Virus record (IMG/VR): IMGVR_UViG_3300022200_000023
Span: 31,531 to 95,530 of that record
DNA length: 64,000 bases
Direction: 5' to 3' (one strand)
Source of the DNA: a virus
The notes beneath the pieces were generated by a model, which searched no databases, was not told the DNA's origin, and was given only the letters and a program-made list of their open reading frames with translations. The first letter of the stretch is position 1. Each line of letters opens with the position of its first letter. A program made the position numbers and the translations under genes. Of this stretch, positions 1 through 64,000 are shown in pieces.

Positions 1-67
1 CGACGTTGATGAGTCGGAAGAGGAAGCTGATCTGGACGACGACGACGCGACGGAGGCGGCTTCCTAG
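1..67 (+). CDS. C-terminal end of an acidic protein (partial)
   Basis: Only the last 21 codons are inside the window, read in frame from base 2 to a TAG at 65-67. The tail is very acidic, with several consecutive Glu and Asp residues including DLDDDDATEAAS at the end. Acidic tails like this occur on SSB and recombination mediators, but nothing upstream is visible, so no function is assigned. It lies just upstream of a hairpin terminator. Confidence 0.55.
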   Translation, partial: DVDESEEEADLDDDDATEAAS

Positions 68-136
68 AGTCCTCGCGGGCGCTTCAGGGACGCGCCATAA
101 CGGCTCACCCCCCTACAGCCCTGAAGCTACACACGT

Positions 137-168
137 CCCCGGCCGTGGCCCAAAGCCGGGGTTCTTTT
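137..168 (+). terminator. Rho-independent terminator
   Basis: CCCCGG (137-142) pairs with CCGGGG (156-161) and is followed by TTCTTTT. The T-run is on the plus strand, so it ends the transcript of the gene finishing at 67. It lies just past the stop of the convergent sigma-factor gene. Confidence 0.7.
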
Positions 169-171
169 AGT

Positions 172-960
172 TCAAAAGACGTCGTGAAACTCGCGCACTT
201 CGTCGTACGCCATCCAGCGCCGCAATTTAGAAAGCGAGCCTGCCTTCAATTGCCGCACACGCTCACTGCTGAGCCCTAAATACGTGGCAATCTGCCGGAG
301 GCGCAGTCCCTCGCCTTCATTGATGAGCCCGAAGTACGCGCGCAGGATGAACTGCTCCCGCACGGTCAAAAAGCGAAACCAGCGTCCGAAGAGCTCTCGA
401 GCGTCCGAGACGCTTTGAAGCTCCTCCCTTGGGGAGTCTGGCTCGAAGTTACCGGTTAAGTCTGCTGAAGGGAGGTTGGGCGGGGAGTCTTCTGGAGCGG
501 CGGAGATAGCTTGATATCGACTGTCCGCGGAGGACACGTTTTCCCCGCGGGCCCGCCTAGTAGAGGCGGACTGCATTCGGTATTTCTTCTCCTTTGAGGA
601 GGGCGCTACGACCTCGTGCAAGGAGGTCAGTTCTGTGCGCATGTGCATCAGTATCCAGAAAGCGGCATACGATGCGAAGCGCGTCCCCCTCTCAGGATCG
701 AATTTATCGACAGCCTCCATAAGCCCTACATTCCCTGCCGAAATAAGTGCTTTTAAGGTGTCGGGGTTCTTGTCCATCCAGTACCGACGGGCTAAGCTGA
801 ACACCAGCTTCAAGCAACTCTCGACCAGCAAGCGCCGGAGGTTAGGGCACGAAGTTTCTATGTACTCGCGGAAAAGTTCGCGTTCCTCTTCGGGGGAGTA
901 GGTCCGCACCCTGCTTAGGGCTAGGTAATAAGCCTTGAGAACAGGGTCAGACGAATTCAT
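172..960 (-). CDS. Sigma-70 family RNA polymerase sigma factor
   Basis: A 262-residue protein expected to redirect host RNA polymerase to phage promoters. Region 2 is recognisable at about residues 43-110 (LVFSLARRYW, ALISAGNVGLMEAVDKFDPERG, FASYAAFWI). A region 4 helix-turn-helix is near the C-terminus (LTVREQFILRAYFGL, LRQIATYLGLSSERVRQLK). The middle is a low-complexity acidic linker instead of a normal region 3. The ATG at 960 was chosen because the reading frame upstream of it does not resemble sigma factor and overlaps the divergent gene. It diverges from the SSB-like gene across a short region holding an 18-bp palindrome. A candidate reader of the recurring CTAAAATCTGGCATAAG motif, but that is inference. 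Confidence 0.85.
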   Translation of the reverse strand: MNSSDPVLKAYYLALSRVRTYSPEEERELFREYIETSCPNLRRLLVESCLKLVFSLARRYWMDKNPDTLKALISAGNVGLMEAVDKFDPERGTRFASYAAFWILMHMRTELTSLHEVVAPSSKEKKYRMQSASTRRARGENVSSADSRYQAISAAPEDSPPNLPSADLTGNFEPDSPREELQSVSDARELFGRWFRFLTVREQFILRAYFGLINEGEGLRLRQIATYLGLSSERVRQLKAGSLSKLRRWMAYDEVREFHDVF

Positions 961-1006
961 GGGTACCCATAAGCTTGCTGCCAGTGTAGGCAGTGTACCA
1001 GGAAAA

Positions 1007-1024
1007 AGAGGAGACGTCTCCTCT
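1007..1024. promoter_or_regulatory. 18-bp perfect palindrome in a divergent intergenic region
   Basis: AGAGGAGACGTCTCCTCT is a perfect inverted repeat centred at 1015/1016. It ends four bases before the ATG at 1029 and includes the only purine-rich stretch that could act as that gene's ribosome-binding site. It could be an operator for the divergent sigma/SSB promoters, or an RNA hairpin that hides the ribosome-binding site. Confidence 0.45.
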
Positions 1025-1028
1025 AACA

Positions 1029-1925
1029 ATGTCAACGACTTACAAGGAAATACACCTAGTGTCAACGACTGAATTGGCCATCAAGGCCGAAGACCTTTTT
1101 GCTCTAGAGCATCTGACCGAGGTCCAGCAGGAGATGCTGGAAACCCTGCTGAGCCGTTTCTCCGGAGGTAGCAACGCCGGAGGGCCCGTGGGGCTGGATA
1201 TCACGGACGACACCCAGTCCCCGCTCCAGCTCCCCGTGGTCAAGCTGCGTCAGCGGATGACCACAGACCCGTCGTGTCCGGAGACGGCGAAGATCGGGGA
1301 TCTGTACGCCACCAGCGGCGATCTGCTAGACAACCCCTTGACGGTGATCCCTGTCGCTATCTGGAACTCCAACATCAAGTGGGAGGAGGGCGGCGGCAAG
1401 AACATCGAGTGCTCCAGCCCTGACGGTAAGTGGGGCGCCATCAACATCGCTTGCGCTGACTGCCCGGACAAGCCCTGGCGGGACAACACAAAGCAGGCGT
1501 GCGACAACGTTCTCAACGCGGTGGTTCTCACGGAGAACCTCGGACTTTACCAGGTTCGCTTCTCCGGGACGTCGTACACGGCCGGGCGCACCCTGGTTCG
1601 TTTCGCGCGTACGCTTCCCAACCTGTGGTGTCGGACTTTCGCTATCTGCTCTTCTTCTCGGAAGAACAACAAGGGCGAGTACTTTGTGTTCGAGACCAAG
1701 GCCACGGGTGAGGAGCCCACTGCGGACGTTCAGAAGGTTGCGGAGTACGTTTGCCGTAGCCTGGCCGCCGCCCGAGAAGGCTTCCTGATGGATTGGTACA
1801 AGCGCGTCAAGAGTGGCGGCTCCATGCCCGAGCAGACCGAGACGACGGGTGGGGTTACCACCATCGGGACCGAGGTGCTCTCCTCCTCGGCCGCGGATGA
1901 CGACCCGGACTTCGGAGAGATGTGA
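1029..1925 (+). CDS. Probable single-stranded DNA-binding protein with zinc-like cysteines and acidic tail
   Basis: A 298-residue protein beginning the plus-strand replication module. The core contains cysteines in the order C(SSPDGKWG), CADC and a later C, suggesting a metal site. It is followed by beta-rich sequence (YQVRFSGTSYTAGRTLVRF). The C-terminus is disordered and ends SSAADDDPDFGEM, like the acidic tips of phage and bacterial SSBs that recruit replication partners. The position directly before a nuclease, primase-helicase and polymerase supports an SSB role. The ATG at 1029 is preferred over an in-frame GTG at 993, because residues between them look like leader sequence. No textbook SSB motif was found, so the assignment rests on tail, composition and context. 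Confidence 0.55.
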   Translation: MSTTYKEIHLVSTTELAIKAEDLFALEHLTEVQQEMLETLLSRFSGGSNAGGPVGLDITDDTQSPLQLPVVKLRQRMTTDPSCPETAKIGDLYATSGDLLDNPLTVIPVAIWNSNIKWEEGGGKNIECSSPDGKWGAINIACADCPDKPWRDNTKQACDNVLNAVVLTENLGLYQVRFSGTSYTAGRTLVRFARTLPNLWCRTFAICSSSRKNNKGEYFVFETKATGEEPTADVQKVAEYVCRSLAAAREGFLMDWYKRVKSGGSMPEQTETTGGVTTIGTEVLSSSAADDDPDFGEM

Positions 1926-1929
1926 GTCT

Positions 1930-1976
1930 CAGGCGGGGGTGCTGCACAATTGCGCCCCCGCCTGGTCTCTTTTTTA
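1930..1976 (+). terminator. Rho-independent terminator after the SSB-like gene
   Basis: CAGGCGGGGG (1930-1939) pairs perfectly with CCCCCGCCTG (1955-1964), followed by a T-rich run to 1975. It ends where the next gene's ribosome-binding site (AGGAG) begins. It should therefore reduce read-through into the nuclease/primase/polymerase genes and leave the SSB transcript more abundant. Confidence 0.8.
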
Positions 1977-1985
1977 GGAGAAAGA

Positions 1986-2762
1986 ATGCACAAGTTTTCC
2001 GAAGCAGCGTTGTCGGGGGCGCCTTGGTCCGTGTCCAAGGCTGATACTGCAATCAAGTGCCCGCTTAAGTACACGTATCAGTACGTCGAGAAGTTAAAGC
2101 TCACCGGCGCGCAAGCTGCGAATCTAGACGACACGGCTCTCCGCGTTGGCAGCGCCGCCCACGAGTACGCGGAGGCCTGCGCCAAGGGTCGCCCTAAGAC
2201 AATGGCGCTTAGGCAGGCCATCAAGAAGAACAAGCTTCTCTCTGAAGAGAAGGAGAAGCTCGAGTACCTCATCCCGGGCATCGAAGAGTTTCTTACGCGC
2301 GTAGAAGCGTTTAAGACTAATCAGGGAATCAGCGACGACCTGGTAGAGGGAGACTTCGGCATTACTGCGGAGGGTGCACCAACCGGGTTTTGGGACGACG
2401 ACGTTTTCTTTCGATGGAAGGTTGACCGCCAGCTAGTCTCTGCTACCGGCAAGACGGCGGCGATTATTGACCTGAAGACGGGAAAGTCTACTTCGCTTCG
2501 TTGGTCCCAGAATCAGTTGGACGCGTACGCTTACGGCGCGTTCTGCGCGTATCCGGAGCTCGAGCGTGTACGGTGTGGGTTGTTTTCTGCTATGGACGGA
2601 GACTTCATTTGGGCTCCGGAGTACCGTAGAGACACTATGGATGACAACCCCACCCCCGCTTTCCTGGAAGAAGCGGCCGAAGCCTCTACGTCGACGGAAG
2701 CCAAGCCCGGTAAGCACTGCAACTGGTGCCCCTACCAGAACGTCTGCCCGGCAAAGCAGTGA
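1986..2762 (+). CDS. Cas4/RecB-like PD-(D/E)XK nuclease with Fe-S cysteines
   Basis: A 258-residue exonuclease-family protein, likely active in phage recombination or end processing. Visible motifs are VGSAAHEYAE (motif I-type helix with His), the metal-binding Asp in KVDRQ, and AIIDLKTGK (the D-x-K of PD-(D/E)XK) with QNQLDAYAYG after it (Gln/Tyr motif). An early cysteine (AIKCPLKY) and a C-terminal CNWCPYQNVCP together give the four cysteines of the Cas4/AddB iron-sulfur cluster. The ATG at 1986 follows AGGAGAAAGA. There is no CRISPR array in this window and the setting is a replication operon, so a recombination role is more likely than spacer acquisition. Confidence 0.8.
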   Translation: MHKFSEAALSGAPWSVSKADTAIKCPLKYTYQYVEKLKLTGAQAANLDDTALRVGSAAHEYAEACAKGRPKTMALRQAIKKNKLLSEEKEKLEYLIPGIEEFLTRVEAFKTNQGISDDLVEGDFGITAEGAPTGFWDDDVFFRWKVDRQLVSATGKTAAIIDLKTGKSTSLRWSQNQLDAYAYGAFCAYPELERVRCGLFSAMDGDFIWAPEYRRDTMDDNPTPAFLEEAAEASTSTEAKPGKHCNWCPYQNVCPAKQ

Positions 2763-2768
2763 TCTCCC

Positions 2769-5700
2769 GTGGCGAAACTTTCCCGACGGCAGAGCTTTTC
2801 CGGCAATAAATTTCGTGGAGTCTGGGCTGAGCTAAAGCCAGAAGCGTGGTTCACCCTTCTCAAGGAGATTAGCCCGGATAGCGAATTCAGCCTTCGCGGA
2901 GAGGCGCTGCTAGGGTGTTGTCCCTACCCGCAGCATAACGACAGTACCCCCTCGTTTTGGGTCTACCCTAAGCGGGGGTACGCAAAGTGCTTTGGCTGCA
3001 ACCGCTTTGAATCCAACCCAGTCAGGTTCCTGTCTGACATTTCGGGCATGTCTTGGGCGGAGGCCGTTTCCTTCTATAGGAACAAGTTTTCGGTCACCAG
3101 CTTCCCCAAGACGGTTGGAAAAGAACTAGACCAACGCGAAGGGCTACAGCGAGTACGCAGCGTTATAGCGAAAGTCAGTAAAGAGTGCCTGTTGCGCGCA
3201 CTGCAGCCGTATGCTGACGGAGACCAAAAGTCTGAGTACGCTATTTTCTTCGCCGCGCTGAAGTACTTGGAGGGTCGAGGAATCCCACTAGACCGGAGCC
3301 TCCTGAAAGCTCTGCCCGTGGGGGTGCTCCCTCCGCTAAAGATGGTTACTAAGATCGCAGGGCCGGACGTCTCTAAGCACTGCTACGATTACCTCCAGAA
3401 GTACATGACGACCTCCTACTTGGGGGCGTTGATGTTCAGCTACAACGACACGCCAACGTCCATTGGGGGGTTCAAACTCCGCGCAGACTTCTTGCGTGCA
3501 GAGGGCACCAAGGACCACGTCTACGTCAAGAACCCTGACGATTCCCCGATAGGGATTTTTGGGCTTAAGTTCTACAGCTCCCTTATCCGTGGTAACTCAG
3601 GGCACAAAGAAGCCCTGGTCATGGAGGGGGAGTTTGACGTGCTCTCCAACCTGGTGCACCAGCTCCAGGACAAAAAGCCCTATGACATCGTCCTAGGCAC
3701 CGGCGGCAGTTCGGACATCTACCTGGATGACCTGGAAGAGTTCGGCATAGAAAAGGTCCTGCTGGTCCCTGATGGTCCCGACCACGGCGGTAACGAGATA
3801 GCCGAAAGTTGGCTCAAGCGTACCAACATACCCGCTAACGTATTTACCTGGCCTGCAGCAGTTAAGTCCAAAGACCCAGACGAGGCTATTCTCACGTACG
3901 GGTGGGAGCAGTGGCTGACTGCGTTAACTGAGGTTGACGAGAATAGCGAACAGCGCGTCAACTTCATTCTGCCGCACGAGTGGGCTGCGCGTCGTCTGCG
4001 GGAAAAGCTCATCGACGCTGACTTCGAGGACGTCCGGGCGCTGAAAACCCTGGCGGCCCGCGTGGGCGAATGTCTCCTAGACCCCTCGGAGCAGAAGGCG
4101 TACATCGACAGCGCGGTGCAGTTTACCGGGCTGTCCCCCTCGGACCTCATAGCTCTCATCGTTGGGGGAGAGGACACCGAGGAGGGCTTCATGCAGCGCA
4201 TCGTGTTTGCGCTGCAACAGGAGTACACTTTCCTGGGAACGGAGCCTAGCCAGGCCGGACTCCGCTTGACGTTCTGGCACAAGAAGAAGCGTCTGCTGCG
4301 TACGGCGTCCATCAGCCGGACGTCAGACCTGTTCTCCACTATCAACGCAGATTTGGGCACATTCGTCGACTGGGCTAGAGAAAATGTTGGCGTACCCGAC
4401 TGGGTAGCAACTAAGTCCGCTGGTAGCAGCGGCGGCGTGATGCCGGTACGGTACTCCGATCAGGAAAAGATCGTCAGGAACTACGTAGAGCTAGCCCTGA
4501 CCCGTCTCCTGAAGACGCTGCCTGCCATGCAGGACCTCATCCAGCTGAAGGCTGGGTGTCACTACATCGACGTCAAGTTCAAGAAGAAGACGGAGAAGCG
4601 CTGGGTCATCGTCAACGGAAACGACGTGTACCTGGGGGTGCCTGAAGAGTCGGGAGTATCCTGGCGTGTCTTGGACGGTCCGCAACTCGGCACGTACATC
4701 TTCAACTTAAATCGCCGTGCATGGAGTGCAGAGCTAACCGGCCTCGACGATTTAAACGAGGGTCTGGGGTCAGATTTGCCCTGGGCTTTCCGGTTCATTT
4801 GCAACGTCATCGACACCTGCTGGCGGTTTAAGCACCAGCAGGAAGACGTGCAGTACATAGCCGCAGCGCTCATGTTGAACACAGTGTGCTCGGCTCTTCC
4901 TCGCCAGCTATACACGATGATCAACGGCCCTCGTGGGTCCGGTAAATCTTCGCTGCTAGGCCTGCTGTCCGGCAACAACCCGACAACTAGGTTGCTCGAA
5001 GCTGCCTTCACTATGGACAGCTACACTGTTGCGGGTTTCAGAAAGGAGATGAACCACTGCTCTCTCGGCGCTGTACTAGACGAGTTCGAGGACCAGGGCA
5101 ACGACACTCACAGTCGCAACGTGCGCGGCATCCTGCGGGATATCCGCGGACTCACTAGTAACCCCGAAGCGCGTATCTTGCGCGGCAACATGGAAAACCC
5201 AGAAGCCACCGCCTACGTCCTCCGGTGCCAGATCTGGGCCGCTGCCATCCAGTACTTGAGGGACGAGGCGGACGTAAGCCGCTTCGTGCAGATCAAGACC
5301 GACATTGCTGAGGGGCACCCAAACCCCAAAACAACAATGGCTACGATGTTCTCAGAGACGGATTTTCGGAGAGCACGTAGGGCACTGACGCTGGGCATGT
5401 TCAAGGTCGTCCCGGATCTCCTCAAGGAAATCAAGTGGTTGCGCGGAGTCTACGCGTCACAAGGACTCATGTCGGCTCTGTCAGACCACGCGGGCGTTAC
5501 CGTGCCTAGCCGGTACCTAGACGGCGTCCTCATCCCTGCTGCGATACTTAAGCTGGTGGGGCAGGACCCGCACGAGTTCATCACTAGATTCGTGACAGCC
5601 AAGGCCACTATGCTTAAGCAGGTTGTGGGCGCGTCGCACGAGAAGTCGCTTCTTGACCACATTCTCTCGGCGCAACTTCAGTACTCGAAGCCCGGGTCGG

Positions 5701-6083
5701 ACGTACGGCACACCAACGTTCGAGGCCTCCTGTCTAGCCCTACAGAGCGTACGCTACTCAACGAAACTGAGTCCGGGGTTTACTACGTAGACTTCGCCTT
5801 GGACGCTAGCCAGCCCACTACAAAAACTAGCTGGTTGATTGTGTTGTGGGCTGACGCCATCCATAGCGTACTGAAAACAGTAGGTCCTCTCCGAGGAGAA
5901 ACCCCCGCGCGCCTGAAGCAGCTGGCTGAGGCAAGCGGCTCTATGGTCGTCTCTCCCAGAGAGTTCCACAAAATCCCTGGAGGGATCGCACCGCACCTCA
6001 AGGTCGGCGTGAAAATCACTGACTTCACGGTGTTTGACATCACCGATATGCTCACTGCATGGGATGAATCCCGAATTGACTAA
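2769..6083 (+). CDS. Primase-helicase: CHC2 zinc domain, TOPRIM and P-loop ATPase
   Basis: A 1104-residue replication protein combining priming and unwinding. The N-terminus has a DnaG-type zinc finger (C50, C51, H56, C74, C77 in the order CCPYPQH...CFGC). A TOPRIM domain follows, with ALVMEGEFDVL near residue 280 and LLVPDGPDHGG near 330. A P-loop ATPase has Walker A NGPRGSGKSSL near residue 718 and an acidic Walker B-like AVLDEFEDQG near 768. It starts with GTG at 2769, six bases after the nuclease stop, and its end overlaps the polymerase start by 20 bases, so the three genes are translated together. The primase architecture is clear; the helicase superfamily is not, and SF3/AAA-like is my best reading. 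Confidence 0.8.
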   Translation: MAKLSRRQSFSGNKFRGVWAELKPEAWFTLLKEISPDSEFSLRGEALLGCCPYPQHNDSTPSFWVYPKRGYAKCFGCNRFESNPVRFLSDISGMSWAEAVSFYRNKFSVTSFPKTVGKELDQREGLQRVRSVIAKVSKECLLRALQPYADGDQKSEYAIFFAALKYLEGRGIPLDRSLLKALPVGVLPPLKMVTKIAGPDVSKHCYDYLQKYMTTSYLGALMFSYNDTPTSIGGFKLRADFLRAEGTKDHVYVKNPDDSPIGIFGLKFYSSLIRGNSGHKEALVMEGEFDVLSNLVHQLQDKKPYDIVLGTGGSSDIYLDDLEEFGIEKVLLVPDGPDHGGNEIAESWLKRTNIPANVFTWPAAVKSKDPDEAILTYGWEQWLTALTEVDENSEQRVNFILPHEWAARRLREKLIDADFEDVRALKTLAARVGECLLDPSEQKAYIDSAVQFTGLSPSDLIALIVGGEDTEEGFMQRIVFALQQEYTFLGTEPSQAGLRLTFWHKKKRLLRTASISRTSDLFSTINADLGTFVDWARENVGVPDWVATKSAGSSGGVMPVRYSDQEKIVRNYVELALTRLLKTLPAMQDLIQLKAGCHYIDVKFKKKTEKRWVIVNGNDVYLGVPEESGVSWRVLDGPQLGTYIFNLNRRAWSAELTGLDDLNEGLGSDLPWAFRFICNVIDTCWRFKHQQEDVQYIAAALMLNTVCSALPRQLYTMINGPRGSGKSSLLGLLSGNNPTTRLLEAAFTMDSYTVAGFRKEMNHCSLGAVLDEFEDQGNDTHSRNVRGILRDIRGLTSNPEARILRGNMENPEATAYVLRCQIWAAAIQYLRDEADVSRFVQIKTDIAEGHPNPKTTMATMFSETDFRRARRALTLGMFKVVPDLLKEIKWLRGVYASQGLMSALSDHAGVTVPSRYLDGVLIPAAILKLVGQDPHEFITRFVTAKATMLKQVVGASHEKSLLDHILSAQLQYSKPGSDVRHTNVRGLLSSPTERTLLNETESGVYYVDFALDASQPTTKTSWLIVLWADAIHSVLKTVGPLRGETPARLKQLAEASGSMVVSPREFHKIPGGIAPHLKVGVKITDFTVFDITDMLTAWDESRID

Positions 6084-9000
6084 GCAAGTAAAGCCCGCAG
6101 GATGCCGTGGGTGCTCCCTTTTCGAGGCACCCATGTCCTCCGGCTACGTGGGCAGTACCGAGCCCATAGGGCTCTTTTTGTTCGGTCGTCCCCCAATGTG
6201 GGGAGACCATCTATCTGGGTCCGCATTCTCCGACAGAGCAGCGCGACTGCTGACCAAGATCCTCACGGACCTGGCCTCTGAGGAAAGCCGAGACCCCACT
6301 AGCTCCCTGCTGTCCCCCGCCAAGGACCTCTATCGCCAAAAGGCATACATGTACGCGGTGCAGTGCGGTAAGCAGGGCCCCGCCCCTGATAAGGCCACAG
6401 TGACGCACTGTGCAGGTGCATACACGCACCACGTGATCTCACAGCTACAGCCCAAAGTCATTGTAGCTATGGGCACGCTAGCCTTTCAGTCACTGGGCCT
6501 GAAGGGTACGGTCAAGGACCTTCGGGGCAAGGTCATGCCTGTGACCATCGACGGCACACAGTACAAGGTGATCCCTACAATCAGCCCGGTGTCCCTGCTG
6601 AAGCGCGAGGATGCAGGGCTATACAGCGTAATCAAGAATGACGTTGCCCGCGCTGCCAACGAAGCGGCTGGCCTAACTGCTTCGCTAGACATGGGGGCCC
6701 TGACTGCTAGCTATGAGATTCCCAAGTCCATCCCAGAGCTCGCAGCTTTAGCCGAAGACTACGCTACGTACACAGAAGACGGCAAAACCATCGGCAACAC
6801 GTTGATGGCGCTGGATACCGAAACGAACACCCTGACTCCTTGGGAGCCGGGTGCGAAGGTAATCATGGTTTCCGCAGCCGTCGACAAAGGCAAGGCCTGC
6901 GCAATCTTCTTGGACCACCGGGAGGCGCCATACGATTGGCGTGAGGCGCTTCCGTACGTGTTGCGCATAACCATGTCCCCGCACCCGAAGACCTGGTGGA
7001 ACTACAAGTTCGATCGTCAGATGTTCTGGTGCACCATACTCCCGGCACTACTAGAGCTCTGCCAAGACCCGGACTACCGCGCACACCTAGAGACCATAAC
7101 GCGCCACAGTCTGGAAGACATCCTCGAGGTAGCTGGGCTAAACAATACCCGCTGGGACGGACTGCTTGGAGAGCACCTTCTAGATGAAGACAAAAAGGGC
7201 TTCTACGGGCTGAAGACCGTTGTCGCTGACTACCTGCCCGAGTACGCAGGCTACGACGACGAGCTCAGCGAGAACTTTAAGGAAGCTGGTGGACGGCAAA
7301 GCAAGTCTGAGTTAGCGGCGCGCGAGCACCCGCTAGCCCAGCTTCCGATAGGTCTATCGTACGACAACCCCAGCGTCCTCCCGGCTCCGCTGGACACTAA
7401 GTTCTCGGAGTACTACCTGGCACTATGCCAGGTCCGAGACGACGCAGCGGAGAAGCGCGCTGACTGGAGCCGGAAGAACTACCCTGAGGTTCCTCGAGAA
7501 GAATTTGCTCGTCGCAAAGAGTACCTAACTTCGCGCGTAAAGAACCTGGACGCCGCGATTAAGCAAGAGAAAGCGGAGGATAAGGCTTACCAGCGTTTTC
7601 TGAAAACGTACATGGACGGGTACCAACGAGCTCTGCAAGCCAAAATCGAGCTCGGAAACACACCTGACGCAACCTATGAGGACATCGACCCCGACATCCT
7701 CAGCGTCTACGCCGCAATAGACGCCGACGTTACTAAGCAAATCACTCGGCGGCAGCGTATACGCGCGTACAGGGAGGACCCTCCTGGCCCCTCTGTGGGG
7801 CGGCCCACGCTGATTACCCTGATGCGTAGGCACTACCTGCCTCTGACCGAAGCGCTAAGTGAAATCCAAGCTGAAGGCGTGTGCGCGGACCGCGAGTATC
7901 TCCACTCCATCGGAGACAGCATTGATGCTGAGAAAGAGGTCGTCGAGCGGGAAATACGCGACATGCTCTTCGCAGACGTTGGGCTGCCCCAGGACAAGGA
8001 CATCAAGCTCAACAACCCCTCCACTCTGGGGGACATCCTCAACGGGATGTACGGCCTGCCGGTACTCAAGACAACCGACAAGGGCCAGGCTTCCATGGCT
8101 GAGGCTGTCTTAACAGAGTACGCAGAGGGCGGCTATGACATCGCTGAGCGGCTACTGACCTGGCGAAAGTTGGGCAAGGCCCGCAGCACGTACATCAAAA
8201 ACCTGCTTGAGCTGTCCTCCATCGACGGCCGCATTCGCGGGAACGTGCACATCAACGGCACGGCTACGGGGCGTACTTCCTCGAGCCAACCGAACCTGCA
8301 AAACCTTCCGCACATGCTGGGCCGGGTGAACATTAAAAAGGCGTTCATACCTACCCCAGTACACCGGGCGGAGTGGTGGGATTCTCAGAGGAACCGCGCC
8401 ATGGCCGAGAGGTACGGTTGGCGCCGAGACGATCGGCTTGTGTGGGTCGACGTGGACTTCGCTGGCGCGGAAGTACGAGTGCTGTGTCGCTACGCGCAGG
8501 ACCCTGCACTCCTAGAGGCGCTCAACCGCGGCGACGACATGCACTCTTGGATGACCGCGGAGATCCACGGCCTGGATTACGAGTTCGTGAACAAGGACCG
8601 TAAGGAAAACCCCAAGGGGGAGATGGCTACCCTGCGCAGTGCAACGAAGCGCGTAGTCTTCGGAACCATTTACGGCGCGGGCGCTGCTAAAATTGGGGAA
8701 CAGATCGGCGTCGATGAGACAGAGGCGCAAGCGATCATAGACAAGCTCATGCGCCGTTTCCCGTTGATCAAGCGGTACATGGACGATACCCGCCGAGAGA
8801 TTGCCAAGAAGCTGCGCGTAGTTACTCCGTACGGCCGCTTCCGCCGGTTCCCGATGGCCAATGTTGGTCGGTGGATGAAGGGTAGGAACGACCGGCAGGG
8901 CATCAACTTCCTAGTGCAGAGCTACTGCTCTGACATCGTTATGTCCTGCTTGGTCAACATGCACCGTTCCCGATCGGGAATATCCGGGCGGTTACTGCTC

Positions 9001-9204
9001 ACTGTGCATGACTCTATCTGCCTGGAAATGCCCGATCGGGAAATTTCTAAGCTGCTGCCTTGGCTTAACCAGACCGTAGATCAGCATATCAAAAAGCAGT
9101 TCCCCGATATGCCGGTCTCTATGCCGTACGACGTTGATGTCGGCTACTCCTACGGGGAGAAGCAAGACATCAGCAAATTTGTGTCACAAGAGAATGTTGC
9201 ATGA
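6064..9204 (+). CDS. Uracil-DNA-glycosylase-like domain fused to family A DNA polymerase
   Basis: A 1046-residue replicative polymerase. Residues 1-215 resemble a family 4 (Fe-S) uracil-DNA glycosylase, with CRGC near the start, two later cysteines and PKVIVAMGTLAFQSLG. Its two catalytic motifs are altered: GRPPM replaces GEAPG, and TISPVSLL lacks the HPS histidine. A DnaQ/PolI-type 3'-5' exonuclease follows (ALDTETN, WWNYKFDRQ, YAAIDADVT). The polymerase domain has motif A VDVDFAGAEVRVL, motif B RSATKRVVFGTIYGAG and motif C LTVHDSICLEM (Ser replaces the usual Glu of VHDE). The chosen ATG at 6064 lacks an obvious Shine-Dalgarno and probably relies on coupling to the overlapping primase gene. 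The fold assignments are firm; glycosylase activity is doubtful. Confidence 0.88.
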   Translation: MNPELTKQVKPAGCRGCSLFEAPMSSGYVGSTEPIGLFLFGRPPMWGDHLSGSAFSDRAARLLTKILTDLASEESRDPTSSLLSPAKDLYRQKAYMYAVQCGKQGPAPDKATVTHCAGAYTHHVISQLQPKVIVAMGTLAFQSLGLKGTVKDLRGKVMPVTIDGTQYKVIPTISPVSLLKREDAGLYSVIKNDVARAANEAAGLTASLDMGALTASYEIPKSIPELAALAEDYATYTEDGKTIGNTLMALDTETNTLTPWEPGAKVIMVSAAVDKGKACAIFLDHREAPYDWREALPYVLRITMSPHPKTWWNYKFDRQMFWCTILPALLELCQDPDYRAHLETITRHSLEDILEVAGLNNTRWDGLLGEHLLDEDKKGFYGLKTVVADYLPEYAGYDDELSENFKEAGGRQSKSELAAREHPLAQLPIGLSYDNPSVLPAPLDTKFSEYYLALCQVRDDAAEKRADWSRKNYPEVPREEFARRKEYLTSRVKNLDAAIKQEKAEDKAYQRFLKTYMDGYQRALQAKIELGNTPDATYEDIDPDILSVYAAIDADVTKQITRRQRIRAYREDPPGPSVGRPTLITLMRRHYLPLTEALSEIQAEGVCADREYLHSIGDSIDAEKEVVEREIRDMLFADVGLPQDKDIKLNNPSTLGDILNGMYGLPVLKTTDKGQASMAEAVLTEYAEGGYDIAERLLTWRKLGKARSTYIKNLLELSSIDGRIRGNVHINGTATGRTSSSQPNLQNLPHMLGRVNIKKAFIPTPVHRAEWWDSQRNRAMAERYGWRRDDRLVWVDVDFAGAEVRVLCRYAQDPALLEALNRGDDMHSWMTAEIHGLDYEFVNKDRKENPKGEMATLRSATKRVVFGTIYGAGAAKIGEQIGVDETEAQAIIDKLMRRFPLIKRYMDDTRREIAKKLRVVTPYGRFRRFPMANVGRWMKGRNDRQGINFLVQSYCSDIVMSCLVNMHRSRSGISGRLLLTVHDSICLEMPDREISKLLPWLNQTVDQHIKKQFPDMPVSMPYDVDVGYSYGEKQDISKFVSQENVA
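8967..9040. promoter_or_regulatory. Pair of CCCGATCGGG palindromes inside the 3' end of the polymerase gene
   Basis: TTCCCGATCGGGAA (8967-8980, a perfect 14-bp palindrome) and CCCGATCGGG (9031-9040) have centres 62 bp apart. They encode different peptides in different frames, so the repeat is not a protein motif. They could be operators or protein-binding sites near the non-coding region that follows. Confidence 0.35.
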
Positions 9205-9206
9205 CC

Positions 9207-9325
9207 TCTAACTAAGCGCCCCGTTGGGCCAGCAGCGCAACGCTGTTTCAGTTGGTCTCATCAGTGCTCTGCGAGCACTGATGGTCATCTCGGCGACCTG
9301 GTCGCTGCAATCTTCGTTAGTTAGA
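9207..9325 (+). ncRNA. Structured RNA candidate closed by a 9-bp long-range stem, retron-like layout
   Basis: TCTAACTAA (9207-9215) pairs with TTAGTTAGA (9317-9325). Four hairpins lie between them: GCCC/GGGC (9218-9229), CAGCG/CGCTG (9233-9245), an 11-bp perfect stem with a 3-base loop (9259-9283), and GCGAC/GTCGC (9293-9305). The order is inverted repeat, two short hairpins, one long hairpin, a short hairpin, inverted repeat. The first repeat is followed by AAGC, which recalls retron msr-msd RNAs, where a guanosine beside the a1 repeat is the branch point. The reverse transcriptase is 9.7 kb away, so the pairing is a hypothesis. Either strand could be transcribed; plus is assumed because it follows the polymerase gene. 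Confidence 0.5.
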
Positions 9326-9608
9326 TTTGGGATAGCCCACTTTGTGTGGTTGGGGAAGTGACTTCCCTAGAGTAACACTAAGGGCCCGGCCCCCCTTCCA
9401 GATGTCCGCCGGCGCCCGGCGGGGCCCTCTACTTAAGTGCCCCGCGGAGCTCGGTTAGGAACTCAATAAATCGTATCCCAAGCTTTGAATCAGGCAGCCT
9501 TTCGGCTAATCCCCCGAAACGGGGGAGACGTACCTCCGGGGCTCCTACCGTCACTCCCCGTCGGCGGAGCTGCTCGAGATGAACTGGGCTCGAAATCGTG
9601 ATTCAACG
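9326..9608. other. Non-coding GC-rich hairpin region between polymerase and terminase genes
   Basis: No credible gene was seen. Self-complementary elements include GGAAGT/ACTTCC (about 9355-9367), AGGGCCC paired with GGGCCCT (about 9381-9427) around an inner CGCCGG/CCGGCG hairpin, and a TCCCCCG-GAAA-type hairpin near 9509-9525. It lies between convergent genes and next to the terminase gene. It might hold a packaging site, an origin or further RNA, but nothing in the sequence decides this. Confidence 0.4.
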
Positions 9609-11237
9609 CTAAGCAATCAACGAAGATCTAGCATCTGCGCTGTAGAAGGTAAGGTCCTTGCGGCGGATCTTGCCTGCAATCCACGCGAAAATCTGAGCGT
9701 GGAGTGCGTCGTCTGGGTTGGAGGGGGCGTGACGCCATACCCGCTTTCCGGCCTGCGTCACTTCCTCGTACACCGACAGCATGTCCTCAAACACCGGAGC
9801 GCTCTGCTTCACGTTGGGGTACCGGTACAAGCCGTTCTTGGCGTTGTAGAGGAAGTTGTCGATCATCGTAGTACGGTCCGCCATGTAGCGGTCTCGCTGG
9901 TTCCAGCGAAGGTGGGCTCCTCCGCCCTCAACCCCTGCGTACTGAACCTGCCATACCCGCTGGGGCCCTAGGCGCTTAGTCAGTAGGTTGTTGCCGATGT
10001 GGCCCTCTCCTGCGTCACCAATCGCGAGACTTACCTGGTATAAGTTAAAGACGCGGGCGATTTCCTCGACGGAGTCTACTGGGTTGACCACCGGGAAAAT
10101 CTTGAACCACAGAGTGTGGTGGCGCCCTCCGGCGTCGATACCCCAGATCCAGGCGACAGTCCTAGAGTTACCTTTCGAGCCCCCGCCGGACCAGTCTACC
10201 CCTCCCACTACGTGGACAACGCCCTTGGCCGACTCCGGCCTAACGGCCTTAGACGGTGAGGCGTCAAGAGTGTGCTCCTCGCAACAAGCCTGAAGCTCGT
10301 CAAGAGAGATAAGCCTCGCTCCGATAGAGTCGGAGATGCCCAGCACCTCGTTCTTAAAGTCCGAGGGTGCGTAGTCTTCGTGCTTCTGCAGAATTCTGGA
10401 CCAGCGTTCAGGCCTCTCGTTGTTGAGCGGCAAGATTAGCTGCGGGATGTGGAAGCCCTTGATCCGGTCAGCGTCCGGAGATTCTGGGTCCACGTCATCG
10501 GGGACGGGGTTCATGTCTATCCACGTCCCATTACGGGGGTTTACGTACGCCTTACACTTGAGGCAAATGATCCCCTTCTTTCCGATTCCCGCGTCATTGA
10601 CGTAGTAGGAATAGTCGCCGCAAGCTTCACACTTCACGCACCACTCGGACTGGGTGGAGGACCGCCACATAAACTCAATGGTGTTCTCCATCGTCTTAGG
10701 CGTGCCCGTGTAGCCAAAGTACCCGTAGTTGGAGTTAGCGGCGCACTCAGAGACCACAGGGACAACCTCGTCGTAGAGGATGTCCTGGATCTCATCGAAG
10801 TTGATGCGGTCAGCAGAGTACCCACGTGCGCGGTCAGGATCGTCCGACGCGTATGTGAATATGAGCTCACTACCGTTAGCAAGGATCTTCAGGAAGACGT
10901 TGTCCGGGGCGTGCGGGTCTAAGTATAAGTCTCTCACCAACGGCGAATGCCGGAGCATCTTGGCTACGCGCGTATTAGAGAAGGTCGACGTCTGCTTGAG
11001 ACTTGGGCTGACGTAGAGGGTTCTGAAGTACGGACGCGAGATCGCATCGACCACAGTGTGTGCTGCGGCTGACACGGACTTCCCTACCTGTCGCCCGCAT
11101 TTCATCAGCGTTTTTCGCCACTGCCCCCTGTAAATAGCGTCATACATGGGGTAGTCGTATAGGGAAAATTGAGTGCCCTCTAGCCAGAGAAGCTTCTCGG
11201 CTAGTTGGCGACGCGACGCTTTGAATTCGACAGACAT
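9609..11237 (-). CDS. Terminase large subunit (packaging ATPase/nuclease)
   Basis: A 542-residue DNA-packaging motor. The Walker A variant is KCGRQVGKS near residue 47 and Walker B is INFDEIQDI near 148. A zinc-binding insertion has CEAC and CLKC. The RNase H-like nuclease has acidic motifs in GGVDWSGG, IGDAGEGHIG and NPDDALHA. The chosen ATG at 11237 gives the usual short lead-in (YDYPMYDAIYRG) to Walker A. Its start codon overlaps that of the divergent MoxR gene (shared CATG at 11235-11238) and has no Shine-Dalgarno. The small terminase subunit is not recognisable nearby. Confidence 0.88.
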   Translation of the reverse strand: MSVEFKASRRQLAEKLLWLEGTQFSLYDYPMYDAIYRGQWRKTLMKCGRQVGKSVSAAAHTVVDAISRPYFRTLYVSPSLKQTSTFSNTRVAKMLRHSPLVRDLYLDPHAPDNVFLKILANGSELIFTYASDDPDRARGYSADRINFDEIQDILYDEVVPVVSECAANSNYGYFGYTGTPKTMENTIEFMWRSSTQSEWCVKCEACGDYSYYVNDAGIGKKGIICLKCKAYVNPRNGTWIDMNPVPDDVDPESPDADRIKGFHIPQLILPLNNERPERWSRILQKHEDYAPSDFKNEVLGISDSIGARLISLDELQACCEEHTLDASPSKAVRPESAKGVVHVVGGVDWSGGGSKGNSRTVAWIWGIDAGGRHHTLWFKIFPVVNPVDSVEEIARVFNLYQVSLAIGDAGEGHIGNNLLTKRLGPQRVWQVQYAGVEGGGAHLRWNQRDRYMADRTTMIDNFLYNAKNGLYRYPNVKQSAPVFEDMLSVYEEVTQAGKRVWRHAPSNPDDALHAQIFAWIAGKIRRKDLTFYSADARSSLIA

Positions 11238-12459
11238 GAGCGATACAACCGAAAAGGGCTCCGCCCAAAACCGCTTCTGGGAGGAAATGGGTGTTCCTCT
11301 CGTTACCGTACAGCAGGCCCGCCTGGCCGTAAAGATGGCATTCGACGCCGGACTCGTCCCCGCTCTCGTGGGACACGCCGGCATCGGCAAGACGCAGTCC
11401 CTCAAGGAAGAGGGCCGCGAAGACCGCGGAGGTGGCTACTACGGCTGGTACCTCCAGACCGCCATGCCCGAGGACGTGCAGGGGCTGGCTTTCCGCGCAC
11501 CGAACGGAAAGTCCTACGACTACCTGCAGCAGTCGCAGATAGTGAACAACGTGGACAGCCACGAGGGCGGCGTCATCGTCCTCGAGGAGCTCAACCGCGC
11601 CTCCAAGGAGACAGCGGCCGCGGCGTTCGCGTTCATGGATCAGTTCCACGAGAACTTCCCGAAGGGGTGGCACCTGGCGCTCGCCATGAACCCCAGCGGC
11701 GGAGAGTACGCCACGGACTCTCTGATCCACGACCCGGCGCTACGCCGCCGCGTCGTGTGGATCGCGGTACGCGAAGACCGTACAGAGTGGCTCCGCTACG
11801 CGCGTGATCGCGAGCTGCACCCGATGGTAATCGCCTACATCGAGGCGAACGCCAACATGCTCCTGGACACCAAGCGCCGCGCAGCCGGGCGGATCTACGC
11901 CACCCCCGCCTCGTGGGAAAAGGTGTCCACCATCCTCAAGACCATAGAGGAGCAGAACGGGGGCAACCTGTCTCCGATCCCCGCCGCCACCGAGAACGTT
12001 CTCTCGGGGCTGATCGGGGACACCGCGGCCGGTGAGGTCCTGCGGTTCATCGAGGACAACAACATCATCATCCACCCGCAGGAGGTGTTGGAGTCCTACA
12101 AGGGGGAGAAGAGCGAGGTTCGCTCCCGCGTGCGCAACGCCATCCGATCCGGCCGCGTGGACGTCGTCTCCGCCCTGTGCGACAACCTCAAGACGGTGCT
12201 GCTGTCCAGCATGCCCAAGGTCAACAAGAAGCTCTGCGAGAACCTCGTGACCTTCTTGAAGGACCTGCCGAACGAGCTGAGGATGGTCGTCATCACTGGT
12301 TTCCGCGAGGCCAACACGCAAGAGGCCTCTCGTTGGGTCAGCACTCTTCAGCTGGAGCTGGTGCGCACCCCCGGGTACTCGGACGTCTTCACGTCCATCC
12401 TGGGAGACGTCACCAAGGTCGAAGAGGCGCTCAGCGACGAAGAGGCCAACAAGAAGTAA
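11236..12459 (+). CDS. MoxR-type AAA+ ATPase (first copy)
   Basis: A 407-residue AAA+ ATPase. Walker A is LVGHAGIGKTQS and the Walker B region is GGVIVLEELNRAS, with Glu where Asp is usual. Then come the MoxR-type AMNPSGGEY (sensor 1 region) and DPALRRRVVWI. MoxR ATPases normally act with a VWA-domain partner to remodel a target or load a metal. The obvious partner here is the VWA metallopeptidase at 16897. It starts two bases into the terminase start codon, has no visible Shine-Dalgarno, and ends directly against the next gene's GTG. Confidence 0.8.
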   Translation: MSDTTEKGSAQNRFWEEMGVPLVTVQQARLAVKMAFDAGLVPALVGHAGIGKTQSLKEEGREDRGGGYYGWYLQTAMPEDVQGLAFRAPNGKSYDYLQQSQIVNNVDSHEGGVIVLEELNRASKETAAAAFAFMDQFHENFPKGWHLALAMNPSGGEYATDSLIHDPALRRRVVWIAVREDRTEWLRYARDRELHPMVIAYIEANANMLLDTKRRAAGRIYATPASWEKVSTILKTIEEQNGGNLSPIPAATENVLSGLIGDTAAGEVLRFIEDNNIIIHPQEVLESYKGEKSEVRSRVRNAIRSGRVDVVSALCDNLKTVLLSSMPKVNKKLCENLVTFLKDLPNELRMVVITGFREANTQEASRWVSTLQLELVRTPGYSDVFTSILGDVTKVEEALSDEEANKK

Positions 12460-14325
12460 GTGGCCGAGAAGCGCCTCGAGGAGTTCTTCCCTTTGGCGGG
12501 GGTTCAGCCATACCCCCACCAGAGGGAAGTCTTCTCTTTAATTGAGAAAGCTCGTAGGGACAAACCTGCCGCTAAGTTCGTAATCCTCCGCGCGCCCACT
12601 GGTACAGGCAAAAGCGCCATTACTATGACGCTCGCTCAAGCCGCAGGCACTGCGCATGTTTTAGCGTCGCACCGCTTCCTCCAGCAGCAATACGTAGACG
12701 ACTACTCTCACTTGAACCTGGGGAACCTCTGGGGGAAGAGAAACTACGTTTGCATGGCCAGCGCTACACTTATAGACGCTCCAGGGTCTAGCACCCCCTA
12801 TACCTGTGGAGACTGTCTCGCGTACCGGAACGACCGAAGGGTAGACCTTGCACTCAGCCCCAGTAACTTCATCGCAAAGCACTGCTCCGTGCATAATGGC
12901 GACGGCATGAATTGCCCGTACCAGCGTGCAAAGACGGAGACACAGGCGGCTGATATAGCGCTAACGAACTTCAACAGTTTCTTCGCTCACTACAACTACA
13001 GCGGCCTCTTGAAACCTCGTCAGGCACTCATCATCGACGAGGCGCACCTCCTGCCCGGCAGGCTGGTGGACATCTTGTCGGTAGGGGTGCAGTACCTGTC
13101 CCGCAGCAAGCACAAGGAAGTCTACCCGCTGCCGCGACCCACCGACCGCATGGAACAATGCGCGGCCTGGTTGGAAGCCAAGGTCCTCCCGTTCTTGATG
13201 AAAACCGTGTCCCGCGTGGGACCGATCATTGTGCGGTGGAACTCAACAGCCTCTCAGTGGGAAATGCCGGACGGGTCTTGCGCCGCGGACTACATCGATG
13301 GTCTCCGGGGGGCGGTTCAACGAATCATGGCTGACCTGTTAAAAGCGTCTCCCACCTTAGCGGGGGCCCAGGGCGGGCTGCTGAGCTCTGCTCACGCCGA
13401 AGAACGGCAGTTTCGGGCCTGCAAGCTACTGCTCACAGTACTAAGGCTAATCCCGTCGCTCAAGGCTCACCCGGACAGTTGGTGCGTGGACGTAGAGCAC
13501 AACCCGGACAGAGTCGTCTTTCGGCCTATCAAACCGGGCCGCCTAGCTCACGCAACGCTATTTAGCGCAGGCAGCGAAGTAGTGCTCTTGTCGGCTACCC
13601 TGGATAAAGGACCTTTCCTAGAAGACCTGGGTATAAGGGAAGACGAGATCCGTGCGTTCATCGACGTGCCATCTCTGTTTCCTGTGAAGTGCCGGCCAAT
13701 CATCTACTGCGCTGCTGGTAACATGCGCAAAGCAGACGCTGAGGCCACTCTGCCGAAGATGGCGGAGAAGATTGCAGAGATCCTCACCGTAAACCACTCA
13801 ACCCACAAGGGCATCATCCACACGCACACGTTCAAAAACGGTGAGATGCTGCGGGCGCTGCTTCCTCCAGAGGTGGCTAATCGGATCATTTGGCACCAGC
13901 CAGGCGGACCCAACGTAGAACGCCTCATCGAGGACTTTTACGACAGTGACCAAATGTGGCTTGCTAGCCCTTCGTGCACTGAGGGCCTAGACGGACGTGG
14001 GCCGAGGGTGCGGGCCCAGATACTGATGAAAGCTCCGTACCCCAACTTGGGAGGGAGTGCGCGCATCAAAAAGCGCATGAAGCTACCTGACGGAAATCTC
14101 TGGTACGCCATGCAAGCCGCTAACACGCTGATCCAGGCGTACGGGCGGGGCTGTCGGTACCAGAAGGACTACTGCGTAACCTACGTACTGGACTCCGGGA
14201 TCACGGGTCTAGTCGGTAAAGCTCGAAACAACCTCCCAACCTGGTTCCTCCAGGCATGGGATATGCGCTACCCGCAAAGGTGGCAGCAAAACAGACCAGG
14301 TGTATGGACGATACGAAAAGCCTGA
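12460..14325 (+). CDS. XPD/DinG-like superfamily 2 helicase with Fe-S cysteines
   Basis: A 621-residue 5'-3' helicase-type protein. Visible motifs are the Q-motif-like YPHQREVF, Walker A RAPTGTGKSA, and DEAH box LIIDEAHLLPG. A cysteine cluster lies between motifs Ia and II (YVCM, CGDC, HCSV, NCPYQ) where XPD and DinG carry an iron-sulfur cluster. Late motifs include VLLSATLD and ASPSCTEGLDGRG, with QAYGRGCR as motif VI. The GTG start immediately follows the MoxR stop with no gap. Likely works in phage DNA replication or repair. Confidence 0.85.
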   Translation: MAEKRLEEFFPLAGVQPYPHQREVFSLIEKARRDKPAAKFVILRAPTGTGKSAITMTLAQAAGTAHVLASHRFLQQQYVDDYSHLNLGNLWGKRNYVCMASATLIDAPGSSTPYTCGDCLAYRNDRRVDLALSPSNFIAKHCSVHNGDGMNCPYQRAKTETQAADIALTNFNSFFAHYNYSGLLKPRQALIIDEAHLLPGRLVDILSVGVQYLSRSKHKEVYPLPRPTDRMEQCAAWLEAKVLPFLMKTVSRVGPIIVRWNSTASQWEMPDGSCAADYIDGLRGAVQRIMADLLKASPTLAGAQGGLLSSAHAEERQFRACKLLLTVLRLIPSLKAHPDSWCVDVEHNPDRVVFRPIKPGRLAHATLFSAGSEVVLLSATLDKGPFLEDLGIREDEIRAFIDVPSLFPVKCRPIIYCAAGNMRKADAEATLPKMAEKIAEILTVNHSTHKGIIHTHTFKNGEMLRALLPPEVANRIIWHQPGGPNVERLIEDFYDSDQMWLASPSCTEGLDGRGPRVRAQILMKAPYPNLGGSARIKKRMKLPDGNLWYAMQAANTLIQAYGRGCRYQKDYCVTYVLDSGITGLVGKARNNLPTWFLQAWDMRYPQRWQQNRPGVWTIRKA

Positions 14326-14588
14326 GAGACTACGGTCTCCCGGATGTAGAACCCACGGGGACCCCCGAGTGGGAGCCTCTGGAAGGAGACGACGCACCGC
14401 CGTGCCCTAACTGCGGTGCCCGGCTTTGCAAGGTGAAGGTCGCAGTCAAGCTGGCGCTACTACGTGGCGGAGCAGGGACGGCCCACTACTTGGGGTGCCC
14501 TGCGTGTCCCTGGGCCAGCCCCAGCACTGCTGTCTCGGACAGAGCTAGCCCTACAAGCGGACCCCAGCCTCCAACAACTGAGAGTTAA
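14304..14588 (+). CDS. Small zinc-ribbon protein
   Basis: A 94-residue protein overlapping the helicase end by 22 bases. It has two CxxC-type pairs (CPNCG and CPAC) flanking a basic stretch (CKVKVAVKLALL), a zinc-ribbon pattern. The C-terminal 20 residues are Ser/Pro/Thr-rich and probably disordered. Its last 38 bases overlap the convergent gene at 14551. Function not recognised; a role helping the preceding helicase is a guess from context. Confidence 0.6.
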   Translation: MDDTKSLRDYGLPDVEPTGTPEWEPLEGDDAPPCPNCGARLCKVKVAVKLALLRGGAGTAHYLGCPACPWASPSTAVSDRASPTSGPQPPTTES

Positions 14589-15228
14589 GCAAACTACGCA
14601 TCGTACTGACGTAGTTGCCTACCTCCATAAGAACCCTGGCGTGCACGCACGCGGCGTCATCCTCGTCGTACGGGCACTCCTTGTGAGTGCCTAGGAGCTC
14701 CAGGGTTCTTTTCTTTAGTTCCTCTTCTCGGCCCACCTTCGGGACCATGGTGTCCAGCGCATCCTGTGCAAACGCCAGCTCAGGAGGAACAATCACCAGA
14801 CCGCTTGTAGCACAAAGAGCAGCGGCGTAAACAGCGGGCTCATCCCCGTAAAACTGCGGCCCACTCCACTCTTCGTAATGCTGGGCCATGAGGCGCATCT
14901 CCACTACCGTCCAGCAGAGCTCACCAACCTCTGTGCCCGTGATGGACTCTGGCTGCGCAACCCGCCCATTGAGCGTCTCAGAGAGGTTCTCCAGCACGCG
15001 AGCGTCCCACAGGTAGGCAGGGTTAGCCCTGACCGCTGTGACCGCTAGGAGGCGGTCCAAGGCGGCCTCGTCGGGGGGCAGGCAGCCCTGGTCCTCCAAG
15101 AAGACCAAGAGGCTATCTGTCTCCCACGCAGCATGCGCCCCGCCCGTAAGCTCGTCACAGGCAAGGCTCTGCACTAGGGCCAGTGTGTCGCCCGAAGAGA
15201 GGAGGGATTTGGCTTTTTCTAGGAGCAC
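14551..15228 (-). CDS. Unrecognised phage protein, probably alpha-helical
   Basis: A 225-residue, acidic, mostly helical protein with no signal peptide, membrane segment or catalytic motif that I recognise. Notable pieces are SLACDELTGGAHAAWETDSLL and a cysteine pair near the C-terminus (ECPYDEDDAACVHA). It is the last of three minus-strand genes that abut each other (15228 shared), so it is probably made with the two probable virion proteins upstream. Confidence 0.6.
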   Translation of the reverse strand: MLLEKAKSLLSSGDTLALVQSLACDELTGGAHAAWETDSLLVFLEDQGCLPPDEAALDRLLAVTAVRANPAYLWDARVLENLSETLNGRVAQPESITGTEVGELCWTVVEMRLMAQHYEEWSGPQFYGDEPAVYAAALCATSGLVIVPPELAFAQDALDTMVPKVGREEELKKRTLELLGTHKECPYDEDDAACVHARVLMEVGNYVSTMRSLLNSQLLEAGVRL

Positions 15229-15884
15229 TAGTACCCCATGCGATCCGAGGCGCTAGCAAGACCACCCCACTGCCGTTGTGGGTTCGTAGCCGACTCATGA
15301 GCGCGTCGAGCTCTAGCTTGCTCTTGAGCGAAGTTAAAATCTTGGTTGATCGCCGCGCGCCGGTTAGCCGCTTCCATAGCGCGCTCGTTCGCAGCTAATT
15401 CCGACTGCGACAAGTTTCTACTGCGGTGCTTCGGGGGATTTCCAAAATTGTGCTTCCAAGCGTCCACAGCGTCAGATGCGTCAAAGTTCAGCTGTTGATC
15501 AAACGGTAAAACTTGGGCAGCTCTAGACTCCAGGCCTGCTTGGGAGTAAGCATTCCGACCTGCAGAAAATGCTCTATTGTGCTGTCTTTGCAGATCCTGC
15601 AGGCGGTGTAGGTCACTGGCCGAACTGGTTGCAGGGTTAAAGTTGTTCAGAGCATCCCGGAAATCCATATCAACCTGGTTGTAGTGGTTCAAGGCGTCCC
15701 TGCGAGCTGCTCCGCCAGTTCGCTTGTGCCAGGCCTTCTGAACCCCACCCCACGCGTCACCTAGCGCATCAGCGCCTCGTCGGAAGATGTTAGCAGTCTT
15801 CTCCGTGCCGTCCAGCATCCCGAAGTCTTCTAGCGCCTGCTGGCACCCAAGATCATAGGCCTCTTTGAAAAAGTGTTGGCTCAC
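15228..15884 (-). CDS. Probable virion protein with the KEAYxxG N-terminal motif
   Basis: A 218-residue, Ala/Arg/Asn-rich helical protein. The N-terminus (FFKEAYDLGCQQALEDFGM) matches the N-termini of proteins encoded at 59811 and 60187 and a segment near the start of the Q-rich protein at 52913. The remainder is low-complexity with many Asn, Arg and Ala. GTG start at 15884 preceded by GGGGAG. The shared N-terminus suggests a common partner or processing signal in the virion; the function is not known. Confidence 0.6.
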   Translation of the reverse strand: MSQHFFKEAYDLGCQQALEDFGMLDGTEKTANIFRRGADALGDAWGGVQKAWHKRTGGAARRDALNHYNQVDMDFRDALNNFNPATSSASDLHRLQDLQRQHNRAFSAGRNAYSQAGLESRAAQVLPFDQQLNFDASDAVDAWKHNFGNPPKHRSRNLSQSELAANERAMEAANRRAAINQDFNFAQEQARARRAHESATNPQRQWGGLASASDRMGY

Positions 15885-15885
15885 T

Positions 15886-16857
15886 TTATCTCCCCAACTG
15901 CTTCAGCAGCAGCGCATGCATGTCCCGAGGCAAAGTCGGGAAAATCTCTTTGACCTTGCTGGGGTCCACTACCCCACCCTCAGCGATCTCTTCAACGACC
16001 TCAGGGCCGAGAACGTCCGAGTAGAACTCAGGGCCCTTCTTCACCAGCTCCGCCAGCGCTACGGGGGTGCCGCCCAGGTCCACCATCTCAGTCATGGCTT
16101 CCTTGGTGTTGAACACGGTCTTCAGCGGATCCGGGAGAGACTTACCGTAAAGGCGAGCTAGGCCGTGCTGCTTGTCGAGCTCGGACACAGCCTCCGCCAC
16201 CTTCGTAAGTTCGGCCCGTTCTGTGGTAAAAGGAAGGGACCGCACCAATTGAGCTACGCGCGTATAAGCTCCGGCCCCAGCAGGTGCTGCAGCCCCTCGA
16301 GCGTCAATCCACTCAGCCGCCTTGTCGCGGTCACAGGGAACGATACCCGCCCACTGGTAAACCTCGGTGGGAAGCTCCTCGTCTCGGGCTGCCGCGTGCT
16401 TAACGAGAACAGAAGCCGCAGTAGCCAGGCTCGTAGGAGACAGCTTGCGCTGGTTGCGCGAAATGGCCTCGTGCGCCAACTTAAGGCTGGTTCCACTGTA
16501 GATAGGGAACTGGCGTGTGTGCGGTAGCAGGTAGTCCGGAGTTTCGGCGGCTGCAGCCACCTTCTCAAACTCCTTCTTAGGCAGCGTTGCGCCGTAAACC
16601 GTGAGTGCTGCCTGAATGCGGCCCGTGACTTCGGGCGCTACACTCGCCGTCTTCTCTGCATACGCGGAAGATAGCAGTGCGTGCTCCTTGGTGTGCACTG
16701 GAAATTCTCGGTTAACCGGGTCTGCAAAAGCAGACGAAGGTAGGTTGTCCCGAACCTCCCGCCCCACTTCAGCAGTTTTCACGAGCGGACTCAGGGTAGG
16801 CCGCTCAGCGATGATTTCGCGTAGAACAGCAAAAGTGGTGTCGGTGTTCTGATCCAT
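15886..16857 (-). CDS. Probable virion protein with FADPxNRxFPxHTKEH motif
   Basis: A 323-residue protein. Residues about 40-65 read SAFADPVNREFPVHTKEHA, resembling the FADPxNRxYPI motif of a domain (DUF6582-type) found in phage head-associated proteins. A weaker second copy, LLPHTRQFPIYSGTS, lies about 80 residues on. The rest is helical with many Ala and Glu. ATG at 16857 with GGAGAAGG ahead of it. It heads the three-gene minus operon down to 14551 and diverges from the VWA gene over 39 bases. Confidence 0.6.
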   Translation of the reverse strand: MDQNTDTTFAVLREIIAERPTLSPLVKTAEVGREVRDNLPSSAFADPVNREFPVHTKEHALLSSAYAEKTASVAPEVTGRIQAALTVYGATLPKKEFEKVAAAAETPDYLLPHTRQFPIYSGTSLKLAHEAISRNQRKLSPTSLATAASVLVKHAAARDEELPTEVYQWAGIVPCDRDKAAEWIDARGAAAPAGAGAYTRVAQLVRSLPFTTERAELTKVAEAVSELDKQHGLARLYGKSLPDPLKTVFNTKEAMTEMVDLGGTPVALAELVKKGPEFYSDVLGPEVVEEIAEGGVVDPSKVKEIFPTLPRDMHALLLKQLGR

Positions 16858-16896
16858 GTACCTTCTCCGAGAGCTGGTCAAATTCTAGACAAAAAA

Positions 16897-18321
16897 ATGC
16901 AGAAGAAAAAGCATACAGCGTCCCTCGAGGCGCTACTAACCTATCTGCTTTCCGCCCACGGCGGGAGCAAGACCTCACCGTTCTTCCCGCACGTCCTGCG
17001 TGCGTTGGTGAAGAGGCCCGTGCCGAACATGGGCACCTTCGGAGTCAGCATCACCCCGGAAGGCAAGCTCCTTCTGATGTACGACCCGAAGATCCTGGAG
17101 CGGCTGTCGGTACGCCACGCCATCCTCGTACTCATCCACGAGGTGTACCACATCGTTCTCCACCACATTCCTCGCGGGCTGCGCCTGCTGGACCAGGTGG
17201 CGTCCTCCACCGAACTGGAGAAACGCAAGTTCTTCGCCATCTCCAACATTGCTGCCGACTACGCGGTCAACTCGCTCATGGTGCAGTGCGGGGAGTGCAT
17301 CCCCAGTGACTTCAAGCTCATGGGAGAGAAGGACCCAAAGACGGGCAAGTACGACTTCGCGGGGTGCTACCCCACGGACTCGCAGCTTCCAGAGCGCAAG
17401 ACCTACGAGTGGTACTTCAACGCGCTCATGTCCGACCTGGACAACTTCGTCCAGCAGCTTGTGGCCTTCATGAAGGCCGCAGGCACATTGGGCGAGGGTG
17501 AAGGCCCGAAGGGGAAGTTCCCCACCGACGAGGAGATCGTCGAAGCGCTGGAGCGCTACCGAGAGATGCACGCTCCGACCAACAACGACGACGAGCTCAA
17601 GCGTCAGTCAGACCAGATGAACCCGGACCAGCGCCAGGCCGCAGCGGGCAAGGCTGAGCGGGAATCTCGCCAGGCCGTCCGGAAGGCCAAGGAGGAGACG
17701 CAGAAGTCTCGCGGGTCCCTTCCTGCAGGGTTGGAGGAGTACATCTCCAACATGCTGGAAGAGGCAGAGATCCCGTGGCAGCAGTTCTTCAAGACCTGGC
17801 TGCAGAACACCCTGCGCCACCGCCGTAAGCGGTCCATGTGCAAGCCGCGTAGAAGGCTTCTCGACATGGAGGACATCTGCGAGTTCCCCGGCCGAATGCG
17901 CGAGAAGATCTACACGATCATCTTCGCCATCGACACCTCCGGGTCCATGTCCAACTCGGACATCGCAGACGCGCTGTCGGAGTTGCGGGGAATGCAGGCA
18001 GCTGCCCCTGGCATTCAAATCACGGTCATCGAGTGCGACGCCCAGATCGGCCGGGAGTACACGATCGACGAGTTCACCGAGCCCCAGCGCAACGTCACCG
18101 GGCGCGGCGGGACGCGCTTCGAGCCCGTGTTCGAACGGGCAGCGCAGCTCAAGGCTGATGCGCTGATCTACGCCACGGACGGCTATGGGTCCCTGCCCTC
18201 CATCGAGCTCATGCGCGTTCGCCCGCTCTGCTGGCTGGTGACGCACAACGGCGTTGCTCCCTGGGAGGCTGGCTACGGCTCCGGCGCTCAGTACGGCCAC
18301 GTAATCAGGCTGAAGCGCTAA
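16897..18321 (+). CDS. VWA protein with N-terminal HExxH metallopeptidase-like domain (first MoxR partner)
   Basis: A 474-residue protein of the VWA-like metallopeptidase type. The N-terminal half has LIHEVYHIVLHH (HExxH plus a further His). A charged linker follows (residues about 215-290). A VWA domain then starts at IIFAIDTSGSMSNSD, with the DxSxS metal-ion site, and ends with GGTRFEPVF and YATDGYGS. Such proteins commonly pair with MoxR ATPases, and the likely partner is at 11236. The gene begins a plus-strand run that continues into the reverse-transcriptase operon with only two bases between. No Shine-Dalgarno precedes the ATG; the upstream bases TCAAATTCTAGACAAAAA weakly resemble the recurring promoter-like motif. 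Confidence 0.82.
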   Translation: MQKKKHTASLEALLTYLLSAHGGSKTSPFFPHVLRALVKRPVPNMGTFGVSITPEGKLLLMYDPKILERLSVRHAILVLIHEVYHIVLHHIPRGLRLLDQVASSTELEKRKFFAISNIAADYAVNSLMVQCGECIPSDFKLMGEKDPKTGKYDFAGCYPTDSQLPERKTYEWYFNALMSDLDNFVQQLVAFMKAAGTLGEGEGPKGKFPTDEEIVEALERYREMHAPTNNDDELKRQSDQMNPDQRQAAAGKAERESRQAVRKAKEETQKSRGSLPAGLEEYISNMLEEAEIPWQQFFKTWLQNTLRHRRKRSMCKPRRRLLDMEDICEFPGRMREKIYTIIFAIDTSGSMSNSDIADALSELRGMQAAAPGIQITVIECDAQIGREYTIDEFTEPQRNVTGRGGTRFEPVFERAAQLKADALIYATDGYGSLPSIELMRVRPLCWLVTHNGVAPWEAGYGSGAQYGHVIRLKR

Positions 18322-18323
18322 AC

Positions 18324-19004
18324 ATGGCTTTACCGGAGAACGGGATCCTGCACATCAAGGTCTATAAGGCCGCGACGCGCGGGATCCCGTTCGACCAGTT
18401 CTATTTAGTGCCGAAGACCGAGCGGGAACTTTTTAAGCGTGTGTTCCCCGCTTATGTCCGCACACAGTTCAACGATACTTTGTGGTCGCGCATTTTAGGC
18501 GTGGAAGTTAGCTCCGTGGCTAAAACAGACACCACGGGCTACCACCGCAAGGAAACTCTGGACCCGCTGGCAACGCTGTCTGCACTTTGGCAGACCGAGC
18601 AGTGGCCTGAGGTGCATAGTCACTTCGACGTCGCAGTGCCCGTGGTCCTGCAGCACCCCAAAACCGTCCCCGATGAGCGCAACAACCCAATGAACGGCTC
18701 CGCGCGGCTGGGCTACTTAGTAGCCCGAGGGTGGCATCGGTCTAGAGCGGCTTCCCAGAGCCCGAAACTCGTCAACCGGCTTGACGCCGCCAACACGGTC
18801 TTCGTGGCTTACGGAGAAGAAGTGCGTCCGCTTTGTTTAGCGTGTCCTCGGCTACATGACGTACTGGACGGGCGTTGCTCGCTAGGAGATGACTACTGTC
18901 TCCGCACAATAGGCCTTGTGGGTAAGCCCACCTACCTCGCACGCTTGAAGGTCTACAAGGAAAGCGAAGATTTGGCGGAAGTTGCTTCCGCCTTCCCTGA
19001 ATGA
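18324..19004 (+). CDS. Unrecognised cysteine-containing protein at the head of the RT operon
   Basis: A 226-residue protein starting two bases after the VWA stop and overlapping the reverse transcriptase start by ATGA. A cluster of four cysteines (CLACP, RCSL, DYCLR at about residues 173-196) suggests a zinc or Fe-S site. The N-terminal 150 residues are basic and aromatic with no family that I recognise. Tight coupling to the RT implies joint expression and perhaps a shared complex. Confidence 0.65.
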   Translation: MALPENGILHIKVYKAATRGIPFDQFYLVPKTERELFKRVFPAYVRTQFNDTLWSRILGVEVSSVAKTDTTGYHRKETLDPLATLSALWQTEQWPEVHSHFDVAVPVVLQHPKTVPDERNNPMNGSARLGYLVARGWHRSRAASQSPKLVNRLDAANTVFVAYGEEVRPLCLACPRLHDVLDGRCSLGDDYCLRTIGLVGKPTYLARLKVYKESEDLAEVASAFPE

Positions 19005-20134
19005 CAGCGTACAACCACACGCAGCTAGCCGTCCTAACCATCCCCACCGTACAACACAGCCTGCCTCCAGTAATGGATGACGTTTCCCTGGCGTACAGCC
19101 TCGGCATTCGTCCCAAGACTCTCTGGTGGGCTGTGTTCGGTGGGCGGGAGCTAGCTGGAACAGCTAAATCGACTTACACAAAGGGCGCCATCCTCAAGCG
19201 AGGGAAGGCGGGCTCACGTGGCGCACTTCGCGCCATCCACGTCCCTGACTGGCGCGTCAAGAACATTCAGAAAGTCCTCTCTGCTGCCTTCGTGAAACCC
19301 ATCCCTGTGGGAGACCACGTACGCGCGTACGAGCCGGGGGTAAAACCCCTGGACACCGCTGAAGCGATAGCAGGCAGCAAGATCCTGTGGTCCTTCGACC
19401 TAAAAAACTTCTTCGGGTCGATCCGACTACCCTGGATCCGTGAGTACTACGAGAGTCTGGGGTACCCCAGGCAGGTGGCAAACCTCATTGGGCAGCTGTG
19501 CTGCGTCACTGACGTACACCCCTCTGGCAAAGGCAAAGTCAGGTTTTTGCCGCAGGGGACCGTCGTGAGCCCTGCACTAGCTAACCGAATCGCCGACCAT
19601 CGCTTAGACCAGAGAATACTGACGTTGGCGCAGGCCAACGGCTGGTCTTACTACCGGTACTCGGACAACGTTTACATGGGGCACCCAGACCGTCTCAGCC
19701 GAGAAGAGGTAGACGCTTTCAAGGGACAGGTATTTACCGCGGTGGGGCAGTCTGGTTGGCGCCACCACAAATCCCGAGTAGCCCTGTACTGGAACAGACA
19801 ATCAGTGCTCGGCGCTGTCGTGAACGAAAAGCCAAACATGCCTTCTGACGAATACAAAGCACTGCGGGCTGCGGTCTACAACTGTCGCGTACATGGATTC
19901 TCGTCCCAAGTAGCCAAAGCTAGGCAGCGCTTCAAATCTTCGATTACCACTGATGAGCAACTCATCTCCCACTTGCGAGGACGGTTGGCCTACCTAAAGG
20001 CTCTCCTGTCCGAGGACAAGTACAACAAATTGCACGATGATTTCTCCGCAGCCCTTGAGGCGCACCGGATTACGGTGCAGCGCAAGTGGCTGGAAGAAGA
20101 CCTACAAGACGCACGCGATGCTGCCGGAACTTAA
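19001..20134 (+). CDS. Retron-clade reverse transcriptase with YSDN active site
   Basis: A 377-residue reverse transcriptase. Motif A is WSFDLKNFFGSI (D133). ESLGYPRQVANLIGQLCC is followed by motif B, FLPQGTVVSPALAN. The catalytic box is YYRYSDNVYMG (residues 217-227), so the usual YADD is YSDN. After it, VLGAVVNEKPN corresponds to the VTG motif region of retron RTs, and HLRGRLAYLKAL to the retron thumb helix. D222 is retained; the second Asp is N223, confirmed by GAC AAC codons. GDN/SDN boxes occur in active viral polymerases, so activity is possible, perhaps with a different metal preference. No msr-msd is immediately upstream. It sits in a coupled operon (ATGA overlap before, 17-base overlap after). 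Confidence 0.85.
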   Translation: MTAYNHTQLAVLTIPTVQHSLPPVMDDVSLAYSLGIRPKTLWWAVFGGRELAGTAKSTYTKGAILKRGKAGSRGALRAIHVPDWRVKNIQKVLSAAFVKPIPVGDHVRAYEPGVKPLDTAEAIAGSKILWSFDLKNFFGSIRLPWIREYYESLGYPRQVANLIGQLCCVTDVHPSGKGKVRFLPQGTVVSPALANRIADHRLDQRILTLAQANGWSYYRYSDNVYMGHPDRLSREEVDAFKGQVFTAVGQSGWRHHKSRVALYWNRQSVLGAVVNEKPNMPSDEYKALRAAVYNCRVHGFSSQVAKARQRFKSSITTDEQLISHLRGRLAYLKALLSEDKYNKLHDDFSAALEAHRITVQRKWLEEDLQDARDAAGT

Positions 20135-21767
20135 GGTTTACAACCTGACGCAGGGGTACGGGGGCAGCGACGCCCCCGCGGCTGCCTACCGCGTAGAAGC
20201 CGAGCACCTGGACACGCTGCTTGGCTTGCTGCGGGATGCGCACCCACAAGGTTTGTTGGTGGCGTGCGTCCCTGACCCGGACGGGTATGTGCTGGTCAGC
20301 TCCCTTGGGCGGTTACCACTACTTTCCGTGGTCGACCTGGAAGCCGAGCTAAGCGCCGCCAGGGAACACGTAGACCTTCGAGCTTACTTTCAAGGTCGCG
20401 AACTAGCACCTGGGACCGGGGAGCTGACGACCCTGATTCAGGCCTGTAAGGTCCCCGCTAGGTTGCTGGGGGAGGGGTGCTACACCGTGTGCCCCAAAGC
20501 TCCTCCGCACTGTTTGTCCTACCTCAGCGGCCAAGACCGTCTCCCGCAGACGCCTATACCGTACCAGACGCAAGTAGCGAGCCGTTCCCATGCTCGAGGG
20601 CGAGGCGACCACCGAAACCGGTTCCGCAGTAGACCCTACTACTCAGAGCAGCGTAGTACTCAGTACTTCCCGCTGCTACAGTGGGTGAGCGGAGTAGAGC
20701 CCCCGGTCCATAACATCAACACCGACTTTGTGCGCTTTTTACACTCCAAGCTAAGTGAGGACCTGGACGCCTTGCTGCGGACGAAGTTCTGTGTGAAGAC
20801 GCCCGAAGTAGCTAGACCGTGGCAAGTTTCGTCCCGCGCTTACTTCCCAGAAGCCGGTCTTAATGATTACGGCGGTTTCCGTGGTATCAACCTATCCACT
20901 AACCTAGCTGCCGAAGTTCAGAAGCTTCGGTCAGAGCGCGGCCAAAAGGCTGCCGCTGGGCGCAAGATGGTTGCCGATGAGTGTTCCCGATGCGTCTTTG
21001 CAGACGGTCATTGTTCCCAGAGGCCCAAGTACCGCTGCGCCGGCCACGTAAGCCCCGAATATTTTGCTGCGACTGTGAAGTCAGCCGTAGAGGAATACTA
21101 CGGGGGCATACCGGACCCTAATGCCGACTGGGTACAGAAGCACTTCAAGCTACAGGAGACCTCAGGTGCCTGGCGCCCTCCGAACAGTAAAGGAAGGCCT
21201 GCTGGCGTCTCGGTGTTCGGCGTGTTTCCTACTGCAGACGCGGCGCTGGGACTCCGCGCGTCCCACCCCTTAATCAACCACCGCGCAGTCAGAGCGGGGG
21301 ACTGGCGTCCTCCTGACGGAGCTCCTCCTGGTACCCTGTACGCACGGCTACTGTGGAAGTCTTGGAGACGAGGCTCGCGCGAGGGGCGGCCCGTGTTCGC
21401 CGCTCCGCTAGTAACTCCCGCGGGCAACTTCTTAGCGGACACTCCGTACATGATTTCCGGCCCAGGCGCTAACCTCCTAGACTACGCACTGAACCGGCCT
21501 GACTCGGTAGTCCAAGACCAGATCGCACTTCTAGACACAGAGGAGAAGTGGCTCTCTTACTGGGCCGTACTTCTTGTGGCGTGCTTTGGTAGGAGTGGGT
21601 GGTACAACTACAAGTCCTTGTTCTCCAGCAGGGTGCAGGCGGGCAACTACAGCAACTGCCCGAGCATCGGCTCCCGCTGGTATCGCACACAAGCTACGTA
21701 CCTAGCACTGATGTCTTGGCCTCTAGACTTGTACCCCTCCATGCTAATGCCCCGAGACAACTCGTGA
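20118..21767 (+). CDS. Large unrecognised protein of the RT operon
   Basis: A 549-residue protein starting at ATG 20118 inside the RT's last codons. It has a beta/alpha N-terminal region (residues about 1-110), a basic Arg/His-rich linker near 170-200 (HARGRGDHRNRFRSRP), and a cysteine group CSRCVFADGHC with CAGH near 300, which could bind zinc. The C-terminal third is aromatic-rich. I recognise no family. The last bases form GTGA with the next gene's start. Because it directly follows the RT, it may be its effector or accessory protein; this is inference. Confidence 0.65.
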   Translation: MLPELKVYNLTQGYGGSDAPAAAYRVEAEHLDTLLGLLRDAHPQGLLVACVPDPDGYVLVSSLGRLPLLSVVDLEAELSAAREHVDLRAYFQGRELAPGTGELTTLIQACKVPARLLGEGCYTVCPKAPPHCLSYLSGQDRLPQTPIPYQTQVASRSHARGRGDHRNRFRSRPYYSEQRSTQYFPLLQWVSGVEPPVHNINTDFVRFLHSKLSEDLDALLRTKFCVKTPEVARPWQVSSRAYFPEAGLNDYGGFRGINLSTNLAAEVQKLRSERGQKAAAGRKMVADECSRCVFADGHCSQRPKYRCAGHVSPEYFAATVKSAVEEYYGGIPDPNADWVQKHFKLQETSGAWRPPNSKGRPAGVSVFGVFPTADAALGLRASHPLINHRAVRAGDWRPPDGAPPGTLYARLLWKSWRRGSREGRPVFAAPLVTPAGNFLADTPYMISGPGANLLDYALNRPDSVVQDQIALLDTEEKWLSYWAVLLVACFGRSGWYNYKSLFSSRVQAGNYSNCPSIGSRWYRTQATYLALMSWPLDLYPSMLMPRDNS

Positions 21768-22195
21768 ACATTACTGGCGCCGACCTGAAGAAGCTCATAC
21801 CTGATGAGCTGCGCGCACAGGTCGACAAAATCTCGTTCCCTTCACAGTCCGGGGGGACCGAACCTTACGCAGTGGTCACGTTGGACACGGAGTTCGGGCA
21901 GCTAGACGTAGTGGTCTATCGCAAGGAGATGGCTAGGTTCATGGGGCGAAACTCCGCCCCGACCGCCCGAGGAGACTCGGCGTCCCCGGGCAGTACCCTA
22001 GACACAACCACCGCGCAGACCAAGGACTACTATGTGGGCAAGACTCGCAAGACTAGCGCGGGCCTCACTGAGACCTTAGTAGGGTTCACGGCGGGGTCTT
22101 CCCAGAAGGAGAAGCCTGCCAATGTTGGCCGAAGAGTCCGCCATCCCGAGACGGACCGCCTAGTCTGGCCTATCTGGAAACTGGGGAATGGCTGA
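21764..22195 (+). CDS. Small unrecognised protein of the RT operon
   Basis: A 143-residue protein with GTG start at 21764 overlapping the preceding TGA (GTGA). The first 55 residues look folded (LKKLIPDELRAQVDKISF, TLDTEFGQLDVVVYRKEM). The rest is Ser/Thr/Lys-rich and probably disordered, ending with PIWKLGNG. No known family seen. The 8-base overlap with the next gene continues the translational coupling. Confidence 0.6.
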   Translation: MNITGADLKKLIPDELRAQVDKISFPSQSGGTEPYAVVTLDTEFGQLDVVVYRKEMARFMGRNSAPTARGDSASPGSTLDTTTAQTKDYYVGKTRKTSAGLTETLVGFTAGSSQKEKPANVGRRVRHPETDRLVWPIWKLGNG

Positions 22196-23558
22196 GATGA
22201 ACTACTTCCAGCTAGGACCGGAGTACGAGCCCACGAAGGCCTACTTCGTGTCCTCGGCTGGAAAGGTAACCGACGTAAGTCGAGAGATGCAGATTGCTCG
22301 TAGCATGAGCCCATTTCTTGGCTTCCCTGCAGGGGGTAGTCTGCTGTTGCTGGCCACAGCCAAATTTAGTAACTGGGGCCAGCGTCTGGAGAAGCGGGTC
22401 TACGTAGCGTCAGGAGAGGATACCGCTCCTGAAGAGCTAGTCCGCGCATTCTATGCAGCTAAGATTGGCCACCCGCTGCTGCTAATAACCACAGCCGCAC
22501 AGCGTCTTCTGGACACTAACTACGTGACCACTATCCGGTGTGTCACGTCTATCCCTGGGACCCTGGCGGACACCTGTCCCAAAACAGCAGTTTTGGCTGG
22601 GCTAGCCCAGAACACCAAGACAGGTCTTCACCTTAGCGTCTACAGTGCTACTAGCCGCAGCCTAGCCCCCCTTTTTGACAAAACCGCGTACATTAGAGAG
22701 AAACTGCTTTCGCAGTTTACTGCTCTGGCGGTAGGGGACACTGCCCTCTCCGACAACCGAACGCGGGCTTTGACCGCAGGAGTCACAAAGCGGAATACTA
22801 AGCTTCCGCTGGACCGCGTAGCCTTACTAGGAGAGTGGTACCGAGAAGACTTCCACGCGCTGAAACACGGCTTATGCCTAGCGTCCCAGTGTAAGCCTTA
22901 CGCGCCGGAAATAGCAGGCAATGACGCCCTCATCCAAAGCGCGGCAGAAGCCTTGCCCGCGCAGTGGTCCCGCTTGACGCAGTACAAAGCCTTGCAGAAA
23001 GCAGGAGAAGCCGCGGTACGAGAACGCAGCCACTGCGTAGGGGGCCACCGAGCCGGTCTGGACACTAAGGGTCGCTGGAATCTGTATCGCCTATTGTCTT
23101 ACGACGACTACAGCCGGTGGTTGAACCCGGTGCTGGCGACGGCACAGGCCGTCCTGGCCTACAACACGACTGCATGCCCGCTAAGAACGTGGGCTAAGTA
23201 CGTGGAAAGCCTGTCAACTTCGCCACCGGCTAAGGAAGACCTAGTGGCGCTACTGCACTACAGCGTTCGGGAACTGGGTGCACGGAGTTACTGTTACGGT
23301 GCAGAGACCGCCGGCCCCGTACCGGAGAGTGTCCTCGACGGACTGCTGTCCCGAGAGAACGCAACTCGCGGGTGGTCAATACTAGACCTGTACGGCTTGT
23401 TTAAGGCCTTGCCGAGGCTCCCCAGGTCAGAAGCTCTCCTAACCTACGTAGAGGCGCTGTTTTCTAGATTCTACAGTGACGCTATAGACGCTCCGGAGCG
23501 CCAAACCGCGGAGGACACAGCCATGCTAGTAGAAATAGGTGCCCAGTTAGGGTTCTAG
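22188..23558 (+). CDS. Large unrecognised protein closing the RT operon
   Basis: A 456-residue protein, mostly helical in its second half. No catalytic signature that I recognise. Scattered cysteines (CLASQCKPY, SHCVGGH) and many Leu/Ala-rich helices are visible. ATG at 22188 overlaps the previous stop by eight bases. A strong terminator lies directly after its stop, which marks the end of the operon starting at 16897. Confidence 0.65.
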   Translation: MAEMNYFQLGPEYEPTKAYFVSSAGKVTDVSREMQIARSMSPFLGFPAGGSLLLLATAKFSNWGQRLEKRVYVASGEDTAPEELVRAFYAAKIGHPLLLITTAAQRLLDTNYVTTIRCVTSIPGTLADTCPKTAVLAGLAQNTKTGLHLSVYSATSRSLAPLFDKTAYIREKLLSQFTALAVGDTALSDNRTRALTAGVTKRNTKLPLDRVALLGEWYREDFHALKHGLCLASQCKPYAPEIAGNDALIQSAAEALPAQWSRLTQYKALQKAGEAAVRERSHCVGGHRAGLDTKGRWNLYRLLSYDDYSRWLNPVLATAQAVLAYNTTACPLRTWAKYVESLSTSPPAKEDLVALLHYSVRELGARSYCYGAETAGPVPESVLDGLLSRENATRGWSILDLYGLFKALPRLPRSEALLTYVEALFSRFYSDAIDAPERQTAEDTAMLVEIGAQLGF

Positions 23559-23560
23559 CA

Positions 23561-23596
23561 AAGAAGCGCTTTCCGGCTTGGGGAGCGCTTCTTTTT
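23561..23596 (+). terminator. Rho-independent terminator ending the RT operon
   Basis: AAGAAGCGCT (23561-23570) pairs with AGCGCTTCTT (23584-23593), followed by further T residues to 23596. It lies between convergent genes and could also serve the minus-strand gene ending at 23602, whose side has a weaker T-run. Confidence 0.85.
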
Positions 23597-23601
23597 AGCT
23601 G

Positions 23602-24849
23602 TCACTGCAAGCTAGTTAAGTCGATGTCGGGGCAGACCACCAGCAGCTCAGCGGCAGCAGCGTTTTCAGAGCTTTGCGCGCTTGTGACGTCCGCCTGCGC
23701 AGACTCGAGCTCGCTGAGAGCAGAGTTTTCAGCGGTAATCTTAGTATTAAGATCAGTGTTGCTCGTAGCACATTGGGTCGTAGCGTAACTAAGATGCTCC
23801 GCGATCTTGGCTGCCAGGCCCGACGAGCTCTGGTACGAGTTTAGCGCTGCTTGTGCTTTGTTCGCTGCCGCCGCTGCTGCGCCGTAGTCGTTAGTGGGTA
23901 GGATGTCTGTGAAAAGCCGGATCTCGAAAGAGTCAGCCCCTGCTGCTGGCGTGAAACTGAATGCCGGAGATACCGTAGCGTTAGTAGCGCCTACTGCGAT
24001 AATAGCCCGGACCTCCTTATGCCCGTCAGTAGCATCCGTGAGGGCCAGAATTCCGCCAATGTACGCACCCTCCAGGGCGACGCCCAGCTTCACCACCGTA
24101 GCAGTGCTACCCGCCTGAGCTGTGCCTGTGAGCCCATTCACCGCCCTAGTGGCCCTCTCAAATTGGTCCGCTGCAGCGTTCAACGCCGTAATAGCGTTTT
24201 GTAGCGCGATGGCTGGATTAAGGGCCGGAGCAGTATTAGCCACGTCAACCAGCCCGTTGAGCTCAGTGAGACGGGTCTTGTAGCCGCAGTGGATGTCACG
24301 CTTGTCACGACTAACGGTCGTATTGCCCTGCGCAGTATTGTACGCCGTCTGCTTAGTGGCCTGAGTGAACTCAGCGTCCACTCGGGCTTCGTACGCGTCG
24401 GAGTAAGCGGTTTTGTAGCCGTCCTTAACTGCAGCGCCCGCAGAGTTAGTCGGCAGCTGCGTAGTCTCAGCTGCCGTAATGAACTGCGTCCGCGACGTCT
24501 GCCAGGTGGTGACCAGGCTGTCCACTCGGTCAGTGACAACAGGGATGGCCGCGATAGCCGTGTCTAAATCGTCGAACGTTAGTGTGACTTTGGCTACCCG
24601 GTACTCGGTGTGCCCTAGGGCCACTGCGGTAGACCGAATGTCCTGCACCAGGTCCATGTCTGCGATAGTAGCTACGCGCGTAAAAACGTCGTCCGGCGCC
24701 GTAGCTCCTAGCGTCACCACAAATACATGCGGAGACATCGGAGGAGTGGATGGAGACGAGCCCGACGTGGCTACGATCTCAATGTGATACTTAGCGATGC
24801 CTCCGCTATAGGTAGCGTATCTCCGCTGCTTAACGCTTAGCTCAGACAT
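23602..24849 (-). CDS. Probable tail/fibre protein with coiled coils
   Basis: A 415-residue Ala/Thr/Ser-rich protein. Long coiled-coil-like heptad stretches occur at about residues 120-230 and again near the C-terminus (LNTKITAENSALSELESAQ). A beta-rich insertion (AQAGSTATVVKLGVALEGAYIGG) lies between. This composition and the location at the end of the tail cluster suit a fibre or appendage. It overlaps the next gene by eight bases. No enzymatic motif seen. Confidence 0.6.
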   Translation of the reverse strand: MSELSVKQRRYATYSGGIAKYHIEIVATSGSSPSTPPMSPHVFVVTLGATAPDDVFTRVATIADMDLVQDIRSTAVALGHTEYRVAKVTLTFDDLDTAIAAIPVVTDRVDSLVTTWQTSRTQFITAAETTQLPTNSAGAAVKDGYKTAYSDAYEARVDAEFTQATKQTAYNTAQGNTTVSRDKRDIHCGYKTRLTELNGLVDVANTAPALNPAIALQNAITALNAAADQFERATRAVNGLTGTAQAGSTATVVKLGVALEGAYIGGILALTDATDGHKEVRAIIAVGATNATVSPAFSFTPAAGADSFEIRLFTDILPTNDYGAAAAAANKAQAALNSYQSSSGLAAKIAEHLSYATTQCATSNTDLNTKITAENSALSELESAQADVTSAQSSENAAAAELLVVCPDIDLTSLQ

Positions 24850-25594
24850 TCAAGACCTCAGAGGCAGTAGGCGCAGTCGGCGCCTTTACGGTAACCACAA
24901 TATCTGCTGTATCGGAGACGCTATCGGTGACTCGCACGGTTACTGTCTCTACCACGTCTACCCCACCGGCAACAAACACCCCAGTACTGGTAACCAGGCT
25001 ACTGTTAGTAGTGCCGTCCGACACAAGACTGTACACATACTCCCGAACACCGCCAGAGGCCTCAAAGTGTAGTTGGTCCCCAGGGTATACGGAGTACGCC
25101 ACGCTGCTGTCTCTGTAAGGCACCGCGCCAATCACGCCCAAAGTAAGGGGGCCGAAGGTGCCGCTGGTACTGGACGAATCCACGCCTAGCAGTGCCTTGA
25201 CGCCTCCTCTGGCGGCCTGGTACGCGTTGTTAGCCGCGTCCCACTTAGTGTAAGTCTGGCTGATGCTGTTAGTTCTGTAGGCGTGGTACCCAAAGGCGTA
25301 CGTACCGTTGGTAGCTTCGTCTGGGTCGTATACGTCTGCTTCGGAGGGGTCGATTACCCCGAGCCCGGACAGATCAACGTGGTTGGCCACTCTGCGGTAC
25401 TGAGGAGAGCTCCACGTCCACGCACGGTACCCTGTCTGCGGAGCTTCGTCCGGGGCGGGATCTACCGTCTTGGCCCTAACTACAACGAGTATACTGTCCG
25501 AAACCTCGGAAGGCCCGGAGGTAGCTAACGTCAGCGTCCACAGAGAAGACGGGGCATCATACGTCAGCCCGGCCGTGAGGGTTAAGCTAGGCAC
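24842..25594 (-). CDS. Ig-like virion protein
   Basis: A 250-residue beta-rich protein. The C-terminal 90 residues look like a bacterial Ig-like (Big-type) domain: SVYPGDQLHFEASGGVREYVYSL followed by a VTVRVTDSVSDTADIVVTV strand pair. The N-terminal half is a separate beta domain. Probably a tail or capsid-surface adhesion module. Translationally coupled on both sides. Confidence 0.6.
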   Translation of the reverse strand: MPSLTLTAGLTYDAPSSLWTLTLATSGPSEVSDSILVVVRAKTVDPAPDEAPQTGYRAWTWSSPQYRRVANHVDLSGLGVIDPSEADVYDPDEATNGTYAFGYHAYRTNSISQTYTKWDAANNAYQAARGGVKALLGVDSSSTSGTFGPLTLGVIGAVPYRDSSVAYSVYPGDQLHFEASGGVREYVYSLVSDGTTNSSLVTSTGVFVAGGVDVVETVTVRVTDSVSDTADIVVTVKAPTAPTASEVLNV

Positions 25595-25959
25595 TACGCG
25601 GACTCTAGCTCATTAACCGCTACACCCACAAACGCAGCTACCTCTTCGTACGCGTCCAACACAGCTTGTACGCGCGTAACGAAGTCGCCTTTGGCAGCAG
25701 CCCCCGATGCAGCGGTATCATAGACTATTGTGGCGGTGGCCTTCCGGTAGTGGCTGTAGTTCGTATCCCGTACAGCCGGGTACGCAACAATCTCGTACGG
25801 GGAGGCTACGCCCACGTAAGCGTCTTTGTCCTCTGTCACTCCTCGGCTAAACATAAGCAATTCGTCGGGGATACCGTCTCCATCGCTGACCGTAGCTACA
25901 ATTTGGGATTGACCCTCTCCCAGTATGGTACAGTTCAGCGTCAGAGTTAATGTAGCCAC
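25594..25959 (-). CDS. Small beta-rich tail-associated protein
   Basis: A 121-residue protein of unknown function, rich in beta-strand sequence (LTLTLNCTILGEGQSQIVATV, YRKATATIVYDTA). GTG start at 25959 with GGAG nine bases upstream. A CCACGCGTGG palindrome (25956-25965) covers its start and lies between it and the divergent RuvC-like gene. It shares an abutting stop/start with the Ig-like protein, so it belongs to the tail cluster. Confidence 0.55.
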   Translation of the reverse strand: MATLTLTLNCTILGEGQSQIVATVSDGDGIPDELLMFSRGVTEDKDAYVGVASPYEIVAYPAVRDTNYSHYRKATATIVYDTAASGAAAKGDFVTRVQAVLDAYEEVAAFVGVAVNELESA

Positions 25960-25972
25960 GCGTGGTCTCCAA

Positions 25973-26494
25973 ATGCATACTTACCTGGGGATAGACCCCA
26001 GCCTAACGTCCACAGGAATAGTACTCCTATCTTCCAACACCCGGCCAACAGAAATCGCGTTATGCCCTACCACCCGGAAATACAGGCTGAGCTGGTTCTA
26101 TAGCGAGGTGGAGAAGCTTTTGTGGGGTCGTCGCGTGACTTATGCCGCCATAGAAGGCCCTTCGTACGGGAGCGTCGGCAGGGGCTCTGACCTGGATCAG
26201 CTGCGGGGGGCGCTGCGCCTTCTTCTAGAGCTGCGCAACATCCCCTATGTTATCCCTGCCCCCAAGGAAGTTAAGAAATTCGGAGCAGGCCTGGGTGGCG
26301 CTACCAAGCCCCAAATGGTGCGGGCGGCCAACGCTGACGGCTGCGCCTCCGACTTAGACGACATCTGCGATGCCTGGCACCTGGCCCGACTTGCTGAAGG
26401 CGTATACTTAGGTCGAAGCCCAAAGCCTACCCGCGCCTCTGCGCAAGTAGTTCACAACCTAATCACTAGGGTGGCAGAGCATGCCTCTCTCTAA
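25973..26494 (+). CDS. RuvC-like Holliday junction resolvase
   Basis: A 173-residue RNase H-fold nuclease. YLGIDPSLTSTGIVLL holds the first catalytic Asp, YAAIEGPSYG the catalytic Glu, and DLDDICDAWHLARLAEG the C-terminal Asp residues. The length equals that of RuvC. It likely resolves branched DNA before packaging. It is a lone plus-strand gene pair inside the minus-strand tail cluster, starting 13 bases from a divergent gene without a Shine-Dalgarno. Confidence 0.85.
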   Translation: MHTYLGIDPSLTSTGIVLLSSNTRPTEIALCPTTRKYRLSWFYSEVEKLLWGRRVTYAAIEGPSYGSVGRGSDLDQLRGALRLLLELRNIPYVIPAPKEVKKFGAGLGGATKPQMVRAANADGCASDLDDICDAWHLARLAEGVYLGRSPKPTRASAQVVHNLITRVAEHASL

Positions 26495-26933
26495 CGCCAC
26501 CCTTCTTCAAGAGCTAGTTGACTTAGGGGAACACGCTACTCAACCCGGAGCGGCCCGAGCTTGGGGCGCTGCTTACGCTGCTTACGCCCAGCAATCTACC
26601 GCGCTCTCTCCTACACCGGGAATAGCCTTAGCTACTGCGACAAGTGTGATTGTCCCGGCCTTAGCTGGGCTCCCCTCCGCCGGTAGCAGTTTCTACTCAA
26701 CACTAGCTGCCGCATTGATGGCTTTCTGGACGACAGCAATCCCTTCAGGTACTCCGGGTGCGGGGGCAGTGCTTGTGCCCCCCGGGCTAGCTGAGCTTCT
26801 CGAGCCGCCGTCGCGGTCTGCATTAGCAGCTCGAGACCGCGTCTCTGCCCTGACTCCTATTGCTAATACGCTGCACACCTGGGCACTGACGATATCCTAC
26901 ACCGTAGGGCAGAGCAGCGTGCCTCTTACCTAG
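26481..26933 (+). CDS. Unrecognised Ala-rich protein downstream of the resolvase
   Basis: A 150-residue protein, Ala-rich and hydrophobic in part (ALATATSVIVPALAGL, SFYSTLAAALMAFWTTAI), with WGAAYAAYAQQ near the N-terminus. These stretches may be amphipathic helices or weak membrane segments. It overlaps the resolvase by 14 bases and the convergent gene by eight. A virion protein or a membrane/lysis protein are both possible. Confidence 0.5.
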   Translation: MPLSNATLLQELVDLGEHATQPGAARAWGAAYAAYAQQSTALSPTPGIALATATSVIVPALAGLPSAGSSFYSTLAAALMAFWTTAIPSGTPGAGAVLVPPGLAELLEPPSRSALAARDRVSALTPIANTLHTWALTISYTVGQSSVPLT

Positions 26934-27396
26934 CCCCAAGTTCGTACCCTGCGTAGCCGCCCGCAAGAAACAATACTGCCCCCGCCGCAATGACCCAGTA
27001 AAGCGCACCTCCACGCACAGACCACTCGTACTCCTCTGCGACTTCGGCTTCTAGCGCGCGGAGCATTTTAGCGTCCTCCTCGCCCACTTCCATGTACTCA
27101 GCAATCGCGTTCTCATAGGACGCCACCGCTAACGTGTATAGCCTAGCCTGTCTCTCTAGCAGAGTAATCTTAAGCTCGTAGCTGCCTAGGAGATCTTCGT
27201 TCTCCCGGCAACCCACTTCGTAAAGCTTGAGTAGCTTGGCCTGCTCGAAGTCGTAGCAAGCTAGATCCCCGACTACGGACCACCGAGGTAATTCCGCGCT
27301 AAGGCTGTAAGTCGGAAAAGCTAGTTGCAGCACGCACGTTAGCGCGAGCAGTCTCGGCCCTAGTCCTGATGTCCCCGATGGTTTGATCGATAACAT
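26926..27396 (-). CDS. Spanin-like membrane protein (signal sequence, coiled coil, C-terminal TM)
   Basis: A 156-residue protein. The N-terminus has a hydrophobic signal-like segment (LLALTCVLQLAFPTYSLSA). A helical, charged middle follows (LKITLLERQARLYTLAVASYE). A C-terminal transmembrane helix (LYWVIAAGAVLFLAGGYAGY) completes it. The ATG at 27396 lies inside the upstream gene in another frame, like Rz/Rz1. The cysteine near the signal does not fit the lipobox consensus well. A two-membrane spanin or a related lysis component is the best reading, at moderate confidence. Confidence 0.5.
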   Translation of the reverse strand: MLSIKPSGTSGLGPRLLALTCVLQLAFPTYSLSAELPRWSVVGDLACYDFEQAKLLKLYEVGCRENEDLLGSYELKITLLERQARLYTLAVASYENAIAEYMEVGEEDAKMLRALEAEVAEEYEWSVRGGALYWVIAAGAVLFLAGGYAGYELGAR

Positions 27397-27637
27397 CGAT
27401 GTCCTCCTGAAGCGCTTCGGCCTTGAGACGAGCATCGCGAGCAGCGTTAGCCGATGTGGCCGCCTCCTCCAACTTTTTCGCTCGCTCAAGCATGTAGAGC
27501 TTCATGCGTCTATGAACCGAGTGCGCCCCACTTTTTAGCTTCAAGAGCCCTATAGCGGCAATCACTGCCAACGCTACCAAATATACCCACCAGGGAGCCT
27601 CGGCTTTTTCTAGCGCCCGCAGCAGTTCCTTTTCCAT
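27299..27637 (-). CDS. Spanin-like protein with N-terminal membrane anchor and coiled coil
   Basis: A 112-residue protein. One N-terminal transmembrane helix (WVYLVALAVIAAIGLLKL) is followed by about 70 residues of charged coiled coil (LERAKKLEEAATSANAARDARLKAEALQ), the layout of an inner-membrane spanin (Rz). The next gene begins 98 bases before this one ends in another frame, as in the overlapping Rz/Rz1 pairs of Gram-negative phages. The endolysin itself is far away at 50427. Confidence 0.5.
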   Translation of the reverse strand: MEKELLRALEKAEAPWWVYLVALAVIAAIGLLKLKSGAHSVHRRMKLYMLERAKKLEEAATSANAARDARLKAEALQEDIDVIDQTIGDIRTRAETARANVRAATSFSDLQP

Positions 27638-29301
27638 TACGGGTTCTCGTTGGTAACAACGTACGCCACCAGACGCCCCGCGGTGGTGTTGCCTAGTTCT
27701 GCGGCTCCACCGACCGCCGTGAACTGGAGCTGGAGCCGCTTGTTCGCCTGCACGTCTACTGCGTAATCAAAGAAGTCCTGATCCCCCACTACCTCAAATC
27801 GACCAGTGGGCATCTCCAGCAAATCTACCTCAGCGAACGGAGTATACACAGCGTCCGCCGTATCAATCTTAAAGTTCAGCGCCGTCTGGCTACCGTCGGA
27901 AGTGGTGAACACCTCGGTGATGTCCACGTAGATGCGGGTAAGCTTCGCGTCCTTCGTGGCGTAGTTGGAGCCGAAACGCTGAAACGCATCTACTGCAAGC
28001 CCGGCAACGGCCCCCGCAGCCGCCACCGTAGTATCGGTAACTTCTGTCACGTGCGTGAGGTCATGCCGAGCAATGGCAGTAGCCAGATAGTCTAGCTGCG
28101 CGCTGAGAGTGCCCGCAGCCGTGTAGACGTTGTACGTGTCCGCTGCAGCAGAGGACCCAGTCCTGGCCTTGCTGCCGATGCTTGCTGCGCCCTCATGCGC
28201 GTCTTCATCAGAAGCTAGGTCGAGGAAGTTAGCGGGAACTTTGAAGCTAGCCCTACGGATCGCGGAGTTTTCCACGTACCCGCCGTTAGGCGTGAAGACA
28301 AACCCCGACCCGTCGAAAGTACAGATCGGTACGAGATGGTGGTTGGGGTAGTCGTACTGAGTGGTAGTAGCTCCGGTAAAGCTGTCCCCGCTGGTGACTA
28401 GCTCCTTGCCTCCAACGCCGTCAAATTTGTACAGGGACCAGGCAATCCCAGGGTCGTCGTTGTCCCACAGAATCCGAAAGGGCGTGGTTTCCGGGACCAC
28501 CACGGTAGTCTCGGTCACCCAAAGAACCGTTAGGTAGTCTATGTTACCACTGCCATCAACACCCCCGCGGCCTCCATTGTCGTACCAGTACGTGGCCCCT
28601 TGGTTGTTGCAGTTCGTAATGGTGACCCACATGTCTACCTGCGGGATGCCCCCCGCACTAACCAGGCCGGCTTCCTCCGTGCCATCCGGCCCATACTTGG
28701 TAATCAGATTAGCCCCGGGACTTGTGAGCACTACGCGCGTAGGGAGCGCTACGAGCTCCGCTTCGGTAATGTTGCCCGCAGCAAGACCGGGGTAGTCCAG
28801 GTCTGTGCCCCAGGATTTGTCCTTCCAGCTCCCGGAACCTGTGCGCTCGAACTTGAGCGCCAGGGAATCTCCTCGCCGCATCATCGTCAGGTCGTTGTCA
28901 CTGGCCTGCGCGTAGAATGCTGTGAGATCCCCTTTTACAATAACCGCCTTTCCGCCATCTACACCGGCGTAATTCGGCGCGTGCACGATCAGCTTCTGGT
29001 CGTCGGCTGGAGTTATTTTGTACCCTGTAGACGCCGGGATGCCGGTAGTAGCTAGCGGGGTGTGGTCAACCTGCTCAATCCCAATGAACCCCCCGTCCGA
29101 AGAGATAAACGCCCCAGATGCAGCAATGGCGTGCTCCTCGAGCGTGTGAGACTCTGTCTTGAGCTTCTCAGTACGCTTACGCAGGTTCTCCGTGGGCCGG
29201 TTGGTAACCGTGTCTACGACGGGCTCAGTGTTGGACACCGGCTGGATGGAAGCTGAGGTGTTCTCGCCGGTGTCGCCACCCTGGGTAAAATCAATCGGCA
29301 T
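27637..29301 (-). CDS. Tail appendage/fibre protein
   Basis: A 554-residue beta-rich protein. Near the N-terminus, VTNRPTENLRKRTEKLKTE resembles the NRP...LxxRTexLk linker of phage tail and baseplate appendages. The rest alternates turns and strands with Gly/Asp/Thr richness, typical of fibres and their decoration modules. It lies directly upstream of the spanin-like pair in the minus operon and overlaps it by one base. Confidence 0.6.
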   Translation of the reverse strand: MPIDFTQGGDTGENTSASIQPVSNTEPVVDTVTNRPTENLRKRTEKLKTESHTLEEHAIAASGAFISSDGGFIGIEQVDHTPLATTGIPASTGYKITPADDQKLIVHAPNYAGVDGGKAVIVKGDLTAFYAQASDNDLTMMRRGDSLALKFERTGSGSWKDKSWGTDLDYPGLAAGNITEAELVALPTRVVLTSPGANLITKYGPDGTEEAGLVSAGGIPQVDMWVTITNCNNQGATYWYDNGGRGGVDGSGNIDYLTVLWVTETTVVVPETTPFRILWDNDDPGIAWSLYKFDGVGGKELVTSGDSFTGATTTQYDYPNHHLVPICTFDGSGFVFTPNGGYVENSAIRRASFKVPANFLDLASDEDAHEGAASIGSKARTGSSAAADTYNVYTAAGTLSAQLDYLATAIARHDLTHVTEVTDTTVAAAGAVAGLAVDAFQRFGSNYATKDAKLTRIYVDITEVFTTSDGSQTALNFKIDTADAVYTPFAEVDLLEMPTGRFEVVGDQDFFDYAVDVQANKRLQLQFTAVGGAAELGNTTAGRLVAYVVTNENP

Positions 29302-29309
29302 CGTTAGGC

Positions 29310-29939
29310 CTACGCAAAGCTAAGAGTCCAAGCGTACTCGAACTGAACTGTATCGTCTTTAGGGCTGGGGGTAGTCACCCTGCGCGCAAAGACCCGAGAA
29401 TTTGTGGAAGCGCTAGGATCCGTGACAGGCTTGCTGGTGTTGCCTCGAGTGAGCAGGGCCACCTCTCGCAGAGTGTTGCCGTTAGCTTGCTCAGCCCCCA
29501 GCGTACCTACAAAGCGCACGGAGTTGTTCGTAGGAAAATCTATGTTGGAGATGCGTACGAAGCTCTCAGCTCCCGCAACGGGAGAAACCAAAGCCGTATC
29601 AGTTCTGGCCGCTGCAGTGGCGTCAGTCCCTACCCTCATGTACCGGATAGCGTTGTGTATGGGGCTAGGTACCAAGGTTTCCGCTAACGCAAACCCCCGC
29701 GACGCGTCCGCAGGGTGCTCTGCTGCTGTAGCAAGACTGTAGTCCACCGTCTCGGGGGACACCGCCGAGCTATCAAAGTTCGACTGGACCAGAAGGTCAA
29801 TCAGGATTACCGGCGACATGTAAGAGATGGCGTTAGGGCCCTCGTGTACCCGTAAAACTGCTCCTGTAGCTGCGTCCAGCACGCGCAGAGTTACTTGCCC
29901 TCGTATAGCTAGCAGCGAATCTCGCACACTAAACCTCAC
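29310..29939 (-). CDS. Tail-associated protein, beta-rich
   Basis: A 209-residue protein with strand-rich segments (GQVTLRVLDAATGAVLRVHEGPNAI) and YMSPVILIDLLVQ after it. The C-terminus, EYAWTLSF, is typical of phage proteins that form an outer beta-sandwich in the tail. It overlaps the next gene by four bases. The specific role is not recognised. Confidence 0.55.
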   Translation of the reverse strand: MRFSVRDSLLAIRGQVTLRVLDAATGAVLRVHEGPNAISYMSPVILIDLLVQSNFDSSAVSPETVDYSLATAAEHPADASRGFALAETLVPSPIHNAIRYMRVGTDATAAARTDTALVSPVAGAESFVRISNIDFPTNNSVRFVGTLGAEQANGNTLREVALLTRGNTSKPVTDPSASTNSRVFARRVTTPSPKDDTVQFEYAWTLSFA

Positions 29940-31444
29940 CCATAGAAACTAGGCGCCTTTTCCTTGGTAGCCAAATTAGTGGACTGGTAGTGCAGATCCA
30001 CATAGAACAAAAACGGATTCTGATTAAGAGTATCCGCTGCGTCACCGCTGTCTCGGTAGCACCGAACCAAAAAAAGCCCGTCAGGCTCTAGGTCGTCCGT
30101 GTCCAGCAGCCCCCCCGCCCCCGACGCCGCTGTCAGCTGGGTTTCCGCCACCATGTGGTAGTATTGCGTGCCGCTAGCCGTCTGCACCACGCTTACTGTA
30201 ACAGGCGCTACGTACGCTGCCTGTTGGTGCCCCTTTGCGTAAGTACACTCAAAATACCACTTAACGTCTCCCGGACTTCCTCCGGCACCTCCGGTGTCTA
30301 CTACATTCTGCGCCCAGTGTGTGTGGATGTGTACGTCCGTACCCGGGACATAATCGTGGGGCATGTGGTACTCGTGAAAAGTCTCTGTTAAGCCCGGAGT
30401 GAACTCAAACTGGCGAATACTCCCCAGAAATATGCTCAGCGTAGGCGAGTTAGGCCCGGTGGGCCGAACATTTCCGCCGCTAGTAATGTCCCGCCACCCA
30501 AAGACAGGAGCGGCTTCGATTAGTTTGATGCCGGTGCCTTGCGTACCTGCTGCCACCCAATCTTTACCGTCCACCACAACACGGTCCGGTGCTCCGTCGA
30601 TCCAAACAGAGCCTCCTTCTACGGTGGCCATGGTAGTGGCTGCTTTGTGAATAACAGTGCCCAGCCTGCGCGTGTTAGTACCCGCAGATGCGGATAGCAC
30701 AGATGTGTTGCTTACAAACACCGGGGACCCTACCGAGAGGAACCCGGATGTGTCCATAGGCAGGGGGCCCTCTAGTATGAGGGTCCCGTGTGCGCCGACG
30801 GCAATGTTCTCGGAGCACACGCCTATGTGCGTCGACACTACGTTAGCGTTTGTAGCGGCCACCTTCTCGGCGGTTAAAACAATATCCGAGAGGTGCTCCT
30901 CCATGTCGTCGCCGTCTTGTCCCGCGGAGGCGTGCCGCGCGAAGAAAGAAAGGCTAGCTGTCTCCCCCAGAAACAGATCCTGTGTGCCCCCATTAATTAC
31001 TCGAACGCACTTACGTCCGCCCCGCATAAGCAAATTTGCATGGAGTTGCTCCTCGACCGCCCGGGCCCACCCGGTGTCTGCGTCATATTCAAACTGTTCT
31101 CGCGGAGCAGGTAACGCCTCTGCGCCGTACGCGCTAGAAACTTCGTACAGAGCCGTCAGCACCTCCTGCGCAGACGTACCTGTGTTAGTGGCCACCAACC
31201 GCACTAAGTACCGGCCTGCTACTTCTGGGGTGAATGTCTTGTTCTCTAGCGTAGTTGGATTGGCGATAGTCAGCGCCGACGGGTGGTGGGCGGGGCCGTA
31301 GATAGCAAACCCCTCCCCGTCCCCCGTCGCAGTGTAATTCGACCAGGCTCCTTCGGACAGTGTGACGGTAACCAACTGGTTAGCGTCCCGCCCGGCCTTA
31401 ACTTGTGCTGCGCCGCTACCGTCATTAACCAGGAGAGTCGCCAT
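29936..31444 (-). CDS. Large beta-rich tail/baseplate protein
   Basis: A 502-residue protein. It is rich in Val, Thr, Gly and Ala, with features of a trimeric appendage: GDGEGFAIYGPAHH in the N-terminal part, YEFDYD-like acidic turns, and a C-terminal domain with HEYHMPHDYVPGTDVHIHTHW. The His-rich stretch HEYHMPHDYV...HIHTHW could bind metal, as seen in some receptor-binding tips. No family is assigned firmly. It is expressed with its neighbours (four-base overlap). Confidence 0.55.
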   Translation of the reverse strand: MATLLVNDGSGAAQVKAGRDANQLVTVTLSEGAWSNYTATGDGEGFAIYGPAHHPSALTIANPTTLENKTFTPEVAGRYLVRLVATNTGTSAQEVLTALYEVSSAYGAEALPAPREQFEYDADTGWARAVEEQLHANLLMRGGRKCVRVINGGTQDLFLGETASLSFFARHASAGQDGDDMEEHLSDIVLTAEKVAATNANVVSTHIGVCSENIAVGAHGTLILEGPLPMDTSGFLSVGSPVFVSNTSVLSASAGTNTRRLGTVIHKAATTMATVEGGSVWIDGAPDRVVVDGKDWVAAGTQGTGIKLIEAAPVFGWRDITSGGNVRPTGPNSPTLSIFLGSIRQFEFTPGLTETFHEYHMPHDYVPGTDVHIHTHWAQNVVDTGGAGGSPGDVKWYFECTYAKGHQQAAYVAPVTVSVVQTASGTQYYHMVAETQLTAASGAGGLLDTDDLEPDGLFLVRCYRDSGDAADTLNQNPFLFYVDLHYQSTNLATKEKAPSFYG

Positions 31445-31454
31445 CAGCTAATCC

Positions 31455-33746
31455 TTATCCACCGAATTCACCCCCGCCGAAGGGAGCACCACCAACCCCG
31501 CCGCCTCCGCCGACAGGGACAACCTCCACCTCAAGAAGGTCATCTACGACCTCCCCAACGAGGTCCCACAGCGAAGCCTCGTGAGCAACGAAAGGATATG
31601 TGTGCGCGGGACGCGCCTCAATCAAAGTTCCTACTATAGTCGCCAGATCCTGCGGATACGGGGAAGTGCTGTTGTTGATCAGCACCTCAAACGAGTTCCA
31701 CTTCAGGAACTTGTCCAGCAGCAGATACGCCACCGCGTGGTGTGTCTGTTCCCCGAACCGCAGAGAGCAAGTCGACGTGACCTTACCGACAATATCATAG
31801 TCTACGTCATCTAACTCTTCATAGCGGCCGTCCACCAGAAAGCTGGCTTCCCCCGTAAACGCGTTAGGTGACAGGAGCCAAATGCTGTGTCGGCTGATGA
31901 CTGCGTCATCAGTACCCAGGTTCCAAAACGTGGTCCCGATCAGAAGGTTGTCAGTTTGCGGGTCTATGATCGACAGGAAGTCAACGTTGTTGTCATAGAG
32001 CACTGCGCAGGGGGTCCCCGGATCCGCAACCAAACTCTCCGCGGTCACACCATCGGAGTTGGCTCCGTAGTACATCCCAAGATCGCCGTAATACGCCTGG
32101 TACCCGTAGTACCCGTACCGTACGGGGAATAGCGAAGTCTGAACCCGCCGCCTCTCTGCGCCCAAACCCTCCACCAAGGTGGGCGGAATAGTAGTGTTGT
32201 GCCACCACGTAGGGGACTCTAGGTAGTCCGTGACCTGGTGCGCGTCCGCTATGGTCTGGAAAGCACTGAGTGGCGTGTCCACCGCTGCATTGAGCGTAAA
32301 CTGCCCGGCAGTACCTTCCGCCAGGACAACCGTGGCCGCGCCCTCGGTGTGCTCAATCCGCCACGAAAGACCGCTAGACGCAGCTCCCGGGTCGTCCGCC
32401 AGCTTGATCTGCAGCGCACTGTCGTACAAGAACTCAATCTCGTACTCATCTAGCCCTACGACCACCTTAGCGGTGTTGTTGCACCCTAGCTCCGCAAAGC
32501 TAGCGGGAGTGCCTGTGTCCGTAAGCCACACTGTGTCTGTAAAGATGGTGTACGCCGTCCCGTCTCTCGGGACCTCGTAGTACTCACGAGCACCAAAGAT
32601 GATTTCCGCAGTTAGCTCGGTGCCAGCAGGCAAAGTGTACGTTTCCGTGGTGCCCGGGATGACCGTGAGTACACCTTCGAGCAGTTCGTAGTTGTTTGTG
32701 ACGACCACGACGCCTCTGCTGGTCGTATCTACCGAGGTAACCAGCTCTCCGGTAGCACGAACCAGCGGGAACCCGCTCATAGCCCCCAGAGCTGCCTCGA
32801 TGTACGGCAGCACCGGCCCACGCACGTAGAGGTTCCACAAGCCGCGTAGTAGCGCTCGGTACGAGTCTGTAGACACCGTTTTCTCTAAGGAGAACGGGTG
32901 CCCGTACATCTCGTAGAGGCTGTAGTAGTCTTTTTCCGGTTTCGGCGCCCACCCAGATAAGGCTCGTACGCGCGTAGATACGGTCTCTACATCAACAGCC
33001 AGCGGATCGGAGACGACGTCGTCGTACTGCGGCGACACCACTCCGGCAGTCAGCTGTCCCGACGCGGTAGACCCCAGCTCTGTTCTAAGGGACACTTGAG
33101 CATACGAAGCAGCGACCGCTGACACCTTGCCGTAAGAGGTCGTACCGTCGTCGTGGCTAACCTTGAGCCAATCATCCACACTGACTACAGCAGTCCAGTC
33201 TTCTACGTGTGCAGAAGTCACCCGCAGAGCTAAGTCATAAACCTGTGTACTAAGCCCAAAGCCCGGTACTGGGTTCCCTGCCGTGGTCCAGGAAAACGGG
33301 TCCTTATAGAAGAGTAGAAACCAGCCATCTGTGGGAACGGTTGGTTCGTAAAATCGAAGCTCTACTAGGCGGGCAGTGTCGTTGGCAATGAGCTCGAAGT
33401 CGACGTCGCGCTCCAAGATTGCCTTAGGGTCTAAGGCTACGTTCTGTATGTACGCTAAGTCCCTAATATCGTTAGGAAGTTCCCACAGCCAGTACGTAGT
33501 GTCCTCGTCCGTTGTTGGCACTACTCGGAACTGGTCCTCAAAGAGGATCATCAGCTGCCAAGGAGCCACTTCCGTCAGCGGGCAATCTTGTAGGGAGAGC
33601 CGCATTACCGATAGCAGCATCCGCTCGTAAGACGCCCCTGCCGCCTCGAGCACAGCCTCGTGGCCTCGCTCGATAAGCTTTACGTCCGCGAAATGCCGCA
33701 GCCAGAAGTCAGAGACCCCCCGCAGCAGCGTAGTGCCGACAGACAT
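31455..33746 (-). CDS. Large baseplate/tail protein with Gly-rich C-terminus
   Basis: A 763-residue protein directly downstream of the baseplate J-like gene, sharing its last base. The N-terminal 150 residues are helical (LIERGHEAVLEAAGASYERML); the rest is beta-rich. The C-terminus is a Gly-rich tail (GGGGGVGGAPFGGGEFGG). The position after gp25-like and J-like genes suggests a baseplate wedge or tail-fibre attachment protein. The exact family is not recognised. Confidence 0.55.
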   Translation of the reverse strand: MSVGTTLLRGVSDFWLRHFADVKLIERGHEAVLEAAGASYERMLLSVMRLSLQDCPLTEVAPWQLMILFEDQFRVVPTTDEDTTYWLWELPNDIRDLAYIQNVALDPKAILERDVDFELIANDTARLVELRFYEPTVPTDGWFLLFYKDPFSWTTAGNPVPGFGLSTQVYDLALRVTSAHVEDWTAVVSVDDWLKVSHDDGTTSYGKVSAVAASYAQVSLRTELGSTASGQLTAGVVSPQYDDVVSDPLAVDVETVSTRVRALSGWAPKPEKDYYSLYEMYGHPFSLEKTVSTDSYRALLRGLWNLYVRGPVLPYIEAALGAMSGFPLVRATGELVTSVDTTSRGVVVVTNNYELLEGVLTVIPGTTETYTLPAGTELTAEIIFGAREYYEVPRDGTAYTIFTDTVWLTDTGTPASFAELGCNNTAKVVVGLDEYEIEFLYDSALQIKLADDPGAASSGLSWRIEHTEGAATVVLAEGTAGQFTLNAAVDTPLSAFQTIADAHQVTDYLESPTWWHNTTIPPTLVEGLGAERRRVQTSLFPVRYGYYGYQAYYGDLGMYYGANSDGVTAESLVADPGTPCAVLYDNNVDFLSIIDPQTDNLLIGTTFWNLGTDDAVISRHSIWLLSPNAFTGEASFLVDGRYEELDDVDYDIVGKVTSTCSLRFGEQTHHAVAYLLLDKFLKWNSFEVLINNSTSPYPQDLATIVGTLIEARPAHTYPFVAHEASLWDLVGEVVDDLLEVEVVPVGGGGGVGGAPFGGGEFGG

Positions 33747-35383
33747 CAGGTCACCGCAGTGAGTGTGATTAGGTCCTCGAAGGTGACCACTTTCACTGTG
33801 CGGTCAGATACCTGGTGCGCCACCCGGTCGGTGTCTGAGTAGGTGCTGCCGTTCAGTAGAGACGAGTCCTCCACAGTGACCTTGTCCGTGGTTTGGTAGT
33901 GAATCTGGTCCCCGTTGGGAGCCTCAAGGCTGTAATTGACCGTAACCGGGTACCCAACACCGCGCACGTAAGTAGAGTACTGCCCTAAGAAGTAAGTCAC
34001 TATATCTGTGACCCGCAGGTTTCCAGAGAACTGCGTGGTGTTGATGTACGTGGCGATAGAGGCCTTGGCGTCCGCTACCGGCAAGGCACCTGGGGCGTCT
34101 GCGCTAAGGTAGTAGTTGATGCTAATCGACGTAACGACCGGGATGTGCGCGTAGGCCAGGGTATTGGCGTTAGCCACGCGCCGATTGCGGTCACTGAGAA
34201 TGACATCTACGTTGTAGAGGTCTCGGAAGCCGTCAAACTCTACGAGCACCTCTCGCTCGGCCGCCACGGTAAGATTAGGCAGCAGTACCCTCACCTCCTG
34301 ATCTAGCGACCCAAACAGCTTCGGATCCGTTACAGAGATAGCGTATGTACTCGAGTCCTGTGCGGGAGTGCCGTTAACTCGCGTGTAATTAGTGCCATCT
34401 ACAATCACACGCTTGATGCGTGCGTAGGGAAGCCCGGTAACAGCGTTAGTAGTGAGCGTGAGCTCGTTGACCAATTCATCAACTGTCGCTGGAGAGCCGC
34501 CTAAGGGGTACAGGACGGCCTTGCGGATGGGCAGGAGACAGTAAACGTTGACGTGCCCCAGCACTCTAATCTGGGTTGCCGGGGGGTCCCCTACAGAGAT
34601 CTCAACAATGTCTCTCCGCATTTCCACGTCACCCGCCCCTACCACAGTAACTTCGTAGACGCTGGCTACCTCGTCTTTCAGGACCGTATCTATAGACCGA
34701 GCGGTAACCAGGTTCCGGGTGGCCACCGCTGTCTTAGAGCGCTCCAGCAGTGCCGTGTTGGACTCTCCGTCTACCGCGGTGTCGAAGTTGGTCTCAGCCT
34801 CGATGTAGGTGATGTACGGAGAGAACGCGTCGTACGACGCAAACCGACCTGCTGCGATGTTCCCTGCGGCACCGGGAATCTGACAAATCACGGGGACGTA
34901 GAGCAGGTACTCCGCCACAGACCCAGTAGAGTCCAACACCGCGGTCATGTGCGAGTCTCGTCCAAAGACTAACGCAGTGCTAGAGTCTACGCTGAACACC
35001 ACTCCCGTGTCGTACACCAGCTCCGCCGTCAGTGGCACAGTCACGTCTTCCCCCACCTCGGGAGACAGGTGTACTGTGACTGTGCCTGTCGCCGCCGACC
35101 CGGTCTTTCTAGTGAGGAACCAGTTGGACGCCAGATCTTCCAGCGCTGCTGTGGCTTCTGTGACGTCCAGGTCCCCAATGCGCAGCAGGCTCTGGCGGTT
35201 GCGAATTGTGTCTGCTTCTCGCTCCATGAGCGCGGGTAAGTAGGCTAGCGCTCTAATCACTACGTCGTTTAGAAACGAGCCTGGGCGGAAGTTACCAGCC
35301 GGAGCGTACTGCTCCATAGCGCTGCGAATCAGCCGCTCTGCGACGACTAGATCTTCCGCGTTGATGGTAACGTTCCCAGCCAC
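33746..35383 (-). CDS. Baseplate J-like wedge protein
   Basis: A 545-residue protein of the baseplate J/gp47 type, which forms the wedge ring of contractile tails. FRPGSFLNDVVIRALAYLPALMEREADTIRNRQSLL near residues 30-65 is the family's helical start. It continues with VTVPLTAELVYDTGVVF and ERSKTAVATRNLVTARSID, typical of the middle of J proteins. The length is in the normal range. It lies between the gp25-like gene and a large wedge-like gene, the expected order. Confidence 0.7.
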   Translation of the reverse strand: MAGNVTINAEDLVVAERLIRSAMEQYAPAGNFRPGSFLNDVVIRALAYLPALMEREADTIRNRQSLLRIGDLDVTEATAALEDLASNWFLTRKTGSAATGTVTVHLSPEVGEDVTVPLTAELVYDTGVVFSVDSSTALVFGRDSHMTAVLDSTGSVAEYLLYVPVICQIPGAAGNIAAGRFASYDAFSPYITYIEAETNFDTAVDGESNTALLERSKTAVATRNLVTARSIDTVLKDEVASVYEVTVVGAGDVEMRRDIVEISVGDPPATQIRVLGHVNVYCLLPIRKAVLYPLGGSPATVDELVNELTLTTNAVTGLPYARIKRVIVDGTNYTRVNGTPAQDSSTYAISVTDPKLFGSLDQEVRVLLPNLTVAAEREVLVEFDGFRDLYNVDVILSDRNRRVANANTLAYAHIPVVTSISINYYLSADAPGALPVADAKASIATYINTTQFSGNLRVTDIVTYFLGQYSTYVRGVGYPVTVNYSLEAPNGDQIHYQTTDKVTVEDSSLLNGSTYSDTDRVAHQVSDRTVKVVTFEDLITLTAVT

Positions 35384-35385
35384 GC

Positions 35386-35805
35386 CTAGCCTCCGAGCAA
35401 TGCAGTGGTGCTAAAGACAGCACCCGCCTGGTTCTCAATAAGAATACGCAGACGCAGCGTATCCCCATTCTCTAATTCCGCGGACTGCAACGTCAGAGCT
35501 TTCAACGACTCGTTCTTTGGGTAAGCATACCGCGACTGTAAGTTCTTAATGTACTGAGTAGCGTGCTGTAGAGAAGCTACAGCTACCGAAACGACCTGGC
35601 CTTGGTCCACCGAACTGTTGACTAGCGAGGGCAAGTGCGTCCCCTCCCCTCGAGCGGTCGGTATAGACCCGTGTTCGGTAAGGAGCACGCGCATTACTAG
35701 CCCTGCTAGCACTGCGGGCCCCGACGCGCCTAGCAGAGACCCGTCCTCCGACGCTACCCACGCAGGCACGCCATCCGCAGAGAAAACGTACATGTCGTGA
35801 GTCAC
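35386..35805 (-). CDS. gp25/W-like baseplate protein
   Basis: A 139-residue protein. LVMRVLLTEHGSIPTARGEGTHLP resembles the segment of gp25/W baseplate proteins around the EPR/loop region, and the C-terminal half is beta-rich (ELENGDTLRLRILIENQAG). It directly precedes the J-like gene with a two-base gap, the usual arrangement in myovirus baseplates and other contractile injection systems. Similarity is modest, so context carries much of the weight. Confidence 0.55.
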   Translation of the reverse strand: MTHDMYVFSADGVPAWVASEDGSLLGASGPAVLAGLVMRVLLTEHGSIPTARGEGTHLPSLVNSSVDQGQVVSVAVASLQHATQYIKNLQSRYAYPKNESLKALTLQSAELENGDTLRLRILIENQAGAVFSTTALLGG

Positions 35806-35806
35806 T

Positions 35807-36262
35807 CTAGACCTCCGCGCTGCCCGTTACTTCGCCCGTCTCCAGATCAACCGCCTGTGTGTCCCGGATAGCCGGAGCCCCTTCTGGCTCTGTCTGCTGC
35901 CGGGTAAACAGATCCACTAGAAGGGTAGTAACTAGCTCTAGGTGTAGCTCGTCTTTTTGCGCAGTAGACAGCGCAGTACTCCAGTAGTCCAACCGGCTTT
36001 GTTTGCGCAAGGTGAGCGCTCGGGACAAAGCTCGGATACGCGCGTAGAACTTGGCCTGCACACTCATCTGAGACGCGGACTCCGCAGCCGCCACCAGGTC
36101 GTGCAAGAACGTGCTATTCTCGAGCACCGCCTCCAGCAGAAGAAGGTCGTCATTAGACAGCGCATACGCTTCGTTCTGCATGTGCAGAGTTTGCTTTAGC
36201 GCCTGAGCTCGCAAACCGTGAACGAGGTTGGTTAGCTCTTCCTGGAAGGACTGCGCTGGCAT
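35807..36262 (-). CDS. Helical protein of the baseplate operon
   Basis: A 151-residue helical, charged protein (LLLLEAVLENSTFLHDLVAAAESASQ, YARIRALSRALTLRKQSRL), ending with an acidic tail. No known domain seen. It lies between the gp25-like gene and the second sigma-like gene with one- and two-base gaps. It contains one copy of the TACGCGCGTA palindrome. Possibly a tail-assembly or regulatory partner; this cannot be decided. Confidence 0.5.
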   Translation of the reverse strand: MPAQSFQEELTNLVHGLRAQALKQTLHMQNEAYALSNDDLLLLEAVLENSTFLHDLVAAAESASQMSVQAKFYARIRALSRALTLRKQSRLDYWSTALSTAQKDELHLELVTTLLVDLFTRQQTEPEGAPAIRDTQAVDLETGEVTGSAEV

Positions 36263-36263
36263 C

Positions 36264-36956
36264 TCACCCCATCTGCGAAGAAATCAGCTTCTTCAGTCTA
36301 CGCTTCGTGTGCGAGATCTGCCCCGGCGTGAGCCCCGTCTTGCTCACTAGGTCTTTGGTGGAAAGCACTGGCGCGCCGCCGTACCCAGTAGTGTGCTCAA
36401 ACACCGTTTGGTCACTGGGGTTTAGGTCGTAGTACACGAAGTCCAGCAGCCCAGAATCTTCGTCGGTGCCAAACCCATAGGGGATGGGCTGCGACGTGGA
36501 AAACTCGTTTCGTTGCTCCGACCTAAATCGCGCCACCTCAGCCGGGCTCCACACTAGTTCCCCAGCAAGCTCCTCGTTGGTAGGCTCGCGCCCACTGGAT
36601 TCTCGCAGACGCTCTTCAGCGTCTAGAAAGGTCTGGGCCTTAATAGTGCGGTGCTCGGGCATCCGCGCAGGCGAGGAGTGCGTGTAGACGATGCGGCTCA
36701 AGCCCTTGAGCTGGTTTGTCACGTGCGTGTTTAGCGCGGACTTAGAAGGGTTAAAGGTATTGAAAGCGTTAATAGCCAGAAGCTTAGCCTCGGCTCGCAC
36801 AGCTTCGGGGGCCACCGCCCCGCCAGACCACCGGTTCACTTCTTTCTCGATTACCGGAGTCATCTGCTTGAGCAGAGGGGACAGCGTCGTCTTCCCGGGC
36901 GCTGCCTGCCATTGTTGCCAGAGCTCAACGTCCTTTTCTTTTCTAGACATCGCCAT
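36264..36956 (-). CDS. Sigma-70-like protein encoded inside the baseplate operon
   Basis: A 230-residue sigma-related protein. FNPSKSALNTHVTNQLKGLSR resembles regions 2.2-2.4 of sigma-70. PEHRTIKAQTFLDAEERLRE and SGREPTNEELAGELVWSPAEVARF match region 3 (compare REPTxEELA). LSTKDLVSKTGLTPGQISHTKRRLKKLI is a region 4-like helix-turn-helix. The first part of region 2 (core-binding) is weak. It overlaps the 964-residue tail gene by 14 bases, so it is made with structural proteins. It may be a late-gene sigma factor, different from the one at 172. Confidence 0.7.
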   Translation of the reverse strand: MAMSRKEKDVELWQQWQAAPGKTTLSPLLKQMTPVIEKEVNRWSGGAVAPEAVRAEAKLLAINAFNTFNPSKSALNTHVTNQLKGLSRIVYTHSSPARMPEHRTIKAQTFLDAEERLRESSGREPTNEELAGELVWSPAEVARFRSEQRNEFSTSQPIPYGFGTDEDSGLLDFVYYDLNPSDQTVFEHTTGYGGAPVLSTKDLVSKTGLTPGQISHTKRRLKKLISSQMG

Positions 36957-39837
36957 CGTCGTCTCCAGTCAGCGCTGTCGGTCTAAGAACCGCTTGCACA
37001 TACTCAAGTAATAGCCGCTGCCAGTCCCTTCGGCTATCGGGCAAATCAGCGTAATTAGCGATGTACCCAACATTGAGCTTCGAGAAGACGGCGTCCGTAG
37101 CGCCTCCGTCCTCGTCCGCGTCTATTACCGACAGCGTTAGCGGAGAGGCGAGCTCCGACCCCGGCTCTACCCCAGGTCCTCCGACGAACTGACGGATAAC
37201 CGAGTAGTACGTGGGCACTCCAGCCTCTTCGATAGCACCGATGCGAACCCCCCGACCCCGACCTAGAGGGTCTAGGTTAGACTTGCCGCGCCCCGCTACT
37301 CGGTAGAAGTCTATGTAGTGTTCCAACGGGCAGACTGGTCTAGCCACGTATCGCATCGCAGCGTCATGGTCGCTAAACAACTCCTTGGCCTCTGTCTTAG
37401 GCACTAGCGGTTTGTGTTCTTCTACGGGGGCAATCTGGTCTGCCGCGTAGTCAGAGAAGGCCGGGAGCTGCTCTTCTCTAGGGGTTAGCTTCCTCGTTAG
37501 AGCAAGCCGCCGCCCGTAATGATTGTAAAACCCGCCCCACTGCAACACCAGGCGGTGGTCGAACACCCCCGGGCTCGGGCACAACTCCTCGAACTTAGAG
37601 TCAATCGGGATGGAGCGTATAGTCTCCGTCCCGTTCTCCGCTCGCTCGGAGATTTCGTTTCTACGGAAAAGGATGCTGTACACTAAGTTCGCTGTGGGGA
37701 TGTACTGTAAAGAATCTTGGATCTCCGCCACAGGATCCTGAGGGAAAGTGTCCAGGCCCCCGCCGTCTGCTACTGCTCCGACCAACACCTGGTTCAGCGT
37801 TCGGCCGAAGCTAAACTGAACGGACGTTGTAGCGTCTCGAGCACCGAAATTGTGCGTAACCGATAGGACGTGCCCCTGCACATGCATCCCCACCGCTTCC
37901 GAATCCAGGATCGTCATCGGGAACCCGGGCACCACGTACGGGTTGAAGCTGGAGCTAAGCCCGCCCTGCGCAGAGCCAAACTTGGCCGTGTAGTACTCCT
38001 GCTCCGCTAGCATGAAGTACAGCGCGTGCGTGGTATGCTTCTTGGCTAGCCGTTTCTCAGATGCTCGGATGTTCTGGCTAAGAGTGGCCGCATAAATGGG
38101 GTTGGTAGCCTGGACCTCCGATTCCTCCCTACGTAGCTCTAGAGCGTCCTTGTCCGCGGTAAACCTAGCGCTATTAGCTACTTCCTGCACTTTGTTGAAT
38201 AGGGCAGGTACGTCCTTCTGCAGGACCTGTGGGCCTAGGTAGTACTCCTCCGGGAAGATCAGAAATTCCGTGTCTGCCGTGGCTGCATTGCTGGCCCTAA
38301 AGGCGTGCCCGTCCACCACCGCAGGGAATCCTACGCGCGTAGCTGACGCTGCGTACCCCGCGCTAGACCCACTGACCTTCAGGTCCCGCAAAGCACCCTG
38401 CCGCTTGTAGTACACCCGAGTAGGGTGCGCCTGGTAGTTCTCCGACCACTGCCAGTTAGTCCACATAGACGGAAAGAACGTGTTGCACAGCGGCGGAAGC
38501 GCGAATCGCGCGTTGGGTTTAGTGAGGTACGAGGCAATGCTGAGCCGCCGCTTGTGTTGGGCTAAGTCGGCAGCCCAGGCAGCGGGGTCACTATCCTGGT
38601 GGTGTTCGAACGGTGCTACCGGCAGCCCGTACTTGTCCAACGTGGCAGACGGCGGAGCCATAACCTCGACGATGTCGTAGTACAGTGCGTTGAACACCCC
38701 GTGGAGCAGAGCCCACGCCGAACCATGTTCTCCGAACTTCGTCCCCGAGTACCTAGCCAGGCTGCGGAACAGCTTCTTGGCCTTAACCGAGCGCAGCATC
38801 GGGAACACACCGCCGCCCAGCTTCCCGTCGATGGGGTCTTCTTCCCCCGGACGCCCTTCTAGATAGGGGAATGCCATCCAGTGCTCGAGGAAGCGCGTCA
38901 GCCGCATCCGCCGCGCGAAGTACCCCGTATGCGTGATGCTGCGGCTCTTGGCAGAGCGGTACTTGAGCTGCTGCTTAGCTTGCTCTGTAAACACGCGCGT
39001 CTGCAGCTCTACGTCCGACACTGACGAAAGGTTCGGGCTAGCTCTATCCGCCTTACCCGCGTAAGCCGCGTACCCCTCAACTAGCTGCGTGCGCTGAGCC
39101 TTATCGATATCCGCAGAGACAGAACTGCGCGCCTCCGCCAGACGTTGCTGGTACTGGGCCGCAGTTTCGCCAACAGGCGCGGTAGCTCTAGCCTTAGCCT
39201 CTGCGGCGGAGTTGACCAGGAGCTCCCTCTGAGTTTCCCACGCCGCCTTTAAGCGCTTTACCTCTGCAGTGATGTCTGTTGCAGACGTAGGAGTAGTCTT
39301 AGCGACCTCTCTGTGCTCCCCAAGCACGGCGTAGAGAACGTTTTCGATGATGTCAAAAGGCCGCGTAATGGGCCGCCCTGTTCCTAGGTGTTGCTTGAAC
39401 AGCGCGTCTGGGAATTTCCCCTTTACATTCAGTTGGTTAGGGAAATCTCTGTGTGGCTTGACGGACGTGCTGGACTGATTGTCGTCGCCCGACATGAAGT
39501 ACAGGTAGAGCTGCGATAGCACGGTCATGACGCTGCCTACCTTAAGCTTCATGGCTCGGTAGTTAGCGCTATTTACGTACTCCCACCCCGTGACCTCTCC
39601 CTCAAAAAGGAGGCACCACTGCGGGTGGTCCGCTTCGTACCAAAGGTCTAGGTAGAAGACCGCGACCTGTACGCGATCCTCCGCTCCTAATCGCGCGATG
39701 TACCGGTGCGGAGCTACCTCAATCGTCGCGGAGACCGGAGAGAAGACGCCGGACGTTACCGACATGGCGGACGAAGGAACGAGCACCCCGTTCAGGTAAA
39801 CCAAGTACCTGCCGGGCTTGATGGACGCGGAAGCCAT
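36943..39837 (-). CDS. Large tail hub/baseplate protein
   Basis: A 964-residue protein. The N-terminal 130 residues are beta-rich with VPSSAMSVTSGVFSPVSATIEVAPH and LFEGEVTGWEYVNSANYRAMKLKV, resembling the hub (gp27/gpD-like) barrels of contractile tails. A long helical, charged insertion follows (about residues 185-300). Then more beta structure, including GMHVQGHVLSVTHNFGARDATTSVQFSFGRTLN. The size suggests fusion of hub with other domains. It lies between the Ig-like gene and the sigma-like gene, sharing bases with both. Confidence 0.5.
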   Translation of the reverse strand: MASASIKPGRYLVYLNGVLVPSSAMSVTSGVFSPVSATIEVAPHRYIARLGAEDRVQVAVFYLDLWYEADHPQWCLLFEGEVTGWEYVNSANYRAMKLKVGSVMTVLSQLYLYFMSGDDNQSSTSVKPHRDFPNQLNVKGKFPDALFKQHLGTGRPITRPFDIIENVLYAVLGEHREVAKTTPTSATDITAEVKRLKAAWETQRELLVNSAAEAKARATAPVGETAAQYQQRLAEARSSVSADIDKAQRTQLVEGYAAYAGKADRASPNLSSVSDVELQTRVFTEQAKQQLKYRSAKSRSITHTGYFARRMRLTRFLEHWMAFPYLEGRPGEEDPIDGKLGGGVFPMLRSVKAKKLFRSLARYSGTKFGEHGSAWALLHGVFNALYYDIVEVMAPPSATLDKYGLPVAPFEHHQDSDPAAWAADLAQHKRRLSIASYLTKPNARFALPPLCNTFFPSMWTNWQWSENYQAHPTRVYYKRQGALRDLKVSGSSAGYAASATRVGFPAVVDGHAFRASNAATADTEFLIFPEEYYLGPQVLQKDVPALFNKVQEVANSARFTADKDALELRREESEVQATNPIYAATLSQNIRASEKRLAKKHTTHALYFMLAEQEYYTAKFGSAQGGLSSSFNPYVVPGFPMTILDSEAVGMHVQGHVLSVTHNFGARDATTSVQFSFGRTLNQVLVGAVADGGGLDTFPQDPVAEIQDSLQYIPTANLVYSILFRRNEISERAENGTETIRSIPIDSKFEELCPSPGVFDHRLVLQWGGFYNHYGRRLALTRKLTPREEQLPAFSDYAADQIAPVEEHKPLVPKTEAKELFSDHDAAMRYVARPVCPLEHYIDFYRVAGRGKSNLDPLGRGRGVRIGAIEEAGVPTYYSVIRQFVGGPGVEPGSELASPLTLSVIDADEDGGATDAVFSKLNVGYIANYADLPDSRRDWQRLLLEYVQAVLRPTALTGDDDGDV

Positions 39838-40667
39838 TAGTTGAAGCGTCCTACCTCACGCAGAGCACAAAAGATGCCTAGCAGCGTAACTGCCGCCGCG
39901 TGGGCTAGCAAGGGGCGCGTGCTGCGGTCCAGCGAGTCTTCGATTAATTGCACATAGACCTCAGGAACAATGTGCGCCGTAGACCGCAGAGCCGTGCGAG
40001 TGAGCTGCACCACCCGTGCTCTCTCAGCAAGCATGGTTTGAGCAGGCACCGAAGACTTGATGGGACCGGCGTAGACCGATGTCTCGTCAGGCCACGCTAG
40101 AGTCATGCAGCCCTCGAAGCGCTCCCGGTAGACTATCTGCCGTCCTCGACGAGCAGCTAAGGCCTCGTACGCGCCATCAGCAGGATCACTACAAAGACGA
40201 GCCAGCAGCGCAACCCTGAAGGTCTCCACAGCAGCGTTGCTGAACGCCTCTCCCATTGCAGTCTCTAGCGGCGTGGGCGTCGACCCATCGTACTCAGGGT
40301 TGGCTCGGGTGGTGTAGCTAAGGGTCTTGGAGGCAGAGTTGCCGCCAATGTCATCCACGCTGACTTCAACCTCGTACAACGTGTTGTGGGCCAGCAACGC
40401 AGTGTTCTGGATGCTGAGCTCGACTACTTTGCTATCTCCGTCGTCCCAACTGTCGTAGAAACTGTCGTTCCAAGCACCGGCTTGGAGCGCGCCGTTGATG
40501 TACACATCGGTGCCGTTGACCGCTACGTTGAGCGTAGCCAGGTCTAGACCCAGATCCCCCACGTCTCCGCGGTCGACTAGCTGGATGCGAAACACGGCTG
40601 CGCGGCTGACTCCGCTTGCGCTGTCTGCTGGGGTGACTGCGGCGATGTAGGGGGCTACGGCGGCCAT
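39837..40667 (-). CDS. Virion protein with Ig-like N-terminal domain
   Basis: A 276-residue protein. Residues about 8-120 look like a bacterial Ig-like (Big-type) domain: VTPADSASGVSRAAVFRIQLVDRG, LNVAVNGTDVYINGAL, LYEVEVSVDDIGGNSASKTLSYT. The C-terminal half is helical with Arg-rich patches. It shares one base with the hub gene and lies three bases from the next. Probably a tail-surface or hub-linked component. Confidence 0.55.
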   Translation of the reverse strand: MAAVAPYIAAVTPADSASGVSRAAVFRIQLVDRGDVGDLGLDLATLNVAVNGTDVYINGALQAGAWNDSFYDSWDDGDSKVVELSIQNTALLAHNTLYEVEVSVDDIGGNSASKTLSYTTRANPEYDGSTPTPLETAMGEAFSNAAVETFRVALLARLCSDPADGAYEALAARRGRQIVYRERFEGCMTLAWPDETSVYAGPIKSSVPAQTMLAERARVVQLTRTALRSTAHIVPEVYVQLIEDSLDRSTRPLLAHAAAVTLLGIFCALREVGRFN

Positions 40668-40670
40668 GGG

Positions 40671-41804
40671 TTACTTAGAGCCTTTTCCAAACCGAAAAGA
40701 AGCTTCTAGCTTCCGTTTAACAGCAGCCGCACCCTCTACGAGCGTAGCCGCACCCTCTACGAGCGCTGCGGCAGACTCTTCTGTGCGCACAAGCGCTTGA
40801 ATACTCCGCTTCCGGTTTACCAGGCGAAGTTGTTCCGCCGTTTCATCCGGAGACAGCCCGCCCTTCTTGTCCTTCTTCTTCTCCAGCTCGCTAAGTCGAG
40901 TAGAAATCGCGTTGTTTTCCTGCCTAAACGAGCAGCCGTCCAACCTCTTTGCTAGCGCTGCCATGTCCATGACCCGCCCCGCGTTTATATCTCTGGTAGC
41001 GGCAGGGGAGCCTTTAGTGCAGTCTACCTTGCCACGGCCTTTGCGGTTGGGGCGCGGAGGCGGAGCAACGAACGCGGTGCGCGTAAACTGGTCCAAGGTG
41101 ACGTAATCAACCGAAGGCACTGGAGCTGCTGCAAATAGGCTGGTGTCCCCGATAAACGCACGCTCCATGCGCTCCAGGTCTGCCTCGCGGCTGGCCCACA
41201 TGTCATATTCGCTGGAGACAAGGAACTCGAAGCTAAACTTCGCCCAATCGTCACTCTGGGCGCTGAGCACGTTGGTCATGCTCAGGATAGCCCCGGTGAC
41301 CACCTTCCCATTGTAGGCTACCTGTGCTAAACGCTGCTGGTAGGAAAGCTGAGACCCCCGGAGAACCTGGTGGTACAGAGTATTTAGGGTACTCCGCCAG
41401 TTGTCTGTGTAGGTGTTCTCCAGCACCCCCGAGAACGAGTAGACGCGAGGCTCCTCTCCAAAGAAGAGGGCGGCGTAGCTATCCCCGTTTAGAGGGATCA
41501 GCTGCGTTTTCTCAGTAGCCTTCTCTACAACTTCTTGTAGGTAAAAACCTACGTAGGCTCCGCGTTGGAAGCTGGTCGCCGGCGCAGGGAGGGTAGTTAA
41601 GTCCCCAGTTAGGTAGAGACGAGCAACGCGAAGATCGTTGTGGTTGTCTCGAGCTTCTGTGTAGTCGTACTTACGCGCGGTCAGGGGTCGCTCCGCGTAG
41701 ACCCCCCTAGCTTCTGTACCCGGACGGCCGAGCGTGCCTCCGTAGTCGGTGTCCACGTCCCCGGCGATCTCAACGTCCAAACGCCTAGTGAACCAATCAG
41801 CCAT
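40671..41804 (-). CDS. Tail tube-terminus/baseplate connector-like protein
   Basis: A 377-residue protein. The central part has LIPLNGDSYAALFFGEEPRVYSF, SGVLENTYTDNWRSTLNTLY and AYNGKVVTGAILSM, resembling the beta-barrel of tail-tube initiator/LysM-adjacent baseplate proteins. The C-terminus is basic and helical and contains a short repeat (LVEGAATLVEGAA). ATG 41804 is preferred over GTG 41810. It overlaps the 65-residue gene by eight bases and follows the tape measure in the expected position. Confidence 0.5.
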   Translation of the reverse strand: MADWFTRRLDVEIAGDVDTDYGGTLGRPGTEARGVYAERPLTARKYDYTEARDNHNDLRVARLYLTGDLTTLPAPATSFQRGAYVGFYLQEVVEKATEKTQLIPLNGDSYAALFFGEEPRVYSFSGVLENTYTDNWRSTLNTLYHQVLRGSQLSYQQRLAQVAYNGKVVTGAILSMTNVLSAQSDDWAKFSFEFLVSSEYDMWASREADLERMERAFIGDTSLFAAAPVPSVDYVTLDQFTRTAFVAPPPRPNRKGRGKVDCTKGSPAATRDINAGRVMDMAALAKRLDGCSFRQENNAISTRLSELEKKKDKKGGLSPDETAEQLRLVNRKRSIQALVRTEESAAALVEGAATLVEGAAAVKRKLEASFRFGKGSK

Positions 41805-41994
41805 CTGCACCCTGCTTCTGGAAGATCACCGCGCTCTCTCGGTACAACACCGCAGCACTCAAAAGGTAGGGGTCCGGGCTTTGTAGGCTCACAACATTCA
41901 GCGTCTTGAACCCCTCAACGAGATCCTCGCACTTCGCTGCCAACACTGCTGCGCCGTCTGGATTGACTAGTCGTAGTCTAGCTCGTTCAGCCAT
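41797..41994 (-). CDS. Small protein between tape measure and tube-terminus genes
   Basis: A 65-residue protein (MAERARLRLVNPDGAA...) with overlaps at both ends: its start shares one base with the tape-measure stop, and its end overlaps the next gene by eight bases. This tight spacing argues that it is translated. LysM-domain tail proteins of this size often occur here, but no LysM motif is visible. Confidence 0.55.
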   Translation of the reverse strand: MAERARLRLVNPDGAAVLAAKCEDLVEGFKTLNVVSLQSPDPYLLSAAVLYRESAVIFQKQGADG

Positions 41995-44900
41995 CAGGAT
42001 ATCTTCGCGTTCACGTAGTCAGTCAAAGCATATACAGACCCGACCAATTCACGGATCGAAAGATTGAGCGCGTCCGTCTCTTTGTTCAGCGCCTGATACT
42101 TGTTAGCCAGTTTCAGCGCTTCGGACTGGTTTTCCTTGAGGGCTTTGTTGAAGAGCTCAATCTGGTCACCCGCTTCTTTGGTGCCGGCATCGCTCTTAGC
42201 GTCGGTGGAGCGCTTGCGTGTGGGGTCGACACTAGCTACGGCACTCCCGAGCACCCCTGCTTCTAAGAGCTCCATAGCCTGCGCAAAGCGCCCTTCTTTA
42301 GTGGTGTTGCCCTTACGCGCAAAGTGCTCCTCCCCAGCAGCCAAGCTTCGGATGCGTGTGAGCATGTCCCCAGCTTCGCTACCGGCCGCGCCCATGACTT
42401 GAACAGCGGCTTCCTTGCTTCCCAGGAACTTAGTGAGAAAATCTTCGTTGGATCCCCCCTCCCCAGCCAGCTCCTTAAGCTTTCGACTCCTAAACCCGGA
42501 ACTAGTCAAGACGCGTTCGTCGTTGATATGTAGTGCACCCAGGGCCGCGCTGAGGTGTCTGCTCTTCTCTAGCCCCTTTAGCTTCTCTTGGAACTCGGCG
42601 GTTTTGGCGCCCCAGTTGGTATTAGTGTCTTTTTTGGTGGATTCTCTAGCGTCCCTTAGCGCGGCTTTCAGCCCAGACGAGCCTTCTCCCTCGAGGACGC
42701 TTATAAGTCTGCGCGCGGCAGAGGACTGTTCTCCTCCTTTGTCCGAGAGCGCCTGTAACTCCGAAATGTCCCCGCCGGTCTGGTAGAGAAGCTCCATGTC
42801 CTTGCCCGTGATGCCCGCTTTGGTGCCTTCTTGGGCTAGGAGCTGGAGAGTTTTTTGGTGCTCCCGGTGCTCAAAGGTAGTCTCCTCAAGGAAGGCGCTG
42901 CTCAAGTCCTGGGCGTAGGCGCGGCCGGTAGCGGATCTGGCGGAGTCCAACTTCACCTCTGTAATGGACCCAAAAACCTCCTTAGCAAGCTCCCCTTCGC
43001 TTCTAGCTCCGCTTAAGTTAACTCCGGAGAACCTCCCTACCTGGCGAGACAGAGCTCCTGCAGCGAGAGCGTTGTCTTCCGACTCTGCACTGAGGCGCTG
43101 GAACTCCGCGCCCATCTGGCTCTGAGACGCCGTGCTGAGTACAGCAATCTTCTTCTGAAGTTCGGGATCTGCTTCCATCTCCCGAACAGTGCGGGGCTTC
43201 CTGCCGGCAGCAATGTCCTCCTTCTGTAGAACGCGGTAGATGGAAGTCTTAGCTCCCTGCTCTGCCAGCTTGGAGCTAAGAAACTTCGCACCCTTGGAAG
43301 AGCCGCCCTCTTTGTAGGTGTCAAAGGCGCGGCCTACGTTCTCTCGGTAGTGGGAGAACGCGGCAGCTACCACGTCTTTGCTTAGCTTACTAGCCTCAGC
43401 CATCTCGGCAGCGGAACGGTCCAGGTAAGCTCTGCGCCCCGAGCCAGTTCTAAACCTGCTCGACTCGCGGATAACAGAAGCGGCGCTGTCAACGTGCGCG
43501 GCGTGCCGCTGGAACATGGCCAGGTTTTCACCCGCCACCACGCTGTCACTCTTTAAGAACCGCGTAAAATCCGACCCCATGTGCCCGAAGCCCATATCCT
43601 CTAGCTGGTCAATGTTGGCTTCAGTAACCGCGTAGTCCTTCTTGACCGACGCCGGAGAGATCCCCGAGAAATCCCCCGCCCTGAACTCGTCAAGAATGCT
43701 CTTGGACGGGCCTCCGCGACTGGACAGCAGGTACTGGTCCTCACTGACCCCTAGAGCCTTAGCTTCAGCAGAGACCTCTAACCCCGCCGTCGCTAGCGCT
43801 GCCCTACGCACTCCGAAGACGTCGCGAGCTGCGGACTTCTTGCGCTCAAACCACCGTACGGCACGGCCCCCAATGCCAAAGCGATCCTCTGCGTCCTGGT
43901 AGGAACGCTCTAACCGGTCTCGCTCAATCAAGTCCTCTTGCTGCCGGGCTGCGCGAAGAGCTCCGGGGTTCTTGGCGAGCTCCATGTAACTCATGGCCCG
44001 CTCACGGCTGCCAGTTACGCGCGTAAGAGCCTGCAAGCCCGTCATGCCTCGATTCTCGCGCTTGGCCTGCTCCATCATCTGCCGCGCACGCGCGAAAACC
44101 ATTGCTTGCTGCGTTTCAGGAGTCATGTCCTCCTGGTACTCAGCAAACTGGTCCATAGCACCTTCTTCAAACATGGCTGCGCGCAACTCTTGCTGCCGCC
44201 GCGTAAGGCCCTTGCCTTTAATGAGCGCGCGCCCGCGCTTTTGTACGTCCTTGGCCGAGTAGCTTCCGAACGCCATCTCCTGGAACTTCATGGGGTCGAA
44301 CGTCATGTCCGCGTTCAACGCCCCGAGCATCATGGTCCCTGCTTGAGTCGCCTGCATGTGCGCAGCGCCCCGCGTCAGGTGGGTGGCCATACCCTGCATA
44401 CCGCCCAGCGCAGACAGTCGTCTATCGGAGATGAGGCCCCCGTCCACCATAGCCGTGGCGGACGCCAGTGCCGACCCACCCATAGCCAGCCCGGATCCAG
44501 CATTGAGTCCCATTTGGGCGTAGGTGCCCGCTGCTTCCCCACCAAACCCGGACATATAGGTCTGTAGCGTCATCCCCGCAGCTCGCGCAGCGGCGGTGAG
44601 TTTCTTGCCAAAATCCTGCTGCTGGAACCTCGTAGAAGAGATGCCGAGAGATCGAGAGATAGACTGGAGCTCAATGGCATCCGCCTGAGTCAGCCCTTCT
44701 CCGAGATCCATGATGGTCTTGCTGACCTTGGCCAGCTCTTTCACTCGGGCCACGATCTGCTCTGTGGATCCTGTGTGTCCGCGCATCAGGCCAGCCTCTT
44801 GGCCCAGCGCCATGGTGGACATCATGTCCTGCGTGCTGAAGCTGAAGCTCTCTACGGCGGCGCGGTCTAGCCCCTGGTAAATCTGCGCAGCAGAACGCGC

Positions 44901-45767
44901 GTTGATACCTCGCCCGGTCGGGCTGACCAGGTTACCTAGCCGCATCCCGGAAAACACACTCTCGACGCCCCGCGTACCTTCTCGCTCACGCATGTACGCG
45001 TCGCCCCACATGGAAGCAGCCATGAGAGGCATGCCGATGGCCGACGCCCCGGCTAGGAGCCCGCCGCCGAGCCCAAAAGCCCCCAGCCCCCCGGCCACGG
45101 CCGACCCAAACCCGGCTACCTCGAGCCCCGTCATAGCCAGGTTTTCTACGCGACCAACTGTTCGCCTCGCCGCTGCAGCCCGTTGCTGCAACACCGACAT
45201 CCCGGTCGGTGCTGGGGGCATCATCAGGTTACCCAGAGCTCCCGTGGCCGACAGGTCTCCCCAGAACGTTCCTGAAGACAAGCCTGCAGGACTATTCACC
45301 GGGCCTTGAATGGGGTGAGTAAACGCCTGTGTCCACACCGGCGGCGCGTGGGGCATACCCCAGGCAGGGCGAGCACCGATGTTGCCGTACCCATGCCAGC
45401 CGCCACCGCCGCCACCGTAGGAGGGCTCGGGCGGGGTAGGCCCAGTGTACCCAACACCCGCGCTGATGTGCGGGGCGCCAGCGATGGCGGAAGGCTGGCT
45501 CAGCCGGATGTTTGTCCCAATGGGACTCAGCGTCTGCGGAGGGGGCGGAGCTGCCGCGCCCATAAGCATCGGCGTCTGTGCCGGGAAGGGCGCAGTGTGG
45601 CTAAGCTGAGTGGTGAATATGGGCGGCGGAGGGGTGGGTAGCTGTACCGCTGTGCTGCCACCGCTGTCTACCGGAGCAAAACTTCCTGGCAGCAGCCCTA
45701 ACCTAACGAGCGCAGACTGAGCACCGCCGTACCCGGCTGCAATGCTCGAAAAGGTATCTTCTGCCAA
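41994..45767 (-). CDS. Tape measure protein
   Basis: A 1257-residue protein, the longest in the tail cluster, whose length should set the tail length. It has a Pro/Gly-rich N-terminal 150 residues (TPPPPIFTTQ), then a hydrophobic Gly/Ala segment near 215-255 (GGLGAFGLGGGLLAGASAIG) and long helical, charged stretches to the end (NKYQALNKETDALNLSIREL). It follows the frameshifted chaperone genes and precedes the tube-terminus and hub genes, the standard order. No peptidase motif is seen. Confidence 0.85.
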   Translation of the reverse strand: MAEDTFSSIAAGYGGAQSALVRLGLLPGSFAPVDSGGSTAVQLPTPPPPIFTTQLSHTAPFPAQTPMLMGAAAPPPPQTLSPIGTNIRLSQPSAIAGAPHISAGVGYTGPTPPEPSYGGGGGGWHGYGNIGARPAWGMPHAPPVWTQAFTHPIQGPVNSPAGLSSGTFWGDLSATGALGNLMMPPAPTGMSVLQQRAAAARRTVGRVENLAMTGLEVAGFGSAVAGGLGAFGLGGGLLAGASAIGMPLMAASMWGDAYMREREGTRGVESVFSGMRLGNLVSPTGRGINARSAAQIYQGLDRAAVESFSFSTQDMMSTMALGQEAGLMRGHTGSTEQIVARVKELAKVSKTIMDLGEGLTQADAIELQSISRSLGISSTRFQQQDFGKKLTAAARAAGMTLQTYMSGFGGEAAGTYAQMGLNAGSGLAMGGSALASATAMVDGGLISDRRLSALGGMQGMATHLTRGAAHMQATQAGTMMLGALNADMTFDPMKFQEMAFGSYSAKDVQKRGRALIKGKGLTRRQQELRAAMFEEGAMDQFAEYQEDMTPETQQAMVFARARQMMEQAKRENRGMTGLQALTRVTGSRERAMSYMELAKNPGALRAARQQEDLIERDRLERSYQDAEDRFGIGGRAVRWFERKKSAARDVFGVRRAALATAGLEVSAEAKALGVSEDQYLLSSRGGPSKSILDEFRAGDFSGISPASVKKDYAVTEANIDQLEDMGFGHMGSDFTRFLKSDSVVAGENLAMFQRHAAHVDSAASVIRESSRFRTGSGRRAYLDRSAAEMAEASKLSKDVVAAAFSHYRENVGRAFDTYKEGGSSKGAKFLSSKLAEQGAKTSIYRVLQKEDIAAGRKPRTVREMEADPELQKKIAVLSTASQSQMGAEFQRLSAESEDNALAAGALSRQVGRFSGVNLSGARSEGELAKEVFGSITEVKLDSARSATGRAYAQDLSSAFLEETTFEHREHQKTLQLLAQEGTKAGITGKDMELLYQTGGDISELQALSDKGGEQSSAARRLISVLEGEGSSGLKAALRDARESTKKDTNTNWGAKTAEFQEKLKGLEKSRHLSAALGALHINDERVLTSSGFRSRKLKELAGEGGSNEDFLTKFLGSKEAAVQVMGAAGSEAGDMLTRIRSLAAGEEHFARKGNTTKEGRFAQAMELLEAGVLGSAVASVDPTRKRSTDAKSDAGTKEAGDQIELFNKALKENQSEALKLANKYQALNKETDALNLSIRELVGSVYALTDYVNAKIS

Positions 45768-45769
45768 GG

Positions 45770-46123
45770 TTAGAACTCCGGCATGTCATCCAACGAGTCA
45801 AGCAGCGATAGCAGCTCCCGGTCTGTCTTTCGCTCCTCGGCTTTGTCCGCTACCAACCGCTCTCTAATGGTATAAGCCCCCTCGAGGTGGAGGCTCATAC
45901 GCATTATATCTGTGACGATCTGGCTTAGGTTTTCAAAGTCTTTTTCGTTGCCTGACCGCCGCCATACTTCGGTCACCAGGGACCGTTCGTACTCTTTCCA
46001 AAGCCGGACCCGCTCACGGTAAACCATCTCTTGCAGGATGGCGCTCTGAACTGACCCTCGCGGCGGGAGGGGCACCCCTCGTAGGACTAACTCCGCGCGA
46101 GCGCTGCCCCACGAGGTTGTCAG
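45770..46123 (-). CDS. Tail assembly chaperone, -1 frame extension (GT-like)
   Basis: This frame is read after a -1 ribosomal frameshift at 46123-46129 and would add 117 residues to the 205-residue upstream protein, giving about 322 residues. It remains open through the 0-frame stop and continues without interruption to 45770. It contains helical, charged sequence (LQEMVYRERVRLWKEYERSLVTEVW). A GTG at 46075 could also start a separate 101-residue protein, but it has no clear ribosome-binding site. The G/GT-type chaperones of myo- and siphoviruses are placed just before the tape measure, as here. Confidence 0.75.
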   Translation of the reverse strand: MTTSWGSARAELVLRGVPLPPRGSVQSAILQEMVYRERVRLWKEYERSLVTEVWRRSGNEKDFENLSQIVTDIMRMSLHLEGAYTIRERLVADKAEERKTDRELLSLLDSLDDMPEF

Positions 46124-46737
46124 AAATTTTCGATGGCCCTGGGGTCCCCGGCGAGCTGCACCTTCCGGTCAAACCGAACCAAAACCTGCCCTAACGTAAA
46201 GAAAACCTGCTCCGGGAGATTCGTACAGAAGTTATATCGAGCTCGCCAGGCAGACTCGACGTCCTCCGCGTTCTCAGGGCTGGGGAAGATGAACTTCTCA
46301 TTACCGTAGCGGGCCAAACTAGCCGCCACGTTATGGCGCGTAACGATGTGGTTGAAGTGGTTGGTGGTGCGCGGCTCGGTGTCGTACAAAATGTCCGCGA
46401 GCCTATCCGCGTCCCGAGTCGTACGCGTCCGGAACGTAAACACAGTGCCGCGCAGCTGATAGCTCTCCTCGTAATGCCCCTTGGACAGGAGAGAGTCGAG
46501 CACCGTCATGACGCTGTTTTCGCTGATCTTCGCTTCCGCCAGCTCCTCCAGCCACAGGTCTTTGGCCGTCTTGGCTTGAAGAGGCTTAGCAGCAATCTCC
46601 TCCGCCGCCGCCTCCTCCTCCTCCTCCTCAGGAGCCTCGACCACCTCCGGGTCCTCTGCGGGCTCCGGGGAGGCCGCTAGGTTGGAGAGCCTGCGGGCTG
46701 CGCTGGCGTTGCCTAGCTCGGATAGCTTGATGGACAC
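46120..46737 (-). CDS. Tail assembly chaperone (G-like)
   Basis: A 205-residue protein with GTG start at 46737 (GGAG seven bases upstream). The N-terminal 60 residues are a disordered acidic stretch (EAPEEEEEEAAAEEIAA). The rest is helical with LEELAEAKISENSVMTVLDSLLS and YRLRGTVFTFRTRTT-like strands. It ends RAIENF immediately at a slippery heptamer. Position before the tape measure and the frameshift identify it as the tail assembly chaperone. Confidence 0.75.
   Translation of the reverse strand: MSIKLSELGNASAARRLSNLAASPEPAEDPEVVEAPEEEEEEAAAEEIAAKPLQAKTAKDLWLEELAEAKISENSVMTVLDSLLSKGHYEESYQLRGTVFTFRTRTTRDADRLADILYDTEPRTTNHFNHIVTRHNVAASLARYGNEKFIFPSPENAEDVESAWRARYNFCTNLPEQVFFTLGQVLVRFDRKVQLAGDPRAIENF
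46123..46129 (-). other. Programmed -1 ribosomal frameshift site (A AAT TTC)
   Basis: On the minus strand the 0-frame reads ATC GAA AAT TTC TGA. A AAT TTC is a canonical X XXY YYZ heptamer and is followed at once by the 0-frame stop at 46120-46122. Slipping back one base gives AAA TTT CTG and enters the open frame that runs to 45770. Both frames contain coherent chaperone-type sequence. Confidence 0.8.
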
Positions 46738-46762
46738 TACTTACTCCGCAAAAAAAGAAGGT

Positions 46763-46776
46763 TAGCTGGCATAAGT
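46763..46776 (+). promoter_or_regulatory. Recurring promoter-like motif TAGCTGGCATAAGT
   Basis: The core TGGCATAAGT is shared with 54689-54698 and 59551 region copies, and closely with 47462. It lies directly before a structured region and upstream of plus-strand genes from 47077. Its position in the divergent gap fits a phage-specific promoter. No good sigma-70 -35 box is visible. Confidence 0.45.
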
Positions 46777-47076
46777 CCCTGAGATCTCTAGGTGTAGTGC
46801 ACAGCACTTGGAGTTCTCAGGGTCACAGTGCTCCCAACATACGGGAGTCAGGCCCTTACCGCCAGCCTTAGTTTTTGACGTAGCTGTTGAAAGCCTGGGT
46901 TGGTAGGCTACTCCTAGTTAAGCCTAGTAGGCTAGCTCTTGTAACAAGAGCGCAGTTGTCTACCGGTGCAAACCGGTAGAGGCGATGAGCCAGCCGGAGA
47001 CGCGTATTTTATCGGTACCCGAACTAGCCCAGAAAAACATCCGGCCTGCAGATGTCGACCTCGTAGGAGTAGCGAA
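46777..47076 (+). ncRNA. Structured 5' leader or small RNA upstream of the second MoxR-VWA operon
   Basis: About 300 bases without a gene, beginning right after the promoter-like motif. Stems seen: CCCTGAGA (46777-46784) with TCTCAGGG (46815-46822), enclosing GTGC/GCAC; CTCCC (46831-46835) with GGGAG (46843-46847); GCTCTTG (46935-46941) with CAAGAGC (46945-46951); and CTACCGGT (46960-46967) with ACCGGTAG (46972-46979) capped by a GCAA (GNRA) tetraloop. It may be a regulatory leader or a separate RNA. No known riboswitch consensus was recognised. Confidence 0.5.
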
Positions 47077-47280
47077 GTGACTGTCATAAAAGAAGACGTG
47101 TTTGGTGGGGCGACGACTTGTGACCACACCAACATCGAATACGAGCCCGCGGAGAACTGCGCTACCTGCGCGGACTGCGGCACTGTGTTTGTGCACACAG
47201 ACCAAACCGCCCCTGAGGGCGAGCCCGAGGAGCTCCCTGATGTGGAAGTTGCTCTAGAGGAGCAAGATGGCAATGGATGA
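47077..47280 (+). CDS. Small zinc-finger-like acidic protein
   Basis: A 67-residue protein with GTG start at 47077 and AGGAG eight bases upstream. CDHTNIEYEPAENCATCADC gives Cys, His and a Cys cluster compatible with a single zinc site. The C-terminal 25 residues are strongly acidic. It is the first coding gene of the operon that carries the second MoxR-VWA pair, and overlaps the next gene by 14 bases. Function not recognised. Confidence 0.6.
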   Translation: MTVIKEDVFGGATTCDHTNIEYEPAENCATCADCGTVFVHTDQTAPEGEPEELPDVEVALEEQDGNG

Positions 47281-47482
47281 GTTTTTAGCCGAAGTGTTTG
47301 AGCGCGCGTCCCACGGAAACGTAGGGCTAGCTAATGTCATGAGTAGCGCCTCTCGGTACGGCATCCCTGCTTCGGACGCTCGTAGCCTGCTCAGGCTGGC
47401 TGTGCAGGAGCAGCGCCTGCCGGAGGCGGCTCTAAAAGAGGGGCTTGGTCGCTTCTTGGGGCTAAAATCTGGCAAAAGCTAA
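47267..47482 (+). CDS. Small helical protein upstream of the second MoxR
   Basis: A 71-residue, mostly helical protein (MDEFLAEVFERASHG, DARSLLRLAVQEQRLPEAALKEGLGRFLGL). GAGGAGC precedes the ATG. Its last codons overlap the promoter-like motif at 47462, and only three bases separate its stop from the MoxR start. Probably a component of the same system; no known domain. Confidence 0.55.
   Translation: MAMDEFLAEVFERASHGNVGLANVMSSASRYGIPASDARSLLRLAVQEQRLPEAALKEGLGRFLGLKSGKS
47462..47481 (+). promoter_or_regulatory. Promoter-like motif CTAAAATCTGGCAAAAGCTA
   Basis: Matches the copy at 54681-54700 at 18 of 20 bases, although it lies in the 3' end of a coding gene. It sits four bases before the MoxR start at 47486, so a transcript starting here would have a very short or no leader. 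It may give separate expression of the MoxR-VWA pair. Confidence 0.4.
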
Positions 47483-47485
47483 CGA

Positions 47486-48691
47486 ATGTACCCCACCCTG
47501 CCCTGGGTGACATCCGCGCTAAACACACTGTACGGCGTGGAAAAGCCCGCAGCGGCAATTAGCCTCTCCTTGGTTTCTGGTGAAGGCTGTATCCTTTTCG
47601 GCCCTCCAGGAAACGGTAAAACGCGCATGCTAGAACTCGTTCTCGAGGCTCTGGCCCGCGCCGCTGACCCACTCAAGCCGTGGTCAGCCACTATGACTTC
47701 CGAGTCGACAATCGACGACCTGATCGGCCCCCTCGACCTCACACCTATCATCGAACAAAGTGGGGGGCCGTACAACCACCGACGCACAGTCGAAGGGTTG
47801 CTCCACGCTGACGTGGTGTGGCTTCGCGAGGGGCTGAGTGCCCCGCCGCGAACGCTGGCCTCCGTGCGCGACATCATGGAAAGCAAGGTCTTCGCGAATG
47901 GGGACCAGCAAGTTCCGTCGTCTGTCAAAGCCTGGCTTCTCGACACCAACATCGAGCCGCGTGAGCTGATGGAGATGGGTGACGAGTTCCGAGCACTCAC
48001 CGAACGGTTCCCTCTGCAGGTCTCGGTAAACCTGTCTCCCTCCGTGCAGAACCTGAAGAGCGCATACTACTCCGCGCAGTTCGAGCGGCAACTCCCCCAC
48101 GGACCTTCCATGGAGGAGTTCCGTACTATGCAAGCGGCCTGCAAGGTCGTGTCTGTGGGCGAGGACAGCCTCTCCCACGCTGCTACGCTGATGGCCAATG
48201 CGGCCAAGGCGCACGGGTTCGTGCTCAACCCGCGCATCTTCCAGAAGGGCGTGCGGTTGATGCAAGCCAGCGCTACCATACACGGCCGAGGGCACACGAC
48301 CTCAGAGGACCTGGCTGCGCTGGTGTTTGTGCCTGGTGGCGAAGTCCTCGAAGAGGAGCTGGGCACCAACATCCAGCGAGCTCAGATCCACAGTGCCGCC
48401 AACAAACGTCTAAGCGACGCTGCCTCGCTGTACGATGAGTGGCGCCGCCTTCACCGAGAGGCGAAGTCTGGGAACTTCATTGCCCAGAGCATGCTCCAGA
48501 CTACCTTGGAGCACCTAAAGGTCAAGGTGGCCGGGCTGCCTCGTCTACCCGACGAAGCAGTAGCCGACCGAGATCGGCTACTGGACAGGCTCAGAGAGCA
48601 GATGAAGCTGCAGAGCCACACAACTCAGCGGCTTCTCCAGCTCAAACCGGAGTACGCAGACTTCGTAGCGAAAGTGGATGCCCTCTACTAG
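47486..48691 (+). CDS. MoxR-type AAA+ ATPase (second copy)
   Basis: A 401-residue AAA+ ATPase. Walker A is CILFGPPGNGKTRM. The Walker B region is ADVVWLREGLSAPPRTL, where the usual LDExNRAPP has Arg in place of Asp, so ATP hydrolysis may be reduced. LLDTNIEP and ERFPLQVSV follow in sensor positions. It overlaps the VWA gene by 14 bases. It is clearly diverged from the MoxR at 11236, so this is not a recent duplication. Confidence 0.78.
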   Translation: MYPTLPWVTSALNTLYGVEKPAAAISLSLVSGEGCILFGPPGNGKTRMLELVLEALARAADPLKPWSATMTSESTIDDLIGPLDLTPIIEQSGGPYNHRRTVEGLLHADVVWLREGLSAPPRTLASVRDIMESKVFANGDQQVPSSVKAWLLDTNIEPRELMEMGDEFRALTERFPLQVSVNLSPSVQNLKSAYYSAQFERQLPHGPSMEEFRTMQAACKVVSVGEDSLSHAATLMANAAKAHGFVLNPRIFQKGVRLMQASATIHGRGHTTSEDLAALVFVPGGEVLEEELGTNIQRAQIHSAANKRLSDAASLYDEWRRLHREAKSGNFIAQSMLQTTLEHLKVKVAGLPRLPDEAVADRDRLLDRLREQMKLQSHTTQRLLQLKPEYADFVAKVDALY

Positions 48692-50045
48692 GGCCGGAGC
48701 GGGCTTCGCGCATGTGCAGACGAAGCCCCCTCTTCTTTACTATCCACCTAGCACGCAGGAAGTCTACGAAGCTATGCAAGCTAGGAACCTGGGGGACTAC
48801 GATCCCTCGTTTGTGGCGGACATAGCAAACGTCGCTGCGGGAGGTACGGTGCTCCCGCAAACGCAGTGGGAAAACCACTACCGTAACCTGGCGCACCTAC
48901 GAACTGCAGAAGCAGTTAAGGGGGAGACCCCAGACATGCAAGCGGCGCGTAGAGCAAGCGTAGAAAAGCTACTTCTGGAGGACGCAGACAGAACCGCTCG
49001 GTTCTTAGCCGAGACCGACCTCAGCCGGTCTCCGGGGGTATCGCCTCTGACAAAGGCTCTGCTGGTCTGCCACATGCTCAAAAACATGCGGCGCAACGAG
49101 ACGTCCACAGAACAGCTCCTGCGGGCTCAGAGCAGTAACAACAAAACCGGTCCGGAGTCAGGCAACGTGCCTATCTCGGGCACGGGAAAAGGCCCGCAAA
49201 ACCGCTACATCAAGGAAGTCAGCGAGGCTCTGGAGCACCTGGAACAACTGCCCGAGGAGTTTCTAGAGACTTTCGGAGAGCAAGAAGACCGCGACTCGCA
49301 GGTTGAGGACCTCATGGACGCCACAGACGGTATGGATCTGTCCACGTTCCTTAGGGTAGCCAAGACCCTGGAGAACAGTTGCCTGCTGACCACAACTAAG
49401 CAGCGTACGAAGCAGTCCACTCCAGAAGGGTCTCACGAGGAGCGCAAGGCTCTGCGAGACTTCCGGCACCTTAGCAAGATGACTCGCCGCTCTCGAGCTC
49501 AGCTAGCATTAGGTGTGGTGGGTCGCGCTCACCTGGCAACCGGAGGGCTGTTCTACAAGAACGTCTTTGCCTGGAAAGAGCAAAAGACGCTTTTGTACGT
49601 CTTGGTGGATGTCAGTGGATCCATGAACAGCCCCTGGCGTATCGGCGCTGCCCTAGGCTCGGTCCAGGCTCTAGCCACTGCAGTTAAGGCGGGCGCGGCC
49701 GAGCTCTACTTGCGCTTCTTTGATGGGACCGTCGGTGACCTTCACCACGTCAAGTCCCCACTAGAGGTGCCGGAGTGGGTGGCTAATATCCGCCGTCGCG
49801 CTAACTTCCGGGGCGGGAGCACCGACATCCACCGAGCGATCACCACCGCGCTACGCGACATCCACGAATGGAAAGACGCGTACCGCCCAGAACTTCTGGT
49901 CGTCAGTGACGGCCAAGACCAAGTCTCCACCACTCTGTCTGACCTAGGTCGAGTTAAGCTCCACTCAGTTCAGATCGGAGAGGATGGGTGCGCGCGCCTG
50001 GCAAAGCTCGTCTCGGATTCCCGAGGCCTGCAAATCCAGGTGTGA
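48678..50045 (+). CDS. VWA-domain protein (second MoxR partner)
   Basis: A 455-residue protein. The N-terminal 250 residues are helical and charged without a metallopeptidase motif. A VWA domain begins at LLYVLVDVSGSMNSPW (DxSxS) and continues to FRGGSTDIHRAI (metal-site Thr/Asp) and LVVSDGQDQ. MoxR-VWA pairs remodel protein targets or insert cofactors. Here the target may be a virion or host factor. It is the last coding gene before a structured RNA. Confidence 0.78.
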   Translation: MPSTRAGAGFAHVQTKPPLLYYPPSTQEVYEAMQARNLGDYDPSFVADIANVAAGGTVLPQTQWENHYRNLAHLRTAEAVKGETPDMQAARRASVEKLLLEDADRTARFLAETDLSRSPGVSPLTKALLVCHMLKNMRRNETSTEQLLRAQSSNNKTGPESGNVPISGTGKGPQNRYIKEVSEALEHLEQLPEEFLETFGEQEDRDSQVEDLMDATDGMDLSTFLRVAKTLENSCLLTTTKQRTKQSTPEGSHEERKALRDFRHLSKMTRRSRAQLALGVVGRAHLATGGLFYKNVFAWKEQKTLLYVLVDVSGSMNSPWRIGAALGSVQALATAVKAGAAELYLRFFDGTVGDLHHVKSPLEVPEWVANIRRRANFRGGSTDIHRAITTALRDIHEWKDAYRPELLVVSDGQDQVSTTLSDLGRVKLHSVQIGEDGCARLAKLVSDSRGLQIQV

Positions 50046-50428
50046 ACGCGCAGGCTGCCCTGCGCGCTCCCTACAACTGGGAAAACCTAAAGCACTAATA
50101 GCTTGTACGGGACACAACGGCAGCTATGTGCCCCAAACACGAGCAGACCCGCTCGAAAAACTACCGCCCCATAAGTTTTGCAATTCGATCGAGGCGTTAA
50201 AAGATGAAAGGCTGCTTGGTGATAAGGAACCCCCCTGGGCAGTCGGGTAGAGCCCTGTAGCTAGTGGATAAAAGCTAAAGAAACACCACACTGAGGGGTA
50301 CTGGGTCGTCGGTGCGTAAGAACAAAACTGGGTACCAATAGCCGCATCATAATTTACGCATGTGGGTATCAGCTTACCGTTACAGCGTAGTACCGCACCT
50401 AAGGCGACCCGGCCCCTCGCCTTCTTTT
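50046..50428 (+). ncRNA. Structured, possibly pseudoknotted RNA after the second MoxR-VWA operon
   Basis: About 350 bases without a credible gene and with A-rich linkers unlike nearby coding DNA. CGCGCAGG/CCTGCGCG forms a hairpin just after the VWA stop, and CGAGC/GCTCG another near 50145. GGTAC (about 50298), TGCGTAA, GTACC and TTACGCA (about 50355) interleave, which gives an H-type pseudoknot. It ends in a terminator: AAGGCGA (50401-50407) with TCGCCTT (50417-50423) then CTTTT. Not recognised as tmRNA, RNase P RNA or a group I/II intron. Confidence 0.5.
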
Positions 50429-51218
50429 AGCTTCCGAAGTCTAGGAGGTCGTCCCAGCCCTTGGGATCCCACGCCAACTCTTGTACCTTACCCGACTTCT
50501 TCACCGTCATGCGGCGCATGGGGTCCAGATAGCTGTGCGGCAGTACGGTTACCGCCGTACGCTCAACGTTCATGCGGTCGCAGAGCTCGAGCGTGAGCGA
50601 GTTTAGCGTGTCTTTCTGCGCCTCAGTCCAAGGACCGCCCGCGGGCACAGCCAACAGGTCCACGCTGATGGACCCGGTATTGGGAGACGGAGCGCCTTCT
50701 GGCAAAAGCTGCGCCGGGGAATCGAGGCCCGGGAAAGCTTCTTTCCACGCAGCGTACCCCCCAGCGGGGGGCTGCGCAGCCAGGCTGCCACCTAGGGGGT
50801 GCGACCAGCGCTGCCAATCTGTACCCGCGTACAACTGCCGCACATTGGTCTTCCACCCAGCATGCCAGCCTTGTACTCCTAGCGGGAGGATCTGCCAGAC
50901 GTAGCCGTCCCAGTCGATCAGGAAATGCGTGCTTACGCCGTTGCCACTACGCGCGTAGTACCTGCAGGCGTAGCGCGCTACTTCGCGGCAGTCCTTTATG
51001 CCCTTGTCAAAGGCCTTCTGGACAATCCCCGCTCCAGTCGTGTGCACCACTACAAAGCTAGCCGGGATGGTACGCTTGGAGAAGTCCCGCTCGTCTGGGA
51101 TGCGCCGGTCGTGGGGAACTGAGGGAAGCCAGTCAACCATTTGGAGGTCGGGTTTTGGCTCCGGGGGGTTTTGCGGCGTTAGAAGGTCCCGCCAGACTTG
51201 GAAGAGTTCGTTGAGCAT
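50427..51218 (-). CDS. N-acetylmuramoyl-L-alanine amidase (endolysin)
   Basis: A 263-residue amidase_2-type endolysin that cleaves the peptidoglycan stem-peptide bond at the end of infection. Motifs: SFVVVHTTGAG (first zinc His), STHFLIDWDGYVWQIL, LGVQGWHAGW (His), and a late VLPHSYLDP (candidate second zinc ligand). No signal peptide or wall-binding repeats are visible, as expected for a simple Gram-negative-phage lysin. It abuts the fibre gene (51218). Confidence 0.8.
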   Translation of the reverse strand: MLNELFQVWRDLLTPQNPPEPKPDLQMVDWLPSVPHDRRIPDERDFSKRTIPASFVVVHTTGAGIVQKAFDKGIKDCREVARYACRYYARSGNGVSTHFLIDWDGYVWQILPLGVQGWHAGWKTNVRQLYAGTDWQRWSHPLGGSLAAQPPAGGYAAWKEAFPGLDSPAQLLPEGAPSPNTGSISVDLLAVPAGGPWTEAQKDTLNSLTLELCDRMNVERTAVTVLPHSYLDPMRRMTVKKSGKVQELAWDPKGWDDLLDFGS

Positions 51219-52912
51219 TACTCTTCAAACGCCTCCATCGTAACGTACCAAGCTACGTTGCCTCCTCCAATGCTTCGGGAGTAGCAGGTAGCAATAGAGT
51301 TGTCGGCTATGGTCAGCAGCAGATCGCCGGATCCTGTGCCGAACTGATCTGAGCCGCCGCACCTCAATTGCTGCTGGAATCCTGAGTGGTTGATAACGCG
51401 CAGCAGCAGGTTCGCTACTGAAGGTAGCGTAAGCATGTAGTCAGCCGCATTACCGCCAGTCAAGAAGTGCACGGGCTTAGAGTCGCTGATATCGTAGAGC
51501 GTTGTCATCGTATAAGTCTGCGAGGTGTACTGCACCGCAGTCTCTATACATAGAGCGTCCGCTCCCGTTACGCGGAGCTCCCCCCCGGAGGGTCCGTCTA
51601 GCCACAGCTTATCGACGCCACCGACGTTTGATAGGAACATAGTCGCCGTGTCGGAGCACGCATCAGACTCCAGCGACAACGTGGCAATGGCGCTTGCGTG
51701 GATATCCACGGTTTGCGTGTGTACGTTACTCCACCGTGCACCCCCTGCCCCCAAAGAGTGCGTGACGTCAGCGGCGGGTGCCACGTCCATATCGAAATAC
51801 GCGGTGGCAAAATCATCAAACAAGATTTCGCCGTTAGACCCTTCCCCGATCTGGAAGGGCTTGTTGAAGATCAGCTTCCCGTCACCGCTGTTAGACTCGT
51901 AAGTCATGCCTACGTCAGTATTAGCGCCCTCAACGTCTATGAAGACACCGATGCCCGCACTGACGTCATTGTACTCTGCTAACGCCACCTGCCCGTCATC
52001 TGTCACCACTGCTATCTGCGAGTTGCCTGCGTTCTCCACTACAAGACCATCGTAGTTGTATGGGTCTCGAGCTGGGTCGGCTGACACGATATGGACAGCG
52101 TGCTGTGGCAGCTCAATGCCGAGCCCCAGCTTCCCATCATCCTTCAGAGTAGCCCGCACAGACAGCGAGCTACCATCGTGAGTCAAAAACTTGAGCTCAG
52201 TGGCTGCATCGCCGGCGTGCCAGTTGCTCGCTGCTACAGCATCAATCCGCGCACCTTCTTCCCAGGTATCGATGTCCTCGAAGCCTCCAGCGGTATCATC
52301 GTGACCGGTGAATGCGATGGAGCCAAGGGTTTGTGCGTTAGAGACCGACTGGTCTGCCTGCGCTAGCACAAGCTTTGGCGCTGCGGTGTCGCTCTGCGCT
52401 ATGCCCGAAACGTAGAAATTGCGGGTAGCGCAGAGGGTGTAATACTCCTCGTTCAGTTCGTTGGACGCAGCAAACGCCTTGATGCCCTCCCACAAAAGAG
52501 CCGGGAGCTTGTTGCACATCAACAGCAAGCGGTCAGGCGCTAGCGCGTAGCCTACTAGGGGGCCGTAGCGGATGAGCATGTCGAGCTCAGAGTCCCCGTA
52601 CTGAAAATCACCCGCAGTGGAATCGCAAAACACCCAGTTGTTGATGCTGTAGGGCACTCCGCTCGCGTGGTACACCCCGGAGGTTTGTACGCGGCAAACA
52701 CCGTGCGCAATACTGTAGCAGATACCTAGGACGTGGGAGTGCGTGCGGTCGGCTAGGTCCAGCTGCTCCGCGCCGCTGTCCCACATGACGGGTTTCCCGA
52801 CCGCCACGGTAACGTCGTACGACGTGTAGTCCTGAAAAGACCCGCTAGGCGCGTCGATAGGCCCAACGACCCCCGCTACGACTTCACCTTGAACCTTGCG
52901 TTCGATTGCCAC
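51218..52912 (-). CDS. Tail fibre/receptor-binding-like protein
   Basis: A 564-residue beta-rich protein. GTG start at 52912. The N-terminal 150 residues look like an attachment domain. The middle has fibre-like repeats with D/N/G turns (SSLSVRATLKDDGKLGLGIELPQHAVHI) in the style of long beta-helical fibres with an intramolecular ending. The C-terminal 100 residues have strands and a Cys pair. It lies between the endolysin and the Q-rich protein. Confidence 0.55.
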   Translation of the reverse strand: MAIERKVQGEVVAGVVGPIDAPSGSFQDYTSYDVTVAVGKPVMWDSGAEQLDLADRTHSHVLGICYSIAHGVCRVQTSGVYHASGVPYSINNWVFCDSTAGDFQYGDSELDMLIRYGPLVGYALAPDRLLLMCNKLPALLWEGIKAFAASNELNEEYYTLCATRNFYVSGIAQSDTAAPKLVLAQADQSVSNAQTLGSIAFTGHDDTAGGFEDIDTWEEGARIDAVAASNWHAGDAATELKFLTHDGSSLSVRATLKDDGKLGLGIELPQHAVHIVSADPARDPYNYDGLVVENAGNSQIAVVTDDGQVALAEYNDVSAGIGVFIDVEGANTDVGMTYESNSGDGKLIFNKPFQIGEGSNGEILFDDFATAYFDMDVAPAADVTHSLGAGGARWSNVHTQTVDIHASAIATLSLESDACSDTATMFLSNVGGVDKLWLDGPSGGELRVTGADALCIETAVQYTSQTYTMTTLYDISDSKPVHFLTGGNAADYMLTLPSVANLLLRVINHSGFQQQLRCGGSDQFGTGSGDLLLTIADNSIATCYSRSIGGGNVAWYVTMEAFEE

Positions 52913-53740
52913 TTAGCCACCTACGAACTGCTGGAGCATCTGGTAAGCCTGCTGCGGGTCAACTCCCTGCTGCAGGAGGTACTGGTAAGCCTGCTGCACC
53001 TGCTGCATCTGGTCCTGGCCGCCGCCTTGCTGTTGGGGCTGCTGAGGCTGCGCTTGCTGCTGCTGCCCCTGCATTTGCTGCTGGTACTGCTGGTAAGCCG
53101 GAGACTGCGTGTACTGCATCCACTGCTGCTGTACCATCTGCTCAGCTTGCTGAGGCGGAACCCCCTGCTGCACGAAACTCTGAAATAGCTGCTGCAGCTG
53201 CTGCATCTGCTGCGGGTCCGCCGAGGGTCCCGCCTGCTGCTGGGCCTGCTGCTGGGCCTGCTGCTGGGCCTGCTGCTGCTGGCCCCCGCCGCCCATTTGC
53301 TGCTGTGTATACGCCACCCACTGTCTCTGCAGCTGATCCTGGGCAGCCATGGGGTTCATGCCCTGTTGCACCATTTGCTGGTACATAGCCTGCAGCTGCT
53401 GCTTTTCCTGATCATTAGGACCGCTAGAGGGAACGTCCTGCGGACCGGCCTGCTGCATGTGCTGGGCGTAACCCATGACTTCTTGTTGGGCCTGCTGAGG
53501 CATCTGTTGCTGCTGGGCCTGCTGGGGCATCTGTTGCTGCTGGGCCTGCTGGGGCATCTGTTGCTGCTGGGGTCCCATCACTCCCTGGAGGTACTGCTGC
53601 GCCTCCTGGGGCTGTAGCCCCTGCGAGGTCAGGTACTGCATGGCCTGGCCGTAGTCGTCCATCATGCCGAGCTTAACCAGAGCCTCAAACCCTCCAAGGA
53701 CGCCAGCCAGCTTAATGATCTCAGTTTCAGTAGTACGCAT
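52913..53740 (-). CDS. Glutamine-rich, prion-like protein
   Basis: A 275-residue protein that is strongly Gln-rich with Met, Pro and Ala. MPQQAQQQQ-type units are repeated three times near residues 55-80, and further Q-tracts fill the remainder. The N-terminus is ordinary helix (EIIKLAGVLGGFEALVKLGMMDD) and has the GxxxALxxxG(M) pattern of other probable virion proteins here. Low-complexity Q-rich segments are uncommon in phage. Possibly a scaffold, a condensate-forming or a fibre-linking protein; function unknown. Confidence 0.6.
   Translation of the reverse strand: MRTTETEIIKLAGVLGGFEALVKLGMMDDYGQAMQYLTSQGLQPQEAQQYLQGVMGPQQQQMPQQAQQQQMPQQAQQQQMPQQAQQEVMGYAQHMQQAGPQDVPSSGPNDQEKQQLQAMYQQMVQQGMNPMAAQDQLQRQWVAYTQQQMGGGGQQQQAQQQAQQQAQQQAGPSADPQQMQQLQQLFQSFVQQGVPPQQAEQMVQQQWMQYTQSPAYQQYQQQMQGQQQQAQPQQPQQQGGGQDQMQQVQQAYQYLLQQGVDPQQAYQMLQQFVGG
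53503..53583. repeat. Three 27-bp tandem repeats within the Q-rich gene
   Basis: The 27-base unit begins CATCTGTTGCTGCTGGGCC and occurs three times in a row, coding MPQQAQQQQ on the minus strand. Shorter CTGCTGGGC units repeat near 53232-53283. Such arrays slip easily during replication, so repeat number may vary among related phages. Confidence 0.7.
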
Positions 53741-54620
53741 TCATAGCCTCTTCCTCGCCTGGCTGGTTTAGCATGTGGTTGACCCCTAGCGCCATACCAC
53801 CGGCACCCAAGAGACCAAGAGGGATCTTTCTAGACGCCGAGAGATTCTTGCCTAGCTGCTTGACCAGGTCTTCTCCGATAGCCTCAGGAGCCTTGCCCGC
53901 TAGGAACCTCATCTTCTGGAACGGAATGTCGTGCTTCGCTGCTTCGGTGCTAAGCTCGACCAGCCTCTTGCGCCGGTCCCAGAAGCCATCGCCTCCTGTA
54001 GCCTTAAGCTTGTTCAGCAGCTCTCGCATGCGGAAGCGAGCCTCCAACTCAGAGCCAAAGTCCGCCATCTGGCTGCCCAGCTCGTAGCCCCCGTACCCCG
54101 ACAGCCCAAGAACTAGGCCCTTGCCGAGGGCTTCATTCTTCGCCGGAGGCTGCTCATACTCTTGGTAGGCCAGTTTAGTAGTCATAAACGCATCAAAGCC
54201 CGCAGCGGCAGTCTTGGGCTTAGGCTCCGGCTGAAGTTTGGTAGCGTCAGTGCCCTGCGGTAACTTGCTGCTCACCGCGCTGGGCTGCGCACCCACACCC
54301 TGATTGACCGGAGCGTTAAGCAGACTACCTGGAGCCTGCAGCGGCGCGTTGGGGTTAGCGCCCACAGACGGACCCGCCATGAGCGCCGTGAGAGCAGGGT
54401 TAGAAGCGAGAGCAGCGTTAGCTGGGGAAGTAGCTCCAGGCGCTACGGACCCCATTTGCGCTGCCTTCGCTGCTCTGTGCTCCTCAATGTCTTCCAGGAG
54501 AGCCTTGCTGCGCCGGTACTTCTTAGAAAGAAAACTTAAGAGCCCGTCTACACGAGCCAGGGTCTCCTCTTTAAGCGCCGGAGCTTCTTCTGGTAGTTTC
54601 TCAGGCTCAAGCTCAGCCAT
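53727..54620 (-). CDS. Probable virion protein with disordered linker
   Basis: A 297-residue protein. Residues 1-60 are helical and charged. Residues about 60-140 are an Ala/Pro/Asn-rich linker (SPANAALASNPALTALMAG). The C-terminal half contains AFMTTKLAYQEYEQPP and two Gly-rich hydrophobic segments (GLVLGLSGYGGYEL, LGLLGAGGMALGV). It overlaps the Q-rich gene by 14 bases and diverges from the gene at 54708. Probably a virion or membrane-associated protein. Confidence 0.55.
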   Translation of the reverse strand: MAELEPEKLPEEAPALKEETLARVDGLLSFLSKKYRRSKALLEDIEEHRAAKAAQMGSVAPGATSPANAALASNPALTALMAGPSVGANPNAPLQAPGSLLNAPVNQGVGAQPSAVSSKLPQGTDATKLQPEPKPKTAAAGFDAFMTTKLAYQEYEQPPAKNEALGKGLVLGLSGYGGYELGSQMADFGSELEARFRMRELLNKLKATGGDGFWDRRKRLVELSTEAAKHDIPFQKMRFLAGKAPEAIGEDLVKQLGKNLSASRKIPLGLLGAGGMALGVNHMLNQPGEEEAMNAYY

Positions 54621-54680
54621 TACGCCAACCCAGGTAGAAAGTCATCTCAATTCTAGCTGCAAAGCGGAAGCTTACCCAGC

Positions 54681-54700
54681 CTAAAATCTGGCATAAGTTA
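54681..54700 (+). promoter_or_regulatory. Promoter-like motif CTAAAATCTGGCATAAGTTA
   Basis: The clearest copy of the recurring motif. It lies seven bases upstream of the ATG at 54708 in a divergent intergenic region. Another CTCAATTCTAGCTGCAAAG, about 30 bases upstream, is a weaker version. The distance to the gene suggests a short leader. Confidence 0.5.
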
Positions 54701-54707
54701 GCAGCCT

Positions 54708-55580
54708 ATGAAGAACATCTTCTTGTCTCTCGGAAGAGAGACAATCACCTTTCTCAAGGGCCTGCGTAACGAGCAGGCCGAACTTACTCGTGAGCTGCGC
54801 GTCACCACACGCGACATTGCGCGGCTGCAAGAGTCCTTGCGCGAACAAACAGCAAACCGCGCTCGGCTCCAGACGCTGCTCGCGTCTCGCGCCCAAGAAG
54901 TCGCCCAGAGCCTGGAAGAGGCCCAGAGCGTCGTCAACCAGGTTGGCTCGTACGACGAGGGCCTGCCCATCGGGGTCGAAATCGATGACCTCGTCAAGGA
55001 GCTCAAGGCGCTGTTCGCTGGAGACGCGGTTGCGCTGGCTTCGACAGACCTCGCTACCGCTGAGACCACGGTGAGGGCGCCAGAGCCCGCTACGCGCGTA
55101 GAGCCTCAGGCGCCCTGCGGCGGAGTCACGGCTCAGGCGCACTTGATCGACCTGCTGGTACGTTCGCAGAACGGGCACAGCTACCACGGGTACCCGTCCA
55201 CGGTTTGGGCGTGGACCTTCCTGCTGAATCTGAAGACCCAGCAGGGAACGCTGACAGGCGATGACCGCTACGTCAGCATCGCGGAGCTCTCCGACTTCAT
55301 GTTGGAGGTTCTGCCGAAGCAGAGTGACCCCGCCGCGCGAGCACTGGATACGCGGTGGTACGACTCCCGGAAGCGCGCCAAGACGCTATACGGGATTCTC
55401 GATCGTATGCGTCACAAGAAGGCGCAGCCCCTTCGGATCGAGTACTTCGCCGGGCACAAGAAAGTGAAGAGCAAGATCCCCGTGCCCGAGAAGTACCTCG
55501 GGCACGGCAATTACATGGCCTTGTGGTTCGACCCCTCGGCAAAGGACGCCCAGACGGCAGGCATGGTCATCCAGGCCTAG
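54708..55580 (+). CDS. Coiled-coil protein of unknown function
   Basis: A 290-residue protein. Residues 10-75 form a long charged coiled coil (ELTRELRVTTRDIARLQESLRE). A short acidic stretch and a Pro/Glu linker follow. Residues about 140-285 are a folded, basic domain (IDLLVRSQNGHSYHGYP, YDSRKRAKTLYGILDRMRHKK). No family recognised. It is the first gene of a plus-strand unit under a promoter-like motif and ends at a strong terminator, so it is probably expressed alone at a high level. Confidence 0.6.
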   Translation: MKNIFLSLGRETITFLKGLRNEQAELTRELRVTTRDIARLQESLREQTANRARLQTLLASRAQEVAQSLEEAQSVVNQVGSYDEGLPIGVEIDDLVKELKALFAGDAVALASTDLATAETTVRAPEPATRVEPQAPCGGVTAQAHLIDLLVRSQNGHSYHGYPSTVWAWTFLLNLKTQQGTLTGDDRYVSIAELSDFMLEVLPKQSDPAARALDTRWYDSRKRAKTLYGILDRMRHKKAQPLRIEYFAGHKKVKSKIPVPEKYLGHGNYMALWFDPSAKDAQTAGMVIQA

Positions 55581-55610
55581 GAGTCCGGTGCCTCCTGAGG
55601 CCGCCGCAAT

Positions 55611-55663
55611 GTACCGACGACAGGTGCCCCTTACGAACTACTTGTCGTCGGTACACCGCTTTT
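55611..55663 (+). terminator. Rho-independent terminator after the coiled-coil gene
   Basis: GTACCGACGACA (55611-55622) pairs perfectly with TGTCGTCGGTAC (55643-55654), 12 bp, followed by ACCGCTTTT. The stem is long and the T-run short, so termination may be partial. Confidence 0.7.
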
Positions 55664-55681
55664 CCTAGCCCAGGAGCCAGC

Positions 55682-55948
55682 GTGTTTCTAGACACTCCCC
55701 GAGAGGGGGTGGTGTGCACCTCTTACGTGGAAGACGAGCTGTGCGCCCCCACAATCGAGGCAACCAGCATTGCTGGGTTCATTCTCCTGCACGACAAGAC
55801 GTGCTCTTTTGGAGAGTGGATACTCCTGGTAAAAAGCCCGGACGGCGCCTTGTCGTACAACAACTGTACGTACAGCGTCCGCGGGCGGGGACCAAAGAAG
55901 TACCTTACGCAGGTGCTGCTCCCCATCCTTAATCTGACGGAGGGCTAG
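55682..55948 (+). CDS. Small unrecognised protein
   Basis: An 88-residue protein with GTG start at 55682 and CCAGGAG upstream. It contains three cysteines (VVCTSYVEDELCAP, KTCSFGEW) and beta-strand character. Three bases separate it from the next gene. Function unknown. Confidence 0.5.
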   Translation: MFLDTPREGVVCTSYVEDELCAPTIEATSIAGFILLHDKTCSFGEWILLVKSPDGALSYNNCTYSVRGRGPKKYLTQVLLPILNLTEG

Positions 55949-55951
55949 CTC

Positions 55952-56218
55952 ATGAACGAGATCAGCGTCCCCAAGGCTGCTGTGCCTAACCTCACCGCGT
56001 ATCTACAGGCAGGTGCGGTGGTGTCTACTATCAAGAACCAGAAGACTGGAAGGGTAGTAGCGCTGCTGGCCAACCCCGCCGCTGATGGCGCTGATCTCGC
56101 TGAGATCCTGGCGGACTCGGGGGAGCACTCCACGCTCCCCGCCGCCATCCTCGCTCTGGAGGAAATCCTGGAACAACTGGAAATGGAGGACCTTGAGCTC
56201 GATCAGCCGGAAGCGTAA
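55952..56218 (+). CDS. Small acidic protein
   Basis: An 88-residue protein (MNEISVPKAAVPNLTAY...) with an N-terminal strand-rich part and a helical acidic C-terminus (LALEEILEQLEMEDLELDQ). It probably overlaps the next gene, whose TTG start at 56193 lies inside it. Function unknown. Confidence 0.5.
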   Translation: MNEISVPKAAVPNLTAYLQAGAVVSTIKNQKTGRVVALLANPAADGADLAEILADSGEHSTLPAAILALEEILEQLEMEDLELDQPEA

Positions 56219-56556
56219 AGCTCCGTCCTGGAGAAAGTTCGTTGAAAGCGGAGAGATGGACGGCAGCGTGAAGCTGTTGTTTGGGGGGGCACGCCCGAAT
56301 TCTCTACGGGAGTGCGAGGTACCCCAACTCTATCGGACTGCTCCGAGAGTACCTATGTGTGGACGCTCGAGGACGCCACGACGGGACCCTCACCCTTCAA
56401 CGAATGTTCCGCCCCAGCAAACTCCTCGTTACCTACACCGGCAGTGATCGGTACCTGCCTTTCTCCGCGCAGTATAGCCCTCAGGATGTTTTGTGGGTTC
56501 ACAAGGCCTACGCGACTATGTTAGGAGGGTTAAGGACTGACTTGAGAAGGTGCTAG
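56193..56556 (+). pseudogene. Small gene interrupted by a +1 shift at a run of seven Gs
   Basis: The frame from TTG 56193 (SSISRKRKAPSWRKFVESG, then MDGSVKLLFGG) has a good GGAGG upstream but turns into improbable sequence after the G7 run at 56283-56289. The neighbouring frame from there (ARILYGSARYPNSIGLLREYL to DLRRC) looks like real protein and ends at 56556. One base more or less in the G-run would join them into a single protein of about 120 residues. This could be a sequencing error, a true mutation, or slippage-based expression. Confidence 0.4.
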
Positions 56557-56563
56557 GAGATTA

Positions 56564-56647
56564 GCGAGGGTGGCGGAACTGGTAGACGCACTGGATTTAG
56601 GTTCCAGCGACTTTAGTCATGGGGGTTCGATTCCCCCCTCTCGCATA
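56564..56647 (+). tRNA. tRNA-Leu (anticodon TAG)
   Basis: The full cloverleaf with long variable arm is present: acceptor GCGAGGG with CTCTCGC (one G-U), anticodon loop TTTAGGT, and T-arm GGGGG-TTCGATT-CCCCC. It decodes CUA. CCA is not encoded. Confidence 0.92.
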
Positions 56648-56653
56648 CTTAGC

Positions 56654-56733
56654 CCGGGTGGTGGAACTGGTAGACACCGCTGACTTAAACTCAGCCGCAG
56701 AAATGCGTGTGGGTTCGATCCCCGCCCCGGGCA
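56654..56733 (+). tRNA. tRNA-Leu (anticodon TAA)
   Basis: Acceptor GCCCGGG pairs with CCCGGGC. The anticodon loop is CTTAAAC and the T-arm GTGGG-TTCGATC-CCCGC, with a long variable arm. It decodes UUA, rare in GC-rich genomes. CCA is not encoded. Confidence 0.92.
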
Positions 56734-56737
56734 CTAA

Positions 56738-57007
56738 ATGACCTTCATTCTCCTAGCACCTGACAATAAAAGAGAACTCGGCGCAGTCCAGGTCCTTAGG
56801 GACAGCGACACTCACCACGTCCTGGCGCTGCGCTTTCATTTAAACCACCCGCCCAGGGTGGTCACCTACTCGCAGCAAAACCTCAAAGACCTACTAGCTG
56901 CTCAAGACATTGCTGCTATAATCGCAGCTGACGCTCTCAGCCTGGGGGGCTACGAGCACGCTCCAAGGATTCTAACCTTGTCTGATACGCGCGTAGAAAC
57001 GCTATGA
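56738..57007 (+). CDS. Small unrecognised protein between tRNAs
   Basis: An 89-residue protein beginning four bases after tRNA-Leu (TAA), possibly translated from the processed tail of that transcript. FILLAPDNKRELGAVQVL and RVVTYSQQNLKDLL suggest an alpha/beta fold. ATGA overlap with the next gene. It contains one TACGCGCGTA site. Function unknown. Confidence 0.5.
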   Translation: MTFILLAPDNKRELGAVQVLRDSDTHHVLALRFHLNHPPRVVTYSQQNLKDLLAAQDIAAIIAADALSLGGYEHAPRILTLSDTRVETL

Positions 57008-57231
57008 TGACGCACTGGGAGCTGGCGAGGCTAGCGGGGCTGTGGCTGGAAAAGCTGGCCACCGAGCACCCGGAAAAACTCGACGAGTGCGTTGCTATCA
57101 CCATCCACGACGACTACACTGCTGACATTGCTTTCAAGGTACGTTGGTCAGGGCCCAAGAAGGTCGCCCCGACCCCGGAGCCGAAAGAAACAGAAGAAGC
57201 GAGTTCTGTGACAACTGATGAAGGCGAGTAG
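57004..57231 (+). CDS. Small helical protein overlapping tRNA-Val
   Basis: A 75-residue protein (MTHWELARLAGLWLEKLA...) with an acidic Thr/Glu-rich C-terminus. Its TAG stop is within the acceptor/D-arm junction of the following tRNA-Val (57222). So coding and tRNA share ten bases, and cleavage of the tRNA will remove the stop codon from the message. Function unknown. Confidence 0.5.
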   Translation: MMTHWELARLAGLWLEKLATEHPEKLDECVAITIHDDYTADIAFKVRWSGPKKVAPTPEPKETEEASSVTTDEGE

Positions 57232-57293
57232 CTCAGCGGTAGAGCAGCTCTTTTACGTGGAGCTGGTCGCAGGTTCGACCCCTGTCTCGCCTA
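57222..57293 (+). tRNA. tRNA-Val (anticodon TAC)
   Basis: Acceptor AGGCGAG/CTCGCCT, D-arm GCTC/GAGC, anticodon loop TTTACGT, T-arm GCAGG-TTCGACC-CCTGT. Decodes GUA, the codon used in most TACGCGCGTA sites (Thr-Arg-Val). CCA is not encoded. Confidence 0.9.
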
Positions 57294-57300
57294 CAACTAT

Positions 57301-57371
57301 GCCAGTCGAACAGCAGGTAAAACCCAGTGAGGAAGAGAGCTGTCTAGCACTGCTGGGTGCTGGCTTCTTTT
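57301..57371 (+). terminator. Hairpin terminator between tRNA-Val and tRNA-Ala
   Basis: GCCAG (57301) pairs with CTGGC (57360-57364), ACCCAG (57322-57327) pairs with CTGGGT (57353-57358), and CAGTG/CACTG lies inside. TTCTTTTA follows. Whether it ends transcription or acts as a processing element between tRNAs cannot be decided. Confidence 0.45.
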
Positions 57372-57372
57372 A

Positions 57373-57445
57373 GGGGGATTAGCTCAGTTGGGAGAGCAGG
57401 AGCTTTGCAAGCTTCAGGTCGTCAGTTCGATTCTGACATCCTCCA
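57373..57445 (+). tRNA. tRNA-Ala (anticodon TGC)
   Basis: Acceptor GGGGGAT/ATCCTCC contains the G3-U70 wobble pair that identifies alanine tRNA. Anticodon loop TTTGCAA, T-arm GTCAG-TTCGATT-CTGAC. Decodes GCA. CCA is not encoded. Confidence 0.92.
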
Positions 57446-57455
57446 CATCTTCTAT

Positions 57456-57528
57456 TGCGGGTTAGAAAAATCAGGTACTTCACCTGGTTCATACCCCGGA
57501 GATCTGGGTTCAAATCCCAGGCCCGCAA
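57456..57528 (+). tRNA. tRNA-Met (anticodon CAT), elongator-like
   Basis: Acceptor TGCGGGT/GCCCGCA, anticodon loop TTCATAC, T-arm CTGGG-TTCAAAT-CCCAG. T1-A72 pairs, so it is not initiator-like. The anticodon stem has one T-C mismatch (29-41) and the D-stem has an A-C mismatch, so it is somewhat degenerate. CCA is not encoded. Confidence 0.78.
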
Positions 57529-57891
57529 CAACAATTCTTTTCCTGGTAAAAGAAACTGCCAGCAAAGCACTGCTGGCACTAGGGCCGCGCAATGAGCGCT
57601 CGCGTTGGACAGAATCCGGTGACGTCCGCGACCCCGCTGTTTACTCTTGGCTTTCTGCCCACCAAGAACCTGGCAGCCGTGAGGCCCAGGCGGTGAACGA
57701 TGCGAAATTCCGAGTGGGTGAGAGGCCCACATCTTCTTCTAAGAAATAGCTGGCCGTTGTGGAGACAATCTCCAGGGAGGAGTAGCGTCAGTTCCCGGAT
57801 TAAGCTCCCGGGGGCGGGACCTTGACCCTTCGGCTGGCGGCGCCTTCTTTAGGCTTGCCCGTCTCATTTTAGATAGGTTAATTTCCACCGC
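57529..57891 (+). other. Mostly non-coding stretch between tRNA-Met and the MazG-like gene
   Basis: Bases 57550-57749 have an open frame of protein-like composition (KALLALGPRNERSRWTESG to RPTSSSKK), but no ATG, GTG or TTG start lies in it after the tRNA. It may be a remnant, use a rare start, or not be a gene. GCCAGC/GCTGGC (57558-57578) and CCCGG/CCGGG (near 57800) can fold. No tRNA was recognised here. Confidence 0.35.
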
Positions 57892-58236
57892 ATGACTTTC
57901 GACGAATACCAGGAGGTAGCCAGCACCACCGCTCGCTACCCAGGCCGCCTTCAGCACAACCCCACCTACCCTGTTCTCGGTCTAAACGGCGAAGCTGGGG
58001 AAGTGGCGGAGAAGTTGAAGAAGTTGTTCCGTGACACGAACTGGACTCCGGGCACCCCGATACCTCACGACGTAAGGGACCTGCTCATCAAAGAGCTGGG
58101 AGACGTACTGTGGTACCTCTCCGCCTGCTGCGACGAGATCGCTGTTACTTTAGATGAAGTGGCGCACGTCAACATCCAGAAGCTCCTCTCCAGGAAGCAA
58201 CGCGGCGTCATCGGAGGCAGCGGCGACAACCGCTAA
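57892..58236 (+). CDS. MazG-like nucleotide pyrophosphohydrolase
   Basis: A 114-residue all-helical NTP-pyrophosphohydrolase. GLNGEAGEVAEKLKKLF supplies the ExxE part and KELGDVLWYLSACCDE the ExxD part of the Mg-binding motif of the MazG fold. Phage MazG proteins are proposed to alter nucleotide pools or (p)ppGpp in the host. It lies between two tRNA blocks and is followed after four bases by tRNA-Gln. Confidence 0.85.
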   Translation: MTFDEYQEVASTTARYPGRLQHNPTYPVLGLNGEAGEVAEKLKKLFRDTNWTPGTPIPHDVRDLLIKELGDVLWYLSACCDEIAVTLDEVAHVNIQKLLSRKQRGVIGGSGDNR

Positions 58237-58240
58237 CCCT

Positions 58241-58311
58241 AGGGGCGTCGTCTAACGGTAGGACGCAAGGTTTTGGTCCTTGTTACGTGGGTTCGAATCC
58301 TACCGCCCCTG
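58241..58311 (+). tRNA. tRNA-Gln (anticodon TTG)
   Basis: Acceptor AGGGGCG/CGCCCCT, D-arm GTCT/GGAC, anticodon loop TTTTGGT, T-arm GTGGG-TTCGAAT-CCTAC. Decodes CAA. CCA is not encoded. Confidence 0.9.
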
Positions 58312-58312
58312 C

Positions 58313-58386
58313 CCTCACGTAGCTCAGCTGGATAGAGCGACGGCCTTCTAAGCCGTGGGTCCCAAGTTCGAATCTTGGCGTGAGGA
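58313..58386 (+). tRNA. tRNA-Arg (anticodon TCT)
   Basis: Acceptor CCTCACG/CGTGAGG, D-arm GCTC/GAGC, anticodon stem ACGGC/GCCGT with loop CTTCTAA, T-arm CCAAG-TTCGAAT-CTTGG. Decodes AGA. One base separates it from tRNA-Gln. Confidence 0.93.
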
Positions 58387-58394
58387 CTAGCCAA

Positions 58395-58467
58395 TCCGCC
58401 TTAGCTCAGTTGGTAGAGCAATCGGCTGTTAACCGATTTGTCGCTGGTTCGAGCCCAGCAGGCGGAG
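58395..58467 (+). tRNA. tRNA-Asn (anticodon GTT)
   Basis: Acceptor TCCGCCT/AGGCGGA, anticodon stem ATCGG/CCGAT with loop CTGTTAA, T-arm GCTGG-TTCGAGC-CCAGC. The only tRNA in the set with a G34 rather than a U34 or C34 anticodon. Confidence 0.93.
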
Positions 58468-58476
58468 CATTCTTTA

Positions 58477-58549
58477 GGGCCTATAGCTCAGTGGTGAGAG
58501 CGGCCGGCTCATAACCGGTTGGTCCCAGGTTCAAGTCCTGGTGGGCCCA
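58477..58549 (+). tRNA. tRNA with CAT anticodon, probably Ile2 (lysidine type)
   Basis: Acceptor GGGCCTA/TGGGCCC, anticodon loop CTCATAA, T-arm CCAGG-TTCAAGT-CCTGG. C4-G69 and C5-G68 in the acceptor are the pairs that E. coli TilS uses to recognise tRNA-Ile2. Together with the separate CAT tRNA at 57456, this suggests it reads AUA after lysidine modification, rather than AUG. Confidence 0.85.
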
Positions 58550-58561
58550 AGTAAAAACACC

Positions 58562-59335
58562 ATGGGATACGACATGAGCTTGGTAAACCCGAGCGAAGAA
58601 CTTCTTCGACTCGAGCAGGACAGCAAGCGCGAATTCCAAGCGCTGGTAGCCGCCCGAGATATCCTAAAGACCCCAGAAACTAAAGCCATTTTCCAGGACG
58701 CTATGGACTACTGGAACAACTGCTACTGGGGCACTAAGCGCGGCAACCCCGCGCCTGTAAAGCCGGACTACGCTGACACTGCTAGCACTGAACTCTTTGA
58801 AAAGGTCTTAGCTGCGCAAGAAGCGGTCATCGCGCACAGTAACAAGGGCACGCGCGATCCTACCTACTTCCGCCTGAACGTCTGGGGGATGGGTAAGTAC
58901 CGCGATGTGATGGAAAAGCTAGGGATGATGTACTTAGGCCGGTACACGACACCCAGCTTCGCCGCGTACCCCGGTGACGAGCACTTCGCTGGAGACTACA
59001 CTGAACCCATCACCGACGAAGGCCGTAAGTGGCGCGAACACCAGGACATGTGTCTGCACTACAGTCCCCCGGAAGCTGAGGGCCTATTGCCCGGCCACAA
59101 GTTTGGCTCCAATGACGGATGGCACGTCACTACCGACGAGTGCGCTGCTGCGCTGAGGGTTGCCGCGGCACACGGGTGGGACGCAGACAATCCTCCCAGC
59201 GAAGAGATGAAAAAGGTGTCTGGCCCCTTCAACGAGATGGGCGTTCCCGACGCTGATGAGAACACCTACTGGTGGGCGTGGTTGGGCTTCCTGAAGAACG
59301 CGCGTGACAACGCGGAAGGGTTTCAGGTTTACTGA
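58562..59335 (+). CDS. Unrecognised protein beginning MGYDMSLV
   Basis: A 257-residue protein. The N-terminus (MGYDMSLVNPSEELLRLE) and the YFRLNVWGMGKYRDVMEKLGMMYLG segment recall hypothetical proteins found in bacteria and phages, but the function is not known to me. It is acidic, with many aromatic residues. It starts 13 bases after the tRNA-Ile2-like gene and is followed after about 100 bases by tRNA-Lys. Confidence 0.6.
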   Translation: MGYDMSLVNPSEELLRLEQDSKREFQALVAARDILKTPETKAIFQDAMDYWNNCYWGTKRGNPAPVKPDYADTASTELFEKVLAAQEAVIAHSNKGTRDPTYFRLNVWGMGKYRDVMEKLGMMYLGRYTTPSFAAYPGDEHFAGDYTEPITDEGRKWREHQDMCLHYSPPEAEGLLPGHKFGSNDGWHVTTDECAAALRVAAAHGWDADNPPSEEMKKVSGPFNEMGVPDADENTYWWAWLGFLKNARDNAEGFQVY

Positions 59336-59433
59336 GCCCTGAACGGTTCGCATCCTACGGGGGACCTGGCGGTGATACCTCGTAGTTGGTCGGGGTAACC
59401 CAGCATCGTCTGGGCTATAACCGCCATCCCTTT

Positions 59434-59509
59434 GGGGCATTAGCTCAGTTGGTAGAGCAATTGACTTTTAATCTCTTGGTCCAGGGTTCGAGTCCCTGAT
59501 GCCCCACCA
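59434..59509 (+). tRNA. tRNA-Lys (anticodon TTT) with a mispaired anticodon stem
   Basis: Acceptor GGGGCAT/ATGCCCC, D-arm GCTC/GAGC, anticodon loop CTTTTAA, T-arm CAGGG-TTCGAGT-CCCTG, and an encoded CCA. The anticodon stem is ATTGA against TCTCT: pairs 28-42 and 29-41 are mismatched. The elements otherwise match tRNA-Lys, so it may be weakened, decayed, or adapted to escape cleavage. Confidence 0.85.
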
Positions 59510-59540
59510 AGAAAACGCGTTACAAGCGCAACAAGTTCGT

Positions 59541-59560
59541 CTAAGATTCTGGCATAAGTA
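59541..59560 (+). promoter_or_regulatory. Promoter-like motif CTAAGATTCTGGCATAAGTA
   Basis: Same core TCTGGCATAAGT as at 54681, with one extra T. It lies about 25 bases before tRNA-Thr, consistent with a promoter driving that tRNA and the terminated unit that follows. Confidence 0.5.
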
Positions 59561-59583
59561 GGTGTCCTAGGACTCTTGCTTAT

Positions 59584-59656
59584 GCTGGGATAGCTCAGTT
59601 GGTAGAGCAGCTGATTTGTAATCAGCCGGTCGTCAGTTCAAGTCTGACTCTCAGCT
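59584..59656 (+). tRNA. tRNA-Thr (anticodon TGT)
   Basis: Acceptor GCTGGGA/TCTCAGC, D-arm GCTC/GAGC, anticodon stem GCTGA/TCAGC with loop TTTGTAA, T-arm GTCAG-TTCAAGT-CTGAC. Decodes ACA. CCA is not encoded. Confidence 0.93.
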
Positions 59657-59770
59657 CTCAACCCCACAACTACGTCCCCTCCCCCGAAGAGCACGGCCAG
59701 CCACCGGGGGGCGTAATAGGGTTAAGGTGGCTTACGAAACCCACAGCTAGGGTAGTCGTGCAGGCTGACT

Positions 59771-59812
59771 GGGGGCGGTTAACTGTGGTGGGTTAACCGC
59801 CCCCTTCTTTTT
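59771..59812 (+). terminator. Strong rho-independent terminator ending the tRNA unit
   Basis: GGGGGCGGTTAAC (59771-59783) pairs perfectly with GTTAACCGCCCCC (59792-59804), followed by TTCTTTTT. It lies between the plus-strand tRNA unit and the convergent minus-strand gene ending at 59811. Confidence 0.92.
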
Positions 59813-60206
59813 AGCCCGTAAAGAGGCCCTTGAGGTGGTCCATGCGGGACATCTCCGGCTGGCCGCCCATGGCAGCGCCCGCGCCCATAAGGCCCGCACC
59901 ACCCAGCGCAGCAGCGCCGCCTAGCGCTCCAGCCTGCCAGGGGTTGGCCCTGGCCGCCTGCCACATGTCCTTACCAACACCCGCCAGGTAATCACCATGC
60001 CCCATGTTCTGCATGGCCTCCGCGCCCCCAGCCAGGTGCTGCGTCAGCTTCCGCTGATCCCGGAAAGTCGACATGGGCTTCCCCGCCCAATCTTTGATCG
60101 ACTTACCCATCCCCGCCCAGTTGATGGCGATCTTCTCCTGCCCCTCAGCAAGGCCAAAATCAATCAGAGCCTGGGCGCACCCAGCGTCATACGCTTCCTT
60201 GAACAT
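59811..60206 (-). CDS. Probable virion protein with KEAYxxG N-terminus
   Basis: A 131-residue protein. MFKEAYDAGCAQALIDFG matches the start of the 15228 gene product closely. The C-terminal half is a Gly/Ala-rich hydrophobic segment (GALGGAAALGGAGLMGAGAAMGG) that could insert in a membrane. It overlaps the preceding gene by 20 bases. Probably a virion or ejected membrane-active protein; the function is not known. Confidence 0.6.
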   Translation of the reverse strand: MFKEAYDAGCAQALIDFGLAEGQEKIAINWAGMGKSIKDWAGKPMSTFRDQRKLTQHLAGGAEAMQNMGHGDYLAGVGKDMWQAARANPWQAGALGGAAALGGAGLMGAGAAMGGQPEMSRMDHLKGLFTG

Positions 60207-60438
60207 CCTCTACACCTTTCCAAGAGCTGCACTTGTAAATACCGCTAGCAGCGAAATCATAGCGCACGCAGTAGCCCTGGACACCTGCTCTTACGTCAAA
60301 ATGTTTGCAGGACATGCAACTCTGCGCCGGGTCGGGAGCGGGTCCGTAGTTAGGAGCGTCCACCATGGAGCTGGTTTTCTCGATGTACTCGAGTAGAGCT
60401 CTGGCTGCTCCGCGGCCGTAGGCTTCTTTGATGCTCAT
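60187..60438 (-). CDS. Small four-cysteine protein with the KEAY N-terminal motif
   Basis: An 83-residue protein. SIKEAYGRGAARALLEY is the N-terminal motif shared by several genes here. CMSCKHF, GYCVRYDF and KCSSW form a four-cysteine pattern (CxxC...C...C) suited to an Fe-S or zinc site, similar to small phage proteins with CxxCxxF...CxxY. It overlaps the large 60435 gene by four bases. Confidence 0.6.
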   Translation of the reverse strand: MSIKEAYGRGAARALLEYIEKTSSMVDAPNYGPAPDPAQSCMSCKHFDVRAGVQGYCVRYDFAASGIYKCSSWKGVEDVQGSV

Positions 60439-63400
60439 GATAACAGCTCCTTGAGCTCGTCTACTGCAGTGAGTTCTTTGTCTGCGGTGAGGCCATGCCC
60501 TGCAAGCCCGATACCCCCAGCGGTGAGTAGGGTCCCGAGGCCCTTTGGCATTCTACCAAGGTAGTCAACTAGCGCAGACAGCTGCCGCGGAGTCACATTT
60601 CGTGTCTGCTTCAGAGCCTCCAGTAGACCCTCGGTCTTACGAACCTTATTCAGAGCACTCATACCTTCACGAGTCTCTCGACCTAGCACCCTCCGCGCAT
60701 AGTCAGCGTTAGGAACCACATCTTTAGGCTGTGCAAGGTACTCTCGGATGACCTCCGGCAGATCTCTGCGGAGAGCCTTACCCTGCTCATTGTTTAAAAT
60801 GAGGTTGGCTCCGCCTTGCGTAAACGGAAGAGACGCCATCCCCGCTAGCCCCAGCCCGCCAGCAACTTCGGGCAGAGAGACGTCCTCCGGGTTAATCTTG
60901 CTCGCACCATACACAGCACCGGCGCCCCCTGCCGCAGCTGCCCCTCGCAGTAGGTTGGGTGCGTGCTTTAGCCACTTTTGGCGACGAGCCTGCCTAGCTA
61001 GTAGCTTATCCGCCGACGCCTCAGCGGCTTCCTGGCTTAAGCCTTTCTCCAGTTCTCGGTCAATAGCGATCTCTCGCAAAGCCTCTTGGCTGGGACGGTA
61101 CTCAGTAATGGTCTCGTACATATCGTCCGAGCCAATATCTGACGGGAGGATGGTACCAATAGACTTGCGCTGTCGGGTCGCAGAATCTCGGTCCATCAAT
61201 CCACCCGGGGCCGTGGTGCAGATACCCCCTTCACAATTAGCCTCTCGGGCTGCCTGCGCCAACGTCTGATTACTGCGCCCTGTAAGCTTACCGTAAACCT
61301 TAGCTACAGGGTCAGGTACAAAAACTTCCCGCAGCCCAGCACGGATAGCCTTGGGGTTGTTGTAGTGCAGCGCACGTCCTTCTTCATCCGTGAGGGCGTT
61401 CATGAATGCTTTTTGATCCGGCGCCAATCGGTCCGAGAATCCTTTGCGCGCCTCAGCCGCTCCCCCAGTCCGGTCTTTGCGTCGCAAGATGCGAACGTTG
61501 CGATCCGGGCTCATGCCGGACTCGGACATCCGACTGATAAGATTCTCCCGCCCCTCTAACGTGTCAATGGCGTTATACCGATCGTACATGAGGTTAGAGT
61601 GGATAAAGTCGGACCCACCCATAAACCCCTTCATCATGTCCTGCTTGTTCCCCGATAGCCCGGGCCCAGAAAGGACAACGTCCCCGGGCGGCAGTTGCCG
61701 AATGAAGGCATCCCAGTTTTCAGTAGTACTGCCGGGTGTGTGAAGGGGCGCACGCTTATTAGTGATTGCAGCTAGAGCCGGCATCCCTGCTGCCGCAGCC
61801 ATCAGGCTGTTGCGGATAGCGTGAGACTCTTCGTCCTCCGAAGTCTTCTCTCGGTCAGCCACTAACCCGTGCAGCCCAAGTCCCGCGCCTCCCGCCATGA
61901 GTGCAGCACCCGGCTTCTTCAGATGCTTAGCTACGTCTAGTAGGTACGTACTGTACGCTGGGGCGATACGCTTAGCCCCTCGTAGCGTCTCAGCTAGCCC
62001 TCGGTGCTTTTTTAGGTCCTGTAGCGCGTAGGCGTTAGCCATGGTCTCGTCACGCAGAACCCGAAGCGCTCCCTTGAGAGTGTCCCTCTTAGGCGCTGCG
62101 TTCATGTCCGTGCGGATAGCCGCCCGAATCTGATCATCCAGCGTTAGAGCCCCAGACCTGCGGGCTCGATTTTCAAAATCTCGAGCGTGTCCTAGCTCGT
62201 GCGCCAGGAACTCCGGGGTGTGCGCCTGCACTGCCTGCCTACGCGAGTAGTCGTAAGTCGGAGACTCAACCCCCCGGTTCATGGGATGGTTGCGATCTGC
62301 CGTAACCCCGAATCCCCCTTCGGGGCTCACATGTACCAGCCCTCTATCGTTGATGATCTTGCGACCGAAGTCCTGCATGTCAGCTTCGACCTTGGCCTTA
62401 GCCTGATCTAAGCTGAACCCTTCGGCCATGATGTCCCGAAGGCGCTTATCGCCGTACTCATTGATCTGCTTGCGGTAGTTGTTTACCGCAGCCATGCTGA
62501 GTGGCTTGTGAAGGAAGGGCACGGCCCCTGCTGCGCCTAACCCAAGCCCTGCAGCTACCTCGGGTACAGAGACGTCTTCCGGGTTTACCTTGGACAGGCC
62601 GTAAATAGCTCCAGCACCGCCCAGACCGATGGCTCCGCGAGCGATGTTAGGCGCGTGCCGCAGCAACTTGTCTCGTCGCAGCGCAGATCGCTGCTGCTTT
62701 GCTACCTCAGCAATCGCGTCTTCTGTGGACATGCCGGCTGCGCGCAAATCACGAACAGCACGCGCCTTAGCTTCCTCTGGGTCTGGCGTGTACTCGAGCA
62801 CCGTCTCCAGGCTGGGGTCGCTGGCAATGTCTCTAGGCAACAGGGAGCTGAGGCTCTTGTTCTGCCGAGCCTTGGACGCCGGGTCCATAGTCCCACCAGG
62901 AAGAACTGTGCAAACCCCCCCGGCGCACCGAACCTCCTCGCCTAGTTGACTAGGAGTCTTAGGCTGCTTGTTGGTAAGCTTCCCCCACAGCTTAGCAACG
63001 GGGTCTGGCACCAAGATTTCTCGCAGCCCACTCTTGACAGACTTGCCTACGCTGTACGTCGGAGCATCTCCGTGCTGGCCGTACATAGACTGTAGGAACT
63101 TAGCTCGGTCCTGCTCCCCTGTCAGGGACGCCATGGCCGGGTCTTTGTGCCGTAGGATCCGCACTCGGCGCTCAGGATTGATACCCGCGTCACCTATGTC
63201 ACTCATGACATGGCGTCGATCTGGCGCAATGTCCAGAACCTTGCCGGGTCCCCACCCCACGTTAGCGTGGGTATAGTCAGCAGACCCTTGAGTCGCCGCC
63301 ACTAGATTGCGGATAGGGTCACCTTTGTCAGACCCCGAGAGGACGATATCGCCTGGCTTCAAGTTAGCCGTTATGTAGTCAAAGTTGTGGGTGCTGGTAC

Positions 63401-63935
63401 CCGGCGTGTGCAGCGGAGCCCGACGATTAGTAAGCGCAGTAACCGCAGGCACCCCCGCCGCTACCCCCATGAGGGAGTTGCGTAGCGCGTGGGACTCCTC
63501 ATCTTGCTGCCAGGGCAAGGCAGCACCCGTCTTCTCCCCCTCGCGACCTTTGCTGTACTGAACCCCTGCTCCGATGCCACCAATGCCCGCGCCGATACCT
63601 AGTTGCGCCAAGAAGGTGTTATACCCAGACTGCGCTGCGGGCTGCATAGCCCTAGCCACTTCAGGTGGGAGGTGCCCTTTGTCTAACTGCTGAAGAGGAG
63701 TCAAGGCGGACATGTCCCCCGCCTCAATAGCCTCCCGGACTTTCCTTGAGGCACTGGGAGTACCGAGGTTTCCGCCAGTCTCCATCACAGTAGACACTGG
63801 CGTCTGCCCAGTAATGAACTCCAGAGAGTCCTTCTCCGGCCGTGTAAGCTTACGACTGTAGCCTTTAGGAGCGCGAGCTGCTTCATCCAACAGCTTAGTA
63901 GCCCGTCTCCCATGATAAACTCCTCGGAAGGGCAT
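60435..63935 (-). CDS. Large virion protein: duplicated papain-like domains flanking an HELGH metallopeptidase
   Basis: A 1166-residue protein with an internal duplication of about 550 residues. Each copy begins DEESHA(L/I)RNSLM (near 143 and 698) and has RAPLHTPG and a PGD(I/V)VLSG strand. His follows (THANVGW near 222; IHSNLMY near 777), then a Cys pair (CAGGVC and CEGGIC, near 340 and 900), and it ends NPEDVS(V/L)PEV. The PGD...H...C order fits permuted NlpC/P60 (papain-like) hydrolases. Between the copies, FLAHELGHARD near 577 is an HExxH metallopeptidase motif. The ATG at 63935 has GGAGG eight bases upstream, but the frame stays open to the window edge. Possibly an ejected protein that alters host wall or lipids. 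Confidence 0.65.
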   Translation of the reverse strand: MPFRGVYHGRRATKLLDEAARAPKGYSRKLTRPEKDSLEFITGQTPVSTVMETGGNLGTPSASRKVREAIEAGDMSALTPLQQLDKGHLPPEVARAMQPAAQSGYNTFLAQLGIGAGIGGIGAGVQYSKGREGEKTGAALPWQQDEESHALRNSLMGVAAGVPAVTALTNRRAPLHTPGTSTHNFDYITANLKPGDIVLSGSDKGDPIRNLVAATQGSADYTHANVGWGPGKVLDIAPDRRHVMSDIGDAGINPERRVRILRHKDPAMASLTGEQDRAKFLQSMYGQHGDAPTYSVGKSVKSGLREILVPDPVAKLWGKLTNKQPKTPSQLGEEVRCAGGVCTVLPGGTMDPASKARQNKSLSSLLPRDIASDPSLETVLEYTPDPEEAKARAVRDLRAAGMSTEDAIAEVAKQQRSALRRDKLLRHAPNIARGAIGLGGAGAIYGLSKVNPEDVSVPEVAAGLGLGAAGAVPFLHKPLSMAAVNNYRKQINEYGDKRLRDIMAEGFSLDQAKAKVEADMQDFGRKIINDRGLVHVSPEGGFGVTADRNHPMNRGVESPTYDYSRRQAVQAHTPEFLAHELGHARDFENRARRSGALTLDDQIRAAIRTDMNAAPKRDTLKGALRVLRDETMANAYALQDLKKHRGLAETLRGAKRIAPAYSTYLLDVAKHLKKPGAALMAGGAGLGLHGLVADREKTSEDEESHAIRNSLMAAAAGMPALAAITNKRAPLHTPGSTTENWDAFIRQLPPGDVVLSGPGLSGNKQDMMKGFMGGSDFIHSNLMYDRYNAIDTLEGRENLISRMSESGMSPDRNVRILRRKDRTGGAAEARKGFSDRLAPDQKAFMNALTDEEGRALHYNNPKAIRAGLREVFVPDPVAKVYGKLTGRSNQTLAQAAREANCEGGICTTAPGGLMDRDSATRQRKSIGTILPSDIGSDDMYETITEYRPSQEALREIAIDRELEKGLSQEAAEASADKLLARQARRQKWLKHAPNLLRGAAAAGGAGAVYGASKINPEDVSLPEVAGGLGLAGMASLPFTQGGANLILNNEQGKALRRDLPEVIREYLAQPKDVVPNADYARRVLGRETREGMSALNKVRKTEGLLEALKQTRNVTPRQLSALVDYLGRMPKGLGTLLTAGGIGLAGHGLTADKELTAVDELKELLS

Positions 63936-64000
63936 AGCAGCGCCCTCCAGGAAACCGCGCCCGAGACCCCGCCAACCCCCCTTAGCTCCACCCTTGAAAC

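Follow-up and report, generated by a model that had tools for sequence, protein, structure and literature searches.

A duplicated, putatively papain-like module in a giant polyvalent-type protein from a relative of phage Arash

What kind of phage protein repeats the same candidate hydrolase core and carries a metallopeptidase motif besides? The question arises from an open reading frame (60435..63935, ATG start, 1166 amino acids) in the window, the 64,000-nucleotide stretch of viral DNA analyzed here. A first-pass annotation had described it as one virion protein with three potential hydrolases. Coordinates written with two dots are window positions, and all features given with them lie on the minus strand.

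Gene extent and phage context

The reading frame is open up to the window edge (position 63998), so the annotated gene is truncated at its 5' end by the end of the contig; the edge coincides with the end of the record (G000). A second assembly (L002/G001), identical to the window end across the 3000 bases compared, completes the gene to 2222 amino acids (L002:4896-11564; protein P0003, whose numbering we use). The window thus holds the C-terminal 1187 codons of a polyvalent-type protein (residues 1036-2222, including the stop; 60435..63998), and the frame annotated earlier covers the C-terminal 53% only. That frame, its two copies and every quoted motif were recovered. The truncation had been overlooked, however, and with it the unrelated enzyme domains of the other half.

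The source phage, an uncultivated bacterial virus, is distantly related to Salmonella phage Arash and encodes its own multisubunit RNA polymerase. Its contig carries homologues of the Arash major capsid, portal, terminase and tail proteins, and structural genes with Arash homology flank the giant gene on both sides, on the same strand; an opposite-strand tRNA cluster lies between it and the nearest tail genes. Directly downstream, with a 4-base overlap, is an 83-residue frame (60187..60438) bearing the N-terminal motif of the group, MSIKEAYGRGAARALLEYIEKTS, followed by a 131-residue frame (59811..60206) with MFKEAYDAGCAQALIDFGLAEGQEKIA and a glycine-rich C-terminal half.

Tandem copies and their candidate papain-like core

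The two copies are 39% identical over 427 residues (blastp, E 2e-99), far beyond chance, and contain each of the shared motifs that had been read from the sequence. Copy 1 (residues 1201-1756; 61836..63503) consists of a DEESHA segment, a permuted-papain-like core, a glycine-rich hydrophobic segment, a zincin and a glycine-rich segment; copy 2 (residues 1757-2222; 60438..61835) is the same module minus the HEXXH half of the zincin. DEESHA(L/I)RNSLM starts at residues 1201 and 1757, RAPLHTPG at 1228 and 1784, and GD(I/V)VLSG at 1251 and 1807; the motif histidine is residue 1279 or 1835, and the cysteines of CxGG(V/I)CT are 1393/1398 in copy 1 and 1957/1962 in copy 2. A hydropathy scan placed glycine-rich hydrophobic segments at residues 1163-1181 (63561..63617) and 1513-1531 (62511..62567). 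The copies are products of a tandem duplication, and copy 2 has lost the HEXXH half. Pfam, NCBIfam and PHROGs did not recognize the copies. No relatives were found among viral contigs, GTDB genomes and 47 related records, and pattern scans returned this phage alone or nothing; conservation therefore rests on the two paralogous copies.

In profile-profile comparison by hhalign, the copies matched two small, partly overlapping alignments of the YiiX class (YiiX and phage gp212-type proteins) with E values of 0.0016 and 0.0011 and scores of 28.8 and 29.3; of 200 column shuffles the highest-scoring reached 22.5 and 21.1, and unrelated alignments scored 15-16. Across the small YiiX-class alignments, E ranged from 0.001 to 0.019, with scores above every column shuffle. 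The putative cores span residues about 1245-1440 (62784..63371; E 0.0011-0.0016) and about 1801-2005 (61089..61703). Both copies align in one register, with an LPxD motif downstream in the expected order. Other comparisons were negative or faint: pairwise Smith-Waterman and single-sequence hhalign against E. coli YiiX were not significant, the PF05708 profile gave no signal on the copies, YiiX-class profiles in hmmsearch yielded bit scores of 2-8, and with the phage-only profile one shuffle scored above both copies.

In both copies the order GD-His-Asp-Cys is present, the cysteine being a candidate assignment. His1279 (63267..63269, codon checked) aligns with the invariant histidine of YiiX and gp212, and its counterpart in copy 2 is His1835 (61599..61601, codon checked). 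The candidate polar third residue, Asp1291 (63231..63233), is shared with copy 2 (Asp1847, 61563..61565) and falls at or near the "EA" column of YiiX, where it may be equivalent to the YiiX glutamate. Cysteines invariant between the copies lie in CAGGVC (62910..62927) and CEGGIC (Cys1957/Cys1962; 61218..61235). In copy 1 we favor Cys1398, or else Cys1393, as candidate nucleophile; the choice, if either is correct, is inferential because MAFFT puts another segment at the YiiX cysteine column.

Structure prediction, the check proposed for the papain-like reading, yielded low-confidence AlphaFold2 models from the two-copy alignment (pLDDT 35 and 37, long and core forms). In a Foldseek search with such a model, chains of 3kw0, the Bacillus cereus permuted NlpC/P60 enzyme BcPPNE, were four of the top five among 350,542 PDB chains, at E 0.3, a value insignificant on its own. 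The viral library gave no significant match, and the longer model gave unrelated matches. The annotation's two papain-like copies are moderately supported by the profile match beyond shuffled controls and by the weak 3kw0 matches, but not by confident models. Taken together, these data give moderate support to a permuted NlpC/P60 (YiiX/LRAT-like) core in each repeat, with His, Asp and Cys in the right order; this class is the most likely assignment for both copies, which are probably lipid- or protein-cutting cysteine enzymes.

The copies resemble permuted NlpC/P60 proteins (YiiX/YebB, LRAT, the Bacillus phage gp212 group, BcPPNE) in the order GD(I/L/V), His, candidate Cys, (T/L)PxD(I/L), with the histidine in register. 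They differ in a far longer His-Cys stretch, in CxGGxC rather than hC(S/T)E, in an identity of 14-18% and in being embedded in a giant multidomain chain. A class C beta-lactamase was also considered for the repeat. The AmpC match (residues 1362-1413, E 0.004) misses the catalytic serine region, and the SxxK serine is not conserved (SVGK in copy 1, NNPK in copy 2); we rejected it as a chance match.

Zincin, N-terminal half and likeness to polyvalent proteins

The zincin-like metallopeptidase domain (residues about 1590-1730; 61914..62336) occurs in copy 1 only. It matches small zincins of related phages by phmmer (E 1e-5 to 2e-3, six-sequence set), with homologues in four related loci, and on this evidence is homologous to the small zincins of the Arash-related group. 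Its relatives were likewise sought by pattern scans of viral contigs and GTDB genomes, which recovered this phage alone or nothing. HELGH (residues 1635-1639; 62187..62201, codons checked) is followed by A-R-D, and Glu1686, in RDETMANA (62046..62048), aligns with the EE..A of related zincins as candidate third zinc ligand. An Asp three residues past HEXXH has been described in phage-type polyvalent metallopeptidases (PMC5512222). The peptidase proposed from the HELGH motif therefore holds as a predicted activity, by homology and by its HEXXH-x2-D pattern; FLAHELGHARD, placed between the copies by the annotation, sits inside the tail of copy 1, and copy 2 retains the second half of the domain without HELGH. 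The related small zincins (G001 14354-14959) share HExGHA...E(E/T)xxA and glycine-rich segments, but are stand-alone frames of about 200 residues, whereas the domain here is part of a duplicated module. Both this phage and related ones encode a small zincin within their head gene cluster.

Beyond the window, the N-terminal half matches Pfam LigD_N (6.5e-11) and GNAT (4.4e-6), both past the cut-off, and has nucleotidyltransferase- (Pol-beta-NTase-like), ART- and P-loop-like motifs. Residues 844-958 match solved bacterial LigD 3'-phosphoesterase domains at 3.6e-9 with the residue pattern kept (H850, H858, D860, R862, H897 and Y901, aligned as H/H-D-R/H-Y); unlike bacterial LigD, the phage domain has no fused ligase and polymerase. 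In relatives, the fusion partner of the 3'-phosphoesterase is instead a primase-like, helicase-like or ART-like domain. Residues 490-620 did not align significantly with the ART-like region of G007 (p 0.07), and we therefore speak of an ART-like motif only.

Given these further unrelated enzyme domains, we place the giant protein among the polyvalent proteins, a class catalogued by Iyer, Burroughs and Aravind in 2017 (PMC5512222). Several unrelated predicted activities (GNAT, LigD phosphoesterase, zincin and papain-like cores) share one phage chain, encoded on the strand of the structural genes. Injected polyvalent proteins commonly contain GNAT, Pol-beta NTase, ART and zincin domains (PMC5512222); the present chain combines a zincin, GNAT and Pol-beta-NTase-like and ART-like motifs, and further resembles such proteins in its HEXXH-x2-D signature and structural-gene context. 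It differs in having a papain-like core twice and a LigD-type 3'-phosphoesterase: the peptidases in the catalogue are zincin, assemblin-like, DD and LonC types, none papain-like, and LigD goes unmentioned in its text (PMC5512222).

Possible packaging, cutting and competing explanations

As a whole, the data are explained best, and with somewhat better than even confidence, by polyvalent cargo of an Arash-related phage with duplicated permuted NlpC/P60 cores. We infer that the protein is a virion protein, packaged in the head and ejected into the host. It would be produced late and, once packaged, leave the virion together with the DNA as a multienzyme cargo. Its papain-like cores may attack acyl bonds in membrane lipids or lipoproteins, a proposal made because lipids are the substrates of characterized permuted members (PMC12994826, PMC7387801). 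Cutting at K-T-S junctions (residues 640, 961 and 1753) could release separate enzymes, the cutter being the phage head protease or the embedded zincin. These three K-T-S sites compare with 0.57 expected and are suggestive only, and KT[AS] enrichment in the protein has a p of 0.086. KTS 1753-1755 (61839..61847), at the junction of the copies, has the best K-x-[A/S] score of the protein in a matrix scan against shuffles, and KTG 1191-1193 (63525..63533) occupies the equivalent place ahead of copy 1. Across virion-region frames K-[TE]-[AS] occurs 50 times versus 20.7 expected (z 6.5), compared with 10 versus 9.9 in plus-strand genes, and nearly all readable major capsid proteins have KEA or KQA at one N-terminal position. 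The phage encodes a separate head-protease homologue. Phages without the copies share K-x-[A/S] in their capsid and further virion-region proteins, which points to the head protease, and the protein is possibly a cargo polyprotein cut by that enzyme. A tentative extension, which we think doubtful as a whole, is that Arash-related phages string the enzymes they eject into cargo polyproteins whose contents differ between lineages and can be exchanged. The head protease that trims capsid at K-[E/Q]-A would cut them at K-[T/E]-[A/S] junctions, and the cargo here would include a duplicated permuted papain-like lipid-acting enzyme absent from the 2017 catalogue.

The module might instead be a processing device whose papain-like cores and zincin cut their own polyprotein or other head proteins during maturation. 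Self-processing has been proposed for the zincins of polyvalent proteins (PMC5512222), and the K-T-S/G sites just ahead of each copy and the small zincin of the head gene cluster fit this, but the lipid activity of characterized permuted enzymes, the separate head-protease homologue and the spread of K-x-[A/S] in phages without the copies make it rather improbable. We give similarly little credence to copy 1 being the sole enzyme and copy 2 degenerate or regulatory: the lost HEXXH half and a post-His segment (HSNLMYDRYNA) further from the YiiX pattern than that of copy 1 favor degeneration, yet the two copies agree in their candidate His and Asp and in both Cys. That the papain resemblance is accidental, the repeats being a structural or membrane-spanning unit peculiar to this lineage whose His and Cys are conserved for other reasons, is unlikely. 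Low-confidence models, the want of family matches and close relatives, tiny single-sequence scores, weak matches elsewhere such as AmpC and the MAFFT alignment, in which a Pro-containing segment falls at the column of the YiiX nucleophile, would agree with it; against it stand the profile scores above all 200 shuffles, the common register with LPxD downstream, the prominence of 3kw0 chains and the unconserved AmpC serine. Less probable again is an unpackaged, soluble multifunctional takeover factor made in the infected cell, as the intervening tRNA cluster might suggest, for the two small downstream frames carry a virion-type N-terminal motif, the gene has the same orientation as the structural genes, and glycine-rich hydrophobic segments and K-T-S junctions are present.

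Were the polyvalent cargo reading correct, the enzymes that phages may inject would come to include a class of cysteine enzymes that probably act on lipids and a domain for DNA-end processing of the NHEJ type, here in a group with cultured members among Salmonella and Vibrio phages; K-[T/E]-[A/S] would become a testable rule for trimmed virion proteins and for cut sites in giant cargo proteins. A related record, G010, encodes a 2348-residue protein (L120:4476-11519) that is likewise giant, lies beside tail genes and has recurrent K-T-[A/S] junctions and glycine-rich segments. It has no sequence similarity to the 2222-residue protein, and its domains are entirely different (HNH, PAP2 phosphatase and FMN reductase).

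A giant protein of mixed domains

The first-pass annotation had placed an internally duplicated virion protein at 60435-63935. The minus-strand ORF is present and was well observed, but its frame continues without a stop as far as position 63998 at the edge of the window, where the contig ends and truncates the gene, and the interpretation was borne out in part. The virus record is 95,530 bases long, and the window is its end. The gene recurs, with 100% identity at the protein level, in a second assembly (G001; IMGVR_UViG_3300025687_000001, 160,861 bases), where it continues past that edge (L002:4896-11564); a 3000-base comparison at the junction showed no difference between the two records. 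The full ORF has a GTG start and encodes 2222 aa (P0003, whose residue numbers we use), of which residues 1036-2222 lie inside the window. Adjoining the gene, 11 tRNA genes cluster on the plus strand (window 56564-59657), and just upstream, on the opposite strand, several ORFs look like response regulators or receivers by eye (L009:3866-6327 of G001).

Above the curated Pfam cut-offs, the N-terminal half contains a GNAT domain (residues 721-798, 4.4e-6) and a LigD 3'-phosphoesterase domain (residues 848-919, 6.5e-11), which solved LigD phosphoesterase domains also match (3.6e-9). H850, H858, D860, R862, H897, and Y901 occupy the positions of the Pseudomonas aeruginosa LigD catalytic residues. 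Three further features were recognized by eye and as motifs only: a Pol-beta-type NTase motif (GSTGRG...KDLDLLVV, from residue 205), an ART-like motif (494-520), and a P-loop-like GDVAAGKTT (649). Mixtures of domains of this kind define polyvalent proteins (PMC5512222), and we classify P0003 as a variant of them.

Tandem copies with probable papain-like cores and a zincin

An alignment of copy 1 (1201-1756) with copy 2 (1757-2222) spans 427 residues at 39% identity (E 2e-99), and all shared motifs listed in the first-pass annotation were found in them. The HELGH motif is also present (1635); however, it lies in the tail of copy 1 rather than between the copies. HELGHARD and E1686 are homologous to small zincins of the same phage and its relatives (E-values for a six-sequence set). 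Like phage-type polyvalent metallopeptidases, of which this is a trait (PMC5512222), the P0003 zincin has an Asp three residues past HEXXH; this and the homology support the predicted peptidase. Copy 2 retains an alignable second half of the zincin (score 127) and lacks the half with HEXXH. Most simply, a unit consisting of a papain-like core, a Gly-rich segment, the zincin, and a second Gly-rich segment would have been duplicated in tandem, with later loss in copy 2.

The cores matched no library searched, PF05708 was silent, and a single pairwise comparison with Escherichia coli YiiX was not significant. Using hhalign, we compared the two-copy alignment with small alignments built from the YiiX/YebB class and from Bacillus phage G gp212-type proteins. 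The scores were 28.8 (E 0.0016) and 29.3 (E 0.0011); the highest values among 200 column-shuffled versions were 22.5 and 21.1, and unrelated control alignments reached 15-16. An earlier, smaller alignment (22.9, E 0.019) likewise exceeded all 200 shuffles. In hmmsearch, with tiny scores, copies 1 and 2 ranked first and third among ∼490 reported sequences, mostly shuffles, with a pooled profile, and 8 and 3 with a phage-only profile. Both copies place a GD strand and His in register with the permuted family, and a C-terminal LPRDIASDPSLETV stretch falls on its TPxxL motif. Structure prediction yielded only a low-confidence core model (pLDDT 37, pTM 0.41). Among its PDB matches, chains of 3kw0, the permuted Bacillus cereus enzyme, took the first three places and the fifth (E 0.3-0.7). 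Taken together, profile, register, and model evidence indicate that the cores are probably permuted NlpC/P60 domains. The claim of two papain-like hydrolases is moderately supported, with the model's confidence low. The assignment of the nucleophile is tentative: CxGGxC offers two invariant cysteines as candidates, and MAFFT puts another segment at the YiiX Cys column. Because characterized permuted members act on lipids, Tox-Act1 being a phospholipase (PMC12994826) and YiiX/LRAT relatives binding or transferring acyl groups (PMC7387801), lipid or lipoprotein acyl bonds would by analogy be the likeliest substrate.

A candidate processing motif and proposed route

In the virion-region ORFs of this phage, K-[T/E]-[A/S] occurred 50 times versus 20.7 expected (z 6.5), compared with 10 versus 9.9 in plus-strand genes. 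In proteins annotated as structural in the distantly related Salmonella phage Arash, the whole motif was weakly enriched (25 versus 17.7 expected) and KEA alone was enriched (12 versus 4.6). In the group's major capsid proteins, KEA (in rare cases KQA or KLA) occupies a single N-terminal position in almost every row with the region read correctly. At the start of many small virion-region ORFs is a helix motif (FLKQAYEAG...) that closes with K-x-A and may serve as a packaging or propeptide signal. Such ORFs, opening with M..FLKQAYEAG...ALKEAG-like helices followed by K-x-A, are numerous in L004, L006, L008, and L011 of G001 and at window 59811-60438; their N termini resemble that of the major capsid protein.

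Scanning P0003 with a matrix built from K-x-A-type virion-region sites, picked by the analyst, gave three KTS sites scoring far above the rest (0.57 expected from shuffles): before the P-loop motif (640), at the phosphoesterase end (961), and at the copy 1/copy 2 junction (1753). Taken alone, this enrichment is only suggestive. An unrelated 2348-aa protein of a related phage (G010, L120:4476-11519), with HNH, PAP2 phosphatase, and FMN reductase domains and duplicated Gly-rich segments, has seven KT[A/S] versus 1.85 expected (p 0.006). In that protein, a Gly-rich segment is exactly repeated with EKTASAQ on its flanks. G001 7216-8988 matches a head maturation protease family. The sites in both giant proteins suggest cargo polyproteins putatively cut by the head protease.

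Beyond the domain content, duplication, and gene context observed here, we propose that P0003 is most likely made together with structural proteins, then packaged and, perhaps after cleavage, ejected. Passage across the membrane may be aided by the Gly-rich segments. The N-terminal enzymes would most likely work in the cytoplasm, and the papain-like cores and zincin on proteins or at the membrane.

The phage and its relatives

The RNA polymerase beta/beta' fusions of this phage share 34-37% identity with their counterparts in Arash and in Vibrio phages D69, D148, and D181. Its major capsid protein (43%), portal, terminase, and a number of tail proteins also have homologues in Arash. The polymerase is split between a 1448-aa beta/beta' fusion and a second part of 593 aa (L005:389-4735, L004:16896-18677), a two-protein arrangement common to Arash and these Vibrio phages. 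Many uncultivated relatives emerged when the capsid and polymerase alignments were used for scanning. None of the 47 related records searched had the papain-like copies; the phosphoesterase recurs in 12 of these records, fused to primase-like (n=5), helicase-like (n=2), or ART-like (n=1) partners. An EFAPGI-like linker, also present in P0003, precedes it in all five primase-type proteins and in the ART-type protein. The primase-like fusions (AEP/LigD-Pol-like by motif; L098, L099, L097, L100, and L101 of uncultivated phages G008, G014, G015, G019, and G025) suggest, from sequence, that phages carry NHEJ-type end processing; the K-x-A/helix motif comes next in these loci. In L009-L010 (G001 114-139 kb), many small plus-strand ORFs in a long row share a recurring pattern at the N terminus, (A)L..LG(W/Y/F), and apparently form an expanded paralogous family.
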